Shown here one piece after another: positions 1 to 64,000 of a DNA stretch of 64,000 nucleotides. Both the position numbers and the translations under genes were made by a program. The notes beneath the pieces are model-generated. The model did not search any database, had not been told where the DNA came from, and saw nothing but the letters and a program-made list of their open reading frames with translations. This DNA comes from Psychromonas sp. CNPT3 (GTDB taxonomy: Bacteria > Pseudomonadota > Gammaproteobacteria > Enterobacterales > Psychromonadaceae), in contig NC_020802.1 of the NCBI RefSeq assembly GCF_000153405.2, positions 2,499,883 through 2,563,882 of the forward strand, given 5' to 3'. How positions within the stretch are numbered: the stretch's first letter is position 1; each line of letters starts with the position of its first letter.

Positions 1-1
1 C

Positions 2-814
2 GTTAATGAAATAAAAAAAGCGTTACGCAAAAACAAACTATTTTCTGTTTGTGAAGAAGCTTCTTGTCCTAACCTAAATGAATGCTTTAATCATGGCACC
101 GCCACGTTTATGATTTTAGGAGAGATCTGTACACGTCGCTGTCCATTTTGTGATGTTGGCCATGGTAAACCCTTAGCTGTCGATAAAGATGAGCCAAAAA
201 AACTAGCTGAAACAGTGCGCGATATGAAATTAAAGTACGTTGTGATCACCTCGGTAGATAGAGATGATTTACGAGATGGAGGCGCACAACACTTTGCAGA
301 TTGTATTCGTGAAATTCGGTTGCTAAGTCCAGCCATTAAAATTGAAATATTGGTACCTGATTTCAAAGGTAGAATGGATAAAGCATTAGCCTGCTTTGAA
401 CATGATATACCGGATGTATTTAACCATAACTTAGAAACAGCGCCACACTTGTACCAAAAAGTTCGCCCCGGTGCTGACTATAAATGGTCTTTACAATTAT
501 TGAAAAAATTCAAACAACAACATCCACAGGTACCGACAAAATCAGGAATAATGGTGGGACTGGGTGAAAATAATGCGGAGATTGAACAAGTATTAGAAGA
601 TTTGCACGCTCATGGCGTAACAATGCTGACGCTCGGTCAGTATTTACAACCAAGCTTACAACATTTAGCCGTTGAACGTTACGTGCACCCAGATGAGTTT
701 GCTAACTTCTCAAAACGCGCCAAAGAAATTGGTTTTGAACATGCAGCCTGCGGCCCTTTAGTACGATCGTCTTACCATGCTGATTTACAAGCATCAGGAC
801 ATGAAGTTAAGTAA
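2..814 (+). CDS. lipA: Lipoyl synthase, 5'-truncated by the window edge
   Basis: Radical SAM enzyme that inserts two sulfurs into octanoyl-carrier protein to make the lipoyl cofactor. The frame is open from base 2, so the start lies outside the window. The auxiliary cluster ligands are visible as C-x4-C-x5-C ([13 protein letters not shown]), followed by the radical SAM motif CTRRCPFC and the conserved C-terminal RSSYHA. An internal ATG at 110 is not the start because the auxiliary cysteines lie upstream of it in frame. The gene is followed by a likely terminator. lipB would be expected upstream but cannot be seen. Confidence 0.97.
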
Positions 815-831
815 TTTCATTCATTAAATAT

Positions 832-866
832 AGAGTAGAGGATCGCATTTTCTCTGCTCTGTTTTT
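832..866 (+). terminator. Probable intrinsic terminator of lipA
   Basis: A 9-bp stem (AGAGTAGAG with CTCTGCTCT, one G-U pair) is followed by a run of five T, 18 bases after the lipA stop. Confidence 0.6.
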
Positions 867-1159
867 ATCTACAAACGCCTTATAACGATTCATTTTTTAT
901 CATTATTCCCTCTGTTTCATATACAACTCTTCTCATTCTCATAAAGCATTCCATTTAACGCCTCTTTTTTATACACCTACATTTCTCACTCTCTACCTAG
1001 CATCTACTCACAGAGGCTAGTTAACGTGTATTTCTTTGCATAAAAAGTCTACTTGCTCACAAAACAACAGCATATCATTGTTTTTAAAATCAATTTCACG
1101 AAATAATCCAAATCAAATATTAAGCATATACATTAAAAAAAACTAAAATGGGACAAAAA
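867..1159. other. AT-rich intergenic stretch
   Basis: About 290 bases between the lipA terminator and the next gene. No convincing ORF, RNA gene or repeat was seen. It presumably contains the promoter of the downstream gene, but no clear -35/-10 pair was identified. Confidence 0.5.
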
Positions 1160-1792
1160 ATGAAACGAAAATTATTATTATGCACTTTGATGACATATTG
1201 CGCATTCAGCTCAGCGCAAGCAGCACAAACTAACGGCTTAGATCTCGGCCCATTAACCTCTTTAATTGGCACATGGAAGAGCATCGATAGCGGAGGCATT
1301 GATGTTGCACCCGGGCAGACACAAAGCGCTGTTGGTGAAGGGGGCGTCGCAATTGAGCCCTATTATGAAACAATCACCTACCAAGCTGTAGCAGATGCAA
1401 CCAATGCCAGCACACAATATTTAACCGCGTTGTATTATAAACAAGAAGTTTTTAGATCGCGTGATAATCAAAAATTTCATGATCAGCGCGGTTATTTAAT
1501 TTATGACAAGAAAAAAAATATGCTATACAACTCCTTTTGTATACCTCGTGCCGTGTGCATTGTCGCGCAAGCGAAAATAGATAATAGCAGTAAAATAATT
1601 AATTTTGAAAGTGCACCAAGAGGTATTGCAGAGAGTGGATTTATGACCCAAAAGGATACGACAACAAAGTTTACGATGTCACTGGATCTGTCTAAAAAAG
1701 ATATTTTAAAATACACTCAAATGACTAGCTTAAATGTTTATGGTAAAGCTTTTTCTCATTCTGATTCTGCCACCTTAAAAAGAATACAGTAA
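1160..1792 (+). CDS. Exported nitrobindin/FABP-like beta-barrel protein
   Basis: Starts with a signal peptide (MKRKLLLCTLMTYCAFSSAQA) and a likely cleavage site after AQA. The mature part opens with LGPLTSLIGTWKS, resembling the first strand of the heme-binding beta-barrel (nitrobindin/THAP4-like, FABP) family. It continues with alternating strands such as RGYLIYDKKKNMLYNSF. I chose the ATG at 1160 rather than 1148 because GGGA lies 6 bases upstream and the signal peptide then begins with the usual positive residues. Ligand and function are unknown. Export is unusual, since known nitrobindins are cytoplasmic. The family call rests on weak similarity. Confidence 0.6.
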   Translation: MKRKLLLCTLMTYCAFSSAQAAQTNGLDLGPLTSLIGTWKSIDSGGIDVAPGQTQSAVGEGGVAIEPYYETITYQAVADATNASTQYLTALYYKQEVFRSRDNQKFHDQRGYLIYDKKKNMLYNSFCIPRAVCIVAQAKIDNSSKIINFESAPRGIAESGFMTQKDTTTKFTMSLDLSKKDILKYTQMTSLNVYGKAFSHSDSATLKRIQ

Positions 1793-1900
1793 ATAGCAAC
1801 ATGGCGAAGCTTGATACACTCATATATTAAGATCTAAATTTAAGCTTTATCGATACCTTTTAAATCCTCTCTTTGGGCGCCTGATCAGGAGCCCAAAAAC

Positions 1901-3847
1901 TCAACATTTCACCCCAGAAACGCATAAAGAGGGACTGTTAGTTAATGATGATGCTGAGGACAAAAATTCACCTTGGCCTGCATAGATACCTAATTTTCGC
2001 AAATATTTCCACTCATATTCATTATCTACGCCCAATGCAATCACTTTAGTACGGCTGTTTAAGCAGCTTGCGACTAAGCTTTGCAATGCAATTTGATTGT
2101 TTTTTCTGCATTGCACATCGCGGATCAAACTTTGATGGATTTTAATATAATCCACATTAAAATCAATAATATATTGTGTACTTATGACCACTTTTCCTAC
2201 TTGATCAATCGCAATCTTGCATCCTATTTTTTGCAACGTTACCAACGGCTTACGTAAGTCCTCATAATGATGCGCCATACATTGCTCTGATATTTCAAGC
2301 ACTAACTTTTTACGAAGTGCCTTAGGGAGTTGCATTAATTCATAAATAAACCATTGGAAAACACGCCTGTTTAATAAAATATCAGTACTGATAGAGATAC
2401 CAATCGCAATACTATTGCGCCCTCTTTTGGTTAATAAACCCAAAATCTGAGTAAGAATATATTTTTCCATCTGAGGCTGGAATCCACATTTTTTAGCCAT
2501 CACTAAAAAAACAGAGGGAGGAAGTAAGGGGTTATCATCTTTACATATACGCGCTAATAATTGCACGTAGTGACATTTATTTTGTCGCGCAGAAATCACT
2601 TGTTGTTGGTAAAAGAAAACCTTTTTCTCAGTGTATACTTTTTCTAAAAAGTGCCCCCAATAGATAGAGCCCTTTTGTAAACTATTTTGTAAAATTGATT
2701 GGTCTTCTAAAAACCAACCACTTGCTTTTTGATGCTCAGCAACTAATAACGCGCGCTCTACATTTTCGATGAGTAACGCAGGCTTATCACCGCTATTAAA
2801 ATGGCTCACGCCAATGTGAAAGAAACAGTCTTTATCCAGACAATCCGGCAAATACAGTAAAAACAAACGTTTCATTAATCTTTTAGACAAGATCTCAGTT
2901 TCAGAATATGAGACTTGTGGGATCATAAGAACAAATTCATACTTTGAAAAACGCCCCAGAAAATTATCTTCGTAAGGGCTAACAAATTGCGTTAATAAAG
3001 AGCTTATTTGCAATAATAATTTATGATATTCCGTTTCACCCTCACTCCAGTAAACAGACTCTAACTCTTTAAAGTTGATAATTAATAATGCACTCGATAA
3101 CACACTATTATCTTCTGTCGCTATTTCTAAGCGGTTAATAAATGCAAAGTGATTAGCAAGCCCCGTTGTCGTATCAATAAAAACCTGACTTCGAATAAAG
3201 GCATCAAAGTGGCTACGTTGCTTTTTACTTTCTTCAAGCTGCGTTGATAAATCATACAGAGCTTTACTGGCATATTTAGGCCACTCTCCCGCCAATGGAA
3301 TGCGCGCTGTGGGATTTTTTTGTAATAAGTACTTAGCTCTTTGCTCTAATAACTCGGCCCCTCTAAAGTGTTTTTTTATCCAAAAAACAGATCCAAAAAG
3401 CAAACTCAAACTTAAAAAAATAGCAGATAATATGCCTAATAACGGGTAAAAACTAAAATGGACTTCATCATAGGGTTGGATGGTTTCGAGTTCGAGAACT
3501 AAGCGTGGGTATCTTTTTAATGGATATTTAAAACGTAATAATAAGCGATCTGGATAAGCGATATTATTTTCATAATAATTGTCGACTAAAACATTTTCAT
3601 GATCTTTTAATTGTAAACGGATCACCCCAGATACCTTCAACAAATCAGGGAGCCAAGCATCTAAGGCTTTATGATCTATATTTTTATCAAGTTGTATCTC
3701 TATTAGATTAACAATCGCATCCATACGTTGTTGATGATATTTAAGTGACAAACTACGTAAACTAAATATTCCCCCTAATAAAATCAAAGTGATACAACTA
3801 AGTACAATCGCGGTGGTCAGCAATGTAAATTTGTCCGTAAATTTCAT
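1901..3847 (-). CDS. csrD: CsrD-type regulator with degenerate GGDEF and EAL domains
   Basis: 648 aa, close to E. coli CsrD (about 646), which promotes RNase E-dependent decay of the CsrB/CsrC small RNAs without making or degrading c-di-GMP. There is an N-terminal membrane anchor (residues about 9-33), a periplasmic loop, and a second membrane segment near 132-156. A GGDEF-like domain (about 220-370) has GRFSKYEF in place of the catalytic motif. An EAL-like domain (about 400-640) has QLLARI where EAL should be. These losses fit CsrD or Vibrio MshH rather than an active enzyme. The gene is transcribed away from rsmC. Exact orthology is inferred from architecture and length. Confidence 0.75.
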   Translation of the reverse strand: MKFTDKFTLLTTAIVLSCITLILLGGIFSLRSLSLKYHQQRMDAIVNLIEIQLDKNIDHKALDAWLPDLLKVSGVIRLQLKDHENVLVDNYYENNIAYPDRLLLRFKYPLKRYPRLVLELETIQPYDEVHFSFYPLLGILSAIFLSLSLLFGSVFWIKKHFRGAELLEQRAKYLLQKNPTARIPLAGEWPKYASKALYDLSTQLEESKKQRSHFDAFIRSQVFIDTTTGLANHFAFINRLEIATEDNSVLSSALLIINFKELESVYWSEGETEYHKLLLQISSLLTQFVSPYEDNFLGRFSKYEFVLMIPQVSYSETEILSKRLMKRLFLLYLPDCLDKDCFFHIGVSHFNSGDKPALLIENVERALLVAEHQKASGWFLEDQSILQNSLQKGSIYWGHFLEKVYTEKKVFFYQQQVISARQNKCHYVQLLARICKDDNPLLPPSVFLVMAKKCGFQPQMEKYILTQILGLLTKRGRNSIAIGISISTDILLNRRVFQWFIYELMQLPKALRKKLVLEISEQCMAHHYEDLRKPLVTLQKIGCKIAIDQVGKVVISTQYIIDFNVDYIKIHQSLIRDVQCRKNNQIALQSLVASCLNSRTKVIALGVDNEYEWKYLRKLGIYAGQGEFLSSASSLTNSPSLCVSGVKC

Positions 3848-3940
3848 AAATCCCTTAGTTACTAAATAATTTCATCCTATTGCATTTATACAATATAATG
3901 CATAAATATCATAGATCACGATTTTACACAGGATACATAA

Positions 3941-4987
3941 ATGCCAGTTATGCCGCAAAAATATGCAAACCCAAGTCAATTATTACAGCGCAATTACTCA
4001 CTGTTTGAAAACAAAAATATTTTAGTTGCGGGGAACATCACTGATGAGTACCCTCTCGCGCTACAAACCCTAGCACATTCGAGTACTTTTTGTTTTAGTG
4101 ATTATCGTTACTACCGACAAATTAAAGATAAATTAGGCGCATCAAAGGTCTACTTTACAGATAATTATCAAGGCGACGAGGTTTTCGATTTATTACTTAT
4201 CTACTTACCAAAAGCTAAGCAAGAAACCTTATATCTTCTTGCAAGTTTAAGTGTGCATTTACAACAAGGTGCAGCCATTATTCTTGTGGGTGAGAAGAAA
4301 TGTGGAATTAAAAGTGCAAGTACCTTATTAAAAACTTACGCCTCTAATGTCAATGCAATTGATTCAGCAAGACACTGCTCTGTTTTATATGCTGAGCTCG
4401 ATAAACCCGTAAAACCTTTTATTCAACAAGATTGGATCAAAACATACCCCATCACCATTAATGAGACGCACTTAGATATATGCTCACTGCCGGGCGTCTT
4501 TAGCTATGGCGCTTTAGATCAAGGTAGCTCATTGTTATTACAAAGTTTGCCTAATAAAATATCAGGAAACATTCTTGATTTTGGCTGTGGGGCGGGTGTC
4601 ATTGCTTGTTATTTGCTCACCAAATACAGCGATCTTAATGTCGATCTTATTGATGTTAATGTTTATGCGTTAGCAAGTGCTAAATTGTCATTATTAAAAA
4701 ACAACCTAGAAGGCGAGGTTTTCCCCTCTGATGTTTTTTCTGATGTAAATAAAAAATATGACTTATTAATTTCTAATCCACCTTTCCACTCGGGTAAAGA
4801 AACTGATTATCAAGCTGCTGAAACCTTTATCGAGCAATCTGTAAACTTTTTAGCCCGTCGCGGTAAATTAAATATTGTTGCCAATAAGTTTTTACGCTAC
4901 GAGCCTCTACTTGAAAAAGTATTACAAGAAGCAAATGAAGTACAACACAACAATAAATTTAAAGTCTTAAGTTACACCCTTAAATAA
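3941..4987 (+). CDS. rsmC: 16S rRNA m2G1207 methyltransferase
   Basis: 348 aa. It methylates G1207 of 16S rRNA in the small subunit. The N-terminal half is the degenerate MTS-like domain of the family. The C-terminal half carries the SAM-binding motif ILDFGCGAGVIACYL (about residue 210) and the substrate-base motif SNPPFHSG (about 280). An AGGAT sequence 7 bases upstream supports the ATG at 3941, although an ATG three codons later is also possible. Length and motif order are typical. It is divergent from csrD. Confidence 0.92.
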   Translation: MPVMPQKYANPSQLLQRNYSLFENKNILVAGNITDEYPLALQTLAHSSTFCFSDYRYYRQIKDKLGASKVYFTDNYQGDEVFDLLLIYLPKAKQETLYLLASLSVHLQQGAAIILVGEKKCGIKSASTLLKTYASNVNAIDSARHCSVLYAELDKPVKPFIQQDWIKTYPITINETHLDICSLPGVFSYGALDQGSSLLLQSLPNKISGNILDFGCGAGVIACYLLTKYSDLNVDLIDVNVYALASAKLSLLKNNLEGEVFPSDVFSDVNKKYDLLISNPPFHSGKETDYQAAETFIEQSVNFLARRGKLNIVANKFLRYEPLLEKVLQEANEVQHNNKFKVLSYTLK

Positions 4988-5012
4988 GATAATTTTATTG
5001 CATATTAAATCC

Positions 5013-5036
5013 CTATTCTCCCTAATGGGTGAATAG
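5013..5036 (+). terminator. Possible weak terminator of rsmC
   Basis: A hairpin (CTATTC-T-CCC, loop TAAT, GGG-T-GAATAG) lies 26 bases after rsmC but has no clear T tract, so it may be only a 3'-end stabilising stem. Confidence 0.35.
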
Positions 5037-5315
5037 AGATTTGAGTTTGTATTACAATCGATTCAAACTATCGTCCCTTTAATTCGATGTCTACAATATT
5101 TAATTGTCAAAAAAAAACACATTTCATCAAAAACTAACACGCAAAAACCAACACTCCCAAAAACGCCTCATTTTTAGGTGAAAACATAAAATTAAAGCCA
5201 AAAAGAATAACAACAAAGCAATAAAAACATCTAATAATTCAGTTGGTTTTTTTACATAAAAAAATAAAAAACAATCTAATACACTGATAATTAAAGTGAA
5301 TAACCATGAGACACC
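5037..5315. other. AT-rich intergenic stretch upstream of the chemoreceptor gene
   Basis: No supported gene. A minus-strand 67-codon frame here (5127-5330) would need a TTG start directly abutting GGAGG and is probably spurious. Confidence 0.45.
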
Positions 5316-5341
5316 TAACTTACAAATCAACCTCCCGATAA
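5316..5341 (+). promoter_or_regulatory. Candidate sigma-28 (FliA) promoter
   Basis: TAACTTAC, a 10-base spacer, then CCCGATAA resembles the flagellar sigma-28 consensus TAAAGTTT-N11-GCCGATAA. It lies about 185 bases upstream of a methyl-accepting chemotaxis gene, the kind of gene this sigma factor controls. The -35 match and spacing are imperfect. Confidence 0.35.
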
Positions 5342-5524
5342 CCGCCCTTATTTTACCCCCTTAAATTCACAACCTTAAAAAATCCGATTTATTTTTGACT
5401 TAAAATCCATCTCACACTTTAAACTTGATATGCAGCACAAAAACAAATAAATAAAGTAAATAAATTATCCTTTTGGAGTAATGAAACTAATATAAATAAA
5501 TGCAGCCATACAAAAGGAAATAAA

Positions 5525-7243
5525 ATGCAAAATAACCAACCCATTAATACTAATGAGAAGCATTTTAAAGTCGGTAGTACTTTAGTGTCAGTCACCAATA
5601 CTAACGGTGTTATCGAATATATTAATAGTGATTTCGAAGAAATTTCAGGTTTTAGCAAAGAAGAATTAATCGGTCAAAACCATAATATTGTTCGCCATCC
5701 AGATATGCCTGAAGCCGCCTTTGCTGATTTATGGGGCACGATAAAAACAGATGGTGAATGGCGCGGTATTGTAAAAAACAGATGTAAAGACGGTAGTTTT
5801 TATTGGGTTGATGCTTATGTTATCCCTGTTTATAAAAATGGCCAAAAAGTAGGGTATCAATCGATTCGTAGCATTCCAACTCGCGCGCAGATAGAGGGCG
5901 CAGAAGCACTTTATCGGACGCTAAATGCCAACAAAAGCTTAACCATCAAGCATAAGGTGAAATGGGGAGACATTGATATGTCTCGTAAATTATCCTATCT
6001 CGTTAGCATGACATTAATGGTAATGGTCGCATTAGCCATCTTTTATGGCCTTGAAACTAATCACAGTAATAATATGTTAGCCGAACAATTATCTATTTTG
6101 CAAAATATACCAAGCTTAAGCGCAGAGCAACAAAACTTACAACAATATATTCTTTCACAAAATAATGATCAATTGATAAACTTTAGCCTAATGGCTGTCG
6201 TAGGAGCCCTTATTATTACTCTCTGGCTCCTTATGCTTAATTCAATGATAAAACCTATCATTAAAATTCGTGAGCAACTGCGCTTAATTGCAGGAGGAGA
6301 TTTAACTAAAATCGTAGACTCCACTAAAACCGATGAGATCGGCAAAGCGACCATGGCAGTAAAATTACTGCAAGCACGTTTACGTACTATCTTTGGGCAG
6401 TTTATTGAAACAACAGAGCAACTTGTCGCCTCTGCTGATAACGTATCAAGTAGTAGCCTTAATATGCAACAAGGTATGCAAAAACAAACAGACGATACGA
6501 ATTTAGTTGCCACGGCGATGAATGAAATGTTGGCATCTGTTGAAGATGTATCAAACAATGCTAAAACGGCCTCTAAAGAAACAGAAAGAGCAGATGAAGA
6601 CTCTCAAAGTGGAGCTGAGGTTGTTAATACTGCGCATACTGCGATGACAAAATTATCCAATGAAGTAAAAGAGACAGCCAGTGTTATTAATAGGCTTGCT
6701 GACGAGAGTAATAAGATAAGTACCATTACCGATACTATTAGTAGCATTGCAGAGCAAACGAATCTACTCGCACTTAATGCGGCCATTGAGGCTGCTCGAG
6801 CAGGTGAGCAAGGTCGAGGATTTGCGGTCGTTGCAGATGAAGTACGTTCACTTGCTTCGCGCACTCAAGATGCGACCAGTGAAATTCGTGGCATGATCGA
6901 TAATTTACACAGTGGTATTAGTGGCGCAGTTGAGGCGATGGAAGACAATATTCAGCAAGTTTCAACAGCCCTAGCTGAAGTAGAAACATCTAAAGAAAGC
7001 TTTACGCGTATCAGCAGTGCGATTAAAGAGATAAATACGATGAATTCACATATCGCAACGGCAGCTGAAGAGCAACGCCAAGTATCCCAAGAGATGAATC
7101 AAAATATCTTGTCGATTAACAATCAATCTAATGAAGCGACGAGTGAAGCGGTTGAACTACAGAAAAACGCGCTGAAACTCAATGCGATGGCAGTTGGATT
7201 ACAAGAGCAACTTGATACCATTGATTTAGGAAAAGTGTCTTAA
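5525..7243 (+). CDS. PAS-containing methyl-accepting chemotaxis protein (Aer-like)
   Basis: 572 aa. The N-terminal PAS domain (about 15-125) includes SGFSKEELIGQNHNIVRHPD and GEWRGIVKNRCKDGSFYWV, as in Aer-type redox/energy receptors. Two membrane segments (about 153-172 and 217-240) enclose a short loop. They are followed by a HAMP region (about 240-292) and a signalling coiled coil whose hairpin tip contains EQTNLLALNAAIEAARAGEQ. It should signal through CheW/CheA to the flagellar motor. The ligand (probably FAD or heme in the PAS pocket) cannot be read from sequence. A candidate sigma-28 promoter lies upstream. Confidence 0.93.
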   Translation: MQNNQPINTNEKHFKVGSTLVSVTNTNGVIEYINSDFEEISGFSKEELIGQNHNIVRHPDMPEAAFADLWGTIKTDGEWRGIVKNRCKDGSFYWVDAYVIPVYKNGQKVGYQSIRSIPTRAQIEGAEALYRTLNANKSLTIKHKVKWGDIDMSRKLSYLVSMTLMVMVALAIFYGLETNHSNNMLAEQLSILQNIPSLSAEQQNLQQYILSQNNDQLINFSLMAVVGALIITLWLLMLNSMIKPIIKIREQLRLIAGGDLTKIVDSTKTDEIGKATMAVKLLQARLRTIFGQFIETTEQLVASADNVSSSSLNMQQGMQKQTDDTNLVATAMNEMLASVEDVSNNAKTASKETERADEDSQSGAEVVNTAHTAMTKLSNEVKETASVINRLADESNKISTITDTISSIAEQTNLLALNAAIEAARAGEQGRGFAVVADEVRSLASRTQDATSEIRGMIDNLHSGISGAVEAMEDNIQQVSTALAEVETSKESFTRISSAIKEINTMNSHIATAAEEQRQVSQEMNQNILSINNQSNEATSEAVELQKNALKLNAMAVGLQEQLDTIDLGKVS

Positions 7244-7259
7244 TATAAGCTTTATCTCT

Positions 7260-7297
7260 AACCGAACACCTAAAAATACTTTATTAGGTGTTCGGTT
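7260..7297 (+). terminator. Strong hairpin after the chemoreceptor gene
   Basis: A perfect 14-bp stem (7260-7273 with 7284-7297, AACCGAACACCTAA and its complement) with a 10-base loop lies 16 bases after the stop codon. The T tract is poor, but a second long hairpin follows. Confidence 0.5.
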
Positions 7298-7301
7298 GGG
7301 T

Positions 7302-7358
7302 ATATAAACAAAAAAAGATAAAAGGTATTAAAGCCTTTTATCTTTTTTTTGTTTATAT
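7302..7358. terminator. Bidirectional terminator in a long inverted repeat
   Basis: Arms of 24 and 25 bases (7302-7325 and 7334-7358) differ by one extra T and enclose an 8-base loop. The A7 and T8 tracts on either side let it work for the chemoreceptor on the plus strand and for the convergent isomerase gene on the minus strand. Confidence 0.75.
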
Positions 7359-7530
7359 CAACTCTCAAAGCCACGCTTAAATGAAATTATATTTCTCAGC
7401 CATAAATATCCTCGAGTATCTGATCTTGTTGGGCCTTTTATAAAAAATCAGAGTGAAATAATCACACCTGACATATTTAAGTAAAAGGCATAACACTTTT
7501 TTAATTCACTTAATTAATAAGCAAAAGCTC

Positions 7531-8487
7531 TTATTGACCCCACTCAATAATACCCTCGATATCTTTTTCATTCGCGCTCACAATCAGCCATTTAATATGC
7601 TTTTCTCGCATCAAATCTTCTGCCTCACTGAGGCGTGCATTAGGCGAAATAAAGCAAGGATTGCTATTCATGAGATCACTCGCTATCGTCTCATGAACCG
7701 ATTTTCCAGAGAGCATAAAACGACGTAAATCGCCATCCGTGATCACGCCTTGTAAATGATCTTCATGCATCACTAAAGCGAGACCGGTACGCGTTTGCGT
7801 CATCACTAATAAAATATCCGTTAATGATGTGTCCGTTTTAACAAAAGGTAGATTCTCATGGCGCATTTCATTACGCACAAAGGTAAGTAAACGCTTACCT
7901 AGACTGCCACCAGGATGGAAACGTGCAAAATCCATAGGGGTAAAATGTTTTTCTAAGGTTAAAACTGACGATAGCGCATCGCCAATCACTAAGGTTAACG
8001 TCGTCGATGTCGTTGGAGCTAAGTTAATTGGGCAGGTTTCTTTTTGAATAGCGGCCACTAACACAACATCTGAATTTTTTGCAAGTGTCGAGTCTTTCGC
8101 GCCAGTAATAGAGATAATTTTATTGCCGAAATGTTGTAATGATGGAATTATTTTTAGCACTTCATCCGTTTCACCACTGTAAGAGATAAGTAGCAGTAAA
8201 TCTTCTGTTGTGATCATCCCAAGATCGCCATGAAAAGCTTCACCAGGGTGCATAAAGAAAGAGGGAGTACCAACAGAGGCAAGTGTCGCAGATATTTTTT
8301 TACCAATATGCCCCGATTTACCCATACCACAAACAATAATACGGCCTGTACAGCTTTTCATAAGATCTAAAGCATCTAAATACTCTGTTCCTAAGCCTTT
8401 TCTATGAGCATCTAATGCATCACTTTGTATTTTAAAAACATTACGAACTTCTTTTAATCGTTGCTCTTCTGATAATAAGACTGGCAT
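7531..8487 (-). CDS. Arabinose-5-phosphate isomerase, KdsD/GutQ/KpsF family
   Basis: 318 aa. It interconverts ribulose-5-phosphate and arabinose-5-phosphate, the first step toward Kdo for lipopolysaccharide or capsule. The SIS domain (about 30-190) has GRIIVCGMGKSGHIGKKIS, the HPGEAFHGDLGM segment with the family His and Glu residues, and SYSGETDEVLKI. Two CBS domains follow (about 205-318), including GVITDGDLRRF. The usual lptC, lptA and kdsC neighbours are absent, so this may be a GutQ- or KpsF-like second copy. Which paralogue it is cannot be decided here. Confidence 0.85.
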   Translation of the reverse strand: MPVLLSEEQRLKEVRNVFKIQSDALDAHRKGLGTEYLDALDLMKSCTGRIIVCGMGKSGHIGKKISATLASVGTPSFFMHPGEAFHGDLGMITTEDLLLLISYSGETDEVLKIIPSLQHFGNKIISITGAKDSTLAKNSDVVLVAAIQKETCPINLAPTTSTTLTLVIGDALSSVLTLEKHFTPMDFARFHPGGSLGKRLLTFVRNEMRHENLPFVKTDTSLTDILLVMTQTRTGLALVMHEDHLQGVITDGDLRRFMLSGKSVHETIASDLMNSNPCFISPNARLSEAEDLMREKHIKWLIVSANEKDIEGIIEWGQ

Positions 8488-8710
8488 ATAAAATTTCCCT
8501 TAACGTTGATAGGGCTAATTTTACTGTTTTTTATTTATTTTTAAAGCAATTATTATATTAAAAATTAATTTTTCATTACGTAAACATTAAAAATGTAAAA
8601 AAATAAACCACCGTCTCAATTATGAGATGAATTGATTGTTTTGACTGCATAAGTATTTATATTAAATGCTTGACCATGCGCTTAAATAGCACTTTATGAG
8701 TAGGGAAAAA

Positions 8711-9616
8711 ATGTTAAATAAAAGACTGTTAGCAAATAGCTATGATTTTCTAATGTTTGATCTACAACCAATACAAGAAACATCGTGCATGAATTATAAT
8801 AGTGACTATATTTTAATTTTCCCTAAAAAATCGGGGTGTGTATTGCACTTATCCGATAAGTCGCATGCTTTAGATAAAAATCAATTGATCTTACTTTCTC
8901 CTTTTACACCTTTTCAGTTTATTTCTGCCCAAAAAGATCCTATTAATGAGGATCATGGGCATGTGTTGTATTTTAGATTAAAAGCACTGGGACGAACCTT
9001 TGTCGATAGCATTCAATTTCAACAAGTAAAAACGATGCTTGAAAAATCACGAGATGCTTCTTTATTCACTGGAGATTCGATTAAAAACATACTCTTTGAG
9101 TTAAATAAAATTGATAATTCCTTTGATTTTAAACACGTTATCACCGTATTAAATATATTTGAAAACCTGTCTAAAATATCACCAGAGCGTTATTTATCAA
9201 AGGACAAAGCACACATACAAGATACACAAAAAGTCGAAGATCGTATTGAACTTGCGAAAAAATTTATTAATAACAATCTTGCAGACTCCTTATCAGTCAG
9301 TAAAGTTGCTAAACAACTTTATATGGCAGACAGTACTTTCTCACGTTTTTTCCACGCTAATGTGGGCATCACTTTTCGCCAATATTTGATCAGTAAACGC
9401 GTTAAACAAGCGACTAAGTACCTGATCTCAACAGATTGGTCTATCTCTTATATTGGCGCAGAAGTGGGCTTTTTATCCCTTTCAAATTTTAATGCTAAGT
9501 TCAAAAGTTTATTAAATGTTACGCCCCGCGAATATCGCCATACGCATTTAAATATGCGCGTTGGCATAGAATCCCGACAATCTATAAAAGGACAGTTACA
9601 AAAACAATTAAACTGA
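8711..9616 (+). CDS. AraC-family transcriptional regulator
   Basis: 301 aa from the ATG at 8711, chosen because AGGGA precedes it by four bases. An in-frame ATG at 8696 has no ribosome binding site. The N-terminal region (to about 170) is a cupin-like sensor domain (KSGCVLHLSDKSHALDKNQLILLSP). The C-terminal 100 residues hold both AraC helix-turn-helices, with SVSKVAKQLYMADSTFSRFF and the signature SISYIGAEVGFLSLSNFNAKF ending in TPREYR. It stands next to the symporter/exporter/amidinotransferase cluster, which it may control. That link is inferred from position only. Confidence 0.85.
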   Translation: MLNKRLLANSYDFLMFDLQPIQETSCMNYNSDYILIFPKKSGCVLHLSDKSHALDKNQLILLSPFTPFQFISAQKDPINEDHGHVLYFRLKALGRTFVDSIQFQQVKTMLEKSRDASLFTGDSIKNILFELNKIDNSFDFKHVITVLNIFENLSKISPERYLSKDKAHIQDTQKVEDRIELAKKFINNNLADSLSVSKVAKQLYMADSTFSRFFHANVGITFRQYLISKRVKQATKYLISTDWSISYIGAEVGFLSLSNFNAKFKSLLNVTPREYRHTHLNMRVGIESRQSIKGQLQKQLN

Positions 9617-9805
9617 CGATACGCTGTTCACACGTTCACATATTATTCAATATTTCGTCAAGGCATGTTGAATATAATAGAGATGCTCTCCCTATCAATC
9701 CCTTTGCAGAATTAATATGAACGCAGGCAACTCAGGTAGGCTAATACCTCTTAAAATCCCCCCTCTTAATCTAAAAATCGACAAACCTACCCGCTACTGG
9801 GATGC

Positions 9806-9912
9806 TTTTCATGCGTAATTTTCCAGAATGGGTTGTTCTCCCGCCAATACTCACAACGCAGTTGGGATCATTTCAACACGCAAGGGATCCCTTTTTTAGT
9901 TACTTTGCGATT
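9806..9912 (+). repeat. Degenerate copy A of a dispersed inverted-terminus repeat
   Basis: Related to the copies at 16106-16265 and 28461-28621. Shared stretches include GGTTGTTCTC, ACTCACAACGCAG, ATTTCAACA and TTTTTTAGTT. The right terminus is eroded (TTACTTTGCGAT against TTCCTTTGGTAT) and the left terminus was not found. It ends two bases before the stop codon of the symporter gene on the other strand. Confidence 0.65.
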
Positions 9913-9914
9913 AC

Positions 9915-11369
9915 TTAACGTGGTGAGACTCTTGTTACTGAGCAACAATATGAATATAACGCGCATGCTCCGTACACAATACAGGCAAGGATAGAGGATA
10001 TAATTGGCGCTATTACCCAACCAAAATCAAAATATAAAAAGAAAAGACAAGCAGAGCCTACGCCAACCAAAATAGAGCAAAGCGCAGCATAAATATTCGC
10101 GGGTATAAAATGCGCCAATAACGTCGGAGCGACTAAGGCTGCCATCAAGGTGCCAGAGCCTAATATGGCTAACATTGAAAGCATAAACGGAGGAGCAAGC
10201 AACATTAAAACAAAACCGACCATACCCAGCACACAGACAGAGCTCTGATTTAAAATAAGTAATGCACGCTGTGATAACTTACATTTTGGCCAAATCGCTT
10301 GACGTAAATCATGAGATACTGACCCCGCGATAGCATGTAACACAGAATTTGCGGTTGATTGCATGGCAAAAATGATAAATAACGTCACAATGGCAGAAAC
10401 ACCCGGCGAGAGAAAATTCATCAGAAAAGTGGGCATTGCGGTATCGGGATCGGTCAGTCCCGGTATTTTAAGACGCGTATATAACCCCGCTAAGGGCACT
10501 AAACTCAATAAGCAAGCGATGGGCGCCATATACATGGCAACATGGTGCACTTTGGTTGTATTGGCAAGCGCCATCAACCTGACTGACATGTAAGGTAGCG
10601 TAGTCGCATAAATAAAAGCATAAGGTAGCACCATAAAAACATGCCATGGCGTTGAACCGTACGGCCCCGAATCATCGGGTGACAATAAATTAACATCGAT
10701 AGCATTTAAACCGTCCATTAATTCACTCGGTGAAACATCACTAAAAATAGTAAAGATAATGATCACGGCAGAAATACACATACCAACCACCATCACTGCA
10801 TCTGTTAATGCAACGGCTGCCAGACCGCCAATTGAAGTGTAAATAATAATAATGCCTATCATCAGTAATGAGGCACTATTATTATCAATATTTAACCACT
10901 GCCCAGTCAATAACCCAAGGGCTTTGATTTGCCCCACTAAAAAAATAAGTAATAATACAATGCTTATGATAGCGATAAGGCCTTGCGTTATTCTTTTTGC
11001 AAGCGCACTTCCTTGATGACTTTGCGCAATATATTCAGCAATAGTGCAACTGCCCATTTGTTGCGATTTTCGATGTAAAAATCGCGCGCAAAAAAGCACC
11101 GCGAGTATCATTGCCGGTGCAAAAAAGAAGTTCCCAAGAAGCTCAATGGCGCCATATTTATAGGCAACTCCCGGAGAGCCCATAAATCCCCAGCCAGAAA
11201 ATCCCGTAGCGACAATGGTAGCAGCACCGACAAAAGGACCTAACGCACTCCCTCCTAATAAAAACCCCCCTTCGCCCGTACTTTTTTTCATGATTTTATT
11301 ACTGTATAACGCTATCCCTACCATTAAAATGACAGTTAAAATAAGTAACATCCAGTTAAATAAAATCAT
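9915..11369 (-). CDS. Sodium/solute symporter (SSS family)
   Basis: 484 aa with about 13 predicted membrane segments. It belongs to the solute:sodium symporter family, with the N-terminal GGFLLGGSALGPFVGAATIVAT typical of that family. It should import a small organic solute using the sodium gradient. The substrate is not evident, and the neighbouring amidinotransferase suggests an amino- or guanidino-compound only by position. It lies 11 bases downstream of the EamA gene and is probably cotranscribed with it. Confidence 0.85.
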   Translation of the reverse strand: MILFNWMLLILTVILMVGIALYSNKIMKKSTGEGGFLLGGSALGPFVGAATIVATGFSGWGFMGSPGVAYKYGAIELLGNFFFAPAMILAVLFCARFLHRKSQQMGSCTIAEYIAQSHQGSALAKRITQGLIAIISIVLLLIFLVGQIKALGLLTGQWLNIDNNSASLLMIGIIIIYTSIGGLAAVALTDAVMVVGMCISAVIIIFTIFSDVSPSELMDGLNAIDVNLLSPDDSGPYGSTPWHVFMVLPYAFIYATTLPYMSVRLMALANTTKVHHVAMYMAPIACLLSLVPLAGLYTRLKIPGLTDPDTAMPTFLMNFLSPGVSAIVTLFIIFAMQSTANSVLHAIAGSVSHDLRQAIWPKCKLSQRALLILNQSSVCVLGMVGFVLMLLAPPFMLSMLAILGSGTLMAALVAPTLLAHFIPANIYAALCSILVGVGSACLFFLYFDFGWVIAPIISSILACIVYGACALYSYCCSVTRVSPR

Positions 11370-11380
11370 GCGTTCACCCC

Positions 11381-12307
11381 TTAAATTGCTTGTCTTTTAG
11401 CTCTTTGTTTTTTAGTTATGGTGATCACAATCTCGCCCATTCCTCCCGCGATAACTAACACTCCACCAATACTTTGTAATGTAGTGAGCGTTTCAGCAAA
11501 CATTAATATCCCAATACCTGCGCCCACAACCGTCTCTAAATAAGAGATACATGCAAGCTCGGCCGCCTTTAAATGTTTTGCTGCTATGGTTAATAACGTT
11601 AAAGCACAAAACCCAATGAAAAACCCCATTGAAAGCAACCATACCCAAGAGCTTGTATCCATATCCGCAAGTGATGGCGGGTTAACAATAAAGCACAATG
11701 CTATCGCAATCGCGCCGAATAAAAAGTTGAAAAATGAACGCGAATCAGAGCGCACATCGGTGCGGTAACGACTAAAGAAAAGATATAAGCCATAGCCAAT
11801 ACCTGAGAGTAAGCCCAGCATATCGCCTTTAAATGTTTCTTTAGAAAACGTTAATGATGCACTTAGCCCATTGATAGCATCATATTTTATGATACCGATG
11901 ATAAACAGACAGCCAATAAAAACAGCCGTTAACAACGCTGCGGTTAAAGGTGATATTTTTTCTTTAAGAAATATAGTGGCTAAAATAGTAGAAAAAACGG
12001 GCCCGGTATAAATAAGAAATACCGCATTCGCAAGTGATGTATATTGTGTTGCTGAGACATAAGCTGCCAAACAAAGCCCCAAACAAATACCACTAGCAAG
12101 CATAGATGCGCTTACTTTCGTGGTTCTAATCAAGTGCATTTTACCTTGATAAAATAACATGCCGACGACACATATCGCCCCCACCAGCATGCGCGTAAAA
12201 GCAATAACATCACCACTGGTATTTATATTTCTCGAAAAAAGTCCAACACACCCCATTAAAATGGCAGAGGCAATCATCGTGACATAACCTAATGTTTTCG
12301 TATTCAT
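11381..12307 (-). CDS. EamA/DMT-family transporter
   Basis: 308 aa with ten predicted membrane helices arranged as two EamA repeats (about 1-140 and 165-300), the pattern of drug/metabolite exporters. Residues such as AYVSATQYTSLANAVFLIYT match the end of the first repeat. Its ATG overlaps the TGA of the small upstream ORF (ATGA), which indicates translational coupling. It probably exports or exchanges a metabolite linked to the amidinotransferase cluster. The substrate is unknown. Confidence 0.85.
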   Translation of the reverse strand: MNTKTLGYVTMIASAILMGCVGLFSRNINTSGDVIAFTRMLVGAICVVGMLFYQGKMHLIRTTKVSASMLASGICLGLCLAAYVSATQYTSLANAVFLIYTGPVFSTILATIFLKEKISPLTAALLTAVFIGCLFIIGIIKYDAINGLSASLTFSKETFKGDMLGLLSGIGYGLYLFFSRYRTDVRSDSRSFFNFLFGAIAIALCFIVNPPSLADMDTSSWVWLLSMGFFIGFCALTLLTIAAKHLKAAELACISYLETVVGAGIGILMFAETLTTLQSIGGVLVIAGGMGEIVITITKKQRAKRQAI

Positions 12308-12456
12308 GATCCTTTCCTTTTTTTGTCATTGTTAGCTTGTTCGCTCATTTCCCCACCACCTACGATTTGATAATACAAATACACCACAAAAACAAACGTG
12401 CACAATAATAAATTAGCGATAATAAAAACATCTATTGTCCAGTATCTCGTGAGCAT
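12304..12456 (-). CDS. Small single-pass membrane protein (50 aa)
   Basis: A 50-codon ORF beginning MLTRYWTIDV, with one hydrophobic helix (about residues 8-30) and a charged, lysine-rich tail. It has a strong AAGGAG six bases before its ATG, and its TGA overlaps the EamA start as ATGA. It could be a small subunit or regulator of one of the two transporters in the operon. I do not recognise a family. Confidence 0.65.
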   Translation of the reverse strand: MLTRYWTIDVFIIANLLLCTFVFVVYLYYQIVGGGEMSEQANNDKKRKGS

Positions 12457-12640
12457 TTTTATCTCCTTTAGTGGCGATATAAATTGGGTTGAATATATTC
12501 TGTTTTAATTAGAAATAGATACTAGTAAAAAACTGCCAGTAACTAACGATTCCTTGCTCGTCATGAAACAATGAGGACCAAAACAATAAAAAAAGAAAAA
12601 ACAATTCCTATCTTACTGAAAAATATAACATATATTAATA

Positions 12641-12672
12641 AAAAACAAAAAAAGGCTTCCGAAGAAGCCTTT
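12641..12672 (-). terminator. Intrinsic terminator of the amidinotransferase gene
   Basis: Stem AAAGGCTTC/GAAGCCTTT with a four-base loop, followed on the minus strand by a T run. It lies about 20 bases past the amidinotransferase stop, so the transporter genes downstream probably have their own promoter or depend on read-through. Confidence 0.8.
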
Positions 12673-12692
12673 AAGGTATTGTAATAAAAGGA

Positions 12693-13925
12693 TTAATAAT
12701 CCCAATGATCTACATTATGTGAACCTTTAAACTGATTAGGGAAATAATCTTCACAAGTACCTTCACGCCAAACATCGGCCGTCGCACAATGTAATCCACC
12801 ACCAAAGGCATAAGCATCACGCATTGCAACAGGCAGTACTTCAAAGCCTAATTTATCAAATTGCTCCATTTGTGCTGTTTCTGTTGCTTCCACACAAACC
12901 GTTTTATGATCGATAATTAAGGTGTTCATCGATAACCATGTACTTGAGTAACAAAGTGCCGGTGGTGTATCCCAAGATGGTTTAACCGCTTCCACAATTT
13001 CCCAATCATTTTTCTCAAAGATTTCACGTTGACCTTTAAATAATGGGCGATTAGGGTTGAGTAACATAAGCCCTGGACGAAGTGGGCAGAATGTAGCATC
13101 AATATGAATGGGATGATTATCTTCAAAGCTTAAGGTATGAATACGGTAACCTTGAGGCTCATATTTACGTTTTAGCCAACGAATACCCGCTAAGTTAGTG
13201 GTTAGACCGTGCTGGATGAAAATATCTTTACCTAAGCGCATAACATCAGCAGCATCAAATAAAATATCCGTTTCTTTGGTGCTATATTCTTTACGTAATG
13301 AGCGCTCCATTGTTTCTTTATCAGATAAAAACTCGTACGCAGCCACATAATCCATACGGAAACTTTCATCGGCTAGGCGTGGTCGTGGTGCTTGCTCTAT
13401 TAAGCAATTTGGATCAGATTCAAAATATTCACGAAGAAGATCAACATACGCCAAATATTCAAAATAACGACTACGGAAACTCATTGGTGCCATTAACATT
13501 GATTTACCCATAGTTAATAGGCAATCACGTGGAGGCATAACACCAAAACCTGAGCTGATCGTAAAATCTGGCGTAGTAATACGCTCATGCCAGTCAACGG
13601 CGCTGGGACGATCTACAATAATATTGCGATCTTCTAATAATTTAGAAAAATCATTTAAACATTCATTGGCAATATCAATCGATTCTTGTGTTCTACGTCC
13701 GGCTTTACCGCCACGCATTGGAGAATCGGCTGGAATTTTTTCATTACTTGCGGGGCAAGCTTCTGGAATATGTTGGTTATCTGCGATACCCACGATAACG
13801 TGGCGTAAAGGATCAAAATCATTATAAGATTCGACATGTAAACCTTCACGTACAATAGGCACACCGGAATCTTTTCTTTGTAACGCAGGCATTGCATTTG
13901 GATATAAATCACTGGAAATACTCAT
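12693..13925 (-). CDS. Glycine amidinotransferase-like enzyme (AGAT/GATM family)
   Basis: 410 aa. It should transfer the amidino group of arginine to an amine acceptor such as glycine, giving guanidinoacetate and ornithine. The catalytic set of the family is present: Asp227 in FDAADVMR, His274 in HIDATF and Cys380 in GGGLHCATADV, with spacings close to those of animal AGAT. A GGAG site precedes the ATG. It is followed by a terminator and then by an exporter and a symporter gene. The acceptor is not known. Related enzymes act in creatine, taurocyamine and cyanotoxin pathways, so this may be a metabolite or osmolyte pathway rather than creatine. Confidence 0.85.
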   Translation of the reverse strand: MSISSDLYPNAMPALQRKDSGVPIVREGLHVESYNDFDPLRHVIVGIADNQHIPEACPASNEKIPADSPMRGGKAGRRTQESIDIANECLNDFSKLLEDRNIIVDRPSAVDWHERITTPDFTISSGFGVMPPRDCLLTMGKSMLMAPMSFRSRYFEYLAYVDLLREYFESDPNCLIEQAPRPRLADESFRMDYVAAYEFLSDKETMERSLRKEYSTKETDILFDAADVMRLGKDIFIQHGLTTNLAGIRWLKRKYEPQGYRIHTLSFEDNHPIHIDATFCPLRPGLMLLNPNRPLFKGQREIFEKNDWEIVEAVKPSWDTPPALCYSSTWLSMNTLIIDHKTVCVEATETAQMEQFDKLGFEVLPVAMRDAYAFGGGLHCATADVWREGTCEDYFPNQFKGSHNVDHWDY

Positions 13926-13935
13926 TCTAAATCTC

Positions 13936-14268
13936 CTATATTGTAATATATAAAATGTTTTTATTTTTTTGTATTTAGACTAAAAAATATGACATCTTTC
14001 CTTTTCAACACAGCCAGTATCGAGGATTTAGAAAAAGATAATAGTCTTTTAATGACAACAATTAACTGTTTTCTGCTGAGCATATAAAAAATGTTAGGCG
14101 AGACAAGTTACACATGAATATTGCGTATTTACCATGATATTAAAGGGGAAATTAATAAAGTTTTATAGATAAGAAGCAATCTCTCTTTATTTTTAGAGAT
14201 CACATTGTGTTATTTTGAGTAAATATATAAAGAGTAGAGATAGGAATAATAAAAACAGCAGAGAAAAT
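13936..14268. other. Intergenic stretch upstream of the amidinotransferase
   Basis: AT-rich, with no supported gene. It should contain the amidinotransferase promoter (minus strand) and ends at the left copy of the tRNA-Pro direct repeat. Confidence 0.45.
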
Positions 14269-14295
14269 AATGGTCGGTATGATAGGATTTGAACA
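14269..14295. repeat. Left attachment-site repeat (tRNA-Pro 3' end duplicate)
   Basis: These 27 bases are identical to 16918-16944 and include the last 24 bases of the tRNA-Pro gene. Similarity stops abruptly after GATTTGAAC. A displaced tRNA 3' end like this is the usual scar of integration at a tRNA gene. Confidence 0.8.
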
Positions 14296-14478
14296 AGAAC
14301 AAGATACCATTTAAAATCAACAGGGTACCAAAAAAAAGGCAAATCATTACAGTCTATCTAGTGATGTACCTTTTTAGAGAGTCATGATACTGTTCGATCC
14401 TACTTAAAGTTTGTTGTAAACTTATTTTCACTCTGACATTCAACAGTAAAATAGCTCATCACCATCCCAGATAGCATC

Positions 14479-15069
14479 TTATAAATGTTTAACACTCTTA
14501 ATTAATAATGCATTAAGCCAAACTTCATTTCTAGTAGGCCTTTTATCTTCTGTTAAGTTGATATTAATAACAGATAGGTCTAAAAAATTTGATAATAGCT
14601 TTTTAAGCCGTTCTTCTGTCATATCAGTAAATATTCGCCCATCTTTTTCACGTTGATTTTCACCTAGTTTGAATGACACATAAAAAATACCCTTCGATTT
14701 TAATGCATTCGATAACACCTCAAAAGTAGTGGCTAATTCTTTCTCTGGTACATGTAGAAGTGAAGCACAAGCCCATATAGCATCATAATGAGCCACATCA
14801 TCTACTTCTTCAAATCGTTTAAACTGTACATCTAACCCTGTTAGATCTTTAGCTCGTTTAACCATTTCACTTGATGCATCAAATGCATCGACGCGAAATC
14901 CTTTGCTTATAAATGCCTTACTATCTCGACCAGAACCACACCCAGCATCCAGAATTAATGCGTTCTTAGGTAGACGGCTAATAAAAGGTTGATACAGTTC
15001 TTCCATATCTACACCAACTGTATTTTCAAAGAATATATCTGCGTTATTTTGGTAGTATTGAATACTCAT
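14479..15069 (-). CDS. Class I SAM-dependent methyltransferase (TehB-like), HNH partner
   Basis: 196 aa with motif I ALILDAGCGSGRDSKAF (about 36-53), an acidic ribose-binding strand (VDAFDASSEM) and WACASLLHVPEKEL, a pattern common in TehB/UbiE-like small-molecule methyltransferases. It lacks the NPPY/DPPY motif of adenine- or cytosine-N4 DNA methylases, so it is probably not the modification half of a classical restriction system. Its ATG overlaps the TAA of the HNH gene by one base (TAATG), which implies coupled translation. The target is unknown. Confidence 0.8.
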   Translation of the reverse strand: MSIQYYQNNADIFFENTVGVDMEELYQPFISRLPKNALILDAGCGSGRDSKAFISKGFRVDAFDASSEMVKRAKDLTGLDVQFKRFEEVDDVAHYDAIWACASLLHVPEKELATTFEVLSNALKSKGIFYVSFKLGENQREKDGRIFTDMTEERLKKLLSNFLDLSVININLTEDKRPTRNEVWLNALLIKSVKHL

Positions 15070-16082
15070 TAGAAAGTTATAATTCCTTTAATTTCAGGGT
15101 ACCATTCATGAATGGCCATTTTTCTGGCTAACCTATATTGGTTTTGTAAAAAGCTTTTTCGCTGTTGTTCATTTTTACCAGTTTGTTGGATAAGTGTTTC
15201 TCTGAGCGGTAGATGGCTATTAATAAAGTATTCATTACGTTTGTGTAGCTGTTTAACTAGTTCAATATTTGGCACTTTAGCGAATTTCCCATCTTGGCCA
15301 CGATTACAGTCACTACAAGCTAATACCAAGTTCCATATCCCATTTACATTATTGATTGTGTCCTTCAGCATCCAAGGGAAAAAGTGGTCTACATCTGCTA
15401 GTTTTTCAGATTTTTTTTCAACACTTATATGGTCATGGCAATAGAAACAATGGCCTTTTTGGTATCCATTCAAGCTATCACGACAACTAGTTATGTCTAC
15501 TCTTCGCTCTTTATCTACTGTAAACAGCGTCTTAAGTTCTCTATCGTATTCAACCGAAATTAAGCTACGTGACACCCCCATCTTCCAGCCCTGCTCCACC
15601 AGCCTCCAGCGAGCCTCCGTTTCGTTTTCAAAGCTCTCAAACTGTTCACTTTCAGCTAATGTGAAAAAGTTATCCGTTAATCGAATTCCCTTTTGGGTTT
15701 TACGCTCATCTAAAAAAAATCGTTTTCCTATCTCTTCATTATTTACATTATGAAAAGCATCAATCACATTATTGAATCCTAGTTTCATTGTGGAAGTGAC
15801 TAAAAGATCTTTACTCAATGTTCCTTCATTGAAAGCACTACAGACATCAAGAAACTTGCTTGATTTTGAAGTAATTTGCTTAGGGGTATGTTTTAAATGT
15901 TCACATAAATGACGACTGAATGGTTCAGCTAAGGCTTCGAGAGTGATCAGGTCATTTTCAGACTTATTCATTTCATATAAAGACTTAGCTAGTGCAAACT
16001 TATAAGAAGCAACATTACGCCCAAATAATATAATTGATCGCCAATAGTTCTCTAAAGAAGGATCTACTTGATAAAATTCCAT
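15069..16082 (-). CDS. HNH endonuclease-domain protein, island cargo
   Basis: 337 aa from the ATG at 16082, chosen because GAGG lies seven bases upstream. A TTG ten codons earlier falls in the neighbouring repeat element. The N-terminal 200 residues are helical and unassigned (YWRSIILFGRNVASYKFALA near the start). The C-terminal nuclease has C212/C215 (CFYC), VDHFFPW with His233, WNLVLACSDCN with Asn251, and C256/C259, a zinc-stabilised HNH fold. It should cut DNA. Pairing with a methyltransferase on a tRNA-borne island suggests a defence role, which is inference. Confidence 0.8.
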   Translation of the reverse strand: MEFYQVDPSLENYWRSIILFGRNVASYKFALAKSLYEMNKSENDLITLEALAEPFSRHLCEHLKHTPKQITSKSSKFLDVCSAFNEGTLSKDLLVTSTMKLGFNNVIDAFHNVNNEEIGKRFFLDERKTQKGIRLTDNFFTLAESEQFESFENETEARWRLVEQGWKMGVSRSLISVEYDRELKTLFTVDKERRVDITSCRDSLNGYQKGHCFYCHDHISVEKKSEKLADVDHFFPWMLKDTINNVNGIWNLVLACSDCNRGQDGKFAKVPNIELVKQLHKRNEYFINSHLPLRETLIQQTGKNEQQRKSFLQNQYRLARKMAIHEWYPEIKGIITF

Positions 16083-16105
16083 ACTATGGCCTCGGTCATA
16101 ACCTA

Positions 16106-16265
16106 ATACCAAAGGAACTAAAAAGGTTACCCGTCTTGCTTGTTGAAATTATCCCTACCTGCGTTGTGAGTTTTGAAGTGAGAACAACTATCTCCTACAA
16201 CTCACGCCTGCTAGTGTTAATTTTTCCTACGCAATACATGAAAACTTAATTAATTCCTTTGGTAT
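16106..16265 (-). repeat. Complete copy B of the dispersed inverted-terminus repeat (MITE-like)
   Basis: 160 bases with perfect 12-bp terminal inverted repeats, ATACCAAAGGAA at 16106-16117 and its complement at 16254-16265. The interior aligns along its length with 28461-28621 in the opposite orientation. There is no transposase-size ORF. It ends 24 bases upstream of the HNH start codon, so it occupies the promoter or leader region of that gene. Confidence 0.85.
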
Positions 16266-16900
16266 AAATATAATTATATTTTTTATTAATACTTAAGTTT
16301 CACATTATAACCTATTCAAAATTTTGATCGTCATTAACGTAGTTTAATTGCGCGCCTAAACACATTGAGCCTTCTCTGCTAATAGTCAGACATTATGGGG
16401 AGCAGTACCGTCATTTTAGATAAGAAAACAGATTAAAAATGGTAAAATTACACGCTAAATATCGCTCTAATTAATAATAGAACATTTTTCAAAAAAATAC
16501 TGAATACCCGTTCAGCACGAGTCTACGCCCCTGCGTTAGCTAATATCACAAGGAAATACCTTTGCTAGGGTAGGCATTCTTTAATGGTGATTAACAAGAC
16601 TAAACCTTTTTTATTAGTACTAGCCTTTACTATGATAGTTGTCTCATCGCTCCTATAAAACACATATTCCATAGCCAGCATGAGTCCTTAATACCCGAGC
16701 AGCCCTATTTATGCATACGAAGACGTAACCAGATAATTTAACTATCTAAAACATCATTACTGGAACGCTGAGTTCTAAAGTGATTCTCAATGTTCCACTA
16801 GAGACTGGATAATACGAAACGACAAAAAAACTTAAAAACGCTTACAGGAAAGAAAACACAGGTAGTTAGGAGGGTGTTAGACAAAGTTTGGGTGTAAAAA
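16266..16900. other. Non-coding remainder of the tRNA-Pro island
   Basis: About 630 bases with stop codons in all frames and no ORF, tRNA or repeat that I can support. It could be decayed element DNA. Confidence 0.45.
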
Positions 16901-16919
16901 AACCACTTAAAAGTGGTTA
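16898..16919 (-). terminator. Intrinsic terminator of tRNA-Pro
   Basis: On the minus strand a stem AACCACT/AGTGGTT is followed by a T run, directly after the tRNA 3' end. Confidence 0.75.
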
Positions 16920-16920
16920 A

Positions 16921-16997
16921 TGGTCGGTATGATAGGATTTGAACCTACGACCCCTGCTCCCCCAGAGCAGTGCGCTACCAAGCTGCGCTACATACCG
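16921..16997 (-). tRNA. tRNA-Pro(GGG)
   Basis: 77 bases including an encoded CCA. The acceptor stem CGGTATG pairs with CATACCG. The anticodon stem CTGCT/AGCAG encloses the loop CTGGGGG, placing GGG at positions 34-36. The T-arm has GGTTCGAATCC. The gene body resembles E. coli proL. Its 3' 24 bases are duplicated at 14272-14295, marking it as an integration site. Confidence 0.95.
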
Positions 16998-17009
16998 AAT
17001 AAGTGAGCT

Positions 17010-17037
17010 ATTTTAATAAGTTACATTCAGGATGCAA
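17010..17037 (-). promoter_or_regulatory. Putative sigma-70 promoter of tRNA-Pro
   Basis: TTGCAT and TAAAAT separated by 16 bases, 13 bases upstream of the tRNA 5' end on the minus strand. Confidence 0.45.
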
Positions 17038-17078
17038 CTTTTTTGTTTTTATTGTATATGTTTCATAGGCTTGATCAC

Positions 17079-17108
17079 AAAAACACCCACACAAGGTGGG
17101 TGTTTTTT
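17079..17108. terminator. Terminator after fabV
   Basis: Stem AACACCCA/TGGGTGTT with A and T tracts on either side, 20 bases past the fabV stop on the minus strand. Confidence 0.75.
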
Positions 17109-17124
17109 ATCTAGCCTAAAAAGA

Positions 17125-18327
17125 CTAAATGCTTAAACAATCAAAATCAACTAATGTGTCGGTATCAAGACTGTAATCAATACCTTCAATCGCAAAACCG
17201 AAAAGACGTAAAAACTCTTCTTTATATTCTTTGTAATCTGTTAACTCGAATAAGTTTTCAGTGCAAATTGATGGCCATAGTTTTGTACACTGAGCCTGTA
17301 CATCTTCACGCAGTTCCCAATCATCAAGACGTAAACGGCGCGCAGAGTCAGTTGTCACTGGCGCATTATCTTCACGGTAAAGTTGAGTGGTAAATAAACG
17401 ATGAATTTGCTCCATACACCCTTCATGTAAGCCTTTTTCTTTCATGATTTTAAAGACCATTGAAATATATAAAGGCATCACAGGGATCGCTGAACTTGCT
17501 TGTGTTACAACACTTTTTTGCACAGAAACATAAGCCTCACCTTGTAGTGGAGCAAGTTGCGCTTGGATAGCTGTTGAGGCGCGATCTAAATCGATTTTAG
17601 CTTTGCCTAATGCGCCATCCCAATAAATTGGCCAAGTTAACTCAGTACCAATATATGAGTAAGCAACCGTTTTAACGCCAGCAGCTAAAACGCCAGCATC
17701 GCCTAATGCGCTAAGCCAAAGTTCCCAATCTTCGCCACCCATAACGGTCACTGTATTGGCAATCTCTTCTTCTGAAGCAGGCTCTACTTGCGCTTCAATA
17801 ATAATGTCTTTGTTAGTATCAATGGCAGTTGATACATAGACTTCACCAATTGGTTTTAGGCTAGAGCGAATAACTTCACCCGTATCAGGCATTTTACGTA
17901 CAGGGGCTGCCACTGAGTAGATAATCGCATCAATTTGACCTAGATCTTCTTTGATAAGCGCAATTACTTTGTCTTTCATTGCATGCGAAAACGCATCGCC
18001 ATTGATGCTTTTTGCATATAAACCATCTTGGTGTGCTTGTTTTTCAAAAGCAGCACTATTATACCAACCTGCAGAGCCTGTTTTACGCTCTGTTGCCGGC
18101 TTTTCAAAAAACACACCGATAGTAGAGGCGTCAGAACCGTAGGCAGCAGCAATACGAGTTGACATGCCGTAACCTGCAGATGAACCAATGATCAATACAC
18201 GTTTAGGCCCATTTTTGATTTTGCCTTGTTGCTTAGTGTATTCAATCTGTGCTTGTACGTTTTTAGCACAGCCTAGTGGATGTGTTGTGGTACAAATAAA
18301 GCCACGAATTTTTGGTTTTATGATCAT
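17125..18327 (-). CDS. fabV: Enoyl-[ACP] reductase, FabV type
   Basis: 400 aa, the usual FabV length. It reduces trans-2-enoyl-ACP (or enoyl-CoA) with NADH in the last step of fatty acid elongation and is typically resistant to triclosan. The Rossmann motif [17 protein letters not shown] (about 44-60) and the family active-site pattern Y-x8-K ([10 protein letters not shown], about 235-244) are both present. It is a single gene between tRNA-Pro and the ubiquinone operon, with its own terminator. Confidence 0.95.
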
Positions 18328-18516
18328 AGTTAAATCTCTTCTTTAATATAAAAAGGTCGCTTAATGCAACCTTTCAGGAGTTCTGTATATACCCATGTTG
18401 TTTACGCGCATCATCAATATAAAAAGAATGCGTAGTCCAACAAAAGCGCTAAATGTATCTATAAAAAAGCACCCTTTCAATACTTCACGGAATAAGGTGC
18501 ATAATATACACGTTTT

Positions 18517-19725
18517 TTATGATGGCTTCAAAATAGCAGGCAATTCGCCACTACAACCCATCGCTTGACGTATAAATTGTTTTTTCAAGGGGTTTACTTT
18601 ATCGGCAAACAATAAGGCGATATTACGCAATATTTTTTTACCCGGATCATCGCCTTGAAAAAGACGCTTAAGAAGTTCCATCGCAGCGATCATTTGCACC
18701 GCTTCGGTTTTTCTCCAACGTTCAAAGTAACGTAAATTGTCATATAAACCGATATCTTTACCCGCACTTTGATTCAAAAGAATACATTCAGATAAACTCA
18801 ATGCATCTAACAATCCTAGATTTACACCTTGCCCTGCTAGAGGGTGGATGGTGTGCGCGGCGTCTCCAATTAAAGCAATACGATGTTTCGCAAAGTCGCG
18901 AGCATAACGCATGCGTAAAGGAAAATGTAAACGCGCCCCCTGTAACGAGCAGGCCCCTAATCGATTATCAAATTTACGACTTAATTGCTTATTAAATTCA
19001 TCTTCGCTTAATGCTTTTAACTGCTCAATTTCATCGCTTGGTGCTGACCATACAATGGAGCATAAGTTTTCTTCAAATAAAGGTAAAAAAGCCAATGGCC
19101 CTGATGGCGTAAATATTTGACGCGCACAATGCTCATGAGAAAATTGCGTTTTAATCGTTGCTACTAAAGCATCTTGTTCATAATCCCAATAAGTCAAAGG
19201 GATATTCGCTTGCTCGCGTAACCACGAGTTAGCCCCGTCGGCTCCCACAAGCAGTTTACTGGTTAACTGCTGATCACTTTCAAGGCTCAGCCACGCTTCA
19301 CCATCACCCATGCTTATTTTACAAATTTTATCGGGCGCATAAAACGTCACGTTTTTTTGCTGTTTAAGGCGCGCCATAAGCGCGTTTTGTATCTGCTCAT
19401 TTTCAATGATATAACCTAACTGCTGAGCATTTACATCACGCGCTGAAAACTCAATTTTAGCAGCGGTATCTTTTTCCCAAACGGACATATTGGCATACGC
19501 AGTAATGCGATCCGCATTAATATGATCCCAAACGCCTAATTTTTCAAAAATAGTGCGACTAGCTACATTGATCGCGCTAACGCGAGATACGCTCAACGGA
19601 TCTACTTTTTTATTTTCTTTATTTTCAATAATAGCAATGCGCAAATCGCTTTTGGCCAGTGACACAGCGAGCGTAAGCCCCACCATTCCACCGCCAACTA
19701 TGGTTAAATCATAAGATAACATCAT
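18517..19725 (-). CDS. ubiI: FAD-dependent hydroxylase UbiI/VisC
   Basis: 402 aa. A flavin monooxygenase of aerobic ubiquinone synthesis, by homology the C5 hydroxylase. The N-terminal FAD motif is LTIVGGGMVGLTLAVSLA and the C-terminal FAD motif is IALIGDAAHTIHPLAGQG. It is last in the ygfB-pepP-ubiH-ubiI operon. Its start overlaps the ubiH stop by four bases (ATGA), although the second Met, one codon in, could also serve. Confidence 0.92.
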   Translation of the reverse strand: MMLSYDLTIVGGGMVGLTLAVSLAKSDLRIAIIENKENKKVDPLSVSRVSAINVASRTIFEKLGVWDHINADRITAYANMSVWEKDTAAKIEFSARDVNAQQLGYIIENEQIQNALMARLKQQKNVTFYAPDKICKISMGDGEAWLSLESDQQLTSKLLVGADGANSWLREQANIPLTYWDYEQDALVATIKTQFSHEHCARQIFTPSGPLAFLPLFEENLCSIVWSAPSDEIEQLKALSEDEFNKQLSRKFDNRLGACSLQGARLHFPLRMRYARDFAKHRIALIGDAAHTIHPLAGQGVNLGLLDALSLSECILLNQSAGKDIGLYDNLRYFERWRKTEAVQMIAAMELLKRLFQGDDPGKKILRNIALLFADKVNPLKKQFIRQAMGCSGELPAILKPS

Positions 19726-20942
19726 GATATATTTTCTTTTACAAAGGGGTTAAATTGGCCTTTTGCTTGACGAATGATAGGCCCCGCAAGTAGCGGTAAA
19801 CAAGACATCGCTTGCAAGGCTATATTACGACCTAACACTAAAGGCCAAGCTTCACTGCTAAATAAAGTGACTAATGAGTGCGTCATTAATAGGGTGCGAT
19901 TTTGATCGTTTTTTCGTGCAGACCAATATTGATTTAACATTTTAAACGAGCCCACTGAGTCATTTTTAGAGGCGATCTTAATTTGTTGTGCCAATTCGTA
20001 TACATCGCGCAAACCCAAATTAAAGCCTTGGCCCATGACAGGGTGCAAACTCTGCGCAGCATTACCAATGCAAACAACGCGATGTGCGTAAGCGGGTGTA
20101 CTATGTATTAATTTCAGTGCATAGCTATGGCGCGTCCCTGTTTGCACAAAGCGCCCCGCGCGGTAGCCAAATGCCTTTTGCAACGCGTTTAAAAATGCCT
20201 CGTCATCTAAATTTAAAAGCGCCTCTAACTCACTTGTTTTAAGCGACCAAACGAGCGAATAACATTCATCACTAAGTGGTAACAAGGCAATGGGACCCGA
20301 AGGGGTAAAACGTTCAAAGGCCCTATTTTTATGATCTTCAGAGCATCGCACATTGGCAATGATAGCTGAGCAGGCATAATCAACACATTGGGAGCCTACC
20401 CCTGCAAGTTTCCCGGTGAGACTGTGACTTCCATCGGCGCCAATGCATAATTTTGCGCGGATTTTTCGCCCATCTTGCAAGCCACAAATAACATGCTCTC
20501 GATGTTGATCAAGAGCCGCTAAATTAACATTATAGAGTCGCGTCAATTGCGAATGTTCTTTTAATTTAAGCGTTAGAAGTTGCCCCATTGTAGACAATGG
20601 CGCAACCACGCCAAAAGCATCCTGCTTGCGCATTAAATCCAACATTCCCCAGCCAGCACGTTCAAAAATATGAATGTCATCAATATTTGTCACCTTATTC
20701 TTTAAGGGTGACCACAAGTCTAAAGCCTCTAAAATATCGCAGCTTCCCGCACTTAGCGCAATAGAGCGCGCATCAAATCCGGGATGATTTGCGGCGTTTT
20801 CTAAGGGTGAATTATTATCAACTAATAAAACATTGAGTGCAGGACTCTGCTTTAAAATAGCATGGGCAAGTATACAACCCGAGATCCCAGCACCTATGAT
20901 GACAATATCCACATCAAAATCAGGAGAATGTTTTTTTTGCAT
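19722..20942 (-). CDS. ubiH: 2-octaprenyl-6-methoxyphenol hydroxylase
   Basis: 406 aa. FAD-dependent monooxygenase of ubiquinone biosynthesis acting at ring C1. The motif IVIIGAGISGCILAHAIL lies near the N-terminus. VVCIGNAAQSLHPVMGQGFN appears near residue 290, with the GN instead of GD that is normal in UbiH. It starts four bases after the pepP stop. The order pepP-ubiH-ubiI matches E. coli. Confidence 0.94.
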   Translation of the reverse strand: MQKKHSPDFDVDIVIIGAGISGCILAHAILKQSPALNVLLVDNNSPLENAANHPGFDARSIALSAGSCDILEALDLWSPLKNKVTNIDDIHIFERAGWGMLDLMRKQDAFGVVAPLSTMGQLLTLKLKEHSQLTRLYNVNLAALDQHREHVICGLQDGRKIRAKLCIGADGSHSLTGKLAGVGSQCVDYACSAIIANVRCSEDHKNRAFERFTPSGPIALLPLSDECYSLVWSLKTSELEALLNLDDEAFLNALQKAFGYRAGRFVQTGTRHSYALKLIHSTPAYAHRVVCIGNAAQSLHPVMGQGFNLGLRDVYELAQQIKIASKNDSVGSFKMLNQYWSARKNDQNRTLLMTHSLVTLFSSEAWPLVLGRNIALQAMSCLPLLAGPIIRQAKGQFNPFVKENIS

Positions 20943-20946
20943 TGTA

Positions 20947-22245
20947 TTAATTCGCCATAATCGCTTCGATATCCTCGATGCTTTTCGGAACGCCCGCCGT
21001 TAACACTTGCGCGCCAGTTTCAGTCACCACGATATCATCTTCAATACGGATACCAATGCCCTGCCAATATTTATCAACATCAGCGTCCATACTCACATAT
21101 ATACCCGGCTCAATGGTTATCACCATGCCAGCTTCTAATACACGAGGATTTTCAAGACTGCCATAATCACCCACATCATGCACATCTAAACCGATATAAT
21201 GGCCAATACCATGCATGTAAAAATCTTTGATCGCATCATTTTTAATTAAAGTTTGTACGTCACCGCGCATTAATCCCAAAGCAACAAGTCCTTCAACCAT
21301 TTGCTGTATCACTTGCTTATTAATATCTAACAATGCAATGCCGGGTTTAATTAAGCTAATTGCATTCGTTTGTACATCCAGCACCAATTGGTATAATTTC
21401 GCTTGTGCAGGGCTAAATACGCCATTAACAGGGAAAGTACGGGTAATATCGCCAGCATAGCCTTGATACTCAGCACCCGCGTCAATTAACACCAGATCAC
21501 CATCTTTAAGTTGTTGATTATTTTCAGAGTAATGTAAACAACAGGCATTATTACCACCAGCAACAATACTGTTATAAGCGATTTCACGAGTACCTTGGCG
21601 CGCAAACTCACATTTTATCTCAGCCTCTAACTGATATTCCCACATGCCCACTTTACACACTTTCATCGCATGTACATGTCCGGCCGCTGAGATGTCACCC
21701 GCTTCAGCGAGTAAAGATAACTCATGCTCAGACTTTAAAAGACGCATCTCATGAATGATCGTTAAATTATCAAAAAACTGCGTCGGTGCTACTTTGCCTT
21801 TGCGCGAGCCCGCTCGTAATTGATTGATAACGCCAGCCAAACATTTTTCTAATTTTGGCGCTTGAAAAATAGGGTAATAAATTGCTTTTACACCATTCAT
21901 CATACTCGTAAGCTGCGTTTCAAAATCATCAACAATATACGCATCATCAAAATGAAAATCACTTAAGGCAGCTTTTTGTCCAACACGATAACCATGCCAA
22001 ATCTCTGCACTTTTGTCTTTTTTTCTATTAAATAGAATGGATTTATTACCTTGCTCTGATTTGAGCAATACAATATAAGCATCTGGCTCATTAAAGCCAC
22101 TCAGATATAAAAAGCTACTTTCTTGACGAAAGGGATATTCACAATCATTATTACGTGTTTTTTCTGTCGCACTGGCAAAAATAGCCATACTATTCATTAA
22201 CATTTTGTCAAAAAACTGTTCACGGCGTTTATTAAACTGTTGCAT
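20947..22245 (-). CDS. pepP: Xaa-Pro aminopeptidase P
   Basis: 432 aa, a cytoplasmic dimanganese peptidase removing an N-terminal residue before proline. It has an aminopeptidase P N-terminal domain (about 1-130) and then a pita-bread catalytic domain with metal ligands in LIDAGAEYQGYAGDITRTF, HGIGHYIGLDVHD, ITIEPGIYV and IRIEDDIVVT. It belongs to the ygfB-pepP-ubiH-ubiI operon and starts 14 bases after the ygfB stop. Confidence 0.95.
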   Translation of the reverse strand: MQQFNKRREQFFDKMLMNSMAIFASATEKTRNNDCEYPFRQESSFLYLSGFNEPDAYIVLLKSEQGNKSILFNRKKDKSAEIWHGYRVGQKAALSDFHFDDAYIVDDFETQLTSMMNGVKAIYYPIFQAPKLEKCLAGVINQLRAGSRKGKVAPTQFFDNLTIIHEMRLLKSEHELSLLAEAGDISAAGHVHAMKVCKVGMWEYQLEAEIKCEFARQGTREIAYNSIVAGGNNACCLHYSENNQQLKDGDLVLIDAGAEYQGYAGDITRTFPVNGVFSPAQAKLYQLVLDVQTNAISLIKPGIALLDINKQVIQQMVEGLVALGLMRGDVQTLIKNDAIKDFYMHGIGHYIGLDVHDVGDYGSLENPRVLEAGMVITIEPGIYVSMDADVDKYWQGIGIRIEDDIVVTETGAQVLTAGVPKSIEDIEAIMAN

Positions 22246-22259
22246 ATTGAGAGACCCCT

Positions 22260-22829
22260 TTAATGTAGCGTTTTGGATAATGGAATATGAGGGGCACGTG
22301 AAAATGTATTAAAACAAAGCATGGCCCCCATACGTAAATATTCAACTATTTCTGCAAAAGCAATTTCAGATGCTTCATCTTCTTTTTCAAAATCTAAAGA
22401 CAGTTGTGATATATCACGAATATCACGAATAATATCTTGGATCTCTTCGGATGCTAAGTTTAACCCTTGTTGCACCAAACCAAATCCTAACAAAAAACCT
22501 TGCGCCCATTTTGCCATGGACTCACAGCGCTCATCTAAGGGCACTTTTTCTTCAGGTAATAAAAGAGAAAAACCTAAACCATCGTCTCTAAACTGGGCAA
22601 TAACTTGAGCATAAAGACTGCCTATCATTTTTTTCACGGGTAGATCTAACCCCATACCTTCATTTACCACGTCATTAAACAAAGTTTGCCAACTTTGATC
22701 TTCCAGAGAAACCCCGCCAGCAATAAGCCCAGATAAAATTCCATGTGCTTCTGAAGGTGTAGTATAAAGCTCTGTGGCACTCAATATTTTCGTGATATCA
22801 TCAAAACTTAATTTAGATTTTTTACACAT
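22260..22829 (-). CDS. ygfB: UPF0149/YgfB family protein
   Basis: 189 aa, an all-helical UPF0149 (YgfB/YecA) protein with the family features HGILSGLIAGG near residue 25 and WAQGFLLGFGL near 110. The molecular role is not established. The gene is first in the pepP-ubiH-ubiI operon and divergent from zapA, as in enterobacteria and vibrios. Confidence 0.9.
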   Translation of the reverse strand: MCKKSKLSFDDITKILSATELYTTPSEAHGILSGLIAGGVSLEDQSWQTLFNDVVNEGMGLDLPVKKMIGSLYAQVIAQFRDDGLGFSLLLPEEKVPLDERCESMAKWAQGFLLGFGLVQQGLNLASEEIQDIIRDIRDISQLSLDFEKEDEASEIAFAEIVEYLRMGAMLCFNTFSRAPHIPLSKTLH

Positions 22830-22963
22830 TGCTCATTCTCTTCTAAATTGAAAAATTTTAATACTAACACTGCGCCTAACATGTCGCTACTAAGCACTTG
22901 AAAGTTAGCTCGGAGATAGTTAATATTACATTTATTTATTAAATTTTATTAGATAGGTTAATT

Positions 22964-23257
22964 ATGGCAAATATTGAAATTTCTATCCTAGGACAACAAT
23001 ATAAAATAGCCTGCCCAGAAGGTGAAGAAAAAGCATTACAAAAAACCGTTGAGCAATTTAACCTAAAACTTAACAAGATGAAAAGTAATACACGAACTTT
23101 ACGTAATGAACAACTGATTGTGATGGTTGCACTTAACTTATGCCATGAATTAAATGCTGAAAAAGAAAAAAACCAACAACAAACGCAACAATTAAACCAG
23201 CGAATTCAAGCTTTGCACCAATCTATAGAGGAAGCGTTACTGCCTCCTGAAAAATAA
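22964..23257 (+). CDS. zapA: Cell division protein ZapA
   Basis: 97 aa. It binds FtsZ and bundles its filaments at the division ring. The N-terminal strand-rich head (VEISILGQQYKIACPEGEE-like) is followed by a long coiled coil (about 50-92). The gene starts at ATG 22964 after AGATAGGT. 6S RNA follows downstream, the arrangement conserved in gammaproteobacteria. Confidence 0.93.
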   Translation: MANIEISILGQQYKIACPEGEEKALQKTVEQFNLKLNKMKSNTRTLRNEQLIVMVALNLCHELNAEKEKNQQQTQQLNQRIQALHQSIEEALLPPEK

Positions 23258-23378
23258 TTAACACTTTGATGCCGATAATATCATTAATTTGCGAAAAAAA
23301 TAACTTTCTCACATAAAATTAACATGTTTACGACCTAAAATACTATGCAAACCTTCTAATGTAGCGTAAAGTTTATTT

Positions 23379-23557
23379 AACCCTCGGGTATTCGCTGATC
23401 TTGACAAAGTCTCTGAGCCGATAAGTAATACCCTGGTAACTTGGATTGGATGCTCTTGTGCATGCTCGGCTAGTATCGAGAAGCCTGCGGCAAACACTGG
23501 GATACCACACTTGACCTTCGGGTTCAAGGTCCACGTCAATAACGATGCCCTTGGGTT
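23379..23557 (+). ncRNA. ssrS: 6S RNA
   Basis: About 179 nt that binds RNA polymerase-sigma70 in stationary phase by mimicking an open promoter. The ends pair (AACCC-TCGGGTATTCG with CGATGCCC-TTGGGTT). Landmarks shared with E. coli 6S include CTGAGCCGATA, GCATGCTCGG, GAGAAGCCT and the hairpin TTGACCTTCGGGTTCAAGG. It lies just after zapA as expected. Its usual downstream partner fthC is displaced by about 5 kb. Ends are placed from the closing stem and are approximate. Confidence 0.9.
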
Positions 23558-23771
23558 ACTTTTTAACTTACACCTAATTAATACCTCCCTGTGCGACACT
23601 TCTGTAATAATCTATTGATGTAATTCACTTTTGTTTACATTTTAATCTACTGCTGTAGACTAGCTTTCTAACACTTTAACCGACCTTTCTTAGTAATATG
23701 TGCTTATATGGCACTTTATTTTATATATTCAAAATCTAATGCTTAAAAAATAAAGCACTAAACATGCACTA

Positions 23772-25205
23772 ATGAAAAATAAGAATATTGGGATGCAAAA
23801 AATGCTGAAAAAACATCAACAACAGCCCCATGTAAGCGTACGTAAACTATATCTCTTACTTCCTTTTTTTATTTTATTATTACCCTCTTTTAGCCAAGCG
23901 CAAAGCATGGATCTTAACCAAGCTTGGTCACAACTCTTAAAAGTCAGTGATACCTTACAAGCAGAGCAACAATCGGTAAAACGCGCCCAAGCTAAAAATG
24001 ATGCAACTCAAGACTTAGGTTTACCTAGCCTGAGCTTAAATGCCAATTATACGCATTTATCTGATCCACTCGAATTTGAGGCTTCAAGCCTAAGCAGTGA
24101 AGGTTCTCCTGCACTTGTTGCTGGAATATTGCAACAAATCCCCAACCTAGCACTGTCCGAACAAGATATATTCCATGCCAGTTTACAGGCTATGTGGCCT
24201 ATTTATACCGGCGGAAAAATAACAGCAGCCCAGGCTATCAGTGATGCAATAGTGCAAGAAAAAGAACAACAATTACAACTTGCTAAACATAAGTTGTTTT
24301 TACAACTGGTGGATCGTTACTATGCACTTGCGGTCAGTGAAGCATTAGAAAGTACCCAGAAAAAATTATTATCCTCCTTACAAAAGCACGCGCATCACGC
24401 ACAAAAACTCGAAGAGCATGGGCAAATAGCCAAAGTAGAGCGACTCAATGCAGATATGGCACTCGCCAATGCGAAACTACAATATAATAATTCAGTGCGC
24501 CAGGTTGAAATGGCAAATATTGCATTAACTCGGTTGCTACATATTACCAAGATTAATGCCGTCTCCGATTTTGTTGTCTCCTTTGATCCTCTTTCTTTAC
24601 CGAACCTTCTGAGTATCACCTTAAGTGAACACCCCGCATTAAAATTATTAAAGGCCAAAGAAGCACAAGCAAAAAGTTTAATTGCCGTTGAAAACAGCAG
24701 TTATCGCCCTAGTGTGTTTTTATATGCAAATTATACGCTTTATGATGATGACTCGATAATCTCAGAGATGGCGCCTGAATGGCTAGTCGGTGTTGGCTTG
24801 AAAGTACCTCTGTTTAGTCGTGATGGGCGCAGTGGTAAAGTGCAAGCTGCTAAAAGCGCGCAATTACAAGCACGTTATACCTTAGCGCAAACCAAACAAG
24901 ATTTGAGCCTGCTTGTTGAACATACCTACCGACAACTGTTACAAGCACAAGAAGAGATGCAATCATTACAAGCCTCGATGAGCCTGGCTCAAGAAAATAA
25001 AAGATTACGTGATATTGCCTTTCGCCAAGGCTTGTCTACCTCACTTGAAAAAGTGGATGCAGAGCTGAAACTAAGCGCAGTGATAACGCAACAGTTGCTT
25101 GCTAAATACCGCTATATTCAAGCCTATGCCCGCTTAATGTCCACCAGCGGACAAATTAACCTATTTATTGCAAACTCGCTTTTAACCGAGGAAAAACCTT
25201 CATGA
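23772..25205 (+). CDS. TolC-family outer membrane efflux protein
   Basis: 477 aa. It should form the outer membrane channel of a tripartite export system. A long N-terminal leader contains a hydrophobic signal segment (LYLLLPFFILLLPSFSQAQS). The mature protein has the two repeats of long helices typical of OEP proteins, with a characteristic strand near SYRPSVFLYANYTLYDDD. The start is uncertain: ATGs at 23772, 23793 and 23802 are in frame. The stop overlaps the next gene by four bases (ATGA). It is first of a four-gene export operon. Confidence 0.88.
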   Translation: MKNKNIGMQKMLKKHQQQPHVSVRKLYLLLPFFILLLPSFSQAQSMDLNQAWSQLLKVSDTLQAEQQSVKRAQAKNDATQDLGLPSLSLNANYTHLSDPLEFEASSLSSEGSPALVAGILQQIPNLALSEQDIFHASLQAMWPIYTGGKITAAQAISDAIVQEKEQQLQLAKHKLFLQLVDRYYALAVSEALESTQKKLLSSLQKHAHHAQKLEEHGQIAKVERLNADMALANAKLQYNNSVRQVEMANIALTRLLHITKINAVSDFVVSFDPLSLPNLLSITLSEHPALKLLKAKEAQAKSLIAVENSSYRPSVFLYANYTLYDDDSIISEMAPEWLVGVGLKVPLFSRDGRSGKVQAAKSAQLQARYTLAQTKQDLSLLVEHTYRQLLQAQEEMQSLQASMSLAQENKRLRDIAFRQGLSTSLEKVDAELKLSAVITQQLLAKYRYIQAYARLMSTSGQINLFIANSLLTEEKPS

Positions 25206-26176
25206 GTAACCGACTATTAAGCGCTATCGCGACCATCTTTATCGTTCTTTTTTTAAGTTACGGTGCCTACCTCGCTTATTCCCCTAAAACTGAAGTTTTA
25301 CAAGGGCAAATAGAAGCGCGCGAATATAATATCTCGTCAAAAGTGCCTGGGCGTATTGAGCAAGTGATGGTGAAACGAGGCGATCACGTGCAAGCGGGTG
25401 ATATTCTTTATGCTATCAATAGCCCAGAATTAAGCGCGAAACTCATGCAGGCAGAAGGCGGAAGAGATGCAGCTAACGCCATGCTATTACAAGCCGATAA
25501 TGGCGCACGTAAACAACAAATACAAGCGTCTAAAGAGCAATGGAAAAAAGCAAGCGTTGCTGAAAAACTAGCAAAAACAACATACAACCGCGTTCAATCC
25601 CTGTTTGATGAGGGTGTTATCGCCAGACAAAAACGCGATGAGGCGTTTACGCAGTGGCAAGCGAGTAAATATACGAAACAAGCCGCTTTTGTTATGTATC
25701 AAATGAGCCGTGAAGGCGCCCGCGCTGAAACGAAAGCTGCGGCGGCAGGTCAAGTGCGCGTTGCAGAGGGCATGGTTAACGAAGTCAATGCCGTATTAAA
25801 AGACAGTCAAATGCGCGCGCCGATAAGCGCCGAAGTTAGTGAGGTTTTATTACAAAAAGGAGAATTGGCACCCAGTGGATTCCCTGTCGTGAGCTTAATT
25901 GACATGCAGGACGCTTGGGCTGTTTTTCAAATTCGTGAAGATCAACTTAAAAAATTCCAACAAGGCAATAAAGTCATGTTGTCCATACCCGCTTTAGAAA
26001 AAGAAGCAGAGTTTGTGGTCACCTATATCGCTGTAATGGCTAATTTTGCGACATGGCGCGCCACTGAAAATGGTCATGATTTCGATATGCGCACCTTTCA
26101 AGTTGAGCTTAAACCGAGTCAGCGCATTGAAAACTTACGTGTAGGCATGTCAGTTTTACTCCAAAGCGCGCAATGA
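25202..26176 (+). CDS. HlyD-family periplasmic adaptor (membrane fusion protein)
   Basis: 324 aa with an N-terminal membrane anchor (about 6-27) and a split lipoyl/biotinyl domain (SSKVPGRIEQVMVKRGDHVQAGDILYAI near 45-75, and MRAPISAEVSEVLLQKGELAPSG near 205-230). These flank a coiled-coil hairpin (about 80-200) and a beta-barrel. It links the TolC-type channel to the inner membrane permeases. It overlaps its neighbours on both sides by four bases, so the operon is tightly coupled. Confidence 0.9.
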   Translation: MSNRLLSAIATIFIVLFLSYGAYLAYSPKTEVLQGQIEAREYNISSKVPGRIEQVMVKRGDHVQAGDILYAINSPELSAKLMQAEGGRDAANAMLLQADNGARKQQIQASKEQWKKASVAEKLAKTTYNRVQSLFDEGVIARQKRDEAFTQWQASKYTKQAAFVMYQMSREGARAETKAAAAGQVRVAEGMVNEVNAVLKDSQMRAPISAEVSEVLLQKGELAPSGFPVVSLIDMQDAWAVFQIREDQLKKFQQGNKVMLSIPALEKEAEFVVTYIAVMANFATWRATENGHDFDMRTFQVELKPSQRIENLRVGMSVLLQSAQ

Positions 26177-27300
26177 ACTTATTTATTCGTGAAATTAAAG
26201 CGATGCTTGCATCGCCTTGGCAATTAGCATTAGTCACCTATCTCCCTTTGATCGGGGGGCTTTTGTTATGGGGTATATTTAGCAGCGCCGTACCGCGTTC
26301 ATTGCCCGTTGCCATTATTGATATGGATAATAGTAGTCTCAGCCGTTTACTCATTCGTGACCTACAAGCAAACCCCACTATTGCGCCAATAATTTACCAG
26401 CAATTGCCAAAAGCTAAACTTGCCATGCAAGAAGGTAAGGTTTTTGCTTTAGTTGTTTTACCATACCAACTAAGAAAAAATTTATTAAGCGCGCGCCAAC
26501 CCAGTATTGAAATACGTTATAACAGCCAATTTTTACTGGTCGGAAAATTGCTTTCAAGTGAATTACAAATCAGCTTAGGAAGTGGATTAAGCTCTCTTGC
26601 GAGCCTAAAACAACTTGCACAAGGGGTGCCCAAAGGGCGCGTTGGCATCAATTTAAGCCCCATTAGCTTACAAAAAACAGCGCTGTTTAATCAAAATAGT
26701 AATTATGTGGCCTTTTTAGTACCGGCGCTTATCATTGCGCTATTGCAAATCATTGGCATGTTAGTGTTTTTAAACAGTTTAACGCAGGAGAGCGAAAACC
26801 GCTCAGCAAAGAGTGCTGAGAGCTTAGGGATATGGAAAGTACTTGCTTGTAAATTCAGTCTATACAGCATCATTATATTAATACACGCGATGTTTGCTTT
26901 TACCTTCTTTTATCTTTATTTAGCCCTCCCCATCCATGGATCTTTATGGATGTTAGGCGTCGCCTTTTGGATCATGCTTATTGCTGATTTTTTAATTGTG
27001 TTACTGATCTATTCCATTTTTCTCGACAGTACCCGTGTTGTCAGTATTTGTACGGCACTTTTTGCGCCGGCTATGACGTTTATGGGGGTAACATTCCCCA
27101 CGCATAACATGCCCGTACTCGCGCAATACTGGCGTCAATTGATCCCGTCAACGCAATATATAGAAACGCATATCAGCATTATCAGTCATGGCTTATCTCA
27201 AGGTGAGTTTATTTTCAAACTCAGTCATAACTGGGGATTCGCGATGCTTATCATTCCCATTATTTATTTTGTCAATAAAGGAAAAAATCATGACCTTTAG
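26173..27300 (+). CDS. ABC-2 type permease (first of a pair)
   Basis: 375 aa. One N-terminal membrane helix, a periplasmic domain (about 45-180) and then five or six C-terminal helices, as in the ABC2_membrane_3/YhhJ family. It contains VAIIDMDNSSLSRLLIRDLQ, and its paralogue next door has the near-identical pattern DHDNSSLSRLIIRHSD. No ATP-binding protein is encoded in this operon, so either the ATPase is elsewhere or the complex is driven differently. Confidence 0.85.
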   Translation: MNLFIREIKAMLASPWQLALVTYLPLIGGLLLWGIFSSAVPRSLPVAIIDMDNSSLSRLLIRDLQANPTIAPIIYQQLPKAKLAMQEGKVFALVVLPYQLRKNLLSARQPSIEIRYNSQFLLVGKLLSSELQISLGSGLSSLASLKQLAQGVPKGRVGINLSPISLQKTALFNQNSNYVAFLVPALIIALLQIIGMLVFLNSLTQESENRSAKSAESLGIWKVLACKFSLYSIIILIHAMFAFTFFYLYLALPIHGSLWMLGVAFWIMLIADFLIVLLIYSIFLDSTRVVSICTALFAPAMTFMGVTFPTHNMPVLAQYWRQLIPSTQYIETHISIISHGLSQGEFIFKLSHNWGFAMLIIPIIYFVNKGKNHDL

Positions 27301-28480
27301 GCAACTTTTACGCTTAGAGTTTGGCGCAATTTTTAGTGATAAATCTATCATTATGACTATTTTTGCAGGCGTTGTTTTCTATTCTTTTTTATACCCGTTA
27401 CCTTATCTTGAGCAAGTGGCAAACAAACAAGATATTGTCGTTGTTGATCATGATAACTCGTCTTTAAGTCGCTTAATTATCCGCCATAGCGACGCGTCAC
27501 CCGGTGTGCATATCGTCGCCAAAGTAGACTCTATTAAAGAGGCAAAAAAGTGGATAAATAATAAAAAGGCGTATGGATTATTGGTGATACCACGCGACTT
27601 TAGACGTGACCTTCTGCTGGGGAAAGGCGCAACATTAAGCTACGCAGGAGATGCGAGCTATTTCTTGGTTTATTCTGCCATCGCCAAAAGTTTAACGCAG
27701 GTCGGTATGGATACGGGTAAAAAACTACAGCACCTTTCCCTGCTTGCCAAGGGCGGAAATAATAAAGTAGCAAGTAAAACGCTCAATAGTATTACCTTAA
27801 ATAGCTTACCTGCATTTAATCACAGCTTAGGTTATCCCTCATACCTGATGCCTGGTTTGTTTTTACTCATTTTACATCAAACGCTACTCATCGCACTTTC
27901 GATCCTCGGTGCGGGGCAATGGAATACAAATACTTACTGGAAAACAATAAGCCCATTAACATTAATTATGGTGCGTTGTTGCGCTTTCTCTTTGATTTAC
28001 AGCGCACTTGGCATTTATTATATTGGCTACTGTTATTACATGAACAACGTCAATTTATTAGCCAGTTTCCCCCAAGTTGTCTTGCTCATGCTACCTTTTT
28101 TACTCGCAACTATTATGCTAGGTATTGTTTTAAGTACCTTTTTTGAACGTCGCGATCGCCCTACGCAAGTATTTCTACTGGTATCGATGCCCATCATATT
28201 CCTCAGTGGGTTTGTGTGGCCTTTGATCCTTATCCCCGCACCTTTAGTTTATATATCACAAATAATACCAGCGATCCCAGCAATTAAATCGATGCTTATG
28301 CTAAATCAAATGGGCGCGCCATGGAGCAGTATTATGCCTCTTTGGTTACAGTTATGGGGGCTTACTTTTGTGTTTTTTGGCCTCTCTTTATACTTTATTC
28401 GTCGCCGTCAAAAAACAATACCAATGCAATTAAAAAAGCTTGCATGCGTCGTCAAAAAAAATACCAATGGAATTAATTAA
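27290..28480 (+). CDS. ABC-2 type permease (second of a pair)
   Basis: 396 aa from the ATG at 27290, which has AAGGA upstream and overlaps the previous gene by 11 bases. It is a paralogue of the preceding permease with the same topology (N-terminal helix, periplasmic domain with DHDNSSLSRLIIR, C-terminal helix bundle). The last ten or so codons run into a dispersed repeat whose terminus provides the TAA, so the C-terminal tail (VVKKNTNGIN) is probably not ancestral. Confidence 0.85.
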   Translation: MTFRQLLRLEFGAIFSDKSIIMTIFAGVVFYSFLYPLPYLEQVANKQDIVVVDHDNSSLSRLIIRHSDASPGVHIVAKVDSIKEAKKWINNKKAYGLLVIPRDFRRDLLLGKGATLSYAGDASYFLVYSAIAKSLTQVGMDTGKKLQHLSLLAKGGNNKVASKTLNSITLNSLPAFNHSLGYPSYLMPGLFLLILHQTLLIALSILGAGQWNTNTYWKTISPLTLIMVRCCAFSLIYSALGIYYIGYCYYMNNVNLLASFPQVVLLMLPFLLATIMLGIVLSTFFERRDRPTQVFLLVSMPIIFLSGFVWPLILIPAPLVYISQIIPAIPAIKSMLMLNQMGAPWSSIMPLWLQLWGLTFVFFGLSLYFIRRRQKTIPMQLKKLACVVKKNTNGIN

Positions 28481-28621
28481 ACGTTCATGTATTACGCCGG
28501 ATAAATGAACACTAGCAAGGCGTGAGTTGCAGGAGAGGGTTGTTCTCACGTCAAAACTAACAATGCAGGGTGGGATAATTTCCACAAGCAAGACGGATCT
28601 CTTTTTTAGTTCCTTTGCTAT
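28461..28621 (+). repeat. Complete copy C of the dispersed inverted-terminus repeat (MITE-like)
   Basis: 161 bases with termini ATACCAATGGAA and TTCCTTTGCTAT, each one mismatch from the perfect termini of copy B. The interior is collinear with copy B (for example GGCGTGAGTTG, GTTGTTCTCAC, CAAGCAAGACGG). The left end encodes the final codons and stop of the upstream permease gene. Confidence 0.85.
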
Positions 28622-28704
28622 ATACCTGAATAATGCACTTTTACTTTTAGGCTTATTTCTTTTACCATAGCGCCACCTATTCATTGCCTAGCTGAGCTTG
28701 TTAA

Positions 28705-29298
28705 ATGATATCTGCAACCACGATCCGCTTGGATATGCGTCGAGCTCGTAATGCATTAAGCCCATTTCAACAACAAAACAATGCAGCACAACTATTGAAT
28801 AGATTACAAAAAAATCCGCGCATCCTACGCGCCAAAAAAATAGCGCTGAGTTTAACGCACGATGCTGAAATTGATACGCTACCTTTTATTCACTGGTGCT
28901 GGGAAAACGGCAAAAAAGTGTACCTTCCCGTCATCCACCCGTTTAGCCCTAAGCATCTGCTTTTTTTAGAATATCAAAGACATACACCACTGCAATTAAA
29001 TCGCTACAGGATTGCGGAGCCACAGTTAAATGTATTAACGATCTGCCCTTTTTCACAATTAGATATTGTTTTCACCCCTTTAGTTGCCTTTGATAAGCAA
29101 GGTCGACGCCTCGGTATGGGGGGAGGCTTTTATGATCGCATGCTTTCGCCTTGGTTAAAAAATAAAACAGGGCCCTATCCCATTGGACTCGCGCATGACT
29201 GTCAACGCATCGACACTCTGCCTACAAATCCTTGGGATGTACCACAGGCTGAAATATTTACGCCATCAGCACATTATCAGTTCAACAATGTTAGCTAA
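28705..29298 (+). CDS. fthC: 5-formyltetrahydrofolate cyclo-ligase
   Basis: 197 aa. It converts 5-formyl-THF to 5,10-methenyl-THF using ATP. The signature TPLVAFDKQGRRLGMGGGFYDR occupies about residues 120-141. Basic N-terminal residues (RLDMRRARNALSP) match the family, and an ATG at MRRAR is an alternative start. In relatives this gene directly follows 6S RNA. Here an export operon and a repeat element intervene. Confidence 0.93.
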   Translation: MISATTIRLDMRRARNALSPFQQQNNAAQLLNRLQKNPRILRAKKIALSLTHDAEIDTLPFIHWCWENGKKVYLPVIHPFSPKHLLFLEYQRHTPLQLNRYRIAEPQLNVLTICPFSQLDIVFTPLVAFDKQGRRLGMGGGFYDRMLSPWLKNKTGPYPIGLAHDCQRIDTLPTNPWDVPQAEIFTPSAHYQFNNVS

Positions 29299-29375
29299 TT
29301 ATTTTTTTGGGGAGAATAGTTGTAGTCTCCCTTTTGCAATAAACATTACACATTAAACATTAAAAGGAATATCAC

Positions 29376-30032
29376 ATGACCCAAGATGAAATGAAAAAAG
29401 CAGCCGCCTACGCAGCCCTTGAATATGTAGAATCTGGCAGTATTATCGGTGTGGGTACAGGCTCTACCGTCAATCATTTTATTGATGCGCTAAAAACCAT
29501 CAAAGGAAGCATAAAAGGGGCTGTCTCGAGCTCTGAAGAGTCAACTAAAAGACTACGTGCTTACGGCATCGAAGTTTTTGATCTTAATGAAGTGACTGAG
29601 CTGAGTGTTTATGTGGATGGCGCAGATGAAATTAACCCTTATAACGCGATGATCAAAGGCGGAGGAGCTGCTTTAACACGCGAAAAGATTGTCGCAGCGG
29701 TTGCTAAAAAGTTTATTTGTATTGTCGATAACACTAAAAACGTCGATGTTTTAGGTGGATTCCCGCTACCTGTTGAAGTTATCCCAATGGCGCGCAGTTA
29801 TGTTGCAAGAGAGCTGGTTAAACTGGGTGGTACGCCTATCTATCGTCAAGGCGTGATAACAGATAATGGCAATATTATTTTAGATGTACATGCCATGAAA
29901 ATTTCAGAGCCACTAAAAACAGAAACGGCTATTAATGCATTAGCGGGCGTTGTCACCAATGGCTTATTTGCAAACAGAGGCGCTGATGTTGTACTTGTCG
30001 GCACACCTGAAGGCGTTAAAACCTTAAAATAA
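29376..30032 (+). CDS. rpiA: Ribose-5-phosphate isomerase A
   Basis: 218 aa. Interconverts ribose-5-phosphate and ribulose-5-phosphate. Hallmarks: [15 protein letters not shown], the phosphate loop [12 protein letters not shown], the catalytic segment [19 protein letters not shown] and LTREKI. A good AAGGA precedes the ATG. It is adjacent to serA as in enterobacteria. Confidence 0.97.
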
Positions 30033-30061
30033 TCGCGAAATTCGCGCCAATATCAATTAAA

Positions 30062-30100
30062 AGATGTGAACTGCCACGCAAATGTTCACATCTCTTCATT
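30062..30100 (+). terminator. Terminator of rpiA
   Basis: A 10-bp stem AGATGTGAAC/GTTCACATCT (30062-30071 with 30084-30093), followed by a T-rich run. Confidence 0.75.
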
Positions 30101-30193
30101 TTTTTGCTATTTTTAAATAAAAGAACAATTAAAACAAATCATTACCTAAAGCACATTTAACATTACAGCTCCACTTAGGCGCAAGGAAATAAA

Positions 30194-31423
30194 ATGAATA
30201 AGCTTTCTCTCAATAAAGATAAAATTAAAATTCTCCTTTTAGAAGGTCTCCATCAAAGCTCCCTAGATACTTTCATGCATGCCGGTTACAACAATATAGA
30301 AAGCATTAGTACCTCCTTGAGTGAAGATGAATTAATTGAAAAAATTCAGAATGTGCATTTTATAGGTATCCGCTCTCGCACCCAGCTCAATGATAAAGTG
30401 CTTAACGCAGCCAATAAATTGGTCGCGATTGGCTGTTTTTGTATTGGCACGAATCAAGTCGATTTAGACAGTGCGCAGCAAAAAGGCATTGCGGTGTTTA
30501 ATGCACCCTTCTCTAACACGCGCAGTGTTGCAGAATTGGTATTAGGTCAAGCCCTTCTCTTATTACGTGGCGTACCAGAGCGTAGCGCTAAAGCGCATCG
30601 CGGGCAGTGGGATAAATCAGCAACAGGATCGTATGAAGCGCGCGGTAAAAACTTAGGTATTATTGGTTATGGTCATATCGGCACTCAATTTGGTATTTTA
30701 GCGGAAGGCCTGGGTTTCCGTGTTTCTTTTTATGATGTTGAAAATAAACTCAGTTTAGGTAACGCGGTACAAGTTGCAAGCCTTGAAGAATTGCTCAAAA
30801 CATCGGATGTAATAAGTTTACATGTACCCGAGCTTGCTTCAACTAAAAACATGATCGCCGCTAAAGAGTTTGCACTCATGAAAGATGGCGCTATTTTTAT
30901 GAATGCAGCCAGAGGCACAGTGGTTGATATCGAGGCGCTTTGTGACGCTTTAAAAACCAAAAAAATATCAGGGGCAGCCATCGATGTTTTCCCGACAGAG
31001 CCTAAATCAAAAGAGGAAGAGTTTATCTCTCCACTGCGCGGCTTCGACAATGTGATTTTAACGCCACATGTCGGTGGTAGCACCCAGGAAGCACAAGAGA
31101 ATATTGGTTATGAAGTGGCAGGAAAGTTAGTTAAATACTCTGATAATGGCTCTACGTTATCGTCTAAAAACTTCCCGGAAGTGTCTCTTCCTGAGCATAA
31201 GAACGCCTGTCGACTATTGCATATTCACCATAATCAACCGGGAATACTGACTAAAATCAACTTGGCATTTGCACAAAGCAATATCAATATTGCAGCTCAA
31301 TACTTACAAACAAATGCAAATATTGGCTATGTCGTTATTGATATTAACAGTGATGATTCTCAATTGGCTCTCTCTAAATTAAAAGAGATAGAAGGTACTA
31401 TTCGCGCCCGTTTACTTAAATAA
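30194..31423 (+). CDS. serA: D-3-phosphoglycerate dehydrogenase
   Basis: 409 aa, the standard length of the E. coli-type enzyme that starts serine synthesis. Substrate domain, NAD-binding motif LGIIGYGHIGTQFGILAEGL (about 153-172), catalytic Arg/Glu/His region ending in ILTPHVGGSTQEAQ, and a C-terminal ACT domain (about 335-409) for serine feedback inhibition. AAGGAAAT precedes the ATG. It has its own terminator. Confidence 0.97.
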   Translation: MNKLSLNKDKIKILLLEGLHQSSLDTFMHAGYNNIESISTSLSEDELIEKIQNVHFIGIRSRTQLNDKVLNAANKLVAIGCFCIGTNQVDLDSAQQKGIAVFNAPFSNTRSVAELVLGQALLLLRGVPERSAKAHRGQWDKSATGSYEARGKNLGIIGYGHIGTQFGILAEGLGFRVSFYDVENKLSLGNAVQVASLEELLKTSDVISLHVPELASTKNMIAAKEFALMKDGAIFMNAARGTVVDIEALCDALKTKKISGAAIDVFPTEPKSKEEEFISPLRGFDNVILTPHVGGSTQEAQENIGYEVAGKLVKYSDNGSTLSSKNFPEVSLPEHKNACRLLHIHHNQPGILTKINLAFAQSNINIAAQYLQTNANIGYVVIDINSDDSQLALSKLKEIEGTIRARLLK

Positions 31424-31426
31424 TTT

Positions 31427-31456
31427 AATTGCCCCAGTCATCTGGGGCAATTTTTA
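31427..31456. terminator. Terminator between serA and rlmF
   Basis: Stem AATTGCCCCA/TGGGGCAATT with a six-base loop and T and A tracts, serving serA and the convergent rlmF. Confidence 0.85.
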
Positions 31457-31482
31457 ACTATTTAAAGTAGATTTTTACAATA

Positions 31483-32388
31483 CTAAACAAATGACCAAGC
31501 AATAAAACGGCTTATCTTTTGTCCCTGCTGCATCTTGATAACTTGCACTTTAGGAACATTTAACTGTTTTAATAGTTTTTTTAATGGCGCAATATTTTCA
31601 GATTTAGACACTAAACTGGTAAACCACAATACTTGCTGTGCATATTGCACGCTCTCAGTTACCATCTGCTTTAAAAAAGCGATCTCTCCCCCAGCGCAAC
31701 ACAACTCTGTTTCTTGGCCTGCAAAATTCAATTTAACGGGCACGTTTGTTTTGCCTTTATTTAAATTATTCACTTTACGCGTACTGCCCGCTAATGCTTT
31801 CTCCATAGATGCATGGAAAGGCGGATTACACATACTTAATGTAAATTTATCTTGAGGTTGAATAATGCCATTAAAAATAGATTTAGGTTGTTTTTGTAAG
31901 CGCGTTTTTATTTTTTTATTTAAGACTTTATTCGACTTGATCAGTAAATTTGCTATTTTGATAGCTAACGTATCAATATCAACACCCACAAAAGACCAAT
32001 TATAAATTTGGCTTCCTAGTAGCGGATAAATACAATTTGCACCACAACCTATATCGAGTACTTTTACCTGCGCGCTATGCACATTAAGCGTCGTTGAACT
32101 GCTTAAAAGATCGGCAAGATAATGAATATAATCCGCGCGCCCAGGAATAGGTGGGCATAAATAACCTTTAGGTATTTGCCAAAAATCAATATGATAAAAA
32201 AACTTTAATAAGGCCTGATTAAGGGTCAATATAGCATCAGGATTGCTAAAATCTATCGTCACAATACCGTGTTCATTACAGATAACAAACTCTGACAACG
32301 CAGGCAGACAGGCACATAACGCATCAAAATCATAACGCCCATGATGTAAACTGCGCGGGTGTAACAAGGGTTTATTGGTCATTTTCAT
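31483..32388 (-). CDS. rlmF: 23S rRNA m6A1618 methyltransferase
   Basis: 301 aa. N6-methylates A1618 of 23S rRNA. It begins with the characteristic LHPRSLHHGRYDF, has VLDIGCGANCIYPLLG as SAM motif I (about 108-123) and the catalytic MCNPPFHAS (about 187-195). The start overlaps the end of the SufE-like gene by 17 bases. An alternative Met lies two codons downstream. Confidence 0.92.
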   Translation of the reverse strand: MKMTNKPLLHPRSLHHGRYDFDALCACLPALSEFVICNEHGIVTIDFSNPDAILTLNQALLKFFYHIDFWQIPKGYLCPPIPGRADYIHYLADLLSSSTTLNVHSAQVKVLDIGCGANCIYPLLGSQIYNWSFVGVDIDTLAIKIANLLIKSNKVLNKKIKTRLQKQPKSIFNGIIQPQDKFTLSMCNPPFHASMEKALAGSTRKVNNLNKGKTNVPVKLNFAGQETELCCAGGEIAFLKQMVTESVQYAQQVLWFTSLVSKSENIAPLKKLLKQLNVPKVQVIKMQQGQKISRFIAWSFV

Positions 32389-32794
32389 CCAAGCCTAATT
32401 GTGTAATACGTTTAACGATAGCAAATAACCCATTGGTACGTGATGGGCTTAAATGATTGAGTAAACCAAGTCGCTCAAAAATAGCGTTTATTTCTATGTG
32501 CTCAATTTCCGTTGCGCTTTTATGCTGATAAACAATCAATAATATCATCATCAAGCCTTTTACGATGCGCGTCTCACTGTGCATCGTCAAGTGGTAATGG
32601 TTATGCTCTAACTCTACTTTTAACCACGCAGGGCTCGCGCACCCCAGTACTTCATTTTTAGCGTTTTTATCACTTTCAGCCATTTCAGGCAGTTGTTTGC
32701 CTAATTGAATGAGCACTCGATATTGCGCGTCCCAGCTTTTATTTTGTGCAAACTTGCCTTCAAGTTGCGCCACATTGATTAATGCTTCTTGCAC
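32372..32794 (-). CDS. csdE: SufE/CsdE-type sulfur acceptor
   Basis: 140 aa. It accepts sulfur from a cysteine desulfurase (CsdA or SufS) for Fe-S cluster or thio-modification pathways. The sulfur-accepting cysteine is in NEVLGCASPAWLKVE (about residue 52). The start is GTG, one base after the mrcB stop (TAA-T-GTG), so it is coupled to mrcB. Whether it is SufE or CsdE cannot be settled. No cysteine desulfurase gene is adjacent. Confidence 0.82.
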   Translation of the reverse strand: MQEALINVAQLEGKFAQNKSWDAQYRVLIQLGKQLPEMAESDKNAKNEVLGCASPAWLKVELEHNHYHLTMHSETRIVKGLMMILLIVYQHKSATEIEHIEINAIFERLGLLNHLSPSRTNGLFAIVKRITQLGLDENDQ

Positions 32795-32795
32795 A

Positions 32796-34937
32796 TTATT
32801 TACCTTTATTTTTCTGTTTCATATAATAGGAGAAAAGAACCAAAGCCCCGCTACTCCCCGTTAATTTTGTACTCTTATTGCTGTCTTTACCAACCCATGT
32901 TGTCACTAATTCATTTGCATCAAAACCAACAAACCAACTGTCTTTTAAATTGTTTGTTGTACCGGTCTTTCCATAAAAGTAACCTTGTGGATTACGCCAG
33001 CGCAAACTGCGCGCCGTACCTGATTGTGTGACCTCATGTAAACTACTGTTTAGCGCGCGCACCGCAGATGCTGAAAAGTGGCGCTCAATAGGATCGTTAC
33101 GTTGGTATAATAATTCTCCATCGGCAGAACTGATAGAGCGGATCATCGCCAGTCTTTGATAGCGACCTTGCATTGTTATCGGCTGATACATTTGAGACAC
33201 TTGCACAGGAGACAAAGATAAACTGCCTAATACTAATGATGGGTAAGCTTTTATTTTTTCTTTGACGCCCATTTTATGTAAGGTGTTAATAACACGCTTT
33301 AAACCAACTTGCATGCCTAAATTAACTGTCGGTACATTGAGCGAATGCACTAAGGCATATTCTAACGACACCTCTCCACGATATTTCCTATCGTAATTTT
33401 TTGGCGCCCAGCGTTGCCCTGTTGCATTTTTAAGAATAATGGGGCGATCTTTAATGCGACTCTTTAAGCTGTAACCGTTTTCTAAGGCGGTCAAATAAAC
33501 GGCAGATTTTACCAAAGATCCTATCGGCCGTTTTGCGTCTAAAGCGCGATTAAAACCACTAAATTTCACGTCTTTTCCCGAAACAATGGCACGGATCTCA
33601 GCCGATTGACGATCGCTAACTAGCATCGCCCCTTGCAGATCTTCTTGGCCCTGCGTCAGTACTCTTTGTATACCATTTTGCACTGCAAATTCAGCGTGTT
33701 TTTGCGCTAAAGGCGAGATAGAGGTATAAATATGCAAACCATTTTGCTGTTCTATAATGCCCGGTACGCGCTGTGCCAGTTCTCGATATAAACGGCTAAT
33801 GAACGCAGGATTTGAGCTTTTATTTAAAGCTTTACGCGCACTTACATTAAGCGCATCACTCACACTATAACGATAATCTTGCGTGCCTATTAAGTTATTC
33901 TCAACCATCAAGCGCAGCACCAGATCGCGCCTTGCTAATGCACGCTCAGGATGGCGACGGGGATCATAATAAGAGGGCCCTTTAATAATAGCCACCAGCA
34001 ACGCTATTTGTTCAATACGTAATTCATTAACAGGCCGTGAAAAATAAAAATGACTCGCTAAAGCAATACCATAAATCCCCGTTTTTCCATTTTGAGCTAA
34101 GTACACTTCGTTTAGGTAGGCTTCTAACAATTGATCTTTACTGTATTTATGATCCATTAATAATGCAATATAAGCTTCTTGAAACTTACGCCATAAACTG
34201 CGTTTTTGTGTTAAAAACAAATTCTTCGCTAACTGCTGGGTTAACGTACTCCCCCCTTGAACCGTTCGGCCCGCTTTAAAGTTAGTAATAAAAGCGCGCA
34301 CAATGGCAAAAGGAGAAATACCTTGATGGTGGTAATAATTTCTGTCTTCCATTAATAATAAGGTATTAATAAACAGATCAGGTATTTTTTCAAAAGGGAT
34401 AAACAGGCGATCTTCAATATCATCAGAATAAAGACGCGTTAATAGCAAGGCATCTAAACGCGTACTATTACTCCAGCGACCTTGCACATAAAGGGAATGG
34501 ATTTTTTTGTTTTTAAAATTAACTTTTACCGCGATTGCCCCTTCAGGACGATCGGCAAAATCAAAGGCGCGACGATAAAAAGTAACGCTATTATTATTAA
34601 CGGAAAATTGCCCCGGCGCTTGAACATCACGCACAGGTCTATAATTAAGTAGCTTTAACTCTTCAATCAGTAGAGTCGAGGAAAGTGCCCCTCCCACTTC
34701 TAGTTTCAAGGCGCGCCCATACACTTGTGCAGGTAACTCCCAAGTGCCAGATGCAAACTTTCGCTCAATTTTAGAATCAAAATAGATGCCTAAAATCAGC
34801 ATAGTGGCAATAGTAACTAAACTCACTTTCCAAAATAAAGACCAAATAAAAGACAGTAAGCGCGCTTTGATTGACAATTTTTTAACTTTCTTTTTTTTCT
34901 TGTTCTTTTTAGAAAAAAGATTTCCTATTTTTAACAT
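32796..34937 (-). CDS. mrcB: Penicillin-binding protein 1B
   Basis: 713 aa bifunctional peptidoglycan glycosyltransferase/transpeptidase. It has a lysine-rich cytoplasmic tail, a membrane anchor (about 30-50) and a UB2H-like region. The GT51 domain has the catalytic glutamate in LLLMEDRNYYHHQG and then GGSTLTQQLAKNLFL. The transpeptidase motifs are GSLVK (SxxK), SLN (SxN) and YGKTGTT (KTG). Its ATG directly follows the hrpB stop. Confidence 0.95.
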   Translation of the reverse strand: MLKIGNLFSKKNKKKKKVKKLSIKARLLSFIWSLFWKVSLVTIATMLILGIYFDSKIERKFASGTWELPAQVYGRALKLEVGGALSSTLLIEELKLLNYRPVRDVQAPGQFSVNNNSVTFYRRAFDFADRPEGAIAVKVNFKNKKIHSLYVQGRWSNSTRLDALLLTRLYSDDIEDRLFIPFEKIPDLFINTLLLMEDRNYYHHQGISPFAIVRAFITNFKAGRTVQGGSTLTQQLAKNLFLTQKRSLWRKFQEAYIALLMDHKYSKDQLLEAYLNEVYLAQNGKTGIYGIALASHFYFSRPVNELRIEQIALLVAIIKGPSYYDPRRHPERALARRDLVLRLMVENNLIGTQDYRYSVSDALNVSARKALNKSSNPAFISRLYRELAQRVPGIIEQQNGLHIYTSISPLAQKHAEFAVQNGIQRVLTQGQEDLQGAMLVSDRQSAEIRAIVSGKDVKFSGFNRALDAKRPIGSLVKSAVYLTALENGYSLKSRIKDRPIILKNATGQRWAPKNYDRKYRGEVSLEYALVHSLNVPTVNLGMQVGLKRVINTLHKMGVKEKIKAYPSLVLGSLSLSPVQVSQMYQPITMQGRYQRLAMIRSISSADGELLYQRNDPIERHFSASAVRALNSSLHEVTQSGTARSLRWRNPQGYFYGKTGTTNNLKDSWFVGFDANELVTTWVGKDSNKSTKLTGSSGALVLFSYYMKQKNKGK

Positions 34938-37418
34938 TTATTTTCCATTCATATTCTTTTTAGTGCGTTTTGTTGGGATTGCAAGCTGTGGATCATCCGG
35001 CCAATAATGCTTTGGATAACGCCCTCGCATTTCCTTTTTTACGTCAACATAAGCACCCGCCCAAAAAGAGGCCAGATCTTGCGTTAACTGTAATGCCCGT
35101 CTTGCGGGTGAAAGTAATGCCAATTGTAACGTGATCCGCCCTGAAAAGATGCAAGGAGAATCTTTTTGCCCAAATAATTCTTGCATACGTACACTGAGTA
35201 ATGGATTTTGCGTCTCGCGATATTCAATACTAATATTTGAACCCGTCACAACGCGCATGTGTGTTGGGAAATCCGTTTTAAATTGCGCTAACGTTGCCCA
35301 ATTTAAACGCGCTAATAATGCACCTTGTAAATCGAGACGCGCTAACTGATCCGGTTTACTGAGTGCACTTAAATAGGGTCCTAGCCATTCATCTAAGGTA
35401 TTAAGAAGCGTCTCTTTAGAAAAATCTACAAACGCATTATGACTGCCATATTTTGCATATTGTGCATGCGCATATTGCAATCGACACAACAATTGCTCAT
35501 TTTGAGCCGACCAAGTTAAAGCGCTCAGCCCCGCTTTTTTTATACCACAAAGTAACGCATCACTTTTTTGCTGTGCGCTTAAATCTCTCAATGCTTTCTT
35601 ATGTATTAATAACTTTCCAATGTAAGTACATTTTTCAGCAATTAAGCGTTTGTTACTTAATTGCCAATATATTTCATTTTTTTGACTAAAATAAGCGCTT
35701 ATATTATTTTCAAGATCGCAAAGGTTAATACTACAAGCACTAAAAATGCGGCTATTACGTGCCGAGCCAAGTAGACCAAGATCAGCAACGACCAACATTT
35801 TTTGGTTAATTAAGGAAGAATGCGCAGATAATTGTGCGCCAATACCATTACTGAGTAAATAACACCCTGCGTTATCACGTGCTAATGCGATCCTGTCGGG
35901 AAAAGCAAAGGCAAGTAACAAGCCACAAGCATGTAACGAGGCAGGCGTATGCGTTGCGCGCAGTTTTAAACGCTTAAATAGCGCTTTTTGGCGTTGTTTA
36001 ACCAGGTAAGAAGGTTGTAAAATCGCCTCACTAATATCATCAACACTCGGCTCATTACTTTCAAGTTGCGCCACTAATAAACAGCCAAGTTCCAGTATTC
36101 CCTCACAATAATGTGCTTCATGTAAACGTTTTGCTTGTAACAATAGATGTGCATAACGAGGCTCAGTGCCCATATCAATCATGGCGCGACCATAAGCCGT
36201 TAATTGGTTACTTGCATCTAATGCGCCAAAAGTCGTGAGTAAAGTGCGAGCTTGGGCAAGGTTACTGCGATTAGGTTGATCAATAAAAGGAAGTTGCTCT
36301 GCATCACTCACTCCCCAGTATAATATTTCTAATAACAAAGAGGTTAAATCACTACGCTGTATCGGCAGTGTCTTTTGCGCAGGAAGAAGCACCTCTGCCG
36401 ACCATAAACGGTAACAATATCCCGCTTGCACGCGCCCTGCACGTCCAGCACGCTGCGTAGCACTCGCTTGGCTTATCATCTGCGTCTGTAGCTTAGTCAC
36501 ACCCGATTTAGCCTGATAAATAGCGCTACGCTCCTGTCCACTGTCCACAACCACCGTAATACCCGCGATAGTTAAACTGGTTTCAGCAATATTGGTCGCG
36601 ATCACGATTTTACGTTGTCCATTTTTCGCTATTTGCATTGCCTGTTGCTGAACTTGTAAGCTTAATGCGCCATATAACGGCGCAATAAGCGGGATCTCTA
36701 CTGCATTCTCAAAAAAAACATTTAACTGCGTTGTGCACTGTTTTATCTCTTTTATACCCGCTACAAATACTAATATATCGCCTTTTTGTTCTTTATAAGC
36801 ACGTTTTATCAAGCCAATAAGACTCACCATTAAGTTCGCCGAGGTATTAAATCCGTAATGATACATAGTGATCGGATAACCACGCCCTTGTGAGCTAACA
36901 CAAAGTGCATTTGGCAACTTTTTTTGCAGATGGCTATTATCTAAGGTTGCAGACATGATCAGTATTTTAAGGTCATCGCGTAACCCCGCTTGTAAATCTA
37001 ATGCCAAGGCAAGCGCCAGATCTCCCTGTAAATTGCGCTCATGAAACTCATCAAAAATAAGTAAGTCCACGCCACTTAATTCTGCATCTTGTTGAATCAT
37101 TTTACTTAAAACGCCTTCGGTGACGATTTCAAGTTGCGTATTTTTACTCACATGACTCTCACCTCGCATGCGATAACCGACACGCTCACCGACTTTTTCA
37201 GAAAATAAAGAGGCAATATAATAAGCAATATTTTTTGTCGCCAATCGCCTCGGCTCAAGCATAATGATTTTTCCCGTAAACCACTTATTTTTTAGCATCA
37301 TAAACGGCAAAAAAGTAGACTTACCAGCCCCCGGAGGTGCTTGTAAAATCACTTGTGGTGCAGCGGACAAACTTGATTTGATCTCACTTAAAACAGAATC
37401 AATAGGTAACGAAGACAA
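34938..37418 (-). CDS. hrpB: ATP-dependent helicase HrpB
   Basis: 826 aa DEAH-box RNA-helicase-like protein. Motif I is QAPPGAGKSTFLP, motif II is DEFHERNLQ (a DExH variant usual for HrpB), motif III is SATL and motif VI is QRAGRAGR, followed by HA2 and the HrpB C-terminal domain. The cellular role is poorly defined in the family. It shares an operon with mrcB, as in E. coli, and is divergent from dksA. Confidence 0.94.
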   Translation of the reverse strand: MSSLPIDSVLSEIKSSLSAAPQVILQAPPGAGKSTFLPFMMLKNKWFTGKIIMLEPRRLATKNIAYYIASLFSEKVGERVGYRMRGESHVSKNTQLEIVTEGVLSKMIQQDAELSGVDLLIFDEFHERNLQGDLALALALDLQAGLRDDLKILIMSATLDNSHLQKKLPNALCVSSQGRGYPITMYHYGFNTSANLMVSLIGLIKRAYKEQKGDILVFVAGIKEIKQCTTQLNVFFENAVEIPLIAPLYGALSLQVQQQAMQIAKNGQRKIVIATNIAETSLTIAGITVVVDSGQERSAIYQAKSGVTKLQTQMISQASATQRAGRAGRVQAGYCYRLWSAEVLLPAQKTLPIQRSDLTSLLLEILYWGVSDAEQLPFIDQPNRSNLAQARTLLTTFGALDASNQLTAYGRAMIDMGTEPRYAHLLLQAKRLHEAHYCEGILELGCLLVAQLESNEPSVDDISEAILQPSYLVKQRQKALFKRLKLRATHTPASLHACGLLLAFAFPDRIALARDNAGCYLLSNGIGAQLSAHSSLINQKMLVVADLGLLGSARNSRIFSACSINLCDLENNISAYFSQKNEIYWQLSNKRLIAEKCTYIGKLLIHKKALRDLSAQQKSDALLCGIKKAGLSALTWSAQNEQLLCRLQYAHAQYAKYGSHNAFVDFSKETLLNTLDEWLGPYLSALSKPDQLARLDLQGALLARLNWATLAQFKTDFPTHMRVVTGSNISIEYRETQNPLLSVRMQELFGQKDSPCIFSGRITLQLALLSPARRALQLTQDLASFWAGAYVDVKKEMRGRYPKHYWPDDPQLAIPTKRTKKNMNGK

Positions 37419-37641
37419 AACAACTCCAAAGATAAACGGTTAAAGGCTCTACAATCAAACCCAAAAACAAAGCTTAACCATCATAAATCAACAAGCTCTA
37501 TTTGACTACACTATGATTAATTGATATACATACCGCCCAAATTAGGTGGGGCTCTTCTAACAGCTAAAAAAAAACTGTTATTGGCGCTTTAAATTAACCC
37601 TATTAAAGCCATTTTTTAAGCTTTAATAAAAGGAAACGAAT

Positions 37642-38091
37642 ATGCCAGCCAATAAGACTAAAAAAACATTAGGCATTTTAGCCATTGCCGGTGTAGAGCC
37701 GTATCAAATTCAAAAAAATGAAGAGTACATGGAACAACCACAACTCGATCATTTTTATAAGATCCTTGACTCATGGCGCACTCAGTTACGTGTTGAAGTA
37801 GATCGCACCGTTGATCATATGAAAGACGAAGCGGCTAAGTTCCCCGATCCTATTGATCGCGCCACTCAAGAAGAAGAGTTTAGTTTAGAGCTTCGCGCCC
37901 GAGATCGTGAGCGTCGTTTAATTAAGAAAATCACCAAAACTCTCAAGAAAATGACAGATGATGATTTTGGATATTGTGATTCTTGTGGTGTTGAAATTGG
38001 TCTTCGTCGTTTAGAAGCAAGACCAACAGCCGACTTATGTATTGACTGTAAAACACTTGCTGAAATAAAAGAAAAACAAAATATTGGTTAA
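37642..38091 (+). CDS. dksA: RNA polymerase-binding transcription factor DksA
   Basis: 149 aa. With ppGpp it represses rRNA promoters and activates amino-acid promoters by entering the polymerase secondary channel. The coiled coil with the acidic tip ([20 protein letters not shown]) is followed by the zinc motif [34 protein letters not shown] precedes the ATG. A terminator separates it from gluQ. Confidence 0.96.
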
Positions 38092-38110
38092 TTTCCAGCA
38101 CATTGAATGA

Positions 38111-38139
38111 AAAGGTTAGCCAAGTGCTAACCTTTTTTT
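38111..38139 (+). terminator. Terminator of dksA
   Basis: A 10-bp stem AAAGGTTAGC/GCTAACCTTT with a five-base loop and a run of seven T. Confidence 0.9.
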
Positions 38140-38152
38140 ATGGAGTTTTATT

Positions 38153-39028
38153 TTGCCTGCTTCTCTGTATGTCGGCCGCTTCGCCCCTTCACCCTCCGGC
38201 CTTTTACACTTTGGATCGCTTATCACCGCTGTCGCGAGTTATTTACAAGCGAAATCTCAACGGGGTCTGTGGTTATTACGTATTGAAGATATTGATCCGC
38301 CTCGTGAAATGTTAGGCGCTGCAATAGAAATACAAAAAACATTACAAGCTTATGGGTTACACTGGGATAATGACGTTATTTATCAAAGCCACCGTTCAGC
38401 GTCCTACGAAAAAGTCTTAGCACAGCTAAAAAAGCAAGGTTTAACGTATTATTGCCAATGCACACGTAAAGAGATAAAAAAAAGTGGCCAATATTATTTA
38501 GGAACGTGCCGCCATCAAGCATGTAGCGAAAAAAATAATGCTCTACGTATTAACCTGTGCACATTAAATCCCCCCATCACAAGTTTTGACGATAAACTAC
38601 AAGGGCAGATTCAAACCGCCTGCACCCATGATTTTATTCTAAAACGTAAAGATCAATTATACGCTTATAATTTAGCGGTCGTCGTAGATGACATTGCACA
38701 AGGCATTACAGAAGTTGTGCGGGGCGCCGATATATTAAGCACCACAGGGATGCAATTGGCACTTTATCAATTACTCAAGGTACAAGCGCCAACCTATTTA
38801 CATTTACCTTTAGCAGTAACAGCGCCAGGTGTTAAACTGTCTAAACAAAATCATGCTCAAGCTATCAAAAAAGAAGATGCACGTAGCACTTTACTGCAAG
38901 CCTTGGCTTTTTTAGGTCTGCCTTTAGATGAGAAATTAGCACCAAAAACATGTGCAGAAATATTAAAATGGGCCATTAAATATTGGTCAATCCAAAATCT
39001 GCCACAACAAATTGAAATTCAAATATAA
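38153..39028 (+). CDS. gluQ: Glutamyl-Q tRNA(Asp) synthetase
   Basis: 291 aa truncated GluRS paralogue that glutamylates queuosine on tRNA-Asp. It has the HIGH-type motif SGLLHFGSL after YVGRFAPSP, a zinc-binding CQC...C region and a KMSKS-like KLSKQNH. The start is TTG: GGAG lies seven bases upstream and the family begins at this position. Context dksA-gluQ-pcnB is conserved. Confidence 0.93.
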   Translation: MPASLYVGRFAPSPSGLLHFGSLITAVASYLQAKSQRGLWLLRIEDIDPPREMLGAAIEIQKTLQAYGLHWDNDVIYQSHRSASYEKVLAQLKKQGLTYYCQCTRKEIKKSGQYYLGTCRHQACSEKNNALRINLCTLNPPITSFDDKLQGQIQTACTHDFILKRKDQLYAYNLAVVVDDIAQGITEVVRGADILSTTGMQLALYQLLKVQAPTYLHLPLAVTAPGVKLSKQNHAQAIKKEDARSTLLQALAFLGLPLDEKLAPKTCAEILKWAIKYWSIQNLPQQIEIQI

Positions 39029-39121
39029 AATTAATTTGTGTTTAAAGTAGCACGCGCATAATATAAGCACTGCAAAAATTTTACACATGCATAATATCGA
39101 ACACATTCCGAGGATAAGCTC

Positions 39122-40537
39122 ATTAAACGATTAAAAAAATTCGTTAAAAAAGTATTTGCGAAAAGAAGTAAAAAACAAACAGCCCCTTCATTGGATCAAT
39201 ATAAGATCCCAAGAGATAAACACAGCATCTCTCGGGCGAATATTGATGACAATGCTTTAAAGGTCTTATATCGACTACATAACGCAGGCTTTAGAGCATT
39301 GCTCGTTGGTGGTGCGGTGCGAGATCTACTACTCGGTTTAAAACCGAAAGATTTTGATATTACAACCAATGCGACGCCTGAAGAAATTAAGGCTTTGTTT
39401 CGTAATTGCCGCTTAATTGGTCGACGCTTTCGTTTAGCACACATATTATTTGGCAGAGAAGTCATTGAAGTCGCAACGTTTCGTGGCCCACATGACCAAC
39501 AAAGTGCGCAAGATAAACAAAAAGTAAAACAATCACAAGGTGGTATGTTACTGCGCGATAATGTCTATGGCTCTTTAGAAGAAGATGCTGAGCGTCGCGA
39601 CTTTACCGTCAACGCCCTGTATTACGACATTGCTGATTTTGCTCTTTATGATTTTTGTAATGGCATGCAAGATTTAAAAGATCGTAAACTGACCTTGATA
39701 GGCGATCCTGATGTGCGCTACCGCGAAGATCCCGTGCGCATGCTCCGTGCTATTCGTTTTACGGCAAAACTGGACTTAGAAATAAGCCCTGAATGCGCAG
39801 AGCCTATTCGCCGTTTAGCAAACCTATTACAAGATATCCCTGCAGCCCGACATTTTGATGAAGTCATCAAATTATTATTGTCAGGCCAAGGCTTACAAAC
39901 ATATCGCTTGCTCAAAGAGTATAAATTACTACAAGTGTTGTTTCCTATCCTCTTCAAAGATGGAGAAGATGACACCGCCCATGCAATGATAGAGAAGGCA
40001 TTAATCGATACGGACAAACGTATTGGTCAAGGTAAACGTGTTACTCCTGCGTATATTTATGCGGTATTACTTTGGTACCCTGTTGAGCAACGTGCGCATG
40101 CCATTAGCTGTGAAGGTGGAATGGAATACCATGATGCATTTTTACTCGCCATGAATGAAGTATTAAGCATTCAAGTAAAAAGTATTGCCATCCCTAAACG
40201 CTTTACCGCAACCATTCGCGATATTTGGATGCTACAACTGCGCTTACCTCGATTTGGTGGAAAACGCGCTCAACGCGTTTATCAACATATTAAGTTTAGA
40301 GCCGCCTTTGATTTCTTATCACTGCGCGCACACATAGAAAATGATAAAGAATTACACGTTCTCGTCGCGTGGTGGCAAGAGTATCAACAAGAAAATCCAC
40401 TACCAGTCCATCAACATGGACGCATACGTATTAACAAGGCAAGTGAGAAAAAGCCTGAAAGTACAAGCTACGCACATAAAAAACGTAAATATAAAAGTAA
40501 GAAACGTAGCGCAAGCACAGAGACGCCAGATGCTTAG
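39122..40537 (+). CDS. pcnB: Poly(A) polymerase I, probable ATT start
   Basis: 471 aa if started at ATT 39122. It adds poly(A) tails that promote RNA decay. The nucleotidyltransferase core has LLVGGAVRDLLLG and the catalytic aspartates in KPKDFDITTN, then RRDFTVNALYYD. A basic C-terminal tail ends the protein. There is no ATG, GTG or TTG with a ribosome site before the conserved HSISR region, but GAGG sits eight bases before ATT. Initiation there gives an N-terminus matching E. coli PcnB, which is known to start at AUU. A TTG at 39191 would remove 23 basic residues. Confidence 0.85.
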   Translation: MKRLKKFVKKVFAKRSKKQTAPSLDQYKIPRDKHSISRANIDDNALKVLYRLHNAGFRALLVGGAVRDLLLGLKPKDFDITTNATPEEIKALFRNCRLIGRRFRLAHILFGREVIEVATFRGPHDQQSAQDKQKVKQSQGGMLLRDNVYGSLEEDAERRDFTVNALYYDIADFALYDFCNGMQDLKDRKLTLIGDPDVRYREDPVRMLRAIRFTAKLDLEISPECAEPIRRLANLLQDIPAARHFDEVIKLLLSGQGLQTYRLLKEYKLLQVLFPILFKDGEDDTAHAMIEKALIDTDKRIGQGKRVTPAYIYAVLLWYPVEQRAHAISCEGGMEYHDAFLLAMNEVLSIQVKSIAIPKRFTATIRDIWMLQLRLPRFGGKRAQRVYQHIKFRAAFDFLSLRAHIENDKELHVLVAWWQEYQQENPLPVHQHGRIRINKASEKKPESTSYAHKKRKYKSKKRSASTETPDA

Positions 40538-41051
40538 TTACATTGCTATCGGTAGTAATCAAAATAAGCCGATACAACAAGCTGAGCAGGCGATACAAGC
40601 ATTAAAAGCATTGCCAAATACGCAGTTGCTTAAATGCTCATCTTTATATTGTAGCCGCCCGATGGGGCCTCAAGATCAGCCCGATTATATTAATGCGGTT
40701 GTCGAATTAGACACCCAATTAAGCGCGCTACATTTATTGGATGAATTACAAAAGATAGAGCAAAGCCAAGGACGAATAAGAAAAGAGACACGCTGGGGTC
40801 CGCGTACTTTAGATCTCGATATTATCTTATATGCAGATCAAAGTATTAACAGTGACCGTTTAACCATCCCGCATTATGGAATGAAAACGCGCGCCTTTGT
40901 TCTTTATCCCTTATTCGAAATTGCGCCACATATAAAATTGCCAGATGCCACGCAGTTGTCGCAATTAATTGCATTATGTGATAAAAAAGAGCTCATCAAA
41001 ACAAGTGATCTTGATCACTCTTGCAGTGCGGATCAACTCAATAAAAAGTAG
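40530..41051 (+). CDS. folK: 7,8-dihydro-6-hydroxymethylpterin pyrophosphokinase
   Basis: 173 aa from the ATG at 40530, which overlaps the end of pcnB by eight bases. HPPK transfers pyrophosphate from ATP to the pterin in folate synthesis. Signature: SYIAIGSNQ at the start, the [15 protein letters not shown] loop, [14 protein letters not shown] and the C-terminal [18 protein letters not shown]. The reading frame stays open upstream, but only this start matches the family N-terminus. Confidence 0.93.
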
Positions 41052-41059
41052 AGGATATT

Positions 41060-41854
41060 ATGCCTAGAATTAGTGTTTCTCATTTAATGAAAATGAAATC
41101 AGAGCATCAAAAAATCACCTGCATTACCGCTTATGATGCGAGTTTTGCTACTATTTTTGATCAAGCAGGTATCCAAGTATTACTGATTGGTGACTCTCTG
41201 GGCATGGTTTTACAAGGCCATGACTCAACGCTTCCAGTGACAGTTGATGATATTAAATACCATACGACTTGTGTTGCCAGTTGTGCTAAAAGTGCATTGA
41301 TAATGGCAGACTTACCTTTTATGAGTTACGCCAATGCTGAGCAGGCTTATGCCAATTCAGCTATCTTGATGCGCGCAGGCGCACAAATGGTAAAACTTGA
41401 AGGCGGTGAATGGGTTGCCAATACGATACAGGGCTTAGTCGAACGAGGCGTTCCTGTCTGTGGTCATTTAGGATTAACACCACAATCGGTGAATGTCTTA
41501 GGCGGTTACAAAGTACAAGGTCGTCAACAAGCACAAGCAGACAAACTGCTTAGCGACGCCCTACTCTTAGAAAAATCTGGCATACAATTATTAGTCTTAG
41601 AATGTGTACCGGTTGCACTTGCTGAGCGTATTACTAATGCATTGCAAGTTCCCGTTATCGGTATTGGTGCAGGCGCACAAACCGACGGACAAATTTTAGT
41701 CATGCATGATGCCTTTGGTATTTCTGCGGGTTTCTGCCCTAAATTCTCTAAAAACTTCTTACTCGAAACAGGTGATATTCGAGGCGCAGTGGCACTTTAT
41801 AAAAAACAGGTAGAAAGTAGCGAATTTCCTGCCTCTGAACATTGTTTTTATTAA
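41060..41854 (+). CDS. panB: Ketopantoate hydroxymethyltransferase
   Basis: 264 aa. First step of pantothenate synthesis, ketopantoate from ketoisovalerate and methylene-THF. Motifs: [27 protein letters not shown] with metal-binding Asp, KLEGG and [17 protein letters not shown]. It follows folK by nine bases with AGAGGA upstream and is part of a folK-panBCD transcription unit. Confidence 0.96.
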
Positions 41855-41866
41855 AGAGATAACAAA

Positions 41867-42715
41867 ATGAAAATTATTCATGATCCCATGCTATTGCGCA
41901 ATAATATTAAACAATTTAAAACGACTGGCCAAGAAATCGTCTTTATCCCTACCATGGGTAATTTACATGATGGGCATATCGCATTAATTAAAGAAGGCCA
42001 AAAGGTAGCATCGATCACCGTTGTCAGTATTTTTGTTAACCCGATGCAATTTAATAATCAAGCAGATTTAAAGAATTATCCAAGAACCCTAGAAGCCGAT
42101 TATAAAAAATTAGAGGCCGCGGGTGTCGATATTGTTTTTGTTCCCAGTGCAGAGGTTATTTACCCTCATGGACTCGAAACACAGACCTATATTGAAGTCC
42201 CCGTACTCTCTGACGTTTTAGAAGGTAAACTTCGGCCGGGGCATTTTCGCGGAATGAGCACCATTGTGACCAAGTTATTTAACCTTGTTCAACCTGATCA
42301 TGCCTGTTTCGGAGAAAAAGACTTCCAACAACTCGCCATCATTAAACAAATGGTGAAAGATATGGGGATGCCAATCAATATTATTGCCGTACCTATTATT
42401 CGCGCAGAAAATGGACTCGCATTAAGCTCTCGTAATAGTAAACTTAATGCAGAGCAAATGCAGATAGCACCATTACTTGCACGCGTAATGCAACAATTAG
42501 CAGGCGATATTACGCAGCAAACATTAAACTACGATGATAGCATTAACAAGGCGACACAAGCCTTAGAGCAAGGAGGCTTCAAACCTGATGCGATTGATAT
42601 CGTAGATGCACAGACGTTACAAGCAGTGCACAGCGAAACTAAACAAGCGGTGATTTTAATGGCTGCCTATTTAGGTAACACGCGCTTAATCGACAATAAA
42701 GTAGTCAATTTATAA
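41867..42715 (+). CDS. panC: Pantothenate synthetase
   Basis: 282 aa. ATP-dependent condensation of pantoate and beta-alanine. It carries PTMGNLHDGHIALI (HIGH-like), SIFVNPMQF, FGEKDFQQL and a KMSKS-like LSSRNSKL. It is 12 bases after panB and in the same operon. Confidence 0.97.
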   Translation: MKIIHDPMLLRNNIKQFKTTGQEIVFIPTMGNLHDGHIALIKEGQKVASITVVSIFVNPMQFNNQADLKNYPRTLEADYKKLEAAGVDIVFVPSAEVIYPHGLETQTYIEVPVLSDVLEGKLRPGHFRGMSTIVTKLFNLVQPDHACFGEKDFQQLAIIKQMVKDMGMPINIIAVPIIRAENGLALSSRNSKLNAEQMQIAPLLARVMQQLAGDITQQTLNYDDSINKATQALEQGGFKPDAIDIVDAQTLQAVHSETKQAVILMAAYLGNTRLIDNKVVNL

Positions 42716-42791
42716 CCTTTAGGGTTTACTTTATCGTCTTCTTGGCTGAATATATCAGCCTAAATTTTTAACCTGAACGAAAGGCTTTAGT

Positions 42792-43172
42792 ATGAAAAAA
42801 ACAATGCTAACCGGTAAACTACATCAAGCTCGCATCACTCATGCTGAATTAAATTATGAGGGCTCATGTGCGATTGACCAAGATTTATTAGATCAGTCCG
42901 GTATCCTAGAATATGAAAAAATAGAGATCTATAACATTGAAACCGGTGGGCGTTTTTCAACTTACGCAATCTCTGGAGAGCGCGGATCTAAAATAATTTC
43001 CGTCAATGGCGCAGCTGCTCGAATGGCAGCCGTTGGTGATCGCGTTATTATCTGTGCTTATGCAAGCTTAAGCGCTGAAGAAATTACCCAGCATAAACCG
43101 AGTTTGGTTTATTTAGATGCTGACAATAACATCGTACGCACCAGTAAAGCAGTGCCAATGCAAGTCGCTTAA
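42792..43172 (+). CDS. panD: Aspartate 1-decarboxylase
   Basis: 126 aa proenzyme that self-cleaves at Gly-Ser (YEGSC, Ser25) to form the pyruvoyl group, and makes beta-alanine from aspartate. Other conserved elements are [24 protein letters not shown] and NGAAARM. It completes the pantothenate set with panB and panC. The stop codon lies inside a solo terminus of the dispersed repeat. Confidence 0.97.
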
Positions 43173-43186
43173 TTCCTTTGGTATAA
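43169..43186. repeat. Solo terminus of the dispersed repeat
   Basis: These 18 bases, including TTCCTTTGGTAT, are identical to 16250-16267 at the end of copy B. No interior of the element follows. It covers the panD stop codon. Confidence 0.55.
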
Positions 43187-43219
43187 CAATCCGAGACCCC
43201 TTTAAAGTCTCGGATTGTT
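43185..43219. terminator. Hairpin after panD
   Basis: Perfect 13-bp stem AACAATCCGAGAC/GTCTCGGATTGTT with a nine-base loop. It lacks a strong T tract and lies between panD and the convergent msrQ. Confidence 0.6.
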
Positions 43220-43276
43220 ATGCTTTAAATATCTGTTTTATCCTTACAGCATCCTCACTAGCCCCAATCACCCTTT

Positions 43277-43882
43277 CTATTTTAATCCCTTCATAAATTG
43301 TTTAAAATATTGTTTACGCTCTGACAGTAAGACGAAACAAATGACAATATAAATACTTGCTTCTACAACACCTGATTTTACCGACCAGTAATAATGAATA
43401 ACTGCAAATAAAGCCCCCCAATAAACGAAGCGATGCAGCGTCAGCCAATTTCTTTTCATTAATCGTTTTATTTTATTAATAGAAGTAATGCTTAACAATA
43501 ATAATATCACCCACGTTATCGCCCCCAAACTTAAATATGGACGCTTGATAACTTCAGTAACAAACAAACTAAATGTCCAATCTAGCTCTAACCAAATAAA
43601 CGTTAGCAGATGTAATATCGCCCAAAAAAAACTATACAAGCCTAATAGACGGCGCACCTGAATCAATAAGGGTTGTTTAAAACGCTTGGTAATCGGTGTC
43701 ACTGAAAGCGTTAATAATAAAAAATTAAGCGCTGTTTTTCCTAAGAAATGGATAAGATCTTTTACTGGATCTGCCCCCAACAAATCACTCTCGATCAAAT
43801 ACCATAAATAGAGGAGTGTCATAAAAGCACTTAAATGGATAAATATTTTAAGAAAAAAGATCCCATTAGGTGATATTTTCAT
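43277..43882 (-). CDS. msrQ: Heme-binding membrane subunit MsrQ
   Basis: 201 aa, six membrane helices of the ferric reductase-like (YedZ) family. It passes electrons from the quinone pool to MsrP. Histidines in helices (FLGKTALN preceded by LIHF, FWAILHLLTF, WLTLHRFVYW and FAVIHYYW) are candidate heme ligands. It starts nine bases after msrP, forming a two-gene operon. Confidence 0.9.
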   Translation of the reverse strand: MKISPNGIFFLKIFIHLSAFMTLLYLWYLIESDLLGADPVKDLIHFLGKTALNFLLLTLSVTPITKRFKQPLLIQVRRLLGLYSFFWAILHLLTFIWLELDWTFSLFVTEVIKRPYLSLGAITWVILLLLSITSINKIKRLMKRNWLTLHRFVYWGALFAVIHYYWSVKSGVVEASIYIVICFVLLSERKQYFKQFMKGLK

Positions 43883-43891
43883 ATTATTCCT

Positions 43892-44908
43892 TTAAAAATG
43901 CTTATTAAGATCTAAGTTTTTATAGAGATGTGCAACCTCTTGCTCATAACCGTTAAACATTAATGTCTTTTGACGTTTTTGTGCAAACACACTACCCGCA
44001 CCAATAAAACGTTCACTCGCTTGTGTCCAGCGCGGGTGATCCACCAAAGGGTTTACATTGGCATAAAAGCCATATTCTGAATGCGCTATTTTTTTCCAAG
44101 TATTAAGGGGGCGCTCATTGGTTAAGGTAATACGCACAATAGATTTTATGCTTTTGAAACCATACTTCCACGGTACGACGAGACGAATGGGCGCGCCATT
44201 TTGTGGTGCTAACGTTTTACCATAAAGACCCACTGATAATAGCGTTAAGGGGGCCATCGCTTCATCTATACGTAATGCTTCAATATAGGGGTAATCAACA
44301 CCGCCCCCTATTCTATTTGAGGTTTGTCCGCGCATTTGCGCCGGTTCATATAAGGTTTCAAAGCGCACATATTTAGCATCTGATTTGGGCATTGCGAGCT
44401 TAAGCAGTGATGCCAAGCTAAAACCTAGCCAAGGTATATTCATCGACCACGCTTCAACGCAGCGCATACGATAGAGTCTCTCTTCAATACTAAAGCGTGT
44501 TAACAAGTCTTCATAATTTAGCGTCAACACATTATCGACTAAACCATCGATGGTTAACGACCAAGGATCAACTTTAAACTGTTGTGCGTATTCAAAGGGA
44601 TCCGACTTACCCGTACCAAATTCATAAAAGTTATTATATTGCAGGATCTTTTTTTCGGGGGTGAGAGGCATTAATGATTGGAAACTTGGATTTTTATGAT
44701 GGTTGAGTACGTGTCGATTAAAAATAATGTCACTCTTTTGCTCGCTTAAGAAGCGATCAAACAGGCCGGCTTTGCTATGCGTACTAAAAGGTAAAGTGAG
44801 AGCAGCTATCCCTAAGCCCTTAATGATTTTACGACGATCTTGATAAATAGATTCACCGCTTAATTGAGACTCTTTAATTTGTGATTTAGGGGGGACTTTT
44901 ATTAACAT
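43892..44908 (-). CDS. msrP: Periplasmic methionine sulfoxide reductase, catalytic subunit
   Basis: 338 aa molybdopterin enzyme repairing oxidised methionine in periplasmic proteins. The N-terminus has a Tat-type signal ([20 protein letters not shown]). The molybdenum-ligand cysteine is in [15 protein letters not shown] (about residue 155). Substrate-site features [15 protein letters not shown] and [16 protein letters not shown] are conserved. It pairs with msrQ. Confidence 0.93.
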
Positions 44909-45249
44909 ACTTTTCTCCTTTTACACTTAGAGATATCATTTATATTCCTATAACATATTATTTTAAGATACAAAGCAACCAGAAAATTGGAGTGAGATCA
45001 TGCGCCTAAAAAACTAACAAGGTGTTTTGTAAGCGCCAAAAGGGAATAAACATTAACGACTGAGTATTTTAGATCATCTAATAAAGCATCCTGTTACTCG
45101 CATGGACACCTCTTAATTTAATAATCGGTGCTGAATAAATTTTATAATATGCATTTAATACTAGAGTAAGGTCGAAGATGCGCCAATACATTAACGTAAT
45201 AACCTATTTTTAGCAGTGCACTCTTTTTTACTAACGCGTTAAATAAAGG
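44909..45249. other. Intergenic stretch between msrP and the IS relic
   Basis: About 340 AT-rich bases with no supported gene or repeat. It should contain the msrPQ promoter on the minus strand. Confidence 0.45.
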
Positions 45250-46073
45250 ACTTCTGTCGCAAACTAAAATAATGTTACTCTAAAGAGGCGCACTTTTTAT
45301 CAGATACCATTATGCTGCTAGCGAATAAAATTGAGCCCAAAGTGCCATTCTTTCTGAGTTAATCATTTGACCTTTTTTAATCATATCGTCCACTTCAACA
45401 CAGGCCAAAGTTGATTCAGCACCAACCCAAGATTTCCACCCTAAACATTGATGCATTTTGGCTTTCACTTTTCAATGACTTTGCTCTACAATATTTTTGA
45501 GGTATTTAACCGCTAATACTTCGACCATGCACAACATGTACGCACCCAACCAAAGGTGAATGTTGAGAGTATCTAGCGCAGCTACATTCGCACCACTTTT
45601 ATCAATGACAACTTTACGGGGTAAGCCACTGCTCTTTATCGCTTTATCAAAGAACGCCCGTGCATCCTGCTCATTACGGGTTCACTTAAATAGAAATTAA
45701 TAATGGTGCCATATTTATCGACGGCTCTATAGTAGTAGACCCACTTACCTTTCACCTTTATATAGGTTTCATCCATTCGCCATGAGTCAGCTACTTTACG
45801 TTTTATTTTTCTGAAACTGGCTTCAAGCAATGGAGCATATTTGATCACCCAACGGTTTAACGTTGAGTGATCAAAGTAAATGTTTCGTTCCGCAAATATC
45901 TCTTCTATTTCACGATAACTGAGTTTGGAAGTAAGATAATATCGAAGTGCCATCATGATAATATCTGAAGGGTAATGTCGTCCTGAGAAATTAATTGGCA
46001 TGGCACTCATACTCTGAAAATAGAGAAACATTACAACACTTTGGTTTACTTTGTAAATTTTTGCGACAGAACC
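45250..46073 (-). mobile_element. IS6-family insertion sequence, inactivated
   Basis: 824 bases, the usual size of IS6/IS26-type elements. The right terminus (complement of 46061-46073) reads GGTTCTGTCGCAA, and the left terminus is the matching but altered ACTTCTGTCGCAAA (45250-45263). It contains one broken transposase. A second deleted copy lies in the same orientation at 48633, and the two frame a 2.5-kb cargo. Confidence 0.85.
45315..46031 (-). pseudogene. IS6-family transposase pseudogene
   Basis: The first 130 codons are intact: a helix-turn-helix (YYLTSKLSYREIEEIFAERN) and the first catalytic Asp in WRMDETYIKVKGKW. A frameshift near 45670 moves the rest (VVIDKSGANVAALD with the second Asp, then VKYLKNIVEQSH with the Glu) into another frame. 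A further in-frame TGA follows SH. The C-terminus ends near FYSLAA. It cannot make a full transposase. Confidence 0.85.
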
Positions 46074-46091
46074 CTAACTAGGCGTTTATTA

Positions 46092-46481
46092 TTAAACAAC
46101 AATTTCCACTCGATTCCATTCAGGATCCAGTACCACACACTCATAATAACCGGCGCCAGTCCAGCGAGGTCCATCCAATACCTCGTAGCCATTGGCGATA
46201 AAGGTCGCAGCCATTTCATCAACTTTTAGTTCTGAACCAACAGAAAATGCAATATGGGCCAAACCCGTGATCTGTGGAAATACATCAACCGCTGATATCA
46301 ACACCGAATCCATTTGCATTAATTCAATACGCGGGCCATCTGCGAGTGTCATGAAATAAGAGCGAAAACCTTTACTCGAATTTTCATATTGGTTGTTACT
46401 TTTTGCATCAAAAAAGTGTTGGTAAAAGTGCTTCATGTTTTCCAGATTTTCGCACCAGATAGCCACATGTGCAATTCTCAT
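46092..46481 (-). CDS. VOC-family (glyoxalase/bleomycin-resistance fold) protein
   Basis: 129 aa with two beta-alpha-beta-beta-beta repeats. Candidate metal ligands are His5 in RIAHVAIW, Glu in RIELMQ, His in GLAHIAFSV and Glu in WNRVEIVV, the pattern of VOC metalloenzymes such as lactoylglutathione lyase. The substrate is not identifiable. Its ATG overlaps the TGA of a 57-codon upstream ORF (ATGA). It is part of the IS-flanked cargo. Confidence 0.85.
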   Translation of the reverse strand: MRIAHVAIWCENLENMKHFYQHFFDAKSNNQYENSSKGFRSYFMTLADGPRIELMQMDSVLISAVDVFPQITGLAHIAFSVGSELKVDEMAATFIANGYEVLDGPRWTGAGYYECVVLDPEWNRVEIVV

Positions 46482-46651
46482 TTGAATGCCTCACTTGGTC
46501 GCTCTTGTTCATTTAAGGATAATAATGTGTTCATGGCTAGAATGGCTTCTATTTCAGTAATATTGCTACTTAATTGCAGGCGAGACTGATAATACTCAGT
46601 CATTGCACGACTCGGTATACGATTAAAGATTTTTTTTATGGTCTCTAGCAT
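46478..46651 (-). CDS. Small ORF coupled to the VOC gene (57 aa)
   Basis: Begins MLETIKKIFNRIPSRAMTEY and has an amphipathic, charged composition without a membrane helix. AGAGGA lies six bases before the ATG at 46651, and an ATG two codons earlier is too close to that site. The stop overlaps the VOC start as ATGA, so translation is probably coupled. I do not recognise a family. Confidence 0.55.
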   Translation of the reverse strand: MLETIKKIFNRIPSRAMTEYYQSRLQLSSNITEIEAILAMNTLLSLNEQERPSEAFK

Positions 46652-46831
46652 GTTCATTCCTCTGCTTGTTTTGTTAAAAGGCTATTTAAGTGATGGGGCA
46701 AGTATCACTCAATAATAGGACGTTAAAAACAGATTTAATTGCATTATTTACTTCCGGTTAAGGTTGTAATGTGGCAACGTATACCCTTTAAACCCTATTT
46801 GAACACTAAATTAGGAAGTGGAGGTGATAAT

Positions 46832-48622
46832 ATGCATCCTGTTTTAAGTAATGAGAAAAAAATATTACACTTCTCTCGGTTAAGTAAGCTGGGTGTTAAA
46901 CAAGAAATTGCGATCACCATGCCTGAAGTCGCTGAAGCGATGTTTACCAGCACGAGACATTGCCGCACCCTATTAAATGAGATGCGTGATTTAGACTGGT
47001 TAGAGTGGACACCCCAAGCAGGACGTAAGCAACGTTCTCGGCTTTATCTGCTGTATTCTCTTGATGAGCTAAAAGCACAACTGGCGAAGCAGATGATTGC
47101 TATTGGAAAGTATGAGAAAGCACTCGCGCTTATCGACCATGATCAAATGTTATTTGGGCAACTGTTACAAATAACATCTGGTGCTATCCAACGTGAAGGC
47201 CGGTTACACATCCAGCTGACATACGGGCGTTCTTTCTCTGCACTATTACCGCATATCGCTTTAAGGAACAGTGAACGTTTCTTGTTACGTCAGGTTTACT
47301 GCTGTTTGGTGCAGTGTGATAAAGAGGGTTTTATCACTCAGCAGCTAGCCCACCACTGGGTTTACAATGTGCAGTTACAACGCTGGCGTTTCTATTTACG
47401 TCCCGGGCTAACTTTCCACGATGGCAGTGAAATTAATGCCAAAAATATAGCTGAATTATTTAATCGATTAAAGAAACTGGCTACATACAAGGCTGAACTG
47501 GCACATGTCATCGATATCACTGCGGTAAATCAACTTTGTATCGACTTTCAATTAGATCAATCAGACCCTGGATTTGCAGGACTCATTGCAGATGTGAAAT
47601 ATTCTATTCAACCTTACTCTCAACTGAAGACAACGTTAGTTACCGTAGGTAGTGGTGCATTTCGAATACAAGAGCATACGCCACAGTATTTACGATTACA
47701 GACATTCGATAACTATCATGGTTATCGTGCCCTTACAGATACAGTAACTATTTGGCATGTATCATCACCCCAAGCCAACTCACCTTGTACAACTGAATTT
47801 CAGGAAAATGTGGTGAATAAAAAAAGTCAAATCCGTTCAAACTATCCACCCAGTAACAGCCTTGAAAAGAAAATTGAATCTGACGATCAAGCAAGTGAAA
47901 GTGATCAAAAAAGTAGAATAGAATATGGCTGTTTACTGGCAATGATAAACAATAAAGCCAAGCTTTCTCTTCTGCAGCGTAAATACCTGAGCCAATTGCT
48001 TGCTGCTGATAAACTGATGGAGGAATTAAGTAAATCAACGAATCCGATTGAAGCCATTCCTGCCTACAACCTACTTTCCAATTGGTTAAAAGTTATTTCG
48101 ACTGGCACAACGGAGCAACCTTTGCCGAGTAAACTGACTATTGCAATATTCGAACACCATACTTTGAAAGAATGTGCTCATGCAATGGTGATGTTACTTG
48201 AGCAAGCTGGTATTGACTGCGAGATTAACGTCTATTCTTTTGAGGAACTCATGCAAAAAGCCAGTGCGAATACCCTGATGGAAGATCTTATCTTGATTAG
48301 CCTCGATTTAGATGACAACCTGCCAGCGTCTATCTTTCACTGGATGTTATCTAATTCAGTACTCAATCAAAGCCTGTCTGCAAAAGCCTGTCACTGGCTA
48401 CAAACTAAATTAATCACTATTCGACAGCAACAGCCATTAAGCAATTACCTTTCTGAACTGGAATCAATTAGCACTGCAATGATTACAGAGCACTGGATAA
48501 TTCCTATGCTGCACCATAGGCAGACGCTATATTTTCAAGGCGTACTCAAAGACGTATCGATAAATGTCTGGGGTTGGCCAGAGATACAAGATGTGTGGTC
48601 TGAACAATTTGTGGATAGTTAG
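46832..48622 (+). CDS. SgrR-like transcriptional regulator
   Basis: 596 aa from the ATG at 46832, which has a near-perfect GGAGGTGAT upstream. The frame is open further upstream, but without a ribosome site. The N-terminal winged helix (about 1-110) contains MPEVAEAMFTSTRHCRTLLNEM. It is followed by a periplasmic-binding-protein-like domain related to SBP_bac_5 (RRWRFYLRPGLTFHDGSE-like, about 150-590), the SgrR architecture. E. coli SgrR controls the sugar-phosphate stress RNA SgrS, but no SgrS-like gene was seen here. It is divergent from the VOC gene. Confidence 0.85.
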   Translation: MHPVLSNEKKILHFSRLSKLGVKQEIAITMPEVAEAMFTSTRHCRTLLNEMRDLDWLEWTPQAGRKQRSRLYLLYSLDELKAQLAKQMIAIGKYEKALALIDHDQMLFGQLLQITSGAIQREGRLHIQLTYGRSFSALLPHIALRNSERFLLRQVYCCLVQCDKEGFITQQLAHHWVYNVQLQRWRFYLRPGLTFHDGSEINAKNIAELFNRLKKLATYKAELAHVIDITAVNQLCIDFQLDQSDPGFAGLIADVKYSIQPYSQLKTTLVTVGSGAFRIQEHTPQYLRLQTFDNYHGYRALTDTVTIWHVSSPQANSPCTTEFQENVVNKKSQIRSNYPPSNSLEKKIESDDQASESDQKSRIEYGCLLAMINNKAKLSLLQRKYLSQLLAADKLMEELSKSTNPIEAIPAYNLLSNWLKVISTGTTEQPLPSKLTIAIFEHHTLKECAHAMVMLLEQAGIDCEINVYSFEELMQKASANTLMEDLILISLDLDDNLPASIFHWMLSNSVLNQSLSAKACHWLQTKLITIRQQQPLSNYLSELESISTAMITEHWIIPMLHHRQTLYFQGVLKDVSINVWGWPEIQDVWSEQFVDS

Positions 48623-48632
48623 TACTCAGTTA

Positions 48633-48842
48633 GGTTCTGTCGCAAACTAAAATAATGTTACTCTAAATTAGAGGCGCACTTTTTATCAGATACAATTATG
48701 CTGCTAGCGAATAAAATCGATCCCAAAGTGCCATTCCTTCTGAGTTAATCATTTGACCTTTTTTAATCATATCGCACACTTCAACACCGGCCAAAGTTGA
48801 TTCAGCACCAACCAAAGGTGAATGTTGAGAGTATCTAGCGCA
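48633..48842 (-). mobile_element. Internally deleted copy of the IS6-family element
   Basis: Starts with an intact terminus GGTTCTGTCGCAAA and matches the left 190 bases of the 45250 element closely. It then jumps to a segment (AGGTGAATGTTGAGAGTATC) that lies about 115 bases further inside that element. The rest is missing up to the end of the SorC-type gene. Same orientation as the first copy. Confidence 0.85.
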
Positions 48843-48850
48843 CACAACTT

Positions 48851-49831
48851 TTACGGTTTAATTTGCTCATCTAAATTTAAAATAGTTAACGCATTACTCA
48901 CACTTGTCGCTAATACATCAACCACACCACTGCGTAACGCGCCGAGTAACGCCAAAGGTTTACTATTTTCAGAGGCGATAGCAATCACATTCGTAATAGG
49001 CCGAAATTCATTCATACTCAATCCTATCACGCGATCGCTCATCACTGTATTGGCAATATTGCCTTGTACATTGAAAAAATCATAACCGCCAAAATCCCCC
49101 ACGACACCATTCGTCAATCGCGATTGCAGCACTTCATCCGCGGTAAACCAACCTAAACTTACCATGTAATTATTTTCACTCATATTACCAATACCTACTA
49201 ATGACACATCGGCTTTTCGCGCTAAATCGAGGGTTTGCTTTACTGTTTCATTTTGCATAAAGGCGGTTTTCTGTGCGTTATTTTCAGCATAAGCTGGCGC
49301 ATATAGCGTTTCAGAGCTACCCCCATATTTTTTAGCTAATTGGCGACTAATATGATCCGCATTAAACATACCACCACGAGGGTGAATACCCCCAATCGCG
49401 CACACAAACTTACAATTTCGAGGCGCTATCACCCCGACATGATGCGCAACAGCCGACACATTACGGCCTTGGCCAACCGTCACTACCATGCCGTCTTTTA
49501 AAATACTGGCAAGGTAATTAGAGACGAGTCCCGCAACCTGCTGGCGTTGCTCTTCTTCATTACTTTGATCTAATGCTATCAATGCCCTTTTTATCGAAAA
49601 ACGCTTCATTAATCGTTGCTCTATTTGCGCACTAAAAACGGGATGATATTTTACCGTGATCTCAACTATTCCTTCATTGCGAGCTTGTTTAAGCATGCGC
49701 CCGACTTTCGCTCTTGATATCGAAAATTTCTTTGATATCTCTTCTTGCGTGGCACCGTCTTGATAATAAGCCACTGATATTTCTGTTAATAAATCAGTTT
49801 GTTGCACTGATATGTCTTGTTTTTTTATCAT
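48851..49831 (-). CDS. SorC/DeoR-family sugar-responsive regulator
   Basis: 326 aa from the ATG at 49831; a TTG five codons earlier is less likely. The N-terminal helix-turn-helix is YYQDGATQEEISKKFSISRAKVGRMLKQA. The C-terminal sugar-phosphate-binding domain (about 60-320) contains TVGQGRNVSAVA and VVGDFGGYDFF. It is divergent from tal-tkt with palindromes in between, so it probably regulates that pentose phosphate operon. The IS relic ends within a few bases of its stop. Confidence 0.87.
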   Translation of the reverse strand: MIKKQDISVQQTDLLTEISVAYYQDGATQEEISKKFSISRAKVGRMLKQARNEGIVEITVKYHPVFSAQIEQRLMKRFSIKRALIALDQSNEEEQRQQVAGLVSNYLASILKDGMVVTVGQGRNVSAVAHHVGVIAPRNCKFVCAIGGIHPRGGMFNADHISRQLAKKYGGSSETLYAPAYAENNAQKTAFMQNETVKQTLDLARKADVSLVGIGNMSENNYMVSLGWFTADEVLQSRLTNGVVGDFGGYDFFNVQGNIANTVMSDRVIGLSMNEFRPITNVIAIASENSKPLALLGALRSGVVDVLATSVSNALTILNLDEQIKP

Positions 49832-49866
49832 TACCTTAGACCTCAATCACTCGCCAACCAAAAATC

Positions 49867-49899
49867 GTTACATATGTAACCCATCATTACATATGTTCA
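49867..49899. promoter_or_regulatory. Paired palindromic operators, probable SorC-type regulator sites
   Basis: A perfect 14-bp palindrome GTTACATATGTAAC (49867-49880) is followed by a near copy TTACATATGTTC (49887-49898). Their centres are 19 bases apart, about two helical turns. They lie 36 bases upstream of the regulator start. Confidence 0.6.
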
Positions 49900-50094
49900 A
49901 TATAAAAACCTTATTTTTCTCAGTGTTAATTTATTTAAAATGTTCAAATTCTCATCAAAAACGCTTTTTTTAAATGATAAGCGATAAAAACTTGATCCAT
50001 AGACTTGTTTACGAGTTTACGTCATTGACATATATATTGAATACGCTATTTTAAAGCTACCAATTACTCAACAGCTAAGCATATGAGCAATCAT

Positions 50095-50114
50095 AATGTT
50101 CAGTGTTGAACATT
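50095..50114. promoter_or_regulatory. Palindrome upstream of the transaldolase gene
   Basis: AATGTTCA and TGAACATT separated by four bases, 78 bases before the tal start. The half-site TGTTCA also occurs in the operator pair at 49887-49899, so it may be bound by the same regulator. Confidence 0.45.
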
Positions 50115-50191
50115 CGTCATGTTTGTTTACACCAACATGCGGATCAAAAAAATAGTAATGCATAATTAAGCCGAATATAAGGATAATAAAG

Positions 50192-51142
50192 ATGAGCAAC
50201 AAATTACAACAACTTAGAAAAATAACCACTGTCGTTGCCGATACAGGTGATATTGAAGAGATCCGTAGATATCAACCAGAAGATGCGACAACTAATCCAT
50301 CACTTATCCTTAAAGCCGCTCAAATTGCCGATTACGCGCCTCTTATTACCCAAGCGATTGCTTACGCTAAAGAGCAAAGCAATGATAAAACGCAACAAGT
50401 ACAAGATACTTGTGACATGCTAGCGGTGAATATTGGTAAAGAAATCTTAACCACTATTCCGGGTCGTATTTCAACTGAAGTCGATGCGCGTCTTTCTTAC
50501 GATACGCAGGGCAGTGTGACTAAAGCACGTCAACTTATCAAAATGTACAATGATGCGGGCATCAAAAATGAGCGTATCTTAATTAAACTAGCCTCTACAT
50601 GGGAAGGCATCCGCGCCGCAGAAATCCTTGAAAAAGAAGGTATTAACTGTAACTTAACCTTATTATTCTCTTTCGCTCAAGCACGAGCTTGTGCTGAAGC
50701 TGGCGCATTCCTAATCTCTCCTTTTGTGGGTCGTATTATGGATTGGCATAAAGCGAAAGAAGGTCGTGATTTTGCACCGCAAGAAGATCCAGGCGTTATT
50801 TCTGTTACCACTATTTACAATTACTACAAAGAGCATGAATACAACACTGTTGTAATGGGTGCAAGCTTCCGTAGTATCGGTGAGATCTTAGAAATTGCTG
50901 GCTGTGATCGTTTAACTATCGCACCTGCATTATTACAAGAACTTGAAGATGCAGAAGGTGAAGTTATCGAAAAATTAGTGGCAGCCACTGAAATTAAACC
51001 ACGCCCGAGTATCATGACACACGCAGAGTTCCTTTGGGATCATAACCAAGATCCAATGGCTGTTGAAAAACTAGCTGAAGGCATCCGTAATTTTGCTATC
51101 GATCAAGGTAAACTTGAAGTAATGATCGCAGCTAAACTTTAA
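50192..51142 (+). CDS. tal: Transaldolase
   Basis: 316 aa, class I transaldolase of the non-oxidative pentose phosphate pathway. Motifs: [15 protein letters not shown] near the start, the Schiff-base lysine in [14 protein letters not shown] (about residue 131), and [28 protein letters not shown] precedes the ATG. It is followed by a terminator and the transketolase gene. Confidence 0.96.
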
Positions 51143-51148
51143 TTTTAA

Positions 51149-51184
51149 AAAAGTGAAGGCACATATCTGCCTTCACTTTTCTTT
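51149..51184 (+). terminator. Terminator between tal and tkt
   Basis: A 13-bp stem AAAAGTGAAGGCA/TGCCTTCACTTTT with a six-base loop and a T-rich tail. It may attenuate rather than separate the two genes. Confidence 0.85.
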
Positions 51185-51232
51185 ATATCTTATAATCCCC
51201 CAATTCAAATCACTTATTAAATGGTAATCACT

Positions 51233-53227
51233 ATGCAACGCAATCAACTCGCTAACGCTATCCGCGCTTTAAGCATGGACGGAGTACAAAAAGCTAATTC
51301 AGGACACCCTGGCGCTCCAATGGGAATGGCAGATATCGCAGAAGTCCTTTGGCGTGGTCATCTAAACCATAATCCACAAAACCCTAAATGGGCAGACAGA
51401 GACCGTTTTATTTTATCTAACGGTCATGGCTCCATGTTGCTATATTCGCTACTTCACCTTAGTGGTTATGATCTATCTATTAACGACTTAAAAAGCTTCC
51501 GTCAATTACATTCAAAAACACCAGGTCATCCAGAATATGGCTATGCACCGGGTATTGAAACAACCACGGGTCCTCTAGGACAAGGTCTTAGTAATGCCGT
51601 TGGTATGGCATTAGCTGAAAAAACATTAGCAGCACAATTTAATAAAGAAGATCACAGCATTGTAGATCACCATACTTATGTATTTATGGGTGATGGCTGC
51701 TTAATGGAAGGCATTTCACATGAAGCTTGCTCTCTTGCTGGTACTTTAGGTCTGGGTAAACTAATTGCATTTTGGGATGACAACGGAATTTCTATCGATG
51801 GTGACGTTGATGGTTGGTTCACTGATGATACACCTAAACGCTTTGAAGCTTACGGCTGGCATGTTATTGCTAATGTCGATGGACATGATGCTAAAGCTAT
51901 CAATGATGCTATTGAAGCAGGTAAAGCTGAAACAGGTAAACCTACCATTATCTGTACTAAAACAATTATTGGCTTTGGCTCACCGGCTAAACAAGGTACT
52001 CATAATTGTCACGGCGCGCCACTTGGTGCTGATGAAATTATTGCTACACGTAAAGCACTTGGTTGGGAATACGGTGCATTTGAAATTCCTGATGATATTT
52101 ACGCGCAATGGGATGCAAAAAAAGCAGGCCAAGTTAAAGAAAGTAACTGGAATGATAAATTTGCAGCCTACAGCAGTGCTTACCCTGAACTAGCAGCTGA
52201 ATTTACGCGCCGAGTTAAAGGTGAATTACCTGCACAGTGGGAAGAAACAACATCAGCGATTATTGCTGATCTACAAGCAAACCCTGCAGATATTGCATCA
52301 AGAAAAGCATCTCAAAATGCACTTGAAGCTTTTGGTGGTATGTTACCTGAGTTTTTAGGTGGCTCAGCAGATCTTGCACCATCAAACTTAACTATGTGGT
52401 CTGGTTCAAAAGCTATTACACGTGATGATGCATCAGGCAACTACATGCATTACGGTGTGCGCGAATTTGCAATGACAGCAATGATGAATGGTATCGCATT
52501 ACACGGTGGCTTTATTGCTTATGGCGCAACGTTCTTAATGTTTATGGAATATGCACGTAATGCACTAAGAATGGCAGCCTTAATGAAGATCCAAAACATT
52601 CAGGTATATACGCATGACTCTATCGGTTTAGGTGAAGATGGACCAACGCATCAACCTGTAGAGCAAATTTCTTCATTACGCTTAACGCCAAACATGAGCA
52701 CATGGCGCCCATGTGACCAAGTTGAATCAGCAGTCGCTTGGAAACTTGCAATCGAGCGTAAAGATGCACCGACAGCCCTTATTTTCTCGCGTCAAAACTT
52801 AGCACAACAAACGCGTAATACTGAGCAGGTTGCCAATATTGCAAAAGGCGGATATATCCTTAAAGAATGTATCGGCACAGCAGATTTGATTCTGATTGCA
52901 ACAGGCTCTGAAGTACAACTTGCAATGCAAGCGGCTGCGCAGTTAACCCAAGAAGGCAAAAAAGTACAAGTTGTCTCTATGCCGGCTACGGATCTTTTTG
53001 ATAAGCAAGATGCAGCTTACCGTGAAGCAGTGCTTCCAGCTGCAGTAACAGCGCGTGTTGCTGTTGAAGCGGGTATTGCTGACTACTGGTACAAATATGT
53101 AGGCTTAAATGGTCGCGTTGTCGGTATGACGACTTTCGGTGAATCTGCACCTGCAGACGAGCTATTCAAAATGTTTGGTTTTACAGTAGAAAATATTATT
53201 GAAAAAGCAAAAGAAGTAATGGCTTAG
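51233..53227 (+). CDS. tkt: Transketolase
   Basis: 664 aa. Thiamine-diphosphate enzyme moving two-carbon units between sugar phosphates. It has [13 protein letters not shown], the ThDP/Mg motif [29 protein letters not shown] with the catalytic Glu, and [17 protein letters not shown]. The ATG at 51233 gives an N-terminus matching E. coli TktA, although an in-frame ATG at 51221 is possible. It probably acts with tal under the divergent regulator. Confidence 0.95.
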
Positions 53228-53242
53228 ATTTTTTAATTAAAT

Positions 53243-53268
53243 AAAAAGGCGCTTAGCGCCTTTTTTTA
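53243..53268 (+). terminator. Terminator of tkt
   Basis: A 10-bp stem AAAAAGGCGC/GCGCCTTTTT with a three-base loop and T run. Confidence 0.9.
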
Positions 53269-53317
53269 TGCTTGAAATATAAATCCGTTTCTCTTTTAAA
53301 AAACCATAAAACATAAC

Positions 53318-53977
53318 TTACTTCAAACTTGCCTTTAACTGTAATGAAGCCTGCCCACTTGCCCAATACTTACGCTCAAACGGCGTGATGGCTTGAGCCG
53401 CATGATACTCTTGTATTTCTGATGATTGCCCCGCAAGCTCTAACGCGCGCGCAAACTCTTTAATATAAGTGAACCAATTACTGCGTAATTCTAATTCTCC
53501 ACCCAAAGCTAAAATAGCGGGAAAAACGGCGCTACCATGCCAACGTCTCTGTAAGTGTTTCGCTTTAGGCCATGGATTAGGATAAAGTAAATAATGGTGA
53601 GATAAATGCCAATTTGCTTCTACCGCTAAACGCCAAAAATCATTTAAGTTTACTTGTAATAACCGGTAGTTATCCGCAACTTCTAAACCATGCTTCGAAA
53701 GTCTATCTGCTGATTTATCTAAACCTAATACGATAGCTTCTGGATGTTTGAGCGCCAGATGATGGGTGCTTTCGCCGACACCACAACAAGAGTCAAATAT
53801 AATGGGCTTACCTTGTTGCTCAACCCATTTTTCACACGCTTTAAATGCTTCTAATGTATGTTGCTGATAAGGCTTTTTAAAAGCATGCTGTAAATGCTTT
53901 AATACCACTTCATCTAATTGCTCATGCAAACCTTCTTGGTTAGATGTAATGATCCTTGAATTACCGAGTTCCTTCAT
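53318..53977 (-). CDS. TrmB-like SAM-dependent methyltransferase
   Basis: 219 aa. It contains IIFDSCCGVGESTHHLA as the SAM motif and YPNPWPKAKHLQRRWHG, which corresponds to the PDPWPKKRH motif of tRNA m7G46 methyltransferase TrmB. Differences from canonical TrmB (Asn for Asp in PNPWP, shorter C-terminus) suggest a paralogue. Its true substrate is uncertain. Its ATG overlaps the stop of the ABC permease gene (ATGA), placing it in the yadGH-like operon. Confidence 0.75.
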   Translation of the reverse strand: MKELGNSRIITSNQEGLHEQLDEVVLKHLQHAFKKPYQQHTLEAFKACEKWVEQQGKPIIFDSCCGVGESTHHLALKHPEAIVLGLDKSADRLSKHGLEVADNYRLLQVNLNDFWRLAVEANWHLSHHYLLYPNPWPKAKHLQRRWHGSAVFPAILALGGELELRSNWFTYIKEFARALELAGQSSEIQEYHAAQAITPFERKYWASGQASLQLKASLK

Positions 53978-54747
53978 GAGCGTATACCCACTCCTTTTTT
54001 CAACAACACACTGACAATCGTATAAAGAATGCCAATAAAAACAAAAATAATGCCAAATGATAGCGCCACATTTACATCTGCAATGCCTAAAAATCCATAT
54101 CGAAATGCATTGATCATATAAAAAACAGGATTAAAATGTGAAACGACTTTCCAAAAAGGCGGTAATAAGCTGATGGAATAAAAAACACCGCCTAAATAAG
54201 TAAGTGGTGTTAATACAAAAGAAGGAATAATACTAATATCATCAAACGTTTTAGCAAATAAGGCATTTAAAAGCCCCGCCAATGAAAATAACATGGAGGT
54301 ACAAAGTACACTCAAAAGTAATACCCAAATATCAAAAATATGCAGATCAACAAATAACAATGAAATACATGTGACTAATCCACCTACCATCAAACCACGG
54401 ATCATGCCTCCACCAACGTATCCCCAAATAATAATATAATTAGGCACGGGGGCAACTAATAACTCTTCAATATTATTTTGAAATTTAGCACTAAAAAAGG
54501 ACGAAGCAACGTTGGAATATGAATTGGTGATCACCGACATCATGATCAAACCCGGCACAATAAAGGACATATAATCAACTCCCCCCATCGAGCCTATTCG
54601 TGCGCCAATTAAATTACCAAAAATGACAAAATAAAGGCTAACCGTTATAACGGGGGGAACTAACGTTTGTAACCAAATACGTAAAAAACGATTGATCTCT
54701 TTACGCAAGATACTTTGTAATGCAATACGATAGGAGCATTTAAACAT
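53974..54747 (-). CDS. yadH: ABC-2 type exporter permease (YadH-like)
   Basis: 257 aa with six membrane helices and the ABC-2 signature segment near LLSVLCTSMLFSLAGLLNALFAKTFDD. It forms an exporter with the adjacent ATPase, whose gene it overlaps by eight bases. In E. coli the yadGH pair also lies near hpt. The substrate is unknown. Confidence 0.9.
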   Translation of the reverse strand: MFKCSYRIALQSILRKEINRFLRIWLQTLVPPVITVSLYFVIFGNLIGARIGSMGGVDYMSFIVPGLIMMSVITNSYSNVASSFFSAKFQNNIEELLVAPVPNYIIIWGYVGGGMIRGLMVGGLVTCISLLFVDLHIFDIWVLLLSVLCTSMLFSLAGLLNALFAKTFDDISIIPSFVLTPLTYLGGVFYSISLLPPFWKVVSHFNPVFYMINAFRYGFLGIADVNVALSFGIIFVFIGILYTIVSVLLKKGVGIRS

Positions 54748-55660
54748 TCACTTTCTCCTTTTTCAAAAGCTCTATGAATAATTCTTCTAAACGATTCGAT
54801 TTGTTTCTTAAACTATTGACGCGTATGCCTTGAGCGGTGAGCTCTTCAAAGACTTTATTCAAAGAAAGATCTTTGGATAATTCGAGCTCTAATGTGATCT
54901 CATCTAATTGGGTGATTTTAAAGCGCTCACTACTTGGCAAATATAAGGGAGGATCAACATCTAAAATAAATGTCTCACTATCTAAACGAGACAATAAAGC
55001 TTTCATACTCGTGTTTTCAACTAAATGACCATTATCAATAATACCAATATTACGGCATAGCATTTCAGCTTCTTCCAGATAATGCGTGGTCAAGATGATC
55101 GTCACGCCGTTACTATTGAGCTCTTGTAAAAACGCCCACATCGTACGCCGAACTTCAATATCAACGCCTGCGGTTGGCTCATCTAATATTAATAAACGAG
55201 GCTCATGCATTAATGCACGAGCAATCATTAAGCGTCGTTTCATCCCACCTGACAATTCACGTGCAGGTTGGTTTCTCTTGTCCCACAAACCTAATTGTTT
55301 CAAATATTTTTGCGCACGAAGCAACGCTTCTTTGCGTTTAATACCGTAGTATCCCGCTTGATTAACAAGGATCTGAATAGGTGGCTCAAATGGATTAAAA
55401 TTAAACTCTTGAGGCACTAAGCCTATTTGGCTTTTAGCTAATTCAAGTTGACTATCCAAGTCATAACCAAAGACACTCACCGTCCCTGAGCTTTTATTCA
55501 CAAGGGAAGCTATAATACCAATGGTCGTTGACTTGCCTGCGCCATTAGGCCCAAGTAAAGCATAAAAGTCGCCCTCTTCAACTTGTAAAGAAAGTCCTTT
55601 TAATGCTTCAACGCCTCCTTTGTATACTTTTTTTATATTGTTAAGATCAATAGCATACAT
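54740..55660 (-). CDS. yadG: ABC transporter ATP-binding protein (YadG-like)
   Basis: 306 aa. Walker A LLGPNGAGKSTTIGI, Q-loop VPQEF, signature ELSGGMKRRL, Walker B LLILDEPTAGVD and H-loop TTHYLEEAE are all intact, so it should hydrolyse ATP for the YadH-like permease. It is 14 bases downstream of hpt and probably cotranscribed. Confidence 0.93.
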   Translation of the reverse strand: MYAIDLNNIKKVYKGGVEALKGLSLQVEEGDFYALLGPNGAGKSTTIGIIASLVNKSSGTVSVFGYDLDSQLELAKSQIGLVPQEFNFNPFEPPIQILVNQAGYYGIKRKEALLRAQKYLKQLGLWDKRNQPARELSGGMKRRLMIARALMHEPRLLILDEPTAGVDIEVRRTMWAFLQELNSNGVTIILTTHYLEEAEMLCRNIGIIDNGHLVENTSMKALLSRLDSETFILDVDPPLYLPSSERFKITQLDEITLELELSKDLSLNKVFEELTAQGIRVNSLRNKSNRLEELFIELLKKEKVNV

Positions 55661-55674
55661 ACGGTTTACCTATA

Positions 55675-56202
55675 TTAGTCGTTAAACGTAACCATTCCAA
55701 TATAAGGTAGGTTACGATATAGTTGATTAAAATCCATGCCATAACCAACAACAAATTTATCTTCGATTGAAAATCCTTGCCAATCAATTTTTACATCAAC
55801 TTCTCGACGAGAAGGCTTATTAAGTAATGCGCAGATAGTTACAGATTTAGGATCACGTAATAATAACATTTCTTTTATTTTTTCTAATGTATTACCCGTA
55901 TCAATAATATCTTCCACAATGAGAACATCTTTATCGCGAATTTCTTCATCTAATTCTTTAAGAATTTTAACTTCACCAGCAACAGTGCTACTACCGTAAC
56001 TTGAGGTTGCCATAAAATCGAGCTTAACTGGGATAGTTAACGCTCTCGCAAGATCTGATAAGAAAATAACCGAACCTCTCAATAAACCCACTAAAATAAG
56101 TGAATCACTGTCTTTATAATGTTCGTCTATTTGTAGCGCAAGTTCTTTGACTCGTTTCGCTATTTCTTCTTCAGAAATCATTGTTGCAATGGAATGGTTC
56201 AT
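55675..56202 (-). CDS. hpt: Hypoxanthine phosphoribosyltransferase
   Basis: 175 aa. Purine salvage enzyme converting hypoxanthine (and guanine) with PRPP to the nucleotide. The PRPP-binding loop is DVLIVEDIIDTGNTLEKI. The flexible loop SSYGSST and the base-recognition end FVVGYGMDFNQLYRNLPYIG are present. It leads the hpt-yadG-yadH-methyltransferase unit. Confidence 0.95.
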   Translation of the reverse strand: MNHSIATMISEEEIAKRVKELALQIDEHYKDSDSLILVGLLRGSVIFLSDLARALTIPVKLDFMATSSYGSSTVAGEVKILKELDEEIRDKDVLIVEDIIDTGNTLEKIKEMLLLRDPKSVTICALLNKPSRREVDVKIDWQGFSIEDKFVVGYGMDFNQLYRNLPYIGMVTFND

Positions 56203-56575
56203 ATAATACCTATTTACTTAATTAACGGGCGATTGTACCACTATTCAACAACGCTTAAATGAAAAAAAGATAAATAATAAAAACCAAAACTAACAAATCA
56301 AAATATTTAACATTCACACTTATTTAGTACTTCTTTTATAATTTTAAAATTAAGGGTTAAAATACGTATCAAAATTAATAGCGTAAAAAAGATATTGCCT
56401 CTGCCCCTTATAAAAAAAGAACTACGACACATCAATGTCCCGTTTAACATTAATAGTTCGCCACTTTAAAGAAACACCCACACCAAATAAGAGGTAATTA
56501 TTAGTCAAATACACATCAACAAGGATCCCTTCTTCGATACATCGCAATATAAAAATACTATATAACTAAGCTAAT
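56203..56575. other. Intergenic stretch between hpt and the rrn-distal array
   Basis: About 370 AT-rich bases. No gene is supported. The final bases (AAGCTAATAACG) match the spacer that follows several array units, so the array once extended a little further. Confidence 0.5.
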
Positions 56576-56616
56576 AACGAAAAAAGGCTTTGAAATAGTG
56601 ACGTGTTTATAAAAAA

Positions 56617-56710
56617 GGCACTGACGACAAACTCTCCCTACTATCACATAATATGTATCTGCCTTCTGCAGGATCTTTCTGTTCCATGTTCGAGTAGGTC
56701 ATTGCCAAGC
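56617..56710 (-). repeat. Array unit 1 (distal, truncated)
   Basis: Keeps the GCTTGGCAATGACCTACTC opening (minus strand), the first hairpin with one mismatch (CTGCA/GGCAG) and GATAGTAGGG. It lacks hairpins 2 and 3. Confidence 0.7.
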
Positions 56711-56757
56711 CTTTAACGAAAAAATCTGTTTTATATAGTGATGGGTTTAAAAAAAGA

Positions 56758-56957
56758 GGCGCTTTGGCGACGGTCAGGGTTCGCAGTGCTCACCCGCTCG
56801 TGAAAACTTGCCTGTCGGCAATACCCTCCAGGACACACAGAGCTTAGTCCGATCAAGAAAATTGCCTGCCGGAAAACTCGCCCCTAGAATCACATATTAG
56901 GAAAGCAACTTTGTTGCGCTGTTTATTTCCCATGTGAGAGTGGTCATCTAGCCAAGC
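56758..56957 (-). repeat. Array unit 2 (with internal duplication)
   Basis: 200 bases. Hairpin 1 is GCAAC-aaa-GTTGC and hairpin 3 is GGGT/ACCC. The hairpin-2 region is duplicated and one copy is eroded. Confidence 0.75.
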
Positions 56958-57004
56958 TAATAACGAAAAAACGGTTTGAAAATAGTGAATGGTTTTAAAA
57001 AAGA

Positions 57005-57200
57005 GGCGCTTGGGCGACGGCCAGGGTTCAACGATCTCACCCGCTCGTATACTTGCCTGTCGGCAATACCCTCCAGGATTCGCAGAGCTCACCCGCTCGT
57101 AAACTTGCCTGTCGGCAAACTCGCCCCTAAAATCACATAATATGCTTCTGCCTACGCCGCGCTGTTTATTTCCCATGTGAGAGTGGTCATCTAGCCAAGC
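57005..57200 (-). repeat. Array unit 3 (with internal duplication)
   Basis: 196 bases. It has two copies of the TTGCC-gaca-GGCAA hairpin and of the GAGCGGGTGAG segment. Hairpin 1 is broken, with a left arm unlike any right arm. Confidence 0.75.
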
Positions 57201-57246
57201 TAATAACGAAAAAACGGTTTGAAAATAGTAATAGTTTTAAAAAAGA

Positions 57247-57345
57247 GGCGCTTTGGCGACGGTCGGGAGTCGCAGAGCTCCTCCGCTCGTATACATCGCT
57301 GTCGCGATACTCGCCCTACTCGAGAGTAAGTCATAAATCGTAGGC
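57247..57345 (-). repeat. Array unit 4 (deleted)
   Basis: 99 bases. Hairpin 1 and its flanking stem are deleted (ACTCTCGAGTAGGG joins directly). Hairpin 2 is ATCGC-gaca-GCGAT and hairpin 3 is GGAG/CTCC. Confidence 0.75.
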
Positions 57346-57352
57346 AATAAAA

Positions 57353-57380
57353 AACCCAGTCAGAAAAAACCGACTGGGTT
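57353..57380 (-). terminator. Terminator between units 5 and 4
   Basis: Stem AACCCAGTC/GACTGGGTT with a T run on the minus strand. The same hairpin recurs at 57761 and 57962. Confidence 0.85.
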
Positions 57381-57402
57381 ATTCTTGTCTTTTATAAAGA
57401 GA

Positions 57403-57544
57403 GGCGCTTGGCGACGGTCAGGGCTCGCAGAGCTCACCCGCTCGTATACTTGCCTGTCGGCAAACTCGCCCTACTATCACATGTTATGAAAGCAACTTCG
57501 TTGCGCTGTTTATTTCCCATGTGAGAGTGGTCATCTAGCCAAGC
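57403..57544 (-). repeat. Array unit 5 (full)
   Basis: 142 bases. Hairpin 1 is GCAAC-gaa-GTTGC, hairpin 2 is TTGCC-gaca-GGCAA and hairpin 3 is GGGT/GCCC (one G-U pair). Confidence 0.8.
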
Positions 57545-57556
57545 TAATAACGAAAA

Positions 57557-57586
57557 AATCCCTGTTGACATCAGTCAACAGGGATT
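57557..57586 (-). terminator. Terminator between units 6 and 5
   Basis: Stem AATCCCTGTTGAC with its complement (minus strand), followed by a T run. Its sequence is unrelated to the other array terminators. Confidence 0.85.
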
Positions 57587-57610
57587 ATTCGCAATTCTTT
57601 TATTAATAGA

Positions 57611-57753
57611 GCGCTTGGCGACGGTCGGGAGTCGCAGAGTTCCTCCGCTCGTACACTTGCCTGCCGGCAAACTCGCCCTACTATCACACAATATGTATCT
57701 ACCTTCGGTAGGCTGTTTATTTCCCATGTGAGAGTAAGTCATAAATCGCAGGC
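57611..57753 (-). repeat. Array unit 6 (full)
   Basis: 143 bases. Hairpin 1 is CTACC-gaa-GGTAG, hairpin 2 is TTGCC-ggca-GGCAA and hairpin 3 is GGAG/CTCC. The 5' end is diverged (GCCTGCGATTTATGAC). Confidence 0.8.
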
Positions 57754-57760
57754 AATAAAA

Positions 57761-57788
57761 AACCCAGTCAGAAAAAACCGACTGGGTT
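57761..57788 (-). terminator. Terminator between units 7 and 6
   Basis: Same AACCCAGTC/GACTGGGTT hairpin and T run as at 57353. Confidence 0.85.
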
Positions 57789-57810
57789 ATTCTTGTCTTT
57801 TATAAAAAGA

Positions 57811-57954
57811 GGCGCTTGGCGACGGTCGGGATTCGCAAAGCTCATCCGCTCGTATACATCGCTGTCGCGATACTCGCCCTACTATCACACAATATGCTTC
57901 TGCCTACGGCAGGCTGTTTATGTTCCATGTGAGAGTAAGTCATAAATCACAGGC
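57811..57954 (-). repeat. Array unit 7 (full)
   Basis: 144 bases. Hairpin 1 is CTGCC-gta-GGCAG, hairpin 2 is ATCGC-gaca-GCGAT and hairpin 3 is GGAT/ATCC, each a different compensated version. Confidence 0.8.
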
Positions 57955-57961
57955 AATAAAA

Positions 57962-57989
57962 AACCCAGTCAGAAAAAACCGACTGGGTT
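57962..57989 (-). terminator. Terminator between units 8 and 7
   Basis: Same AACCCAGTC/GACTGGGTT hairpin and T run as at 57353. Confidence 0.85.
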
Positions 57990-58011
57990 ATTCTTGTCTT
58001 TTATAAAAAGA

Positions 58012-58152
58012 GGCGCTTGGCGACGGTCAGGGTTCGCAGTGCTCACCCGCTCGTACACTTGCCTGTCGGCAAACTCGCCCTACTATCACATGTTATGAAA
58101 GCAACTGCGTTGCGTTTTTTATATCCCATGTTCGAGTAGGTCATTGCCAAGC
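58012..58152 (-). repeat. Array unit 8 (full, next to 5S)
   Basis: 141 bases. Hairpin 1 is GCAAC-gca-GTTGC, hairpin 2 is TTGCC-gaca-GGCAA and hairpin 3 is GGGT/ACCC. The 5' end GGCTTGGCAATGACCTACTC resembles the inverted 3' end of 5S. Confidence 0.8.
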
Positions 58153-58160
58153 CTTTAACG

Positions 58161-58196
58161 AAAAAACCCCAGCCCTTCGTAGAAGGACTGGGGTTT
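58161..58196 (-). terminator. Primary terminator after 5S rRNA
   Basis: Stem AACCCCAGTCCTTC with GAAGGGCTGGGGTT (minus strand, one G-U pair) and a T6 tract, 14 bases after the 5S end. Confidence 0.9.
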
Positions 58197-58208
58197 ATCG
58201 TTAATTAG

Positions 58209-58328
58209 GCGCTTGGCGATGACCTACTCTCACATGGGGAGACCCCACACTACCATCGGCGCAACTGCGTTTCACTTCTGAGTTCGGCATGGGATCAGGT
58301 GGTGCCACAGCGCTATTATCGCCAAGCT
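58209..58328 (-). rRNA. rrf: 5S ribosomal RNA
   Basis: 120 nt matching E. coli 5S in register. Landmarks are CCATGCCGAACTCAGAAGTG and CGCCGATGGTAGTGTGGGG. The closing helix is AGCTTGGCGA/TCGCCAAGC. Ends are set by alignment to E. coli from memory. Confidence 0.96.
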
Positions 58329-58459
58329 AAAAATCTTAATTAGAAAAGCTGGATTGTTTCTTAATCTTGCAATTTGTTTCGTAAAATATGTCTTCGCAAA
58401 CGTATTTGATTGATTACAATCATCTCTTGGTTACTCAATACAATACTTTTAGGAATTGT

Positions 58460-61351
<2,892 letters not shown>

Positions 61352-61657
61352 ATACAATACCTAAAAATACTTCTAGATCTTATATGTCGTTTCCAAGACG
61401 CTTGCGATCCTCATATTTTACTATGAAAAACACATTCGTTTTTCGTGCACCTATCAGTTATAAATAACTGAGTAGATACGTACAAACTGCACTTCACTTA
61501 CGTGAATTACAGCTGTTTTTATTTTTGCTTGATTACAGTAATTAATATAAATACTAATTACTGAGAACAATTTCGTTTATATCTATCACACCAATCAAAT
61601 AACCTAAGTTATTCATTGTTATTGTGCGATAAATAAGAACTTTATCAGCTTTCCTAA

Positions 61658-61673
61658 TTGTTAAAGAGCAGTG
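61658..61673 (-). promoter_or_regulatory. boxA antitermination site before 23S
   Basis: CTGCTCTTTAACAATT on the minus strand, between tRNA-Glu and 23S. It matches the Nus-factor boxA consensus TGCTCTTTAACA. Confidence 0.8.
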
Positions 61674-61748
61674 TTAAAAAAACACTTGATAATTGTTTCA
61701 AATTAAACAGTTATCAAGTGATTCTCTGGTTTTTTAATGCCTAGATTT

Positions 61749-61824
61749 TGGTATCCCCAAGGGGATTTGAACCCCTGTTACCGCCGTGAAAGGGCGGTGT
61801 CCTAGGCCTCTAGACGATGGGGAC
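61749..61824 (-). tRNA. tRNA-Glu(UUC) in the rrn spacer
   Basis: 76 bases with encoded CCA and near identity to E. coli tRNA-Glu. The acceptor arm starts GTCCCCATCGTCTAGAGG, the anticodon loop is CTTTCAC (UUC) and the T-arm is GGGGTTCAAATCCCC. It is the only tRNA between 16S and 23S. Confidence 0.97.
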
Positions 61825-61851
61825 CAAGAACTTTGTGCGCTTTATCATTCT

Positions 61852-61870
61852 AATCAAACAATCTGTGTGG
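61852..61870 (-). other. 3' strand of the 16S RNase III processing stem
   Basis: 19 bases exactly complementary to 63647-63665 in the leader. The two would pair around 16S in the primary transcript. Confidence 0.75.
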
Positions 61871-61893
61871 ACACTAAACGTGTTTCTTTCGTA

Positions 61894-63438
<1,545 letters not shown>

Positions 63439-63646
63439 AAAGTTTAATTTGCAATGTTGTTACCAACAATGCGACTCAATATTACTGACTAAAACTAAGT
63501 AACTAATCAACTAGTGAAAAGTACTTGTTGTTATTCTGAATTAATGAATTAATTCGTGTGTCACTGATATTGATTCTTTTTGTCCTCTTAATGAATTTGC
63601 AATGCAAAATCATCGTAAGGGCTTTTTTGAAATCATCATCTAGTGC

Positions 63647-63665
63647 CCACACAGATTGTTTGATT
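63647..63665 (-). other. 5' strand of the 16S RNase III processing stem
   Basis: AATCAAACAATCTGTGTGG in the rrn leader, exactly complementary to 61852-61870 beyond the 16S 3' end. Confidence 0.75.
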
Positions 63666-63681
63666 AAATTGTTAAAGAGCG
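63666..63681 (-). promoter_or_regulatory. boxA antitermination site in the rrn leader
   Basis: GCTCTTTAACAATTT on the minus strand, just upstream of the processing stem, as in E. coli rrn leaders. Confidence 0.8.
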
Positions 63682-63700
63682 TGCCTTTCGGCAGGTGCGT

Positions 63701-63728
63701 ATAATACGTCACCAGTGAGATTTGTCAA
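63701..63728 (-). promoter_or_regulatory. rrn promoter P2
   Basis: TTGACA and TATTAT separated by 16 bases, about 260 bases before 16S. The -35 is perfect. Confidence 0.8.
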
Positions 63729-63812
63729 CGTTTTAATTTAAGTTAATAATCAAATCATTGTCTCACCAAACACCGCGGTAACTCGCGTTACTTGCTGTGT
63801 CTGTGGAGTCGC

Positions 63813-63840
63813 ATTATAGAGATCTAAGTCACGTTGGCAA
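63813..63840 (-). promoter_or_regulatory. rrn promoter P1
   Basis: TTGCCA and TATAAT separated by 16 bases, followed by a GC-rich discriminator (GCGACTCC), the pattern of ppGpp/DksA-sensitive rRNA promoters. It lies 112 bases upstream of P2. AT-rich sequence beyond it could hold an UP element and Fis sites. Confidence 0.8.
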
Positions 63841-64000
63841 GCGTTTAATTACCTATTTATCAAAGTAAATTGTTTTCGTTTTCTTTTTGAACAATGCGCT
63901 TAATTTATAAGCCAAAAGCAAGTCTAAATTCACTTTAAATCTTATTTTAAAACAATTAAACAAAAAAAAGCCAATTACGTATTTAGTAACTGGCCTTTAT

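Follow-up and report, generated by a model that had tools for sequence, protein, structure and literature searches.

Covarying hairpin repeats derived from the 5S rRNA gene form arrays behind rRNA operons of Psychromonas

Tandem terminators of rRNA operons are exemplified by T1-T2 of E. coli rrnB, and dispersed structured repeats are exemplified by the REP/BIME palindromes with their RAYT transposases. The closest described relatives of the repeats reported here are the 5S rRNA remnants with insertions that Stepanov and Fox (2021) found at the distal ends of rrn operons in Peptococcaceae and Pseudoalteromonas (PMC7812874). In that paper the remnants are judged to be pseudogenes that are likely not transcribed, and some intact 5S genes are reported to carry insertions nearly identical to those of the remnants. 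Its main text does not name Psychromonas, and its Results describe neither covariation nor a genus-wide array. Template switching has been described as a process that can create and maintain hairpins (PMC8794818).

Herein, an array of structured repeats was analyzed in Psychromonas sp. CNPT3. The window is a stretch of 64,000 nucleotides of this genome (contig NC_020802.1), and all coordinates are positions within it. A preliminary description had proposed that eight units follow the rrn operon in the direction of transcription, each with three hairpins and an outer stem. Eight minus-strand units were indeed located 3' of the 5S rRNA gene at 56576-58157, in the rrn direction, and the three hairpins and the outer stem were present on that strand. 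The stems read as proposed: GCAAC/GTTGC, CTGCC/GGCAG and CTACC/GGTAG for the first hairpin (H1), TTGCC/GGCAA and ATCGC/GCGAT around a mostly GACA loop for the second (HpA), and the forms GGGT, GGAG and GGAT for the third (HpB). The outer stem carries a C.T mismatch (ACTcTCACATG / CATGTGAtAGT). Four units have the full anatomy, one lacks H1, two have a doubled module and one is truncated. Seven modules were detected in the window by the covariance model, and an eighth row (13 bits) is the 5S end. The features, in the order of transcription, are as follows.

58211..58326, minus strand: 5S rRNA gene, from whose 3' end the unit arms derive (Rfam RF00001, 103.5 bits)
58164..58196, minus strand: predicted intrinsic terminator directly after 5S, 15-pair stem
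58012..58154, minus strand: unit 1, with antisense 5S arm, H1 (GCAAC/GTTGC), sense 5S arm with HpA-HpB module and 5S helix-I 3' arm (module 58013-58084, 89.0 bits)
57962..57989, minus strand: predicted terminator after unit 1, 11-pair stem
57811..57953, minus strand: unit 2 (module 57812-57883, 85.5 bits)
57761..57788, minus strand: predicted terminator after unit 2, 11-pair stem
57610..57752, minus strand: unit 3 (module 57611-57682, 80.8 bits)
57557..57586, minus strand: predicted terminator after unit 3, 13-pair stem of a different sequence type
57403..57544, minus strand: unit 4 (module 57404-57475, 89.9 bits)
57353..57380, minus strand: predicted terminator after unit 4, 11-pair stem
57249..57345, minus strand: unit 5, short form without H1 (CTTACTCTCGAGTAGG), 5' end approximate (module 57249-57320, 84.7 bits)
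57005..57200, minus strand: unit 6, doubled module (covariance model), H1 broken, no perfect terminator stem behind
56758..56957, minus strand: unit 7, doubled module (covariance model), no perfect terminator stem behind
56618..56712, minus strand: unit 8, truncated with the module lost, limits approximate (direct repeat family D4, copy 56621-56702; no model match)

The window array holds 11 terminator-like sites on both strands, compared with 2.1 expected. The five on the minus strand sit exactly after 5S and units 1-4, with three sequence types in all. The array resembles rrnB T1-T2 in having several intrinsic terminators after 5S, and differs in that its five are separated by 5S-derived cassettes. 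Two features were added to the preliminary description. The two outer arms were both copied from the 3' end of 5S, one in antisense and one in sense, and 5S and the proximal units are set apart from one another by five strong predicted terminators.

The arms of the units originate from the 5S gene. In a full unit, the 5' part, consisting of the P1 and P2 5' arms, copies the 3' end of 5S in antisense almost exactly (GCTTGGC..ATGACC..ACTCTCACATGGG) and spans the last 25-30 nt of the gene. After H1, the P2 3' arm repeats the 5S end in sense (CATGTGATAGTAGG). A two-hairpin module is inserted into this sense copy between GTAGG and the helix-I arm. The module is arranged as GCGAG-HpA-CGAGC-HpB and is followed by CCGTCGCCAAGCGCC, the 5S helix-I 3' arm and the 5S trailer, which, often with a terminator behind it, closes the full unit. 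HpA has a C-GNNA-G loop, HpB has a GCTCTGC tip, and both usually contain tandem G.A pairs. Units mostly copy the 5S variant of their own host: GAAAGTAGG and ATTGCC in G019, CCGCCAGGC in G113, and CTGCCAGGC in G080, G095, G104 and G272. A terminal part of 5S is missing in the window units, in which the 5' part is absent and the 3' end is present in sense and antisense. Within 56400-58340 the true 5S gene was the sole match to RF00001, and no unit matched even at E<=10. In three other loci (L054, L063 and L106), 5S-like stretches keep core pieces upstream of the module.

The units share with the remnants of PMC7812874 their 5S-derived nature, their position behind a normal 5S gene, their occurrence in several copies and their structured insertions. 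Each remnant copy follows a putative terminator; in CNPT3 a perfect stem precedes all first units and fewer later ones. The remnants contain a large insertion inside a 5S-like core; the CNPT3 module interrupts the 5S 3' end in units that have no RF00001 match. Unlike the remnants as described there, the window units have retained nothing of 5S but its 3' end, which is present as two inverted copies, and they carry a two-hairpin module. Identity with the Pseudoalteromonas remnants was considered and rejected, as the one plasmid remnant examined (L253) keeps 5S core pieces and gave no model match. The absence of a named RNA family, noted earlier, was confirmed in Rfam at the gathering score and at E<=10, where none of the families fits. 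The hit to MIR4387 (41.6 bits, cut-off 84) is accounted for by the long palindrome that the 5S end, the terminator and the unit start form together; ncr1575, anti-hemB and Qrr scored far below their cut-offs. Among the papers listed in literature searches, none dealt with these repeats in either Psychromonas or Shewanella. The module, its spread and its substitution pattern appear to be new, and similar 5S remnants are known from the other taxa of PMC7812874.

The CNPT3 genome (3.05 Mb) contains eleven 5S genes at ten loci. These loci were taken as rrn loci, an upstream 23S being seen at the window locus only. Arrays are located behind nine of the ten in the sense of transcription, and the tenth comprises two 5S genes and a tRNA-like sequence. 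When one unit was used as a DNA query, 59 matches were obtained, all clustered behind the nine 5S loci and all in the rrn direction except seven; these opposite-strand matches are palindromic. Model R1, built from 33 of 49 sequences that had been picked for good pairing and diversity, and serving for searching only, gave 47 matches in CNPT3. All of the 42 matches listed fall in these arrays, one of which has an outlying piece about 2.8 kb further on. Occurrence is thus not limited to the locus first described, with units behind nine of the ten 5S loci of CNPT3 and in other genera.

Relatives were searched at several levels. The DNA search was positive in 22 of 24 Psychromonas genomes and in 0 of 36 others of the order. 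With model R1 (E<=0.01), the inner module was found in 23 of 24 Psychromonas genomes and in 15 of 370 others, the weakest of which may be chance matches. With model R3 (E<=0.001, genomes at least 90% complete), the numbers were 21 of 21 and 11 of 373. The R3 matches outside the genus belong to five further genera of the order (g15, three; g47, one; g25, two; g6, four; g118, one). Among 370 genomes drawn from across the class, CNPT3 was the sole match. Neither a g6 unit nor a g15 unit gave a match when plasmids were searched, and at one 5S locus of an Aeromonas caviae record no unit was found within 0.8 kb downstream. Loci were read in context in G310 (two loci), G346 (g6), G113, G080 (g15), G095 (g47), and G272 and G104 (g25; L274, L275). 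Each shows a 5S gene, a terminator, an antisense arm or a short stem, the module and a 5S-like end. This end equals the host 5S except in g6, whose units mismatch their own 5S helix-I end. Four of the five further genera were seen with the module beside a 5S gene. In G037 the contig begins behind 5S, and in G364 the match examined is not beside 5S. Shewanella hanedai is among the carriers: at L209 a 5S gene lies about 300 nt upstream, and on its other two contigs the stretch either starts or has no 5S within reach. With these arrays, 5S remnants are extended beyond scattered pseudogenes to a system found across a whole genus.

The conserved parts of the module are also found in the other genera. 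GCTCTGC is kept in four of the five genera examined while the flanking stems flip; g6 differs. HpB flips between genera from GGG/CCC to CCC/GGG around a constant GA-GCTCTGC-GA. Tandem G.A pairs recur in other genera, and in g15 those of HpB are replaced by Watson-Crick pairs. A broader reading takes the repeats as a structured element not described before, seen beside 5S genes in five genera of one order and defined by a tandem-G.A two-hairpin module with a GCTCTGC tip (except in g6) and freely exchangeable stems. Such an element would be copied into 5S-end repeats and unrelated stems, would be selected as a folded strand (RNA or single-stranded DNA) and would have a role at rRNA operon ends; this is regarded as possible but doubtful.

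Covariation was measured with an R-scape-like null on the tree. The alignment contained 130 modules (141 minus 11 short-HpB sequences) and 71 columns after columns with more than 30% gaps were trimmed, and 907 substitutions were placed in 60 simulated alignments. The top four of all column pairs were HpA stem pairs (E 0, 0.017, 0.017 and 0.18). Two HpB pairs came 7th and 10th (E 1.5 and 2.9 over all pairs). Of the 15 proposed pairs, the remaining nine did not stand out, with E values of at least 10, and the top ten included four pairs that had not been proposed. Similarly, a set of 41 first modules (39 distinct) was chosen by position, as the first long-type module at most 140 nt from the 5S end, which left out 8 of 49 at more than 140 nt. 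In this set, 92.1% of pair cells were paired, compared with 73.3% after shuffling and 27-42% in slid controls, and the covariation score was 0.465 versus 0.156 +/- 0.015; neither value was reached in 500 shuffles. Two weaker measures were reached more often: pairs changed on both sides (9 versus 7.1; 32/500 shuffles) and further pair types (26 versus 22.9; 29/500). HpA pair cells were kept at 97% (199/205) in the first modules despite widely differing stems. Twelve different fully Watson-Crick five-pair HpA stems occur in the genus. H1 has nine different stems, and its loop was a GNA triloop in 55 of the 65 hairpins matched by a pattern, a set that may include some double counts. The HpA stem covaries, and the co-varying pairs noted earlier are supported in the window and across the genus. 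The repeats evolve under clear structural constraint.

This constraint may act on RNA. Read-through of the rrn terminators would give putative RNAs that resemble 5S, are about 140 nt long and are closed by a helix of the 5S type (GCTTGGC/GCCAAGC). These could be released by 5S maturation enzymes and might act, for example, on 5S through the antisense 5' arm or as a protein-binding decoy. If transcribed, the repeats would represent a new family of 5S-like RNAs, with a 5' arm complementary in sense to 5S rRNA as an antisense copy. The covariation across the genus is consistent with a functional structured RNA, as are the sense orientation of the units behind 5S and the conserved tandem G.A pairs and GCTCTGC tips between flipping stems in several genera. 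When unit 1 is folded as RNA, the minimum-energy structure is the full P1-P2-H1-HpA-HpB fold, and that of unit 4 departs from it around H1 alone. Double changes that restore a pair are as common as in RNase P RNA (about 32 in the modules, 28 in RNase P). They do not discriminate between the RNA and DNA readings, and they were dropped as a sign of template switching because RNase P shows as many.

The substitution pattern argues against this reading. In a selected RNA helix, a change from G-C to G-U should survive far more often than a change from G-C to A-C. Counted as rounded parsimony means on trees, with one tree assumed although the modules recombine, Watson-Crick to G-U and Watson-Crick to A-C changes stood at 51:36 in all modules and at 24:1 in RNase P RNA from 21 Psychromonas genomes with the Rfam structure (Fisher p 0.0002). 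With an RNAalifold structure instead, the control gave 25:1. The ratio was 10:8 in the HpA stem (p 0.002 versus RNase P), 26:16 in HpB (p 0.0015) and 15:10 in first modules (p 0.005). The G-U to A-C ratio of the modules was not significantly different from that of a 5S control, which includes damaged 5S copies (16:6, p 0.33). The G-U wobble tolerance expected of structured RNA is not seen in the modules. Pair-breaking transversions were in excess over G-U changes in the modules (about 73 versus 51), compared with 11 versus 24 in RNase P.

Loops and folding energies point the same way. Among 103 well-paired HpA hairpins, 85 loops were GNYA, 8 were GNRA and 10 were other. GACA or GGCA accounts for 58 of the 85 GNYA loops, probably by shared descent. 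GNNA closed by C-G is said, in work by Nakano from 2002, to be a tetraloop motif that is stable in DNA. Both strands of three units were folded; the antisense strand folded at least as well as the sense strand (z -3.0 vs -2.4, -3.5 vs -2.7 and -0.8 vs -0.2), and unit 2 was no more stable than its shuffled versions. Folding energy was set aside as a sign of strand preference, since neither strand had a consistent advantage. A strong predicted terminator also lies ahead of each proximal unit. Taken with the evidence in its favor, a functional RNA is considered rather unlikely. The preliminary description is supported on covariation, and the selection on a folded RNA that it suggested is not established: helix changes lack the excess of G-U over A-C seen in RNase P RNA of the genus, and in the three units folded on both strands the sense strand is not more stable. 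The alternatives it had named, a DNA cruciform and a fail-safe terminator or recombination zone, fit better than RNA selection. Covariation is commonly accepted as proof of functional RNA; the modules are a natural case in which strong covariation and non-canonical motifs accompany a substitution pattern unlike that of RNA.

We tentatively prefer, at somewhat less than even confidence, the reading that the array consists of 5S-derived hairpin cassettes made and repaired at the DNA level, with backup termination as their likeliest, predicted use. New units may arise beside 5S by unequal recombination and by inverted duplication, in which a switch of strand or template would occur at the palindromes of the 5S end and the terminator. 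They would spread among rrn operons through gene conversion and decay while being pushed outward from 5S. Pairing would be kept largely at the DNA level, with one arm serving as template for the other and damaged copies giving way to intact ones; wobble pairs would therefore not be preferred. The present use, if any, is predicted to be backup termination and insulation behind strong rrn promoters. As in the hairpins of PMC8794818, both sides of a stem change together without loss of pairing. The hairpins treated there concern RNA genes, whereas those of CNPT3 lie in repeats. The tandem G.A pairs are kept on the sense strand in 112 and 103 of 130 modules at the two HpA positions and in 93 and 118 in HpB. 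Some selection on a folded strand is likely, because these pairs are kept although pure recopying of arms should yield Watson-Crick pairs. Template switching is a proposed mechanism, and termination is a sequence-based prediction.

Unit rank was compared over 33 pattern-recognized units in the nine CNPT3 arrays. The ranks skip some units because the pattern recognized only these 33, including six of the eight in the window. Perfect stems of at least 7 pairs were counted as terminators, mismatched stems being uncounted. Such a stem follows 5S in 9/9 arrays, unit 1 in 5/9, unit 2 in 4/9, unit 3 in 2/7, unit 4 in 2/5 and later units in 0/3. The stem behind 5S has 11-15 pairs at all nine arrays and thus stands before all nine first units. 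H1 was intact in 8/9, 6/9, 4/7, 2/5 and then 2/3 units by rank. HpA (9/9, 7/9, 6/7, 4/5, 3/3) and HpB (6/9, 6/9, 3/7, 2/5, 2/3) showed little decay. By length, all nine first units contain a single module; later units contain one to three and are often doubled. In CNPT3 the paired fraction declines the further a module lies from 5S (rho -0.42, p 0.003, n=48). The other genomes pooled gave rho 0.03 (p 0.82, n=74) and all modules gave rho -0.15 (p 0.09, n=122). Decay with distance was therefore rejected as a general rule; it holds for CNPT3 only, where it is clearer in terminators and H1 than in HpA and HpB.

The outward loss of terminators and H1 is also what plain 5S pseudogenes would show, untranscribed and unselected as proposed for the remnants of Peptococcaceae and Pseudoalteromonas. 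The shared position is in favor of this, as are the terminator-preceded copies and the insertions in 5S described for those remnants (PMC7812874). The near-complete retention of HpA pairs in first modules despite divergent stems (97% of pair cells) argues against such neglect, as does the persistence of the G.A motifs and the GCTCTGC tip in other genera. Random substitutions on the tree do not produce the HpA covariation either. The pseudogene explanation is quite unlikely, and its strict form is disfavored.

The P1, H1, HpA and HpB alleles appear in many combinations across the 33 CNPT3 units. Such combinations are the expected outcome of recombination among arrays, and part of the stem variety within CNPT3 is a few stem alleles reshuffled among units. 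The movement of modules between rrn operons can be traced between strains.

Modules were also found far from rrn in several Psychromonas genomes, often clustered. Some lie inside REP-like palindromes (GGGGCGC...CTGCAG; L154, L156 and L158) and others on perfect stems of differing, unrelated sequence (L190 and L191). These locations suggest that the HpA-HpB module could be a small element, either mobile or copied, with a fold in single-stranded DNA, and that it entered the 5S-derived repeats and, separately, other stem structures in the genus. The C-GNNA-G and C-GNA-G loops on one strand and the one to three modules per unit are consistent with this. In CNPT3, however, the 42 of 47 matches listed are all at rrn arrays, and no enzyme was found. 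A Y1/RAYT-like transposase (PF01797) gave no match in G019, the richest in model matches of the four genomes counted, and one match below the cut-off in CNPT3. A RAYT-driven mobile element was rejected, as RAYT shows no correlation with module copy number, and the wider reading of a mobile or copied module is considered unlikely. The repeats resemble REP/BIME in being dispersed and structured and in that the module can sit in REP-like palindromes; they differ in having no Y1 transposase link and in that the CNPT3 copies listed are all at rrn ends. Model matches numbered 66 in G019, 52 in G006, 47 in CNPT3 and 20 in G022. With 20 to 66 copies in each of these four genomes, RNA selection and DNA-level hairpin repair can therefore be distinguished. 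Most of the matches listed in G019 lie away from its 5S loci, as do some in G006.

The closing helix of 5S rRNA, helix I, was found in a variant form in the 5S genes of three loci (L054, L079, and L106), where GTCTAG..CTAGAC replaces the usual GCTTGGC/GCCAAGC. Both arms of this variant were observed in L054, and the 3' arm was observed in L079 and L106. Extra inserts were also identified within 5S-like stretches of three Psychromonas genomes, at L054 (genome G006), L063 (G022), and L106 (G015), and in each case the module of two hairpins, HpA and HpB, comes next. These inserts include the hairpin CCTTGAAC..GTTCAAGG. The closing stems under the dispersed modules, those lying away from rrn, were compared between L190 and L191; the pairing is perfect in both, although the sequences differ.

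A 5S locus without an array is present in the Psychromonas sp. CNPT3 genome at 113342-113641 (L024), where two 5S genes are followed by a sequence that appears tRNA-like by eye. Two other loci, L069 and L096, resemble this arrangement. One array of the same genome is split: a fragment of it at 2678.6-2678.9 kb (L029) is found about 2.8 kb past the remainder, with other sequence between them.

Outside the genus, a contig labelled as an Oceanospirillaceae MAG (L217) carries a 5S end and a repeat unit almost identical to those of Shewanella hanedai. The Oceanospirillaceae label is possibly the result of mis-binning.

Another RNA gene is located within the window:
23377-23560, 6S RNA gene
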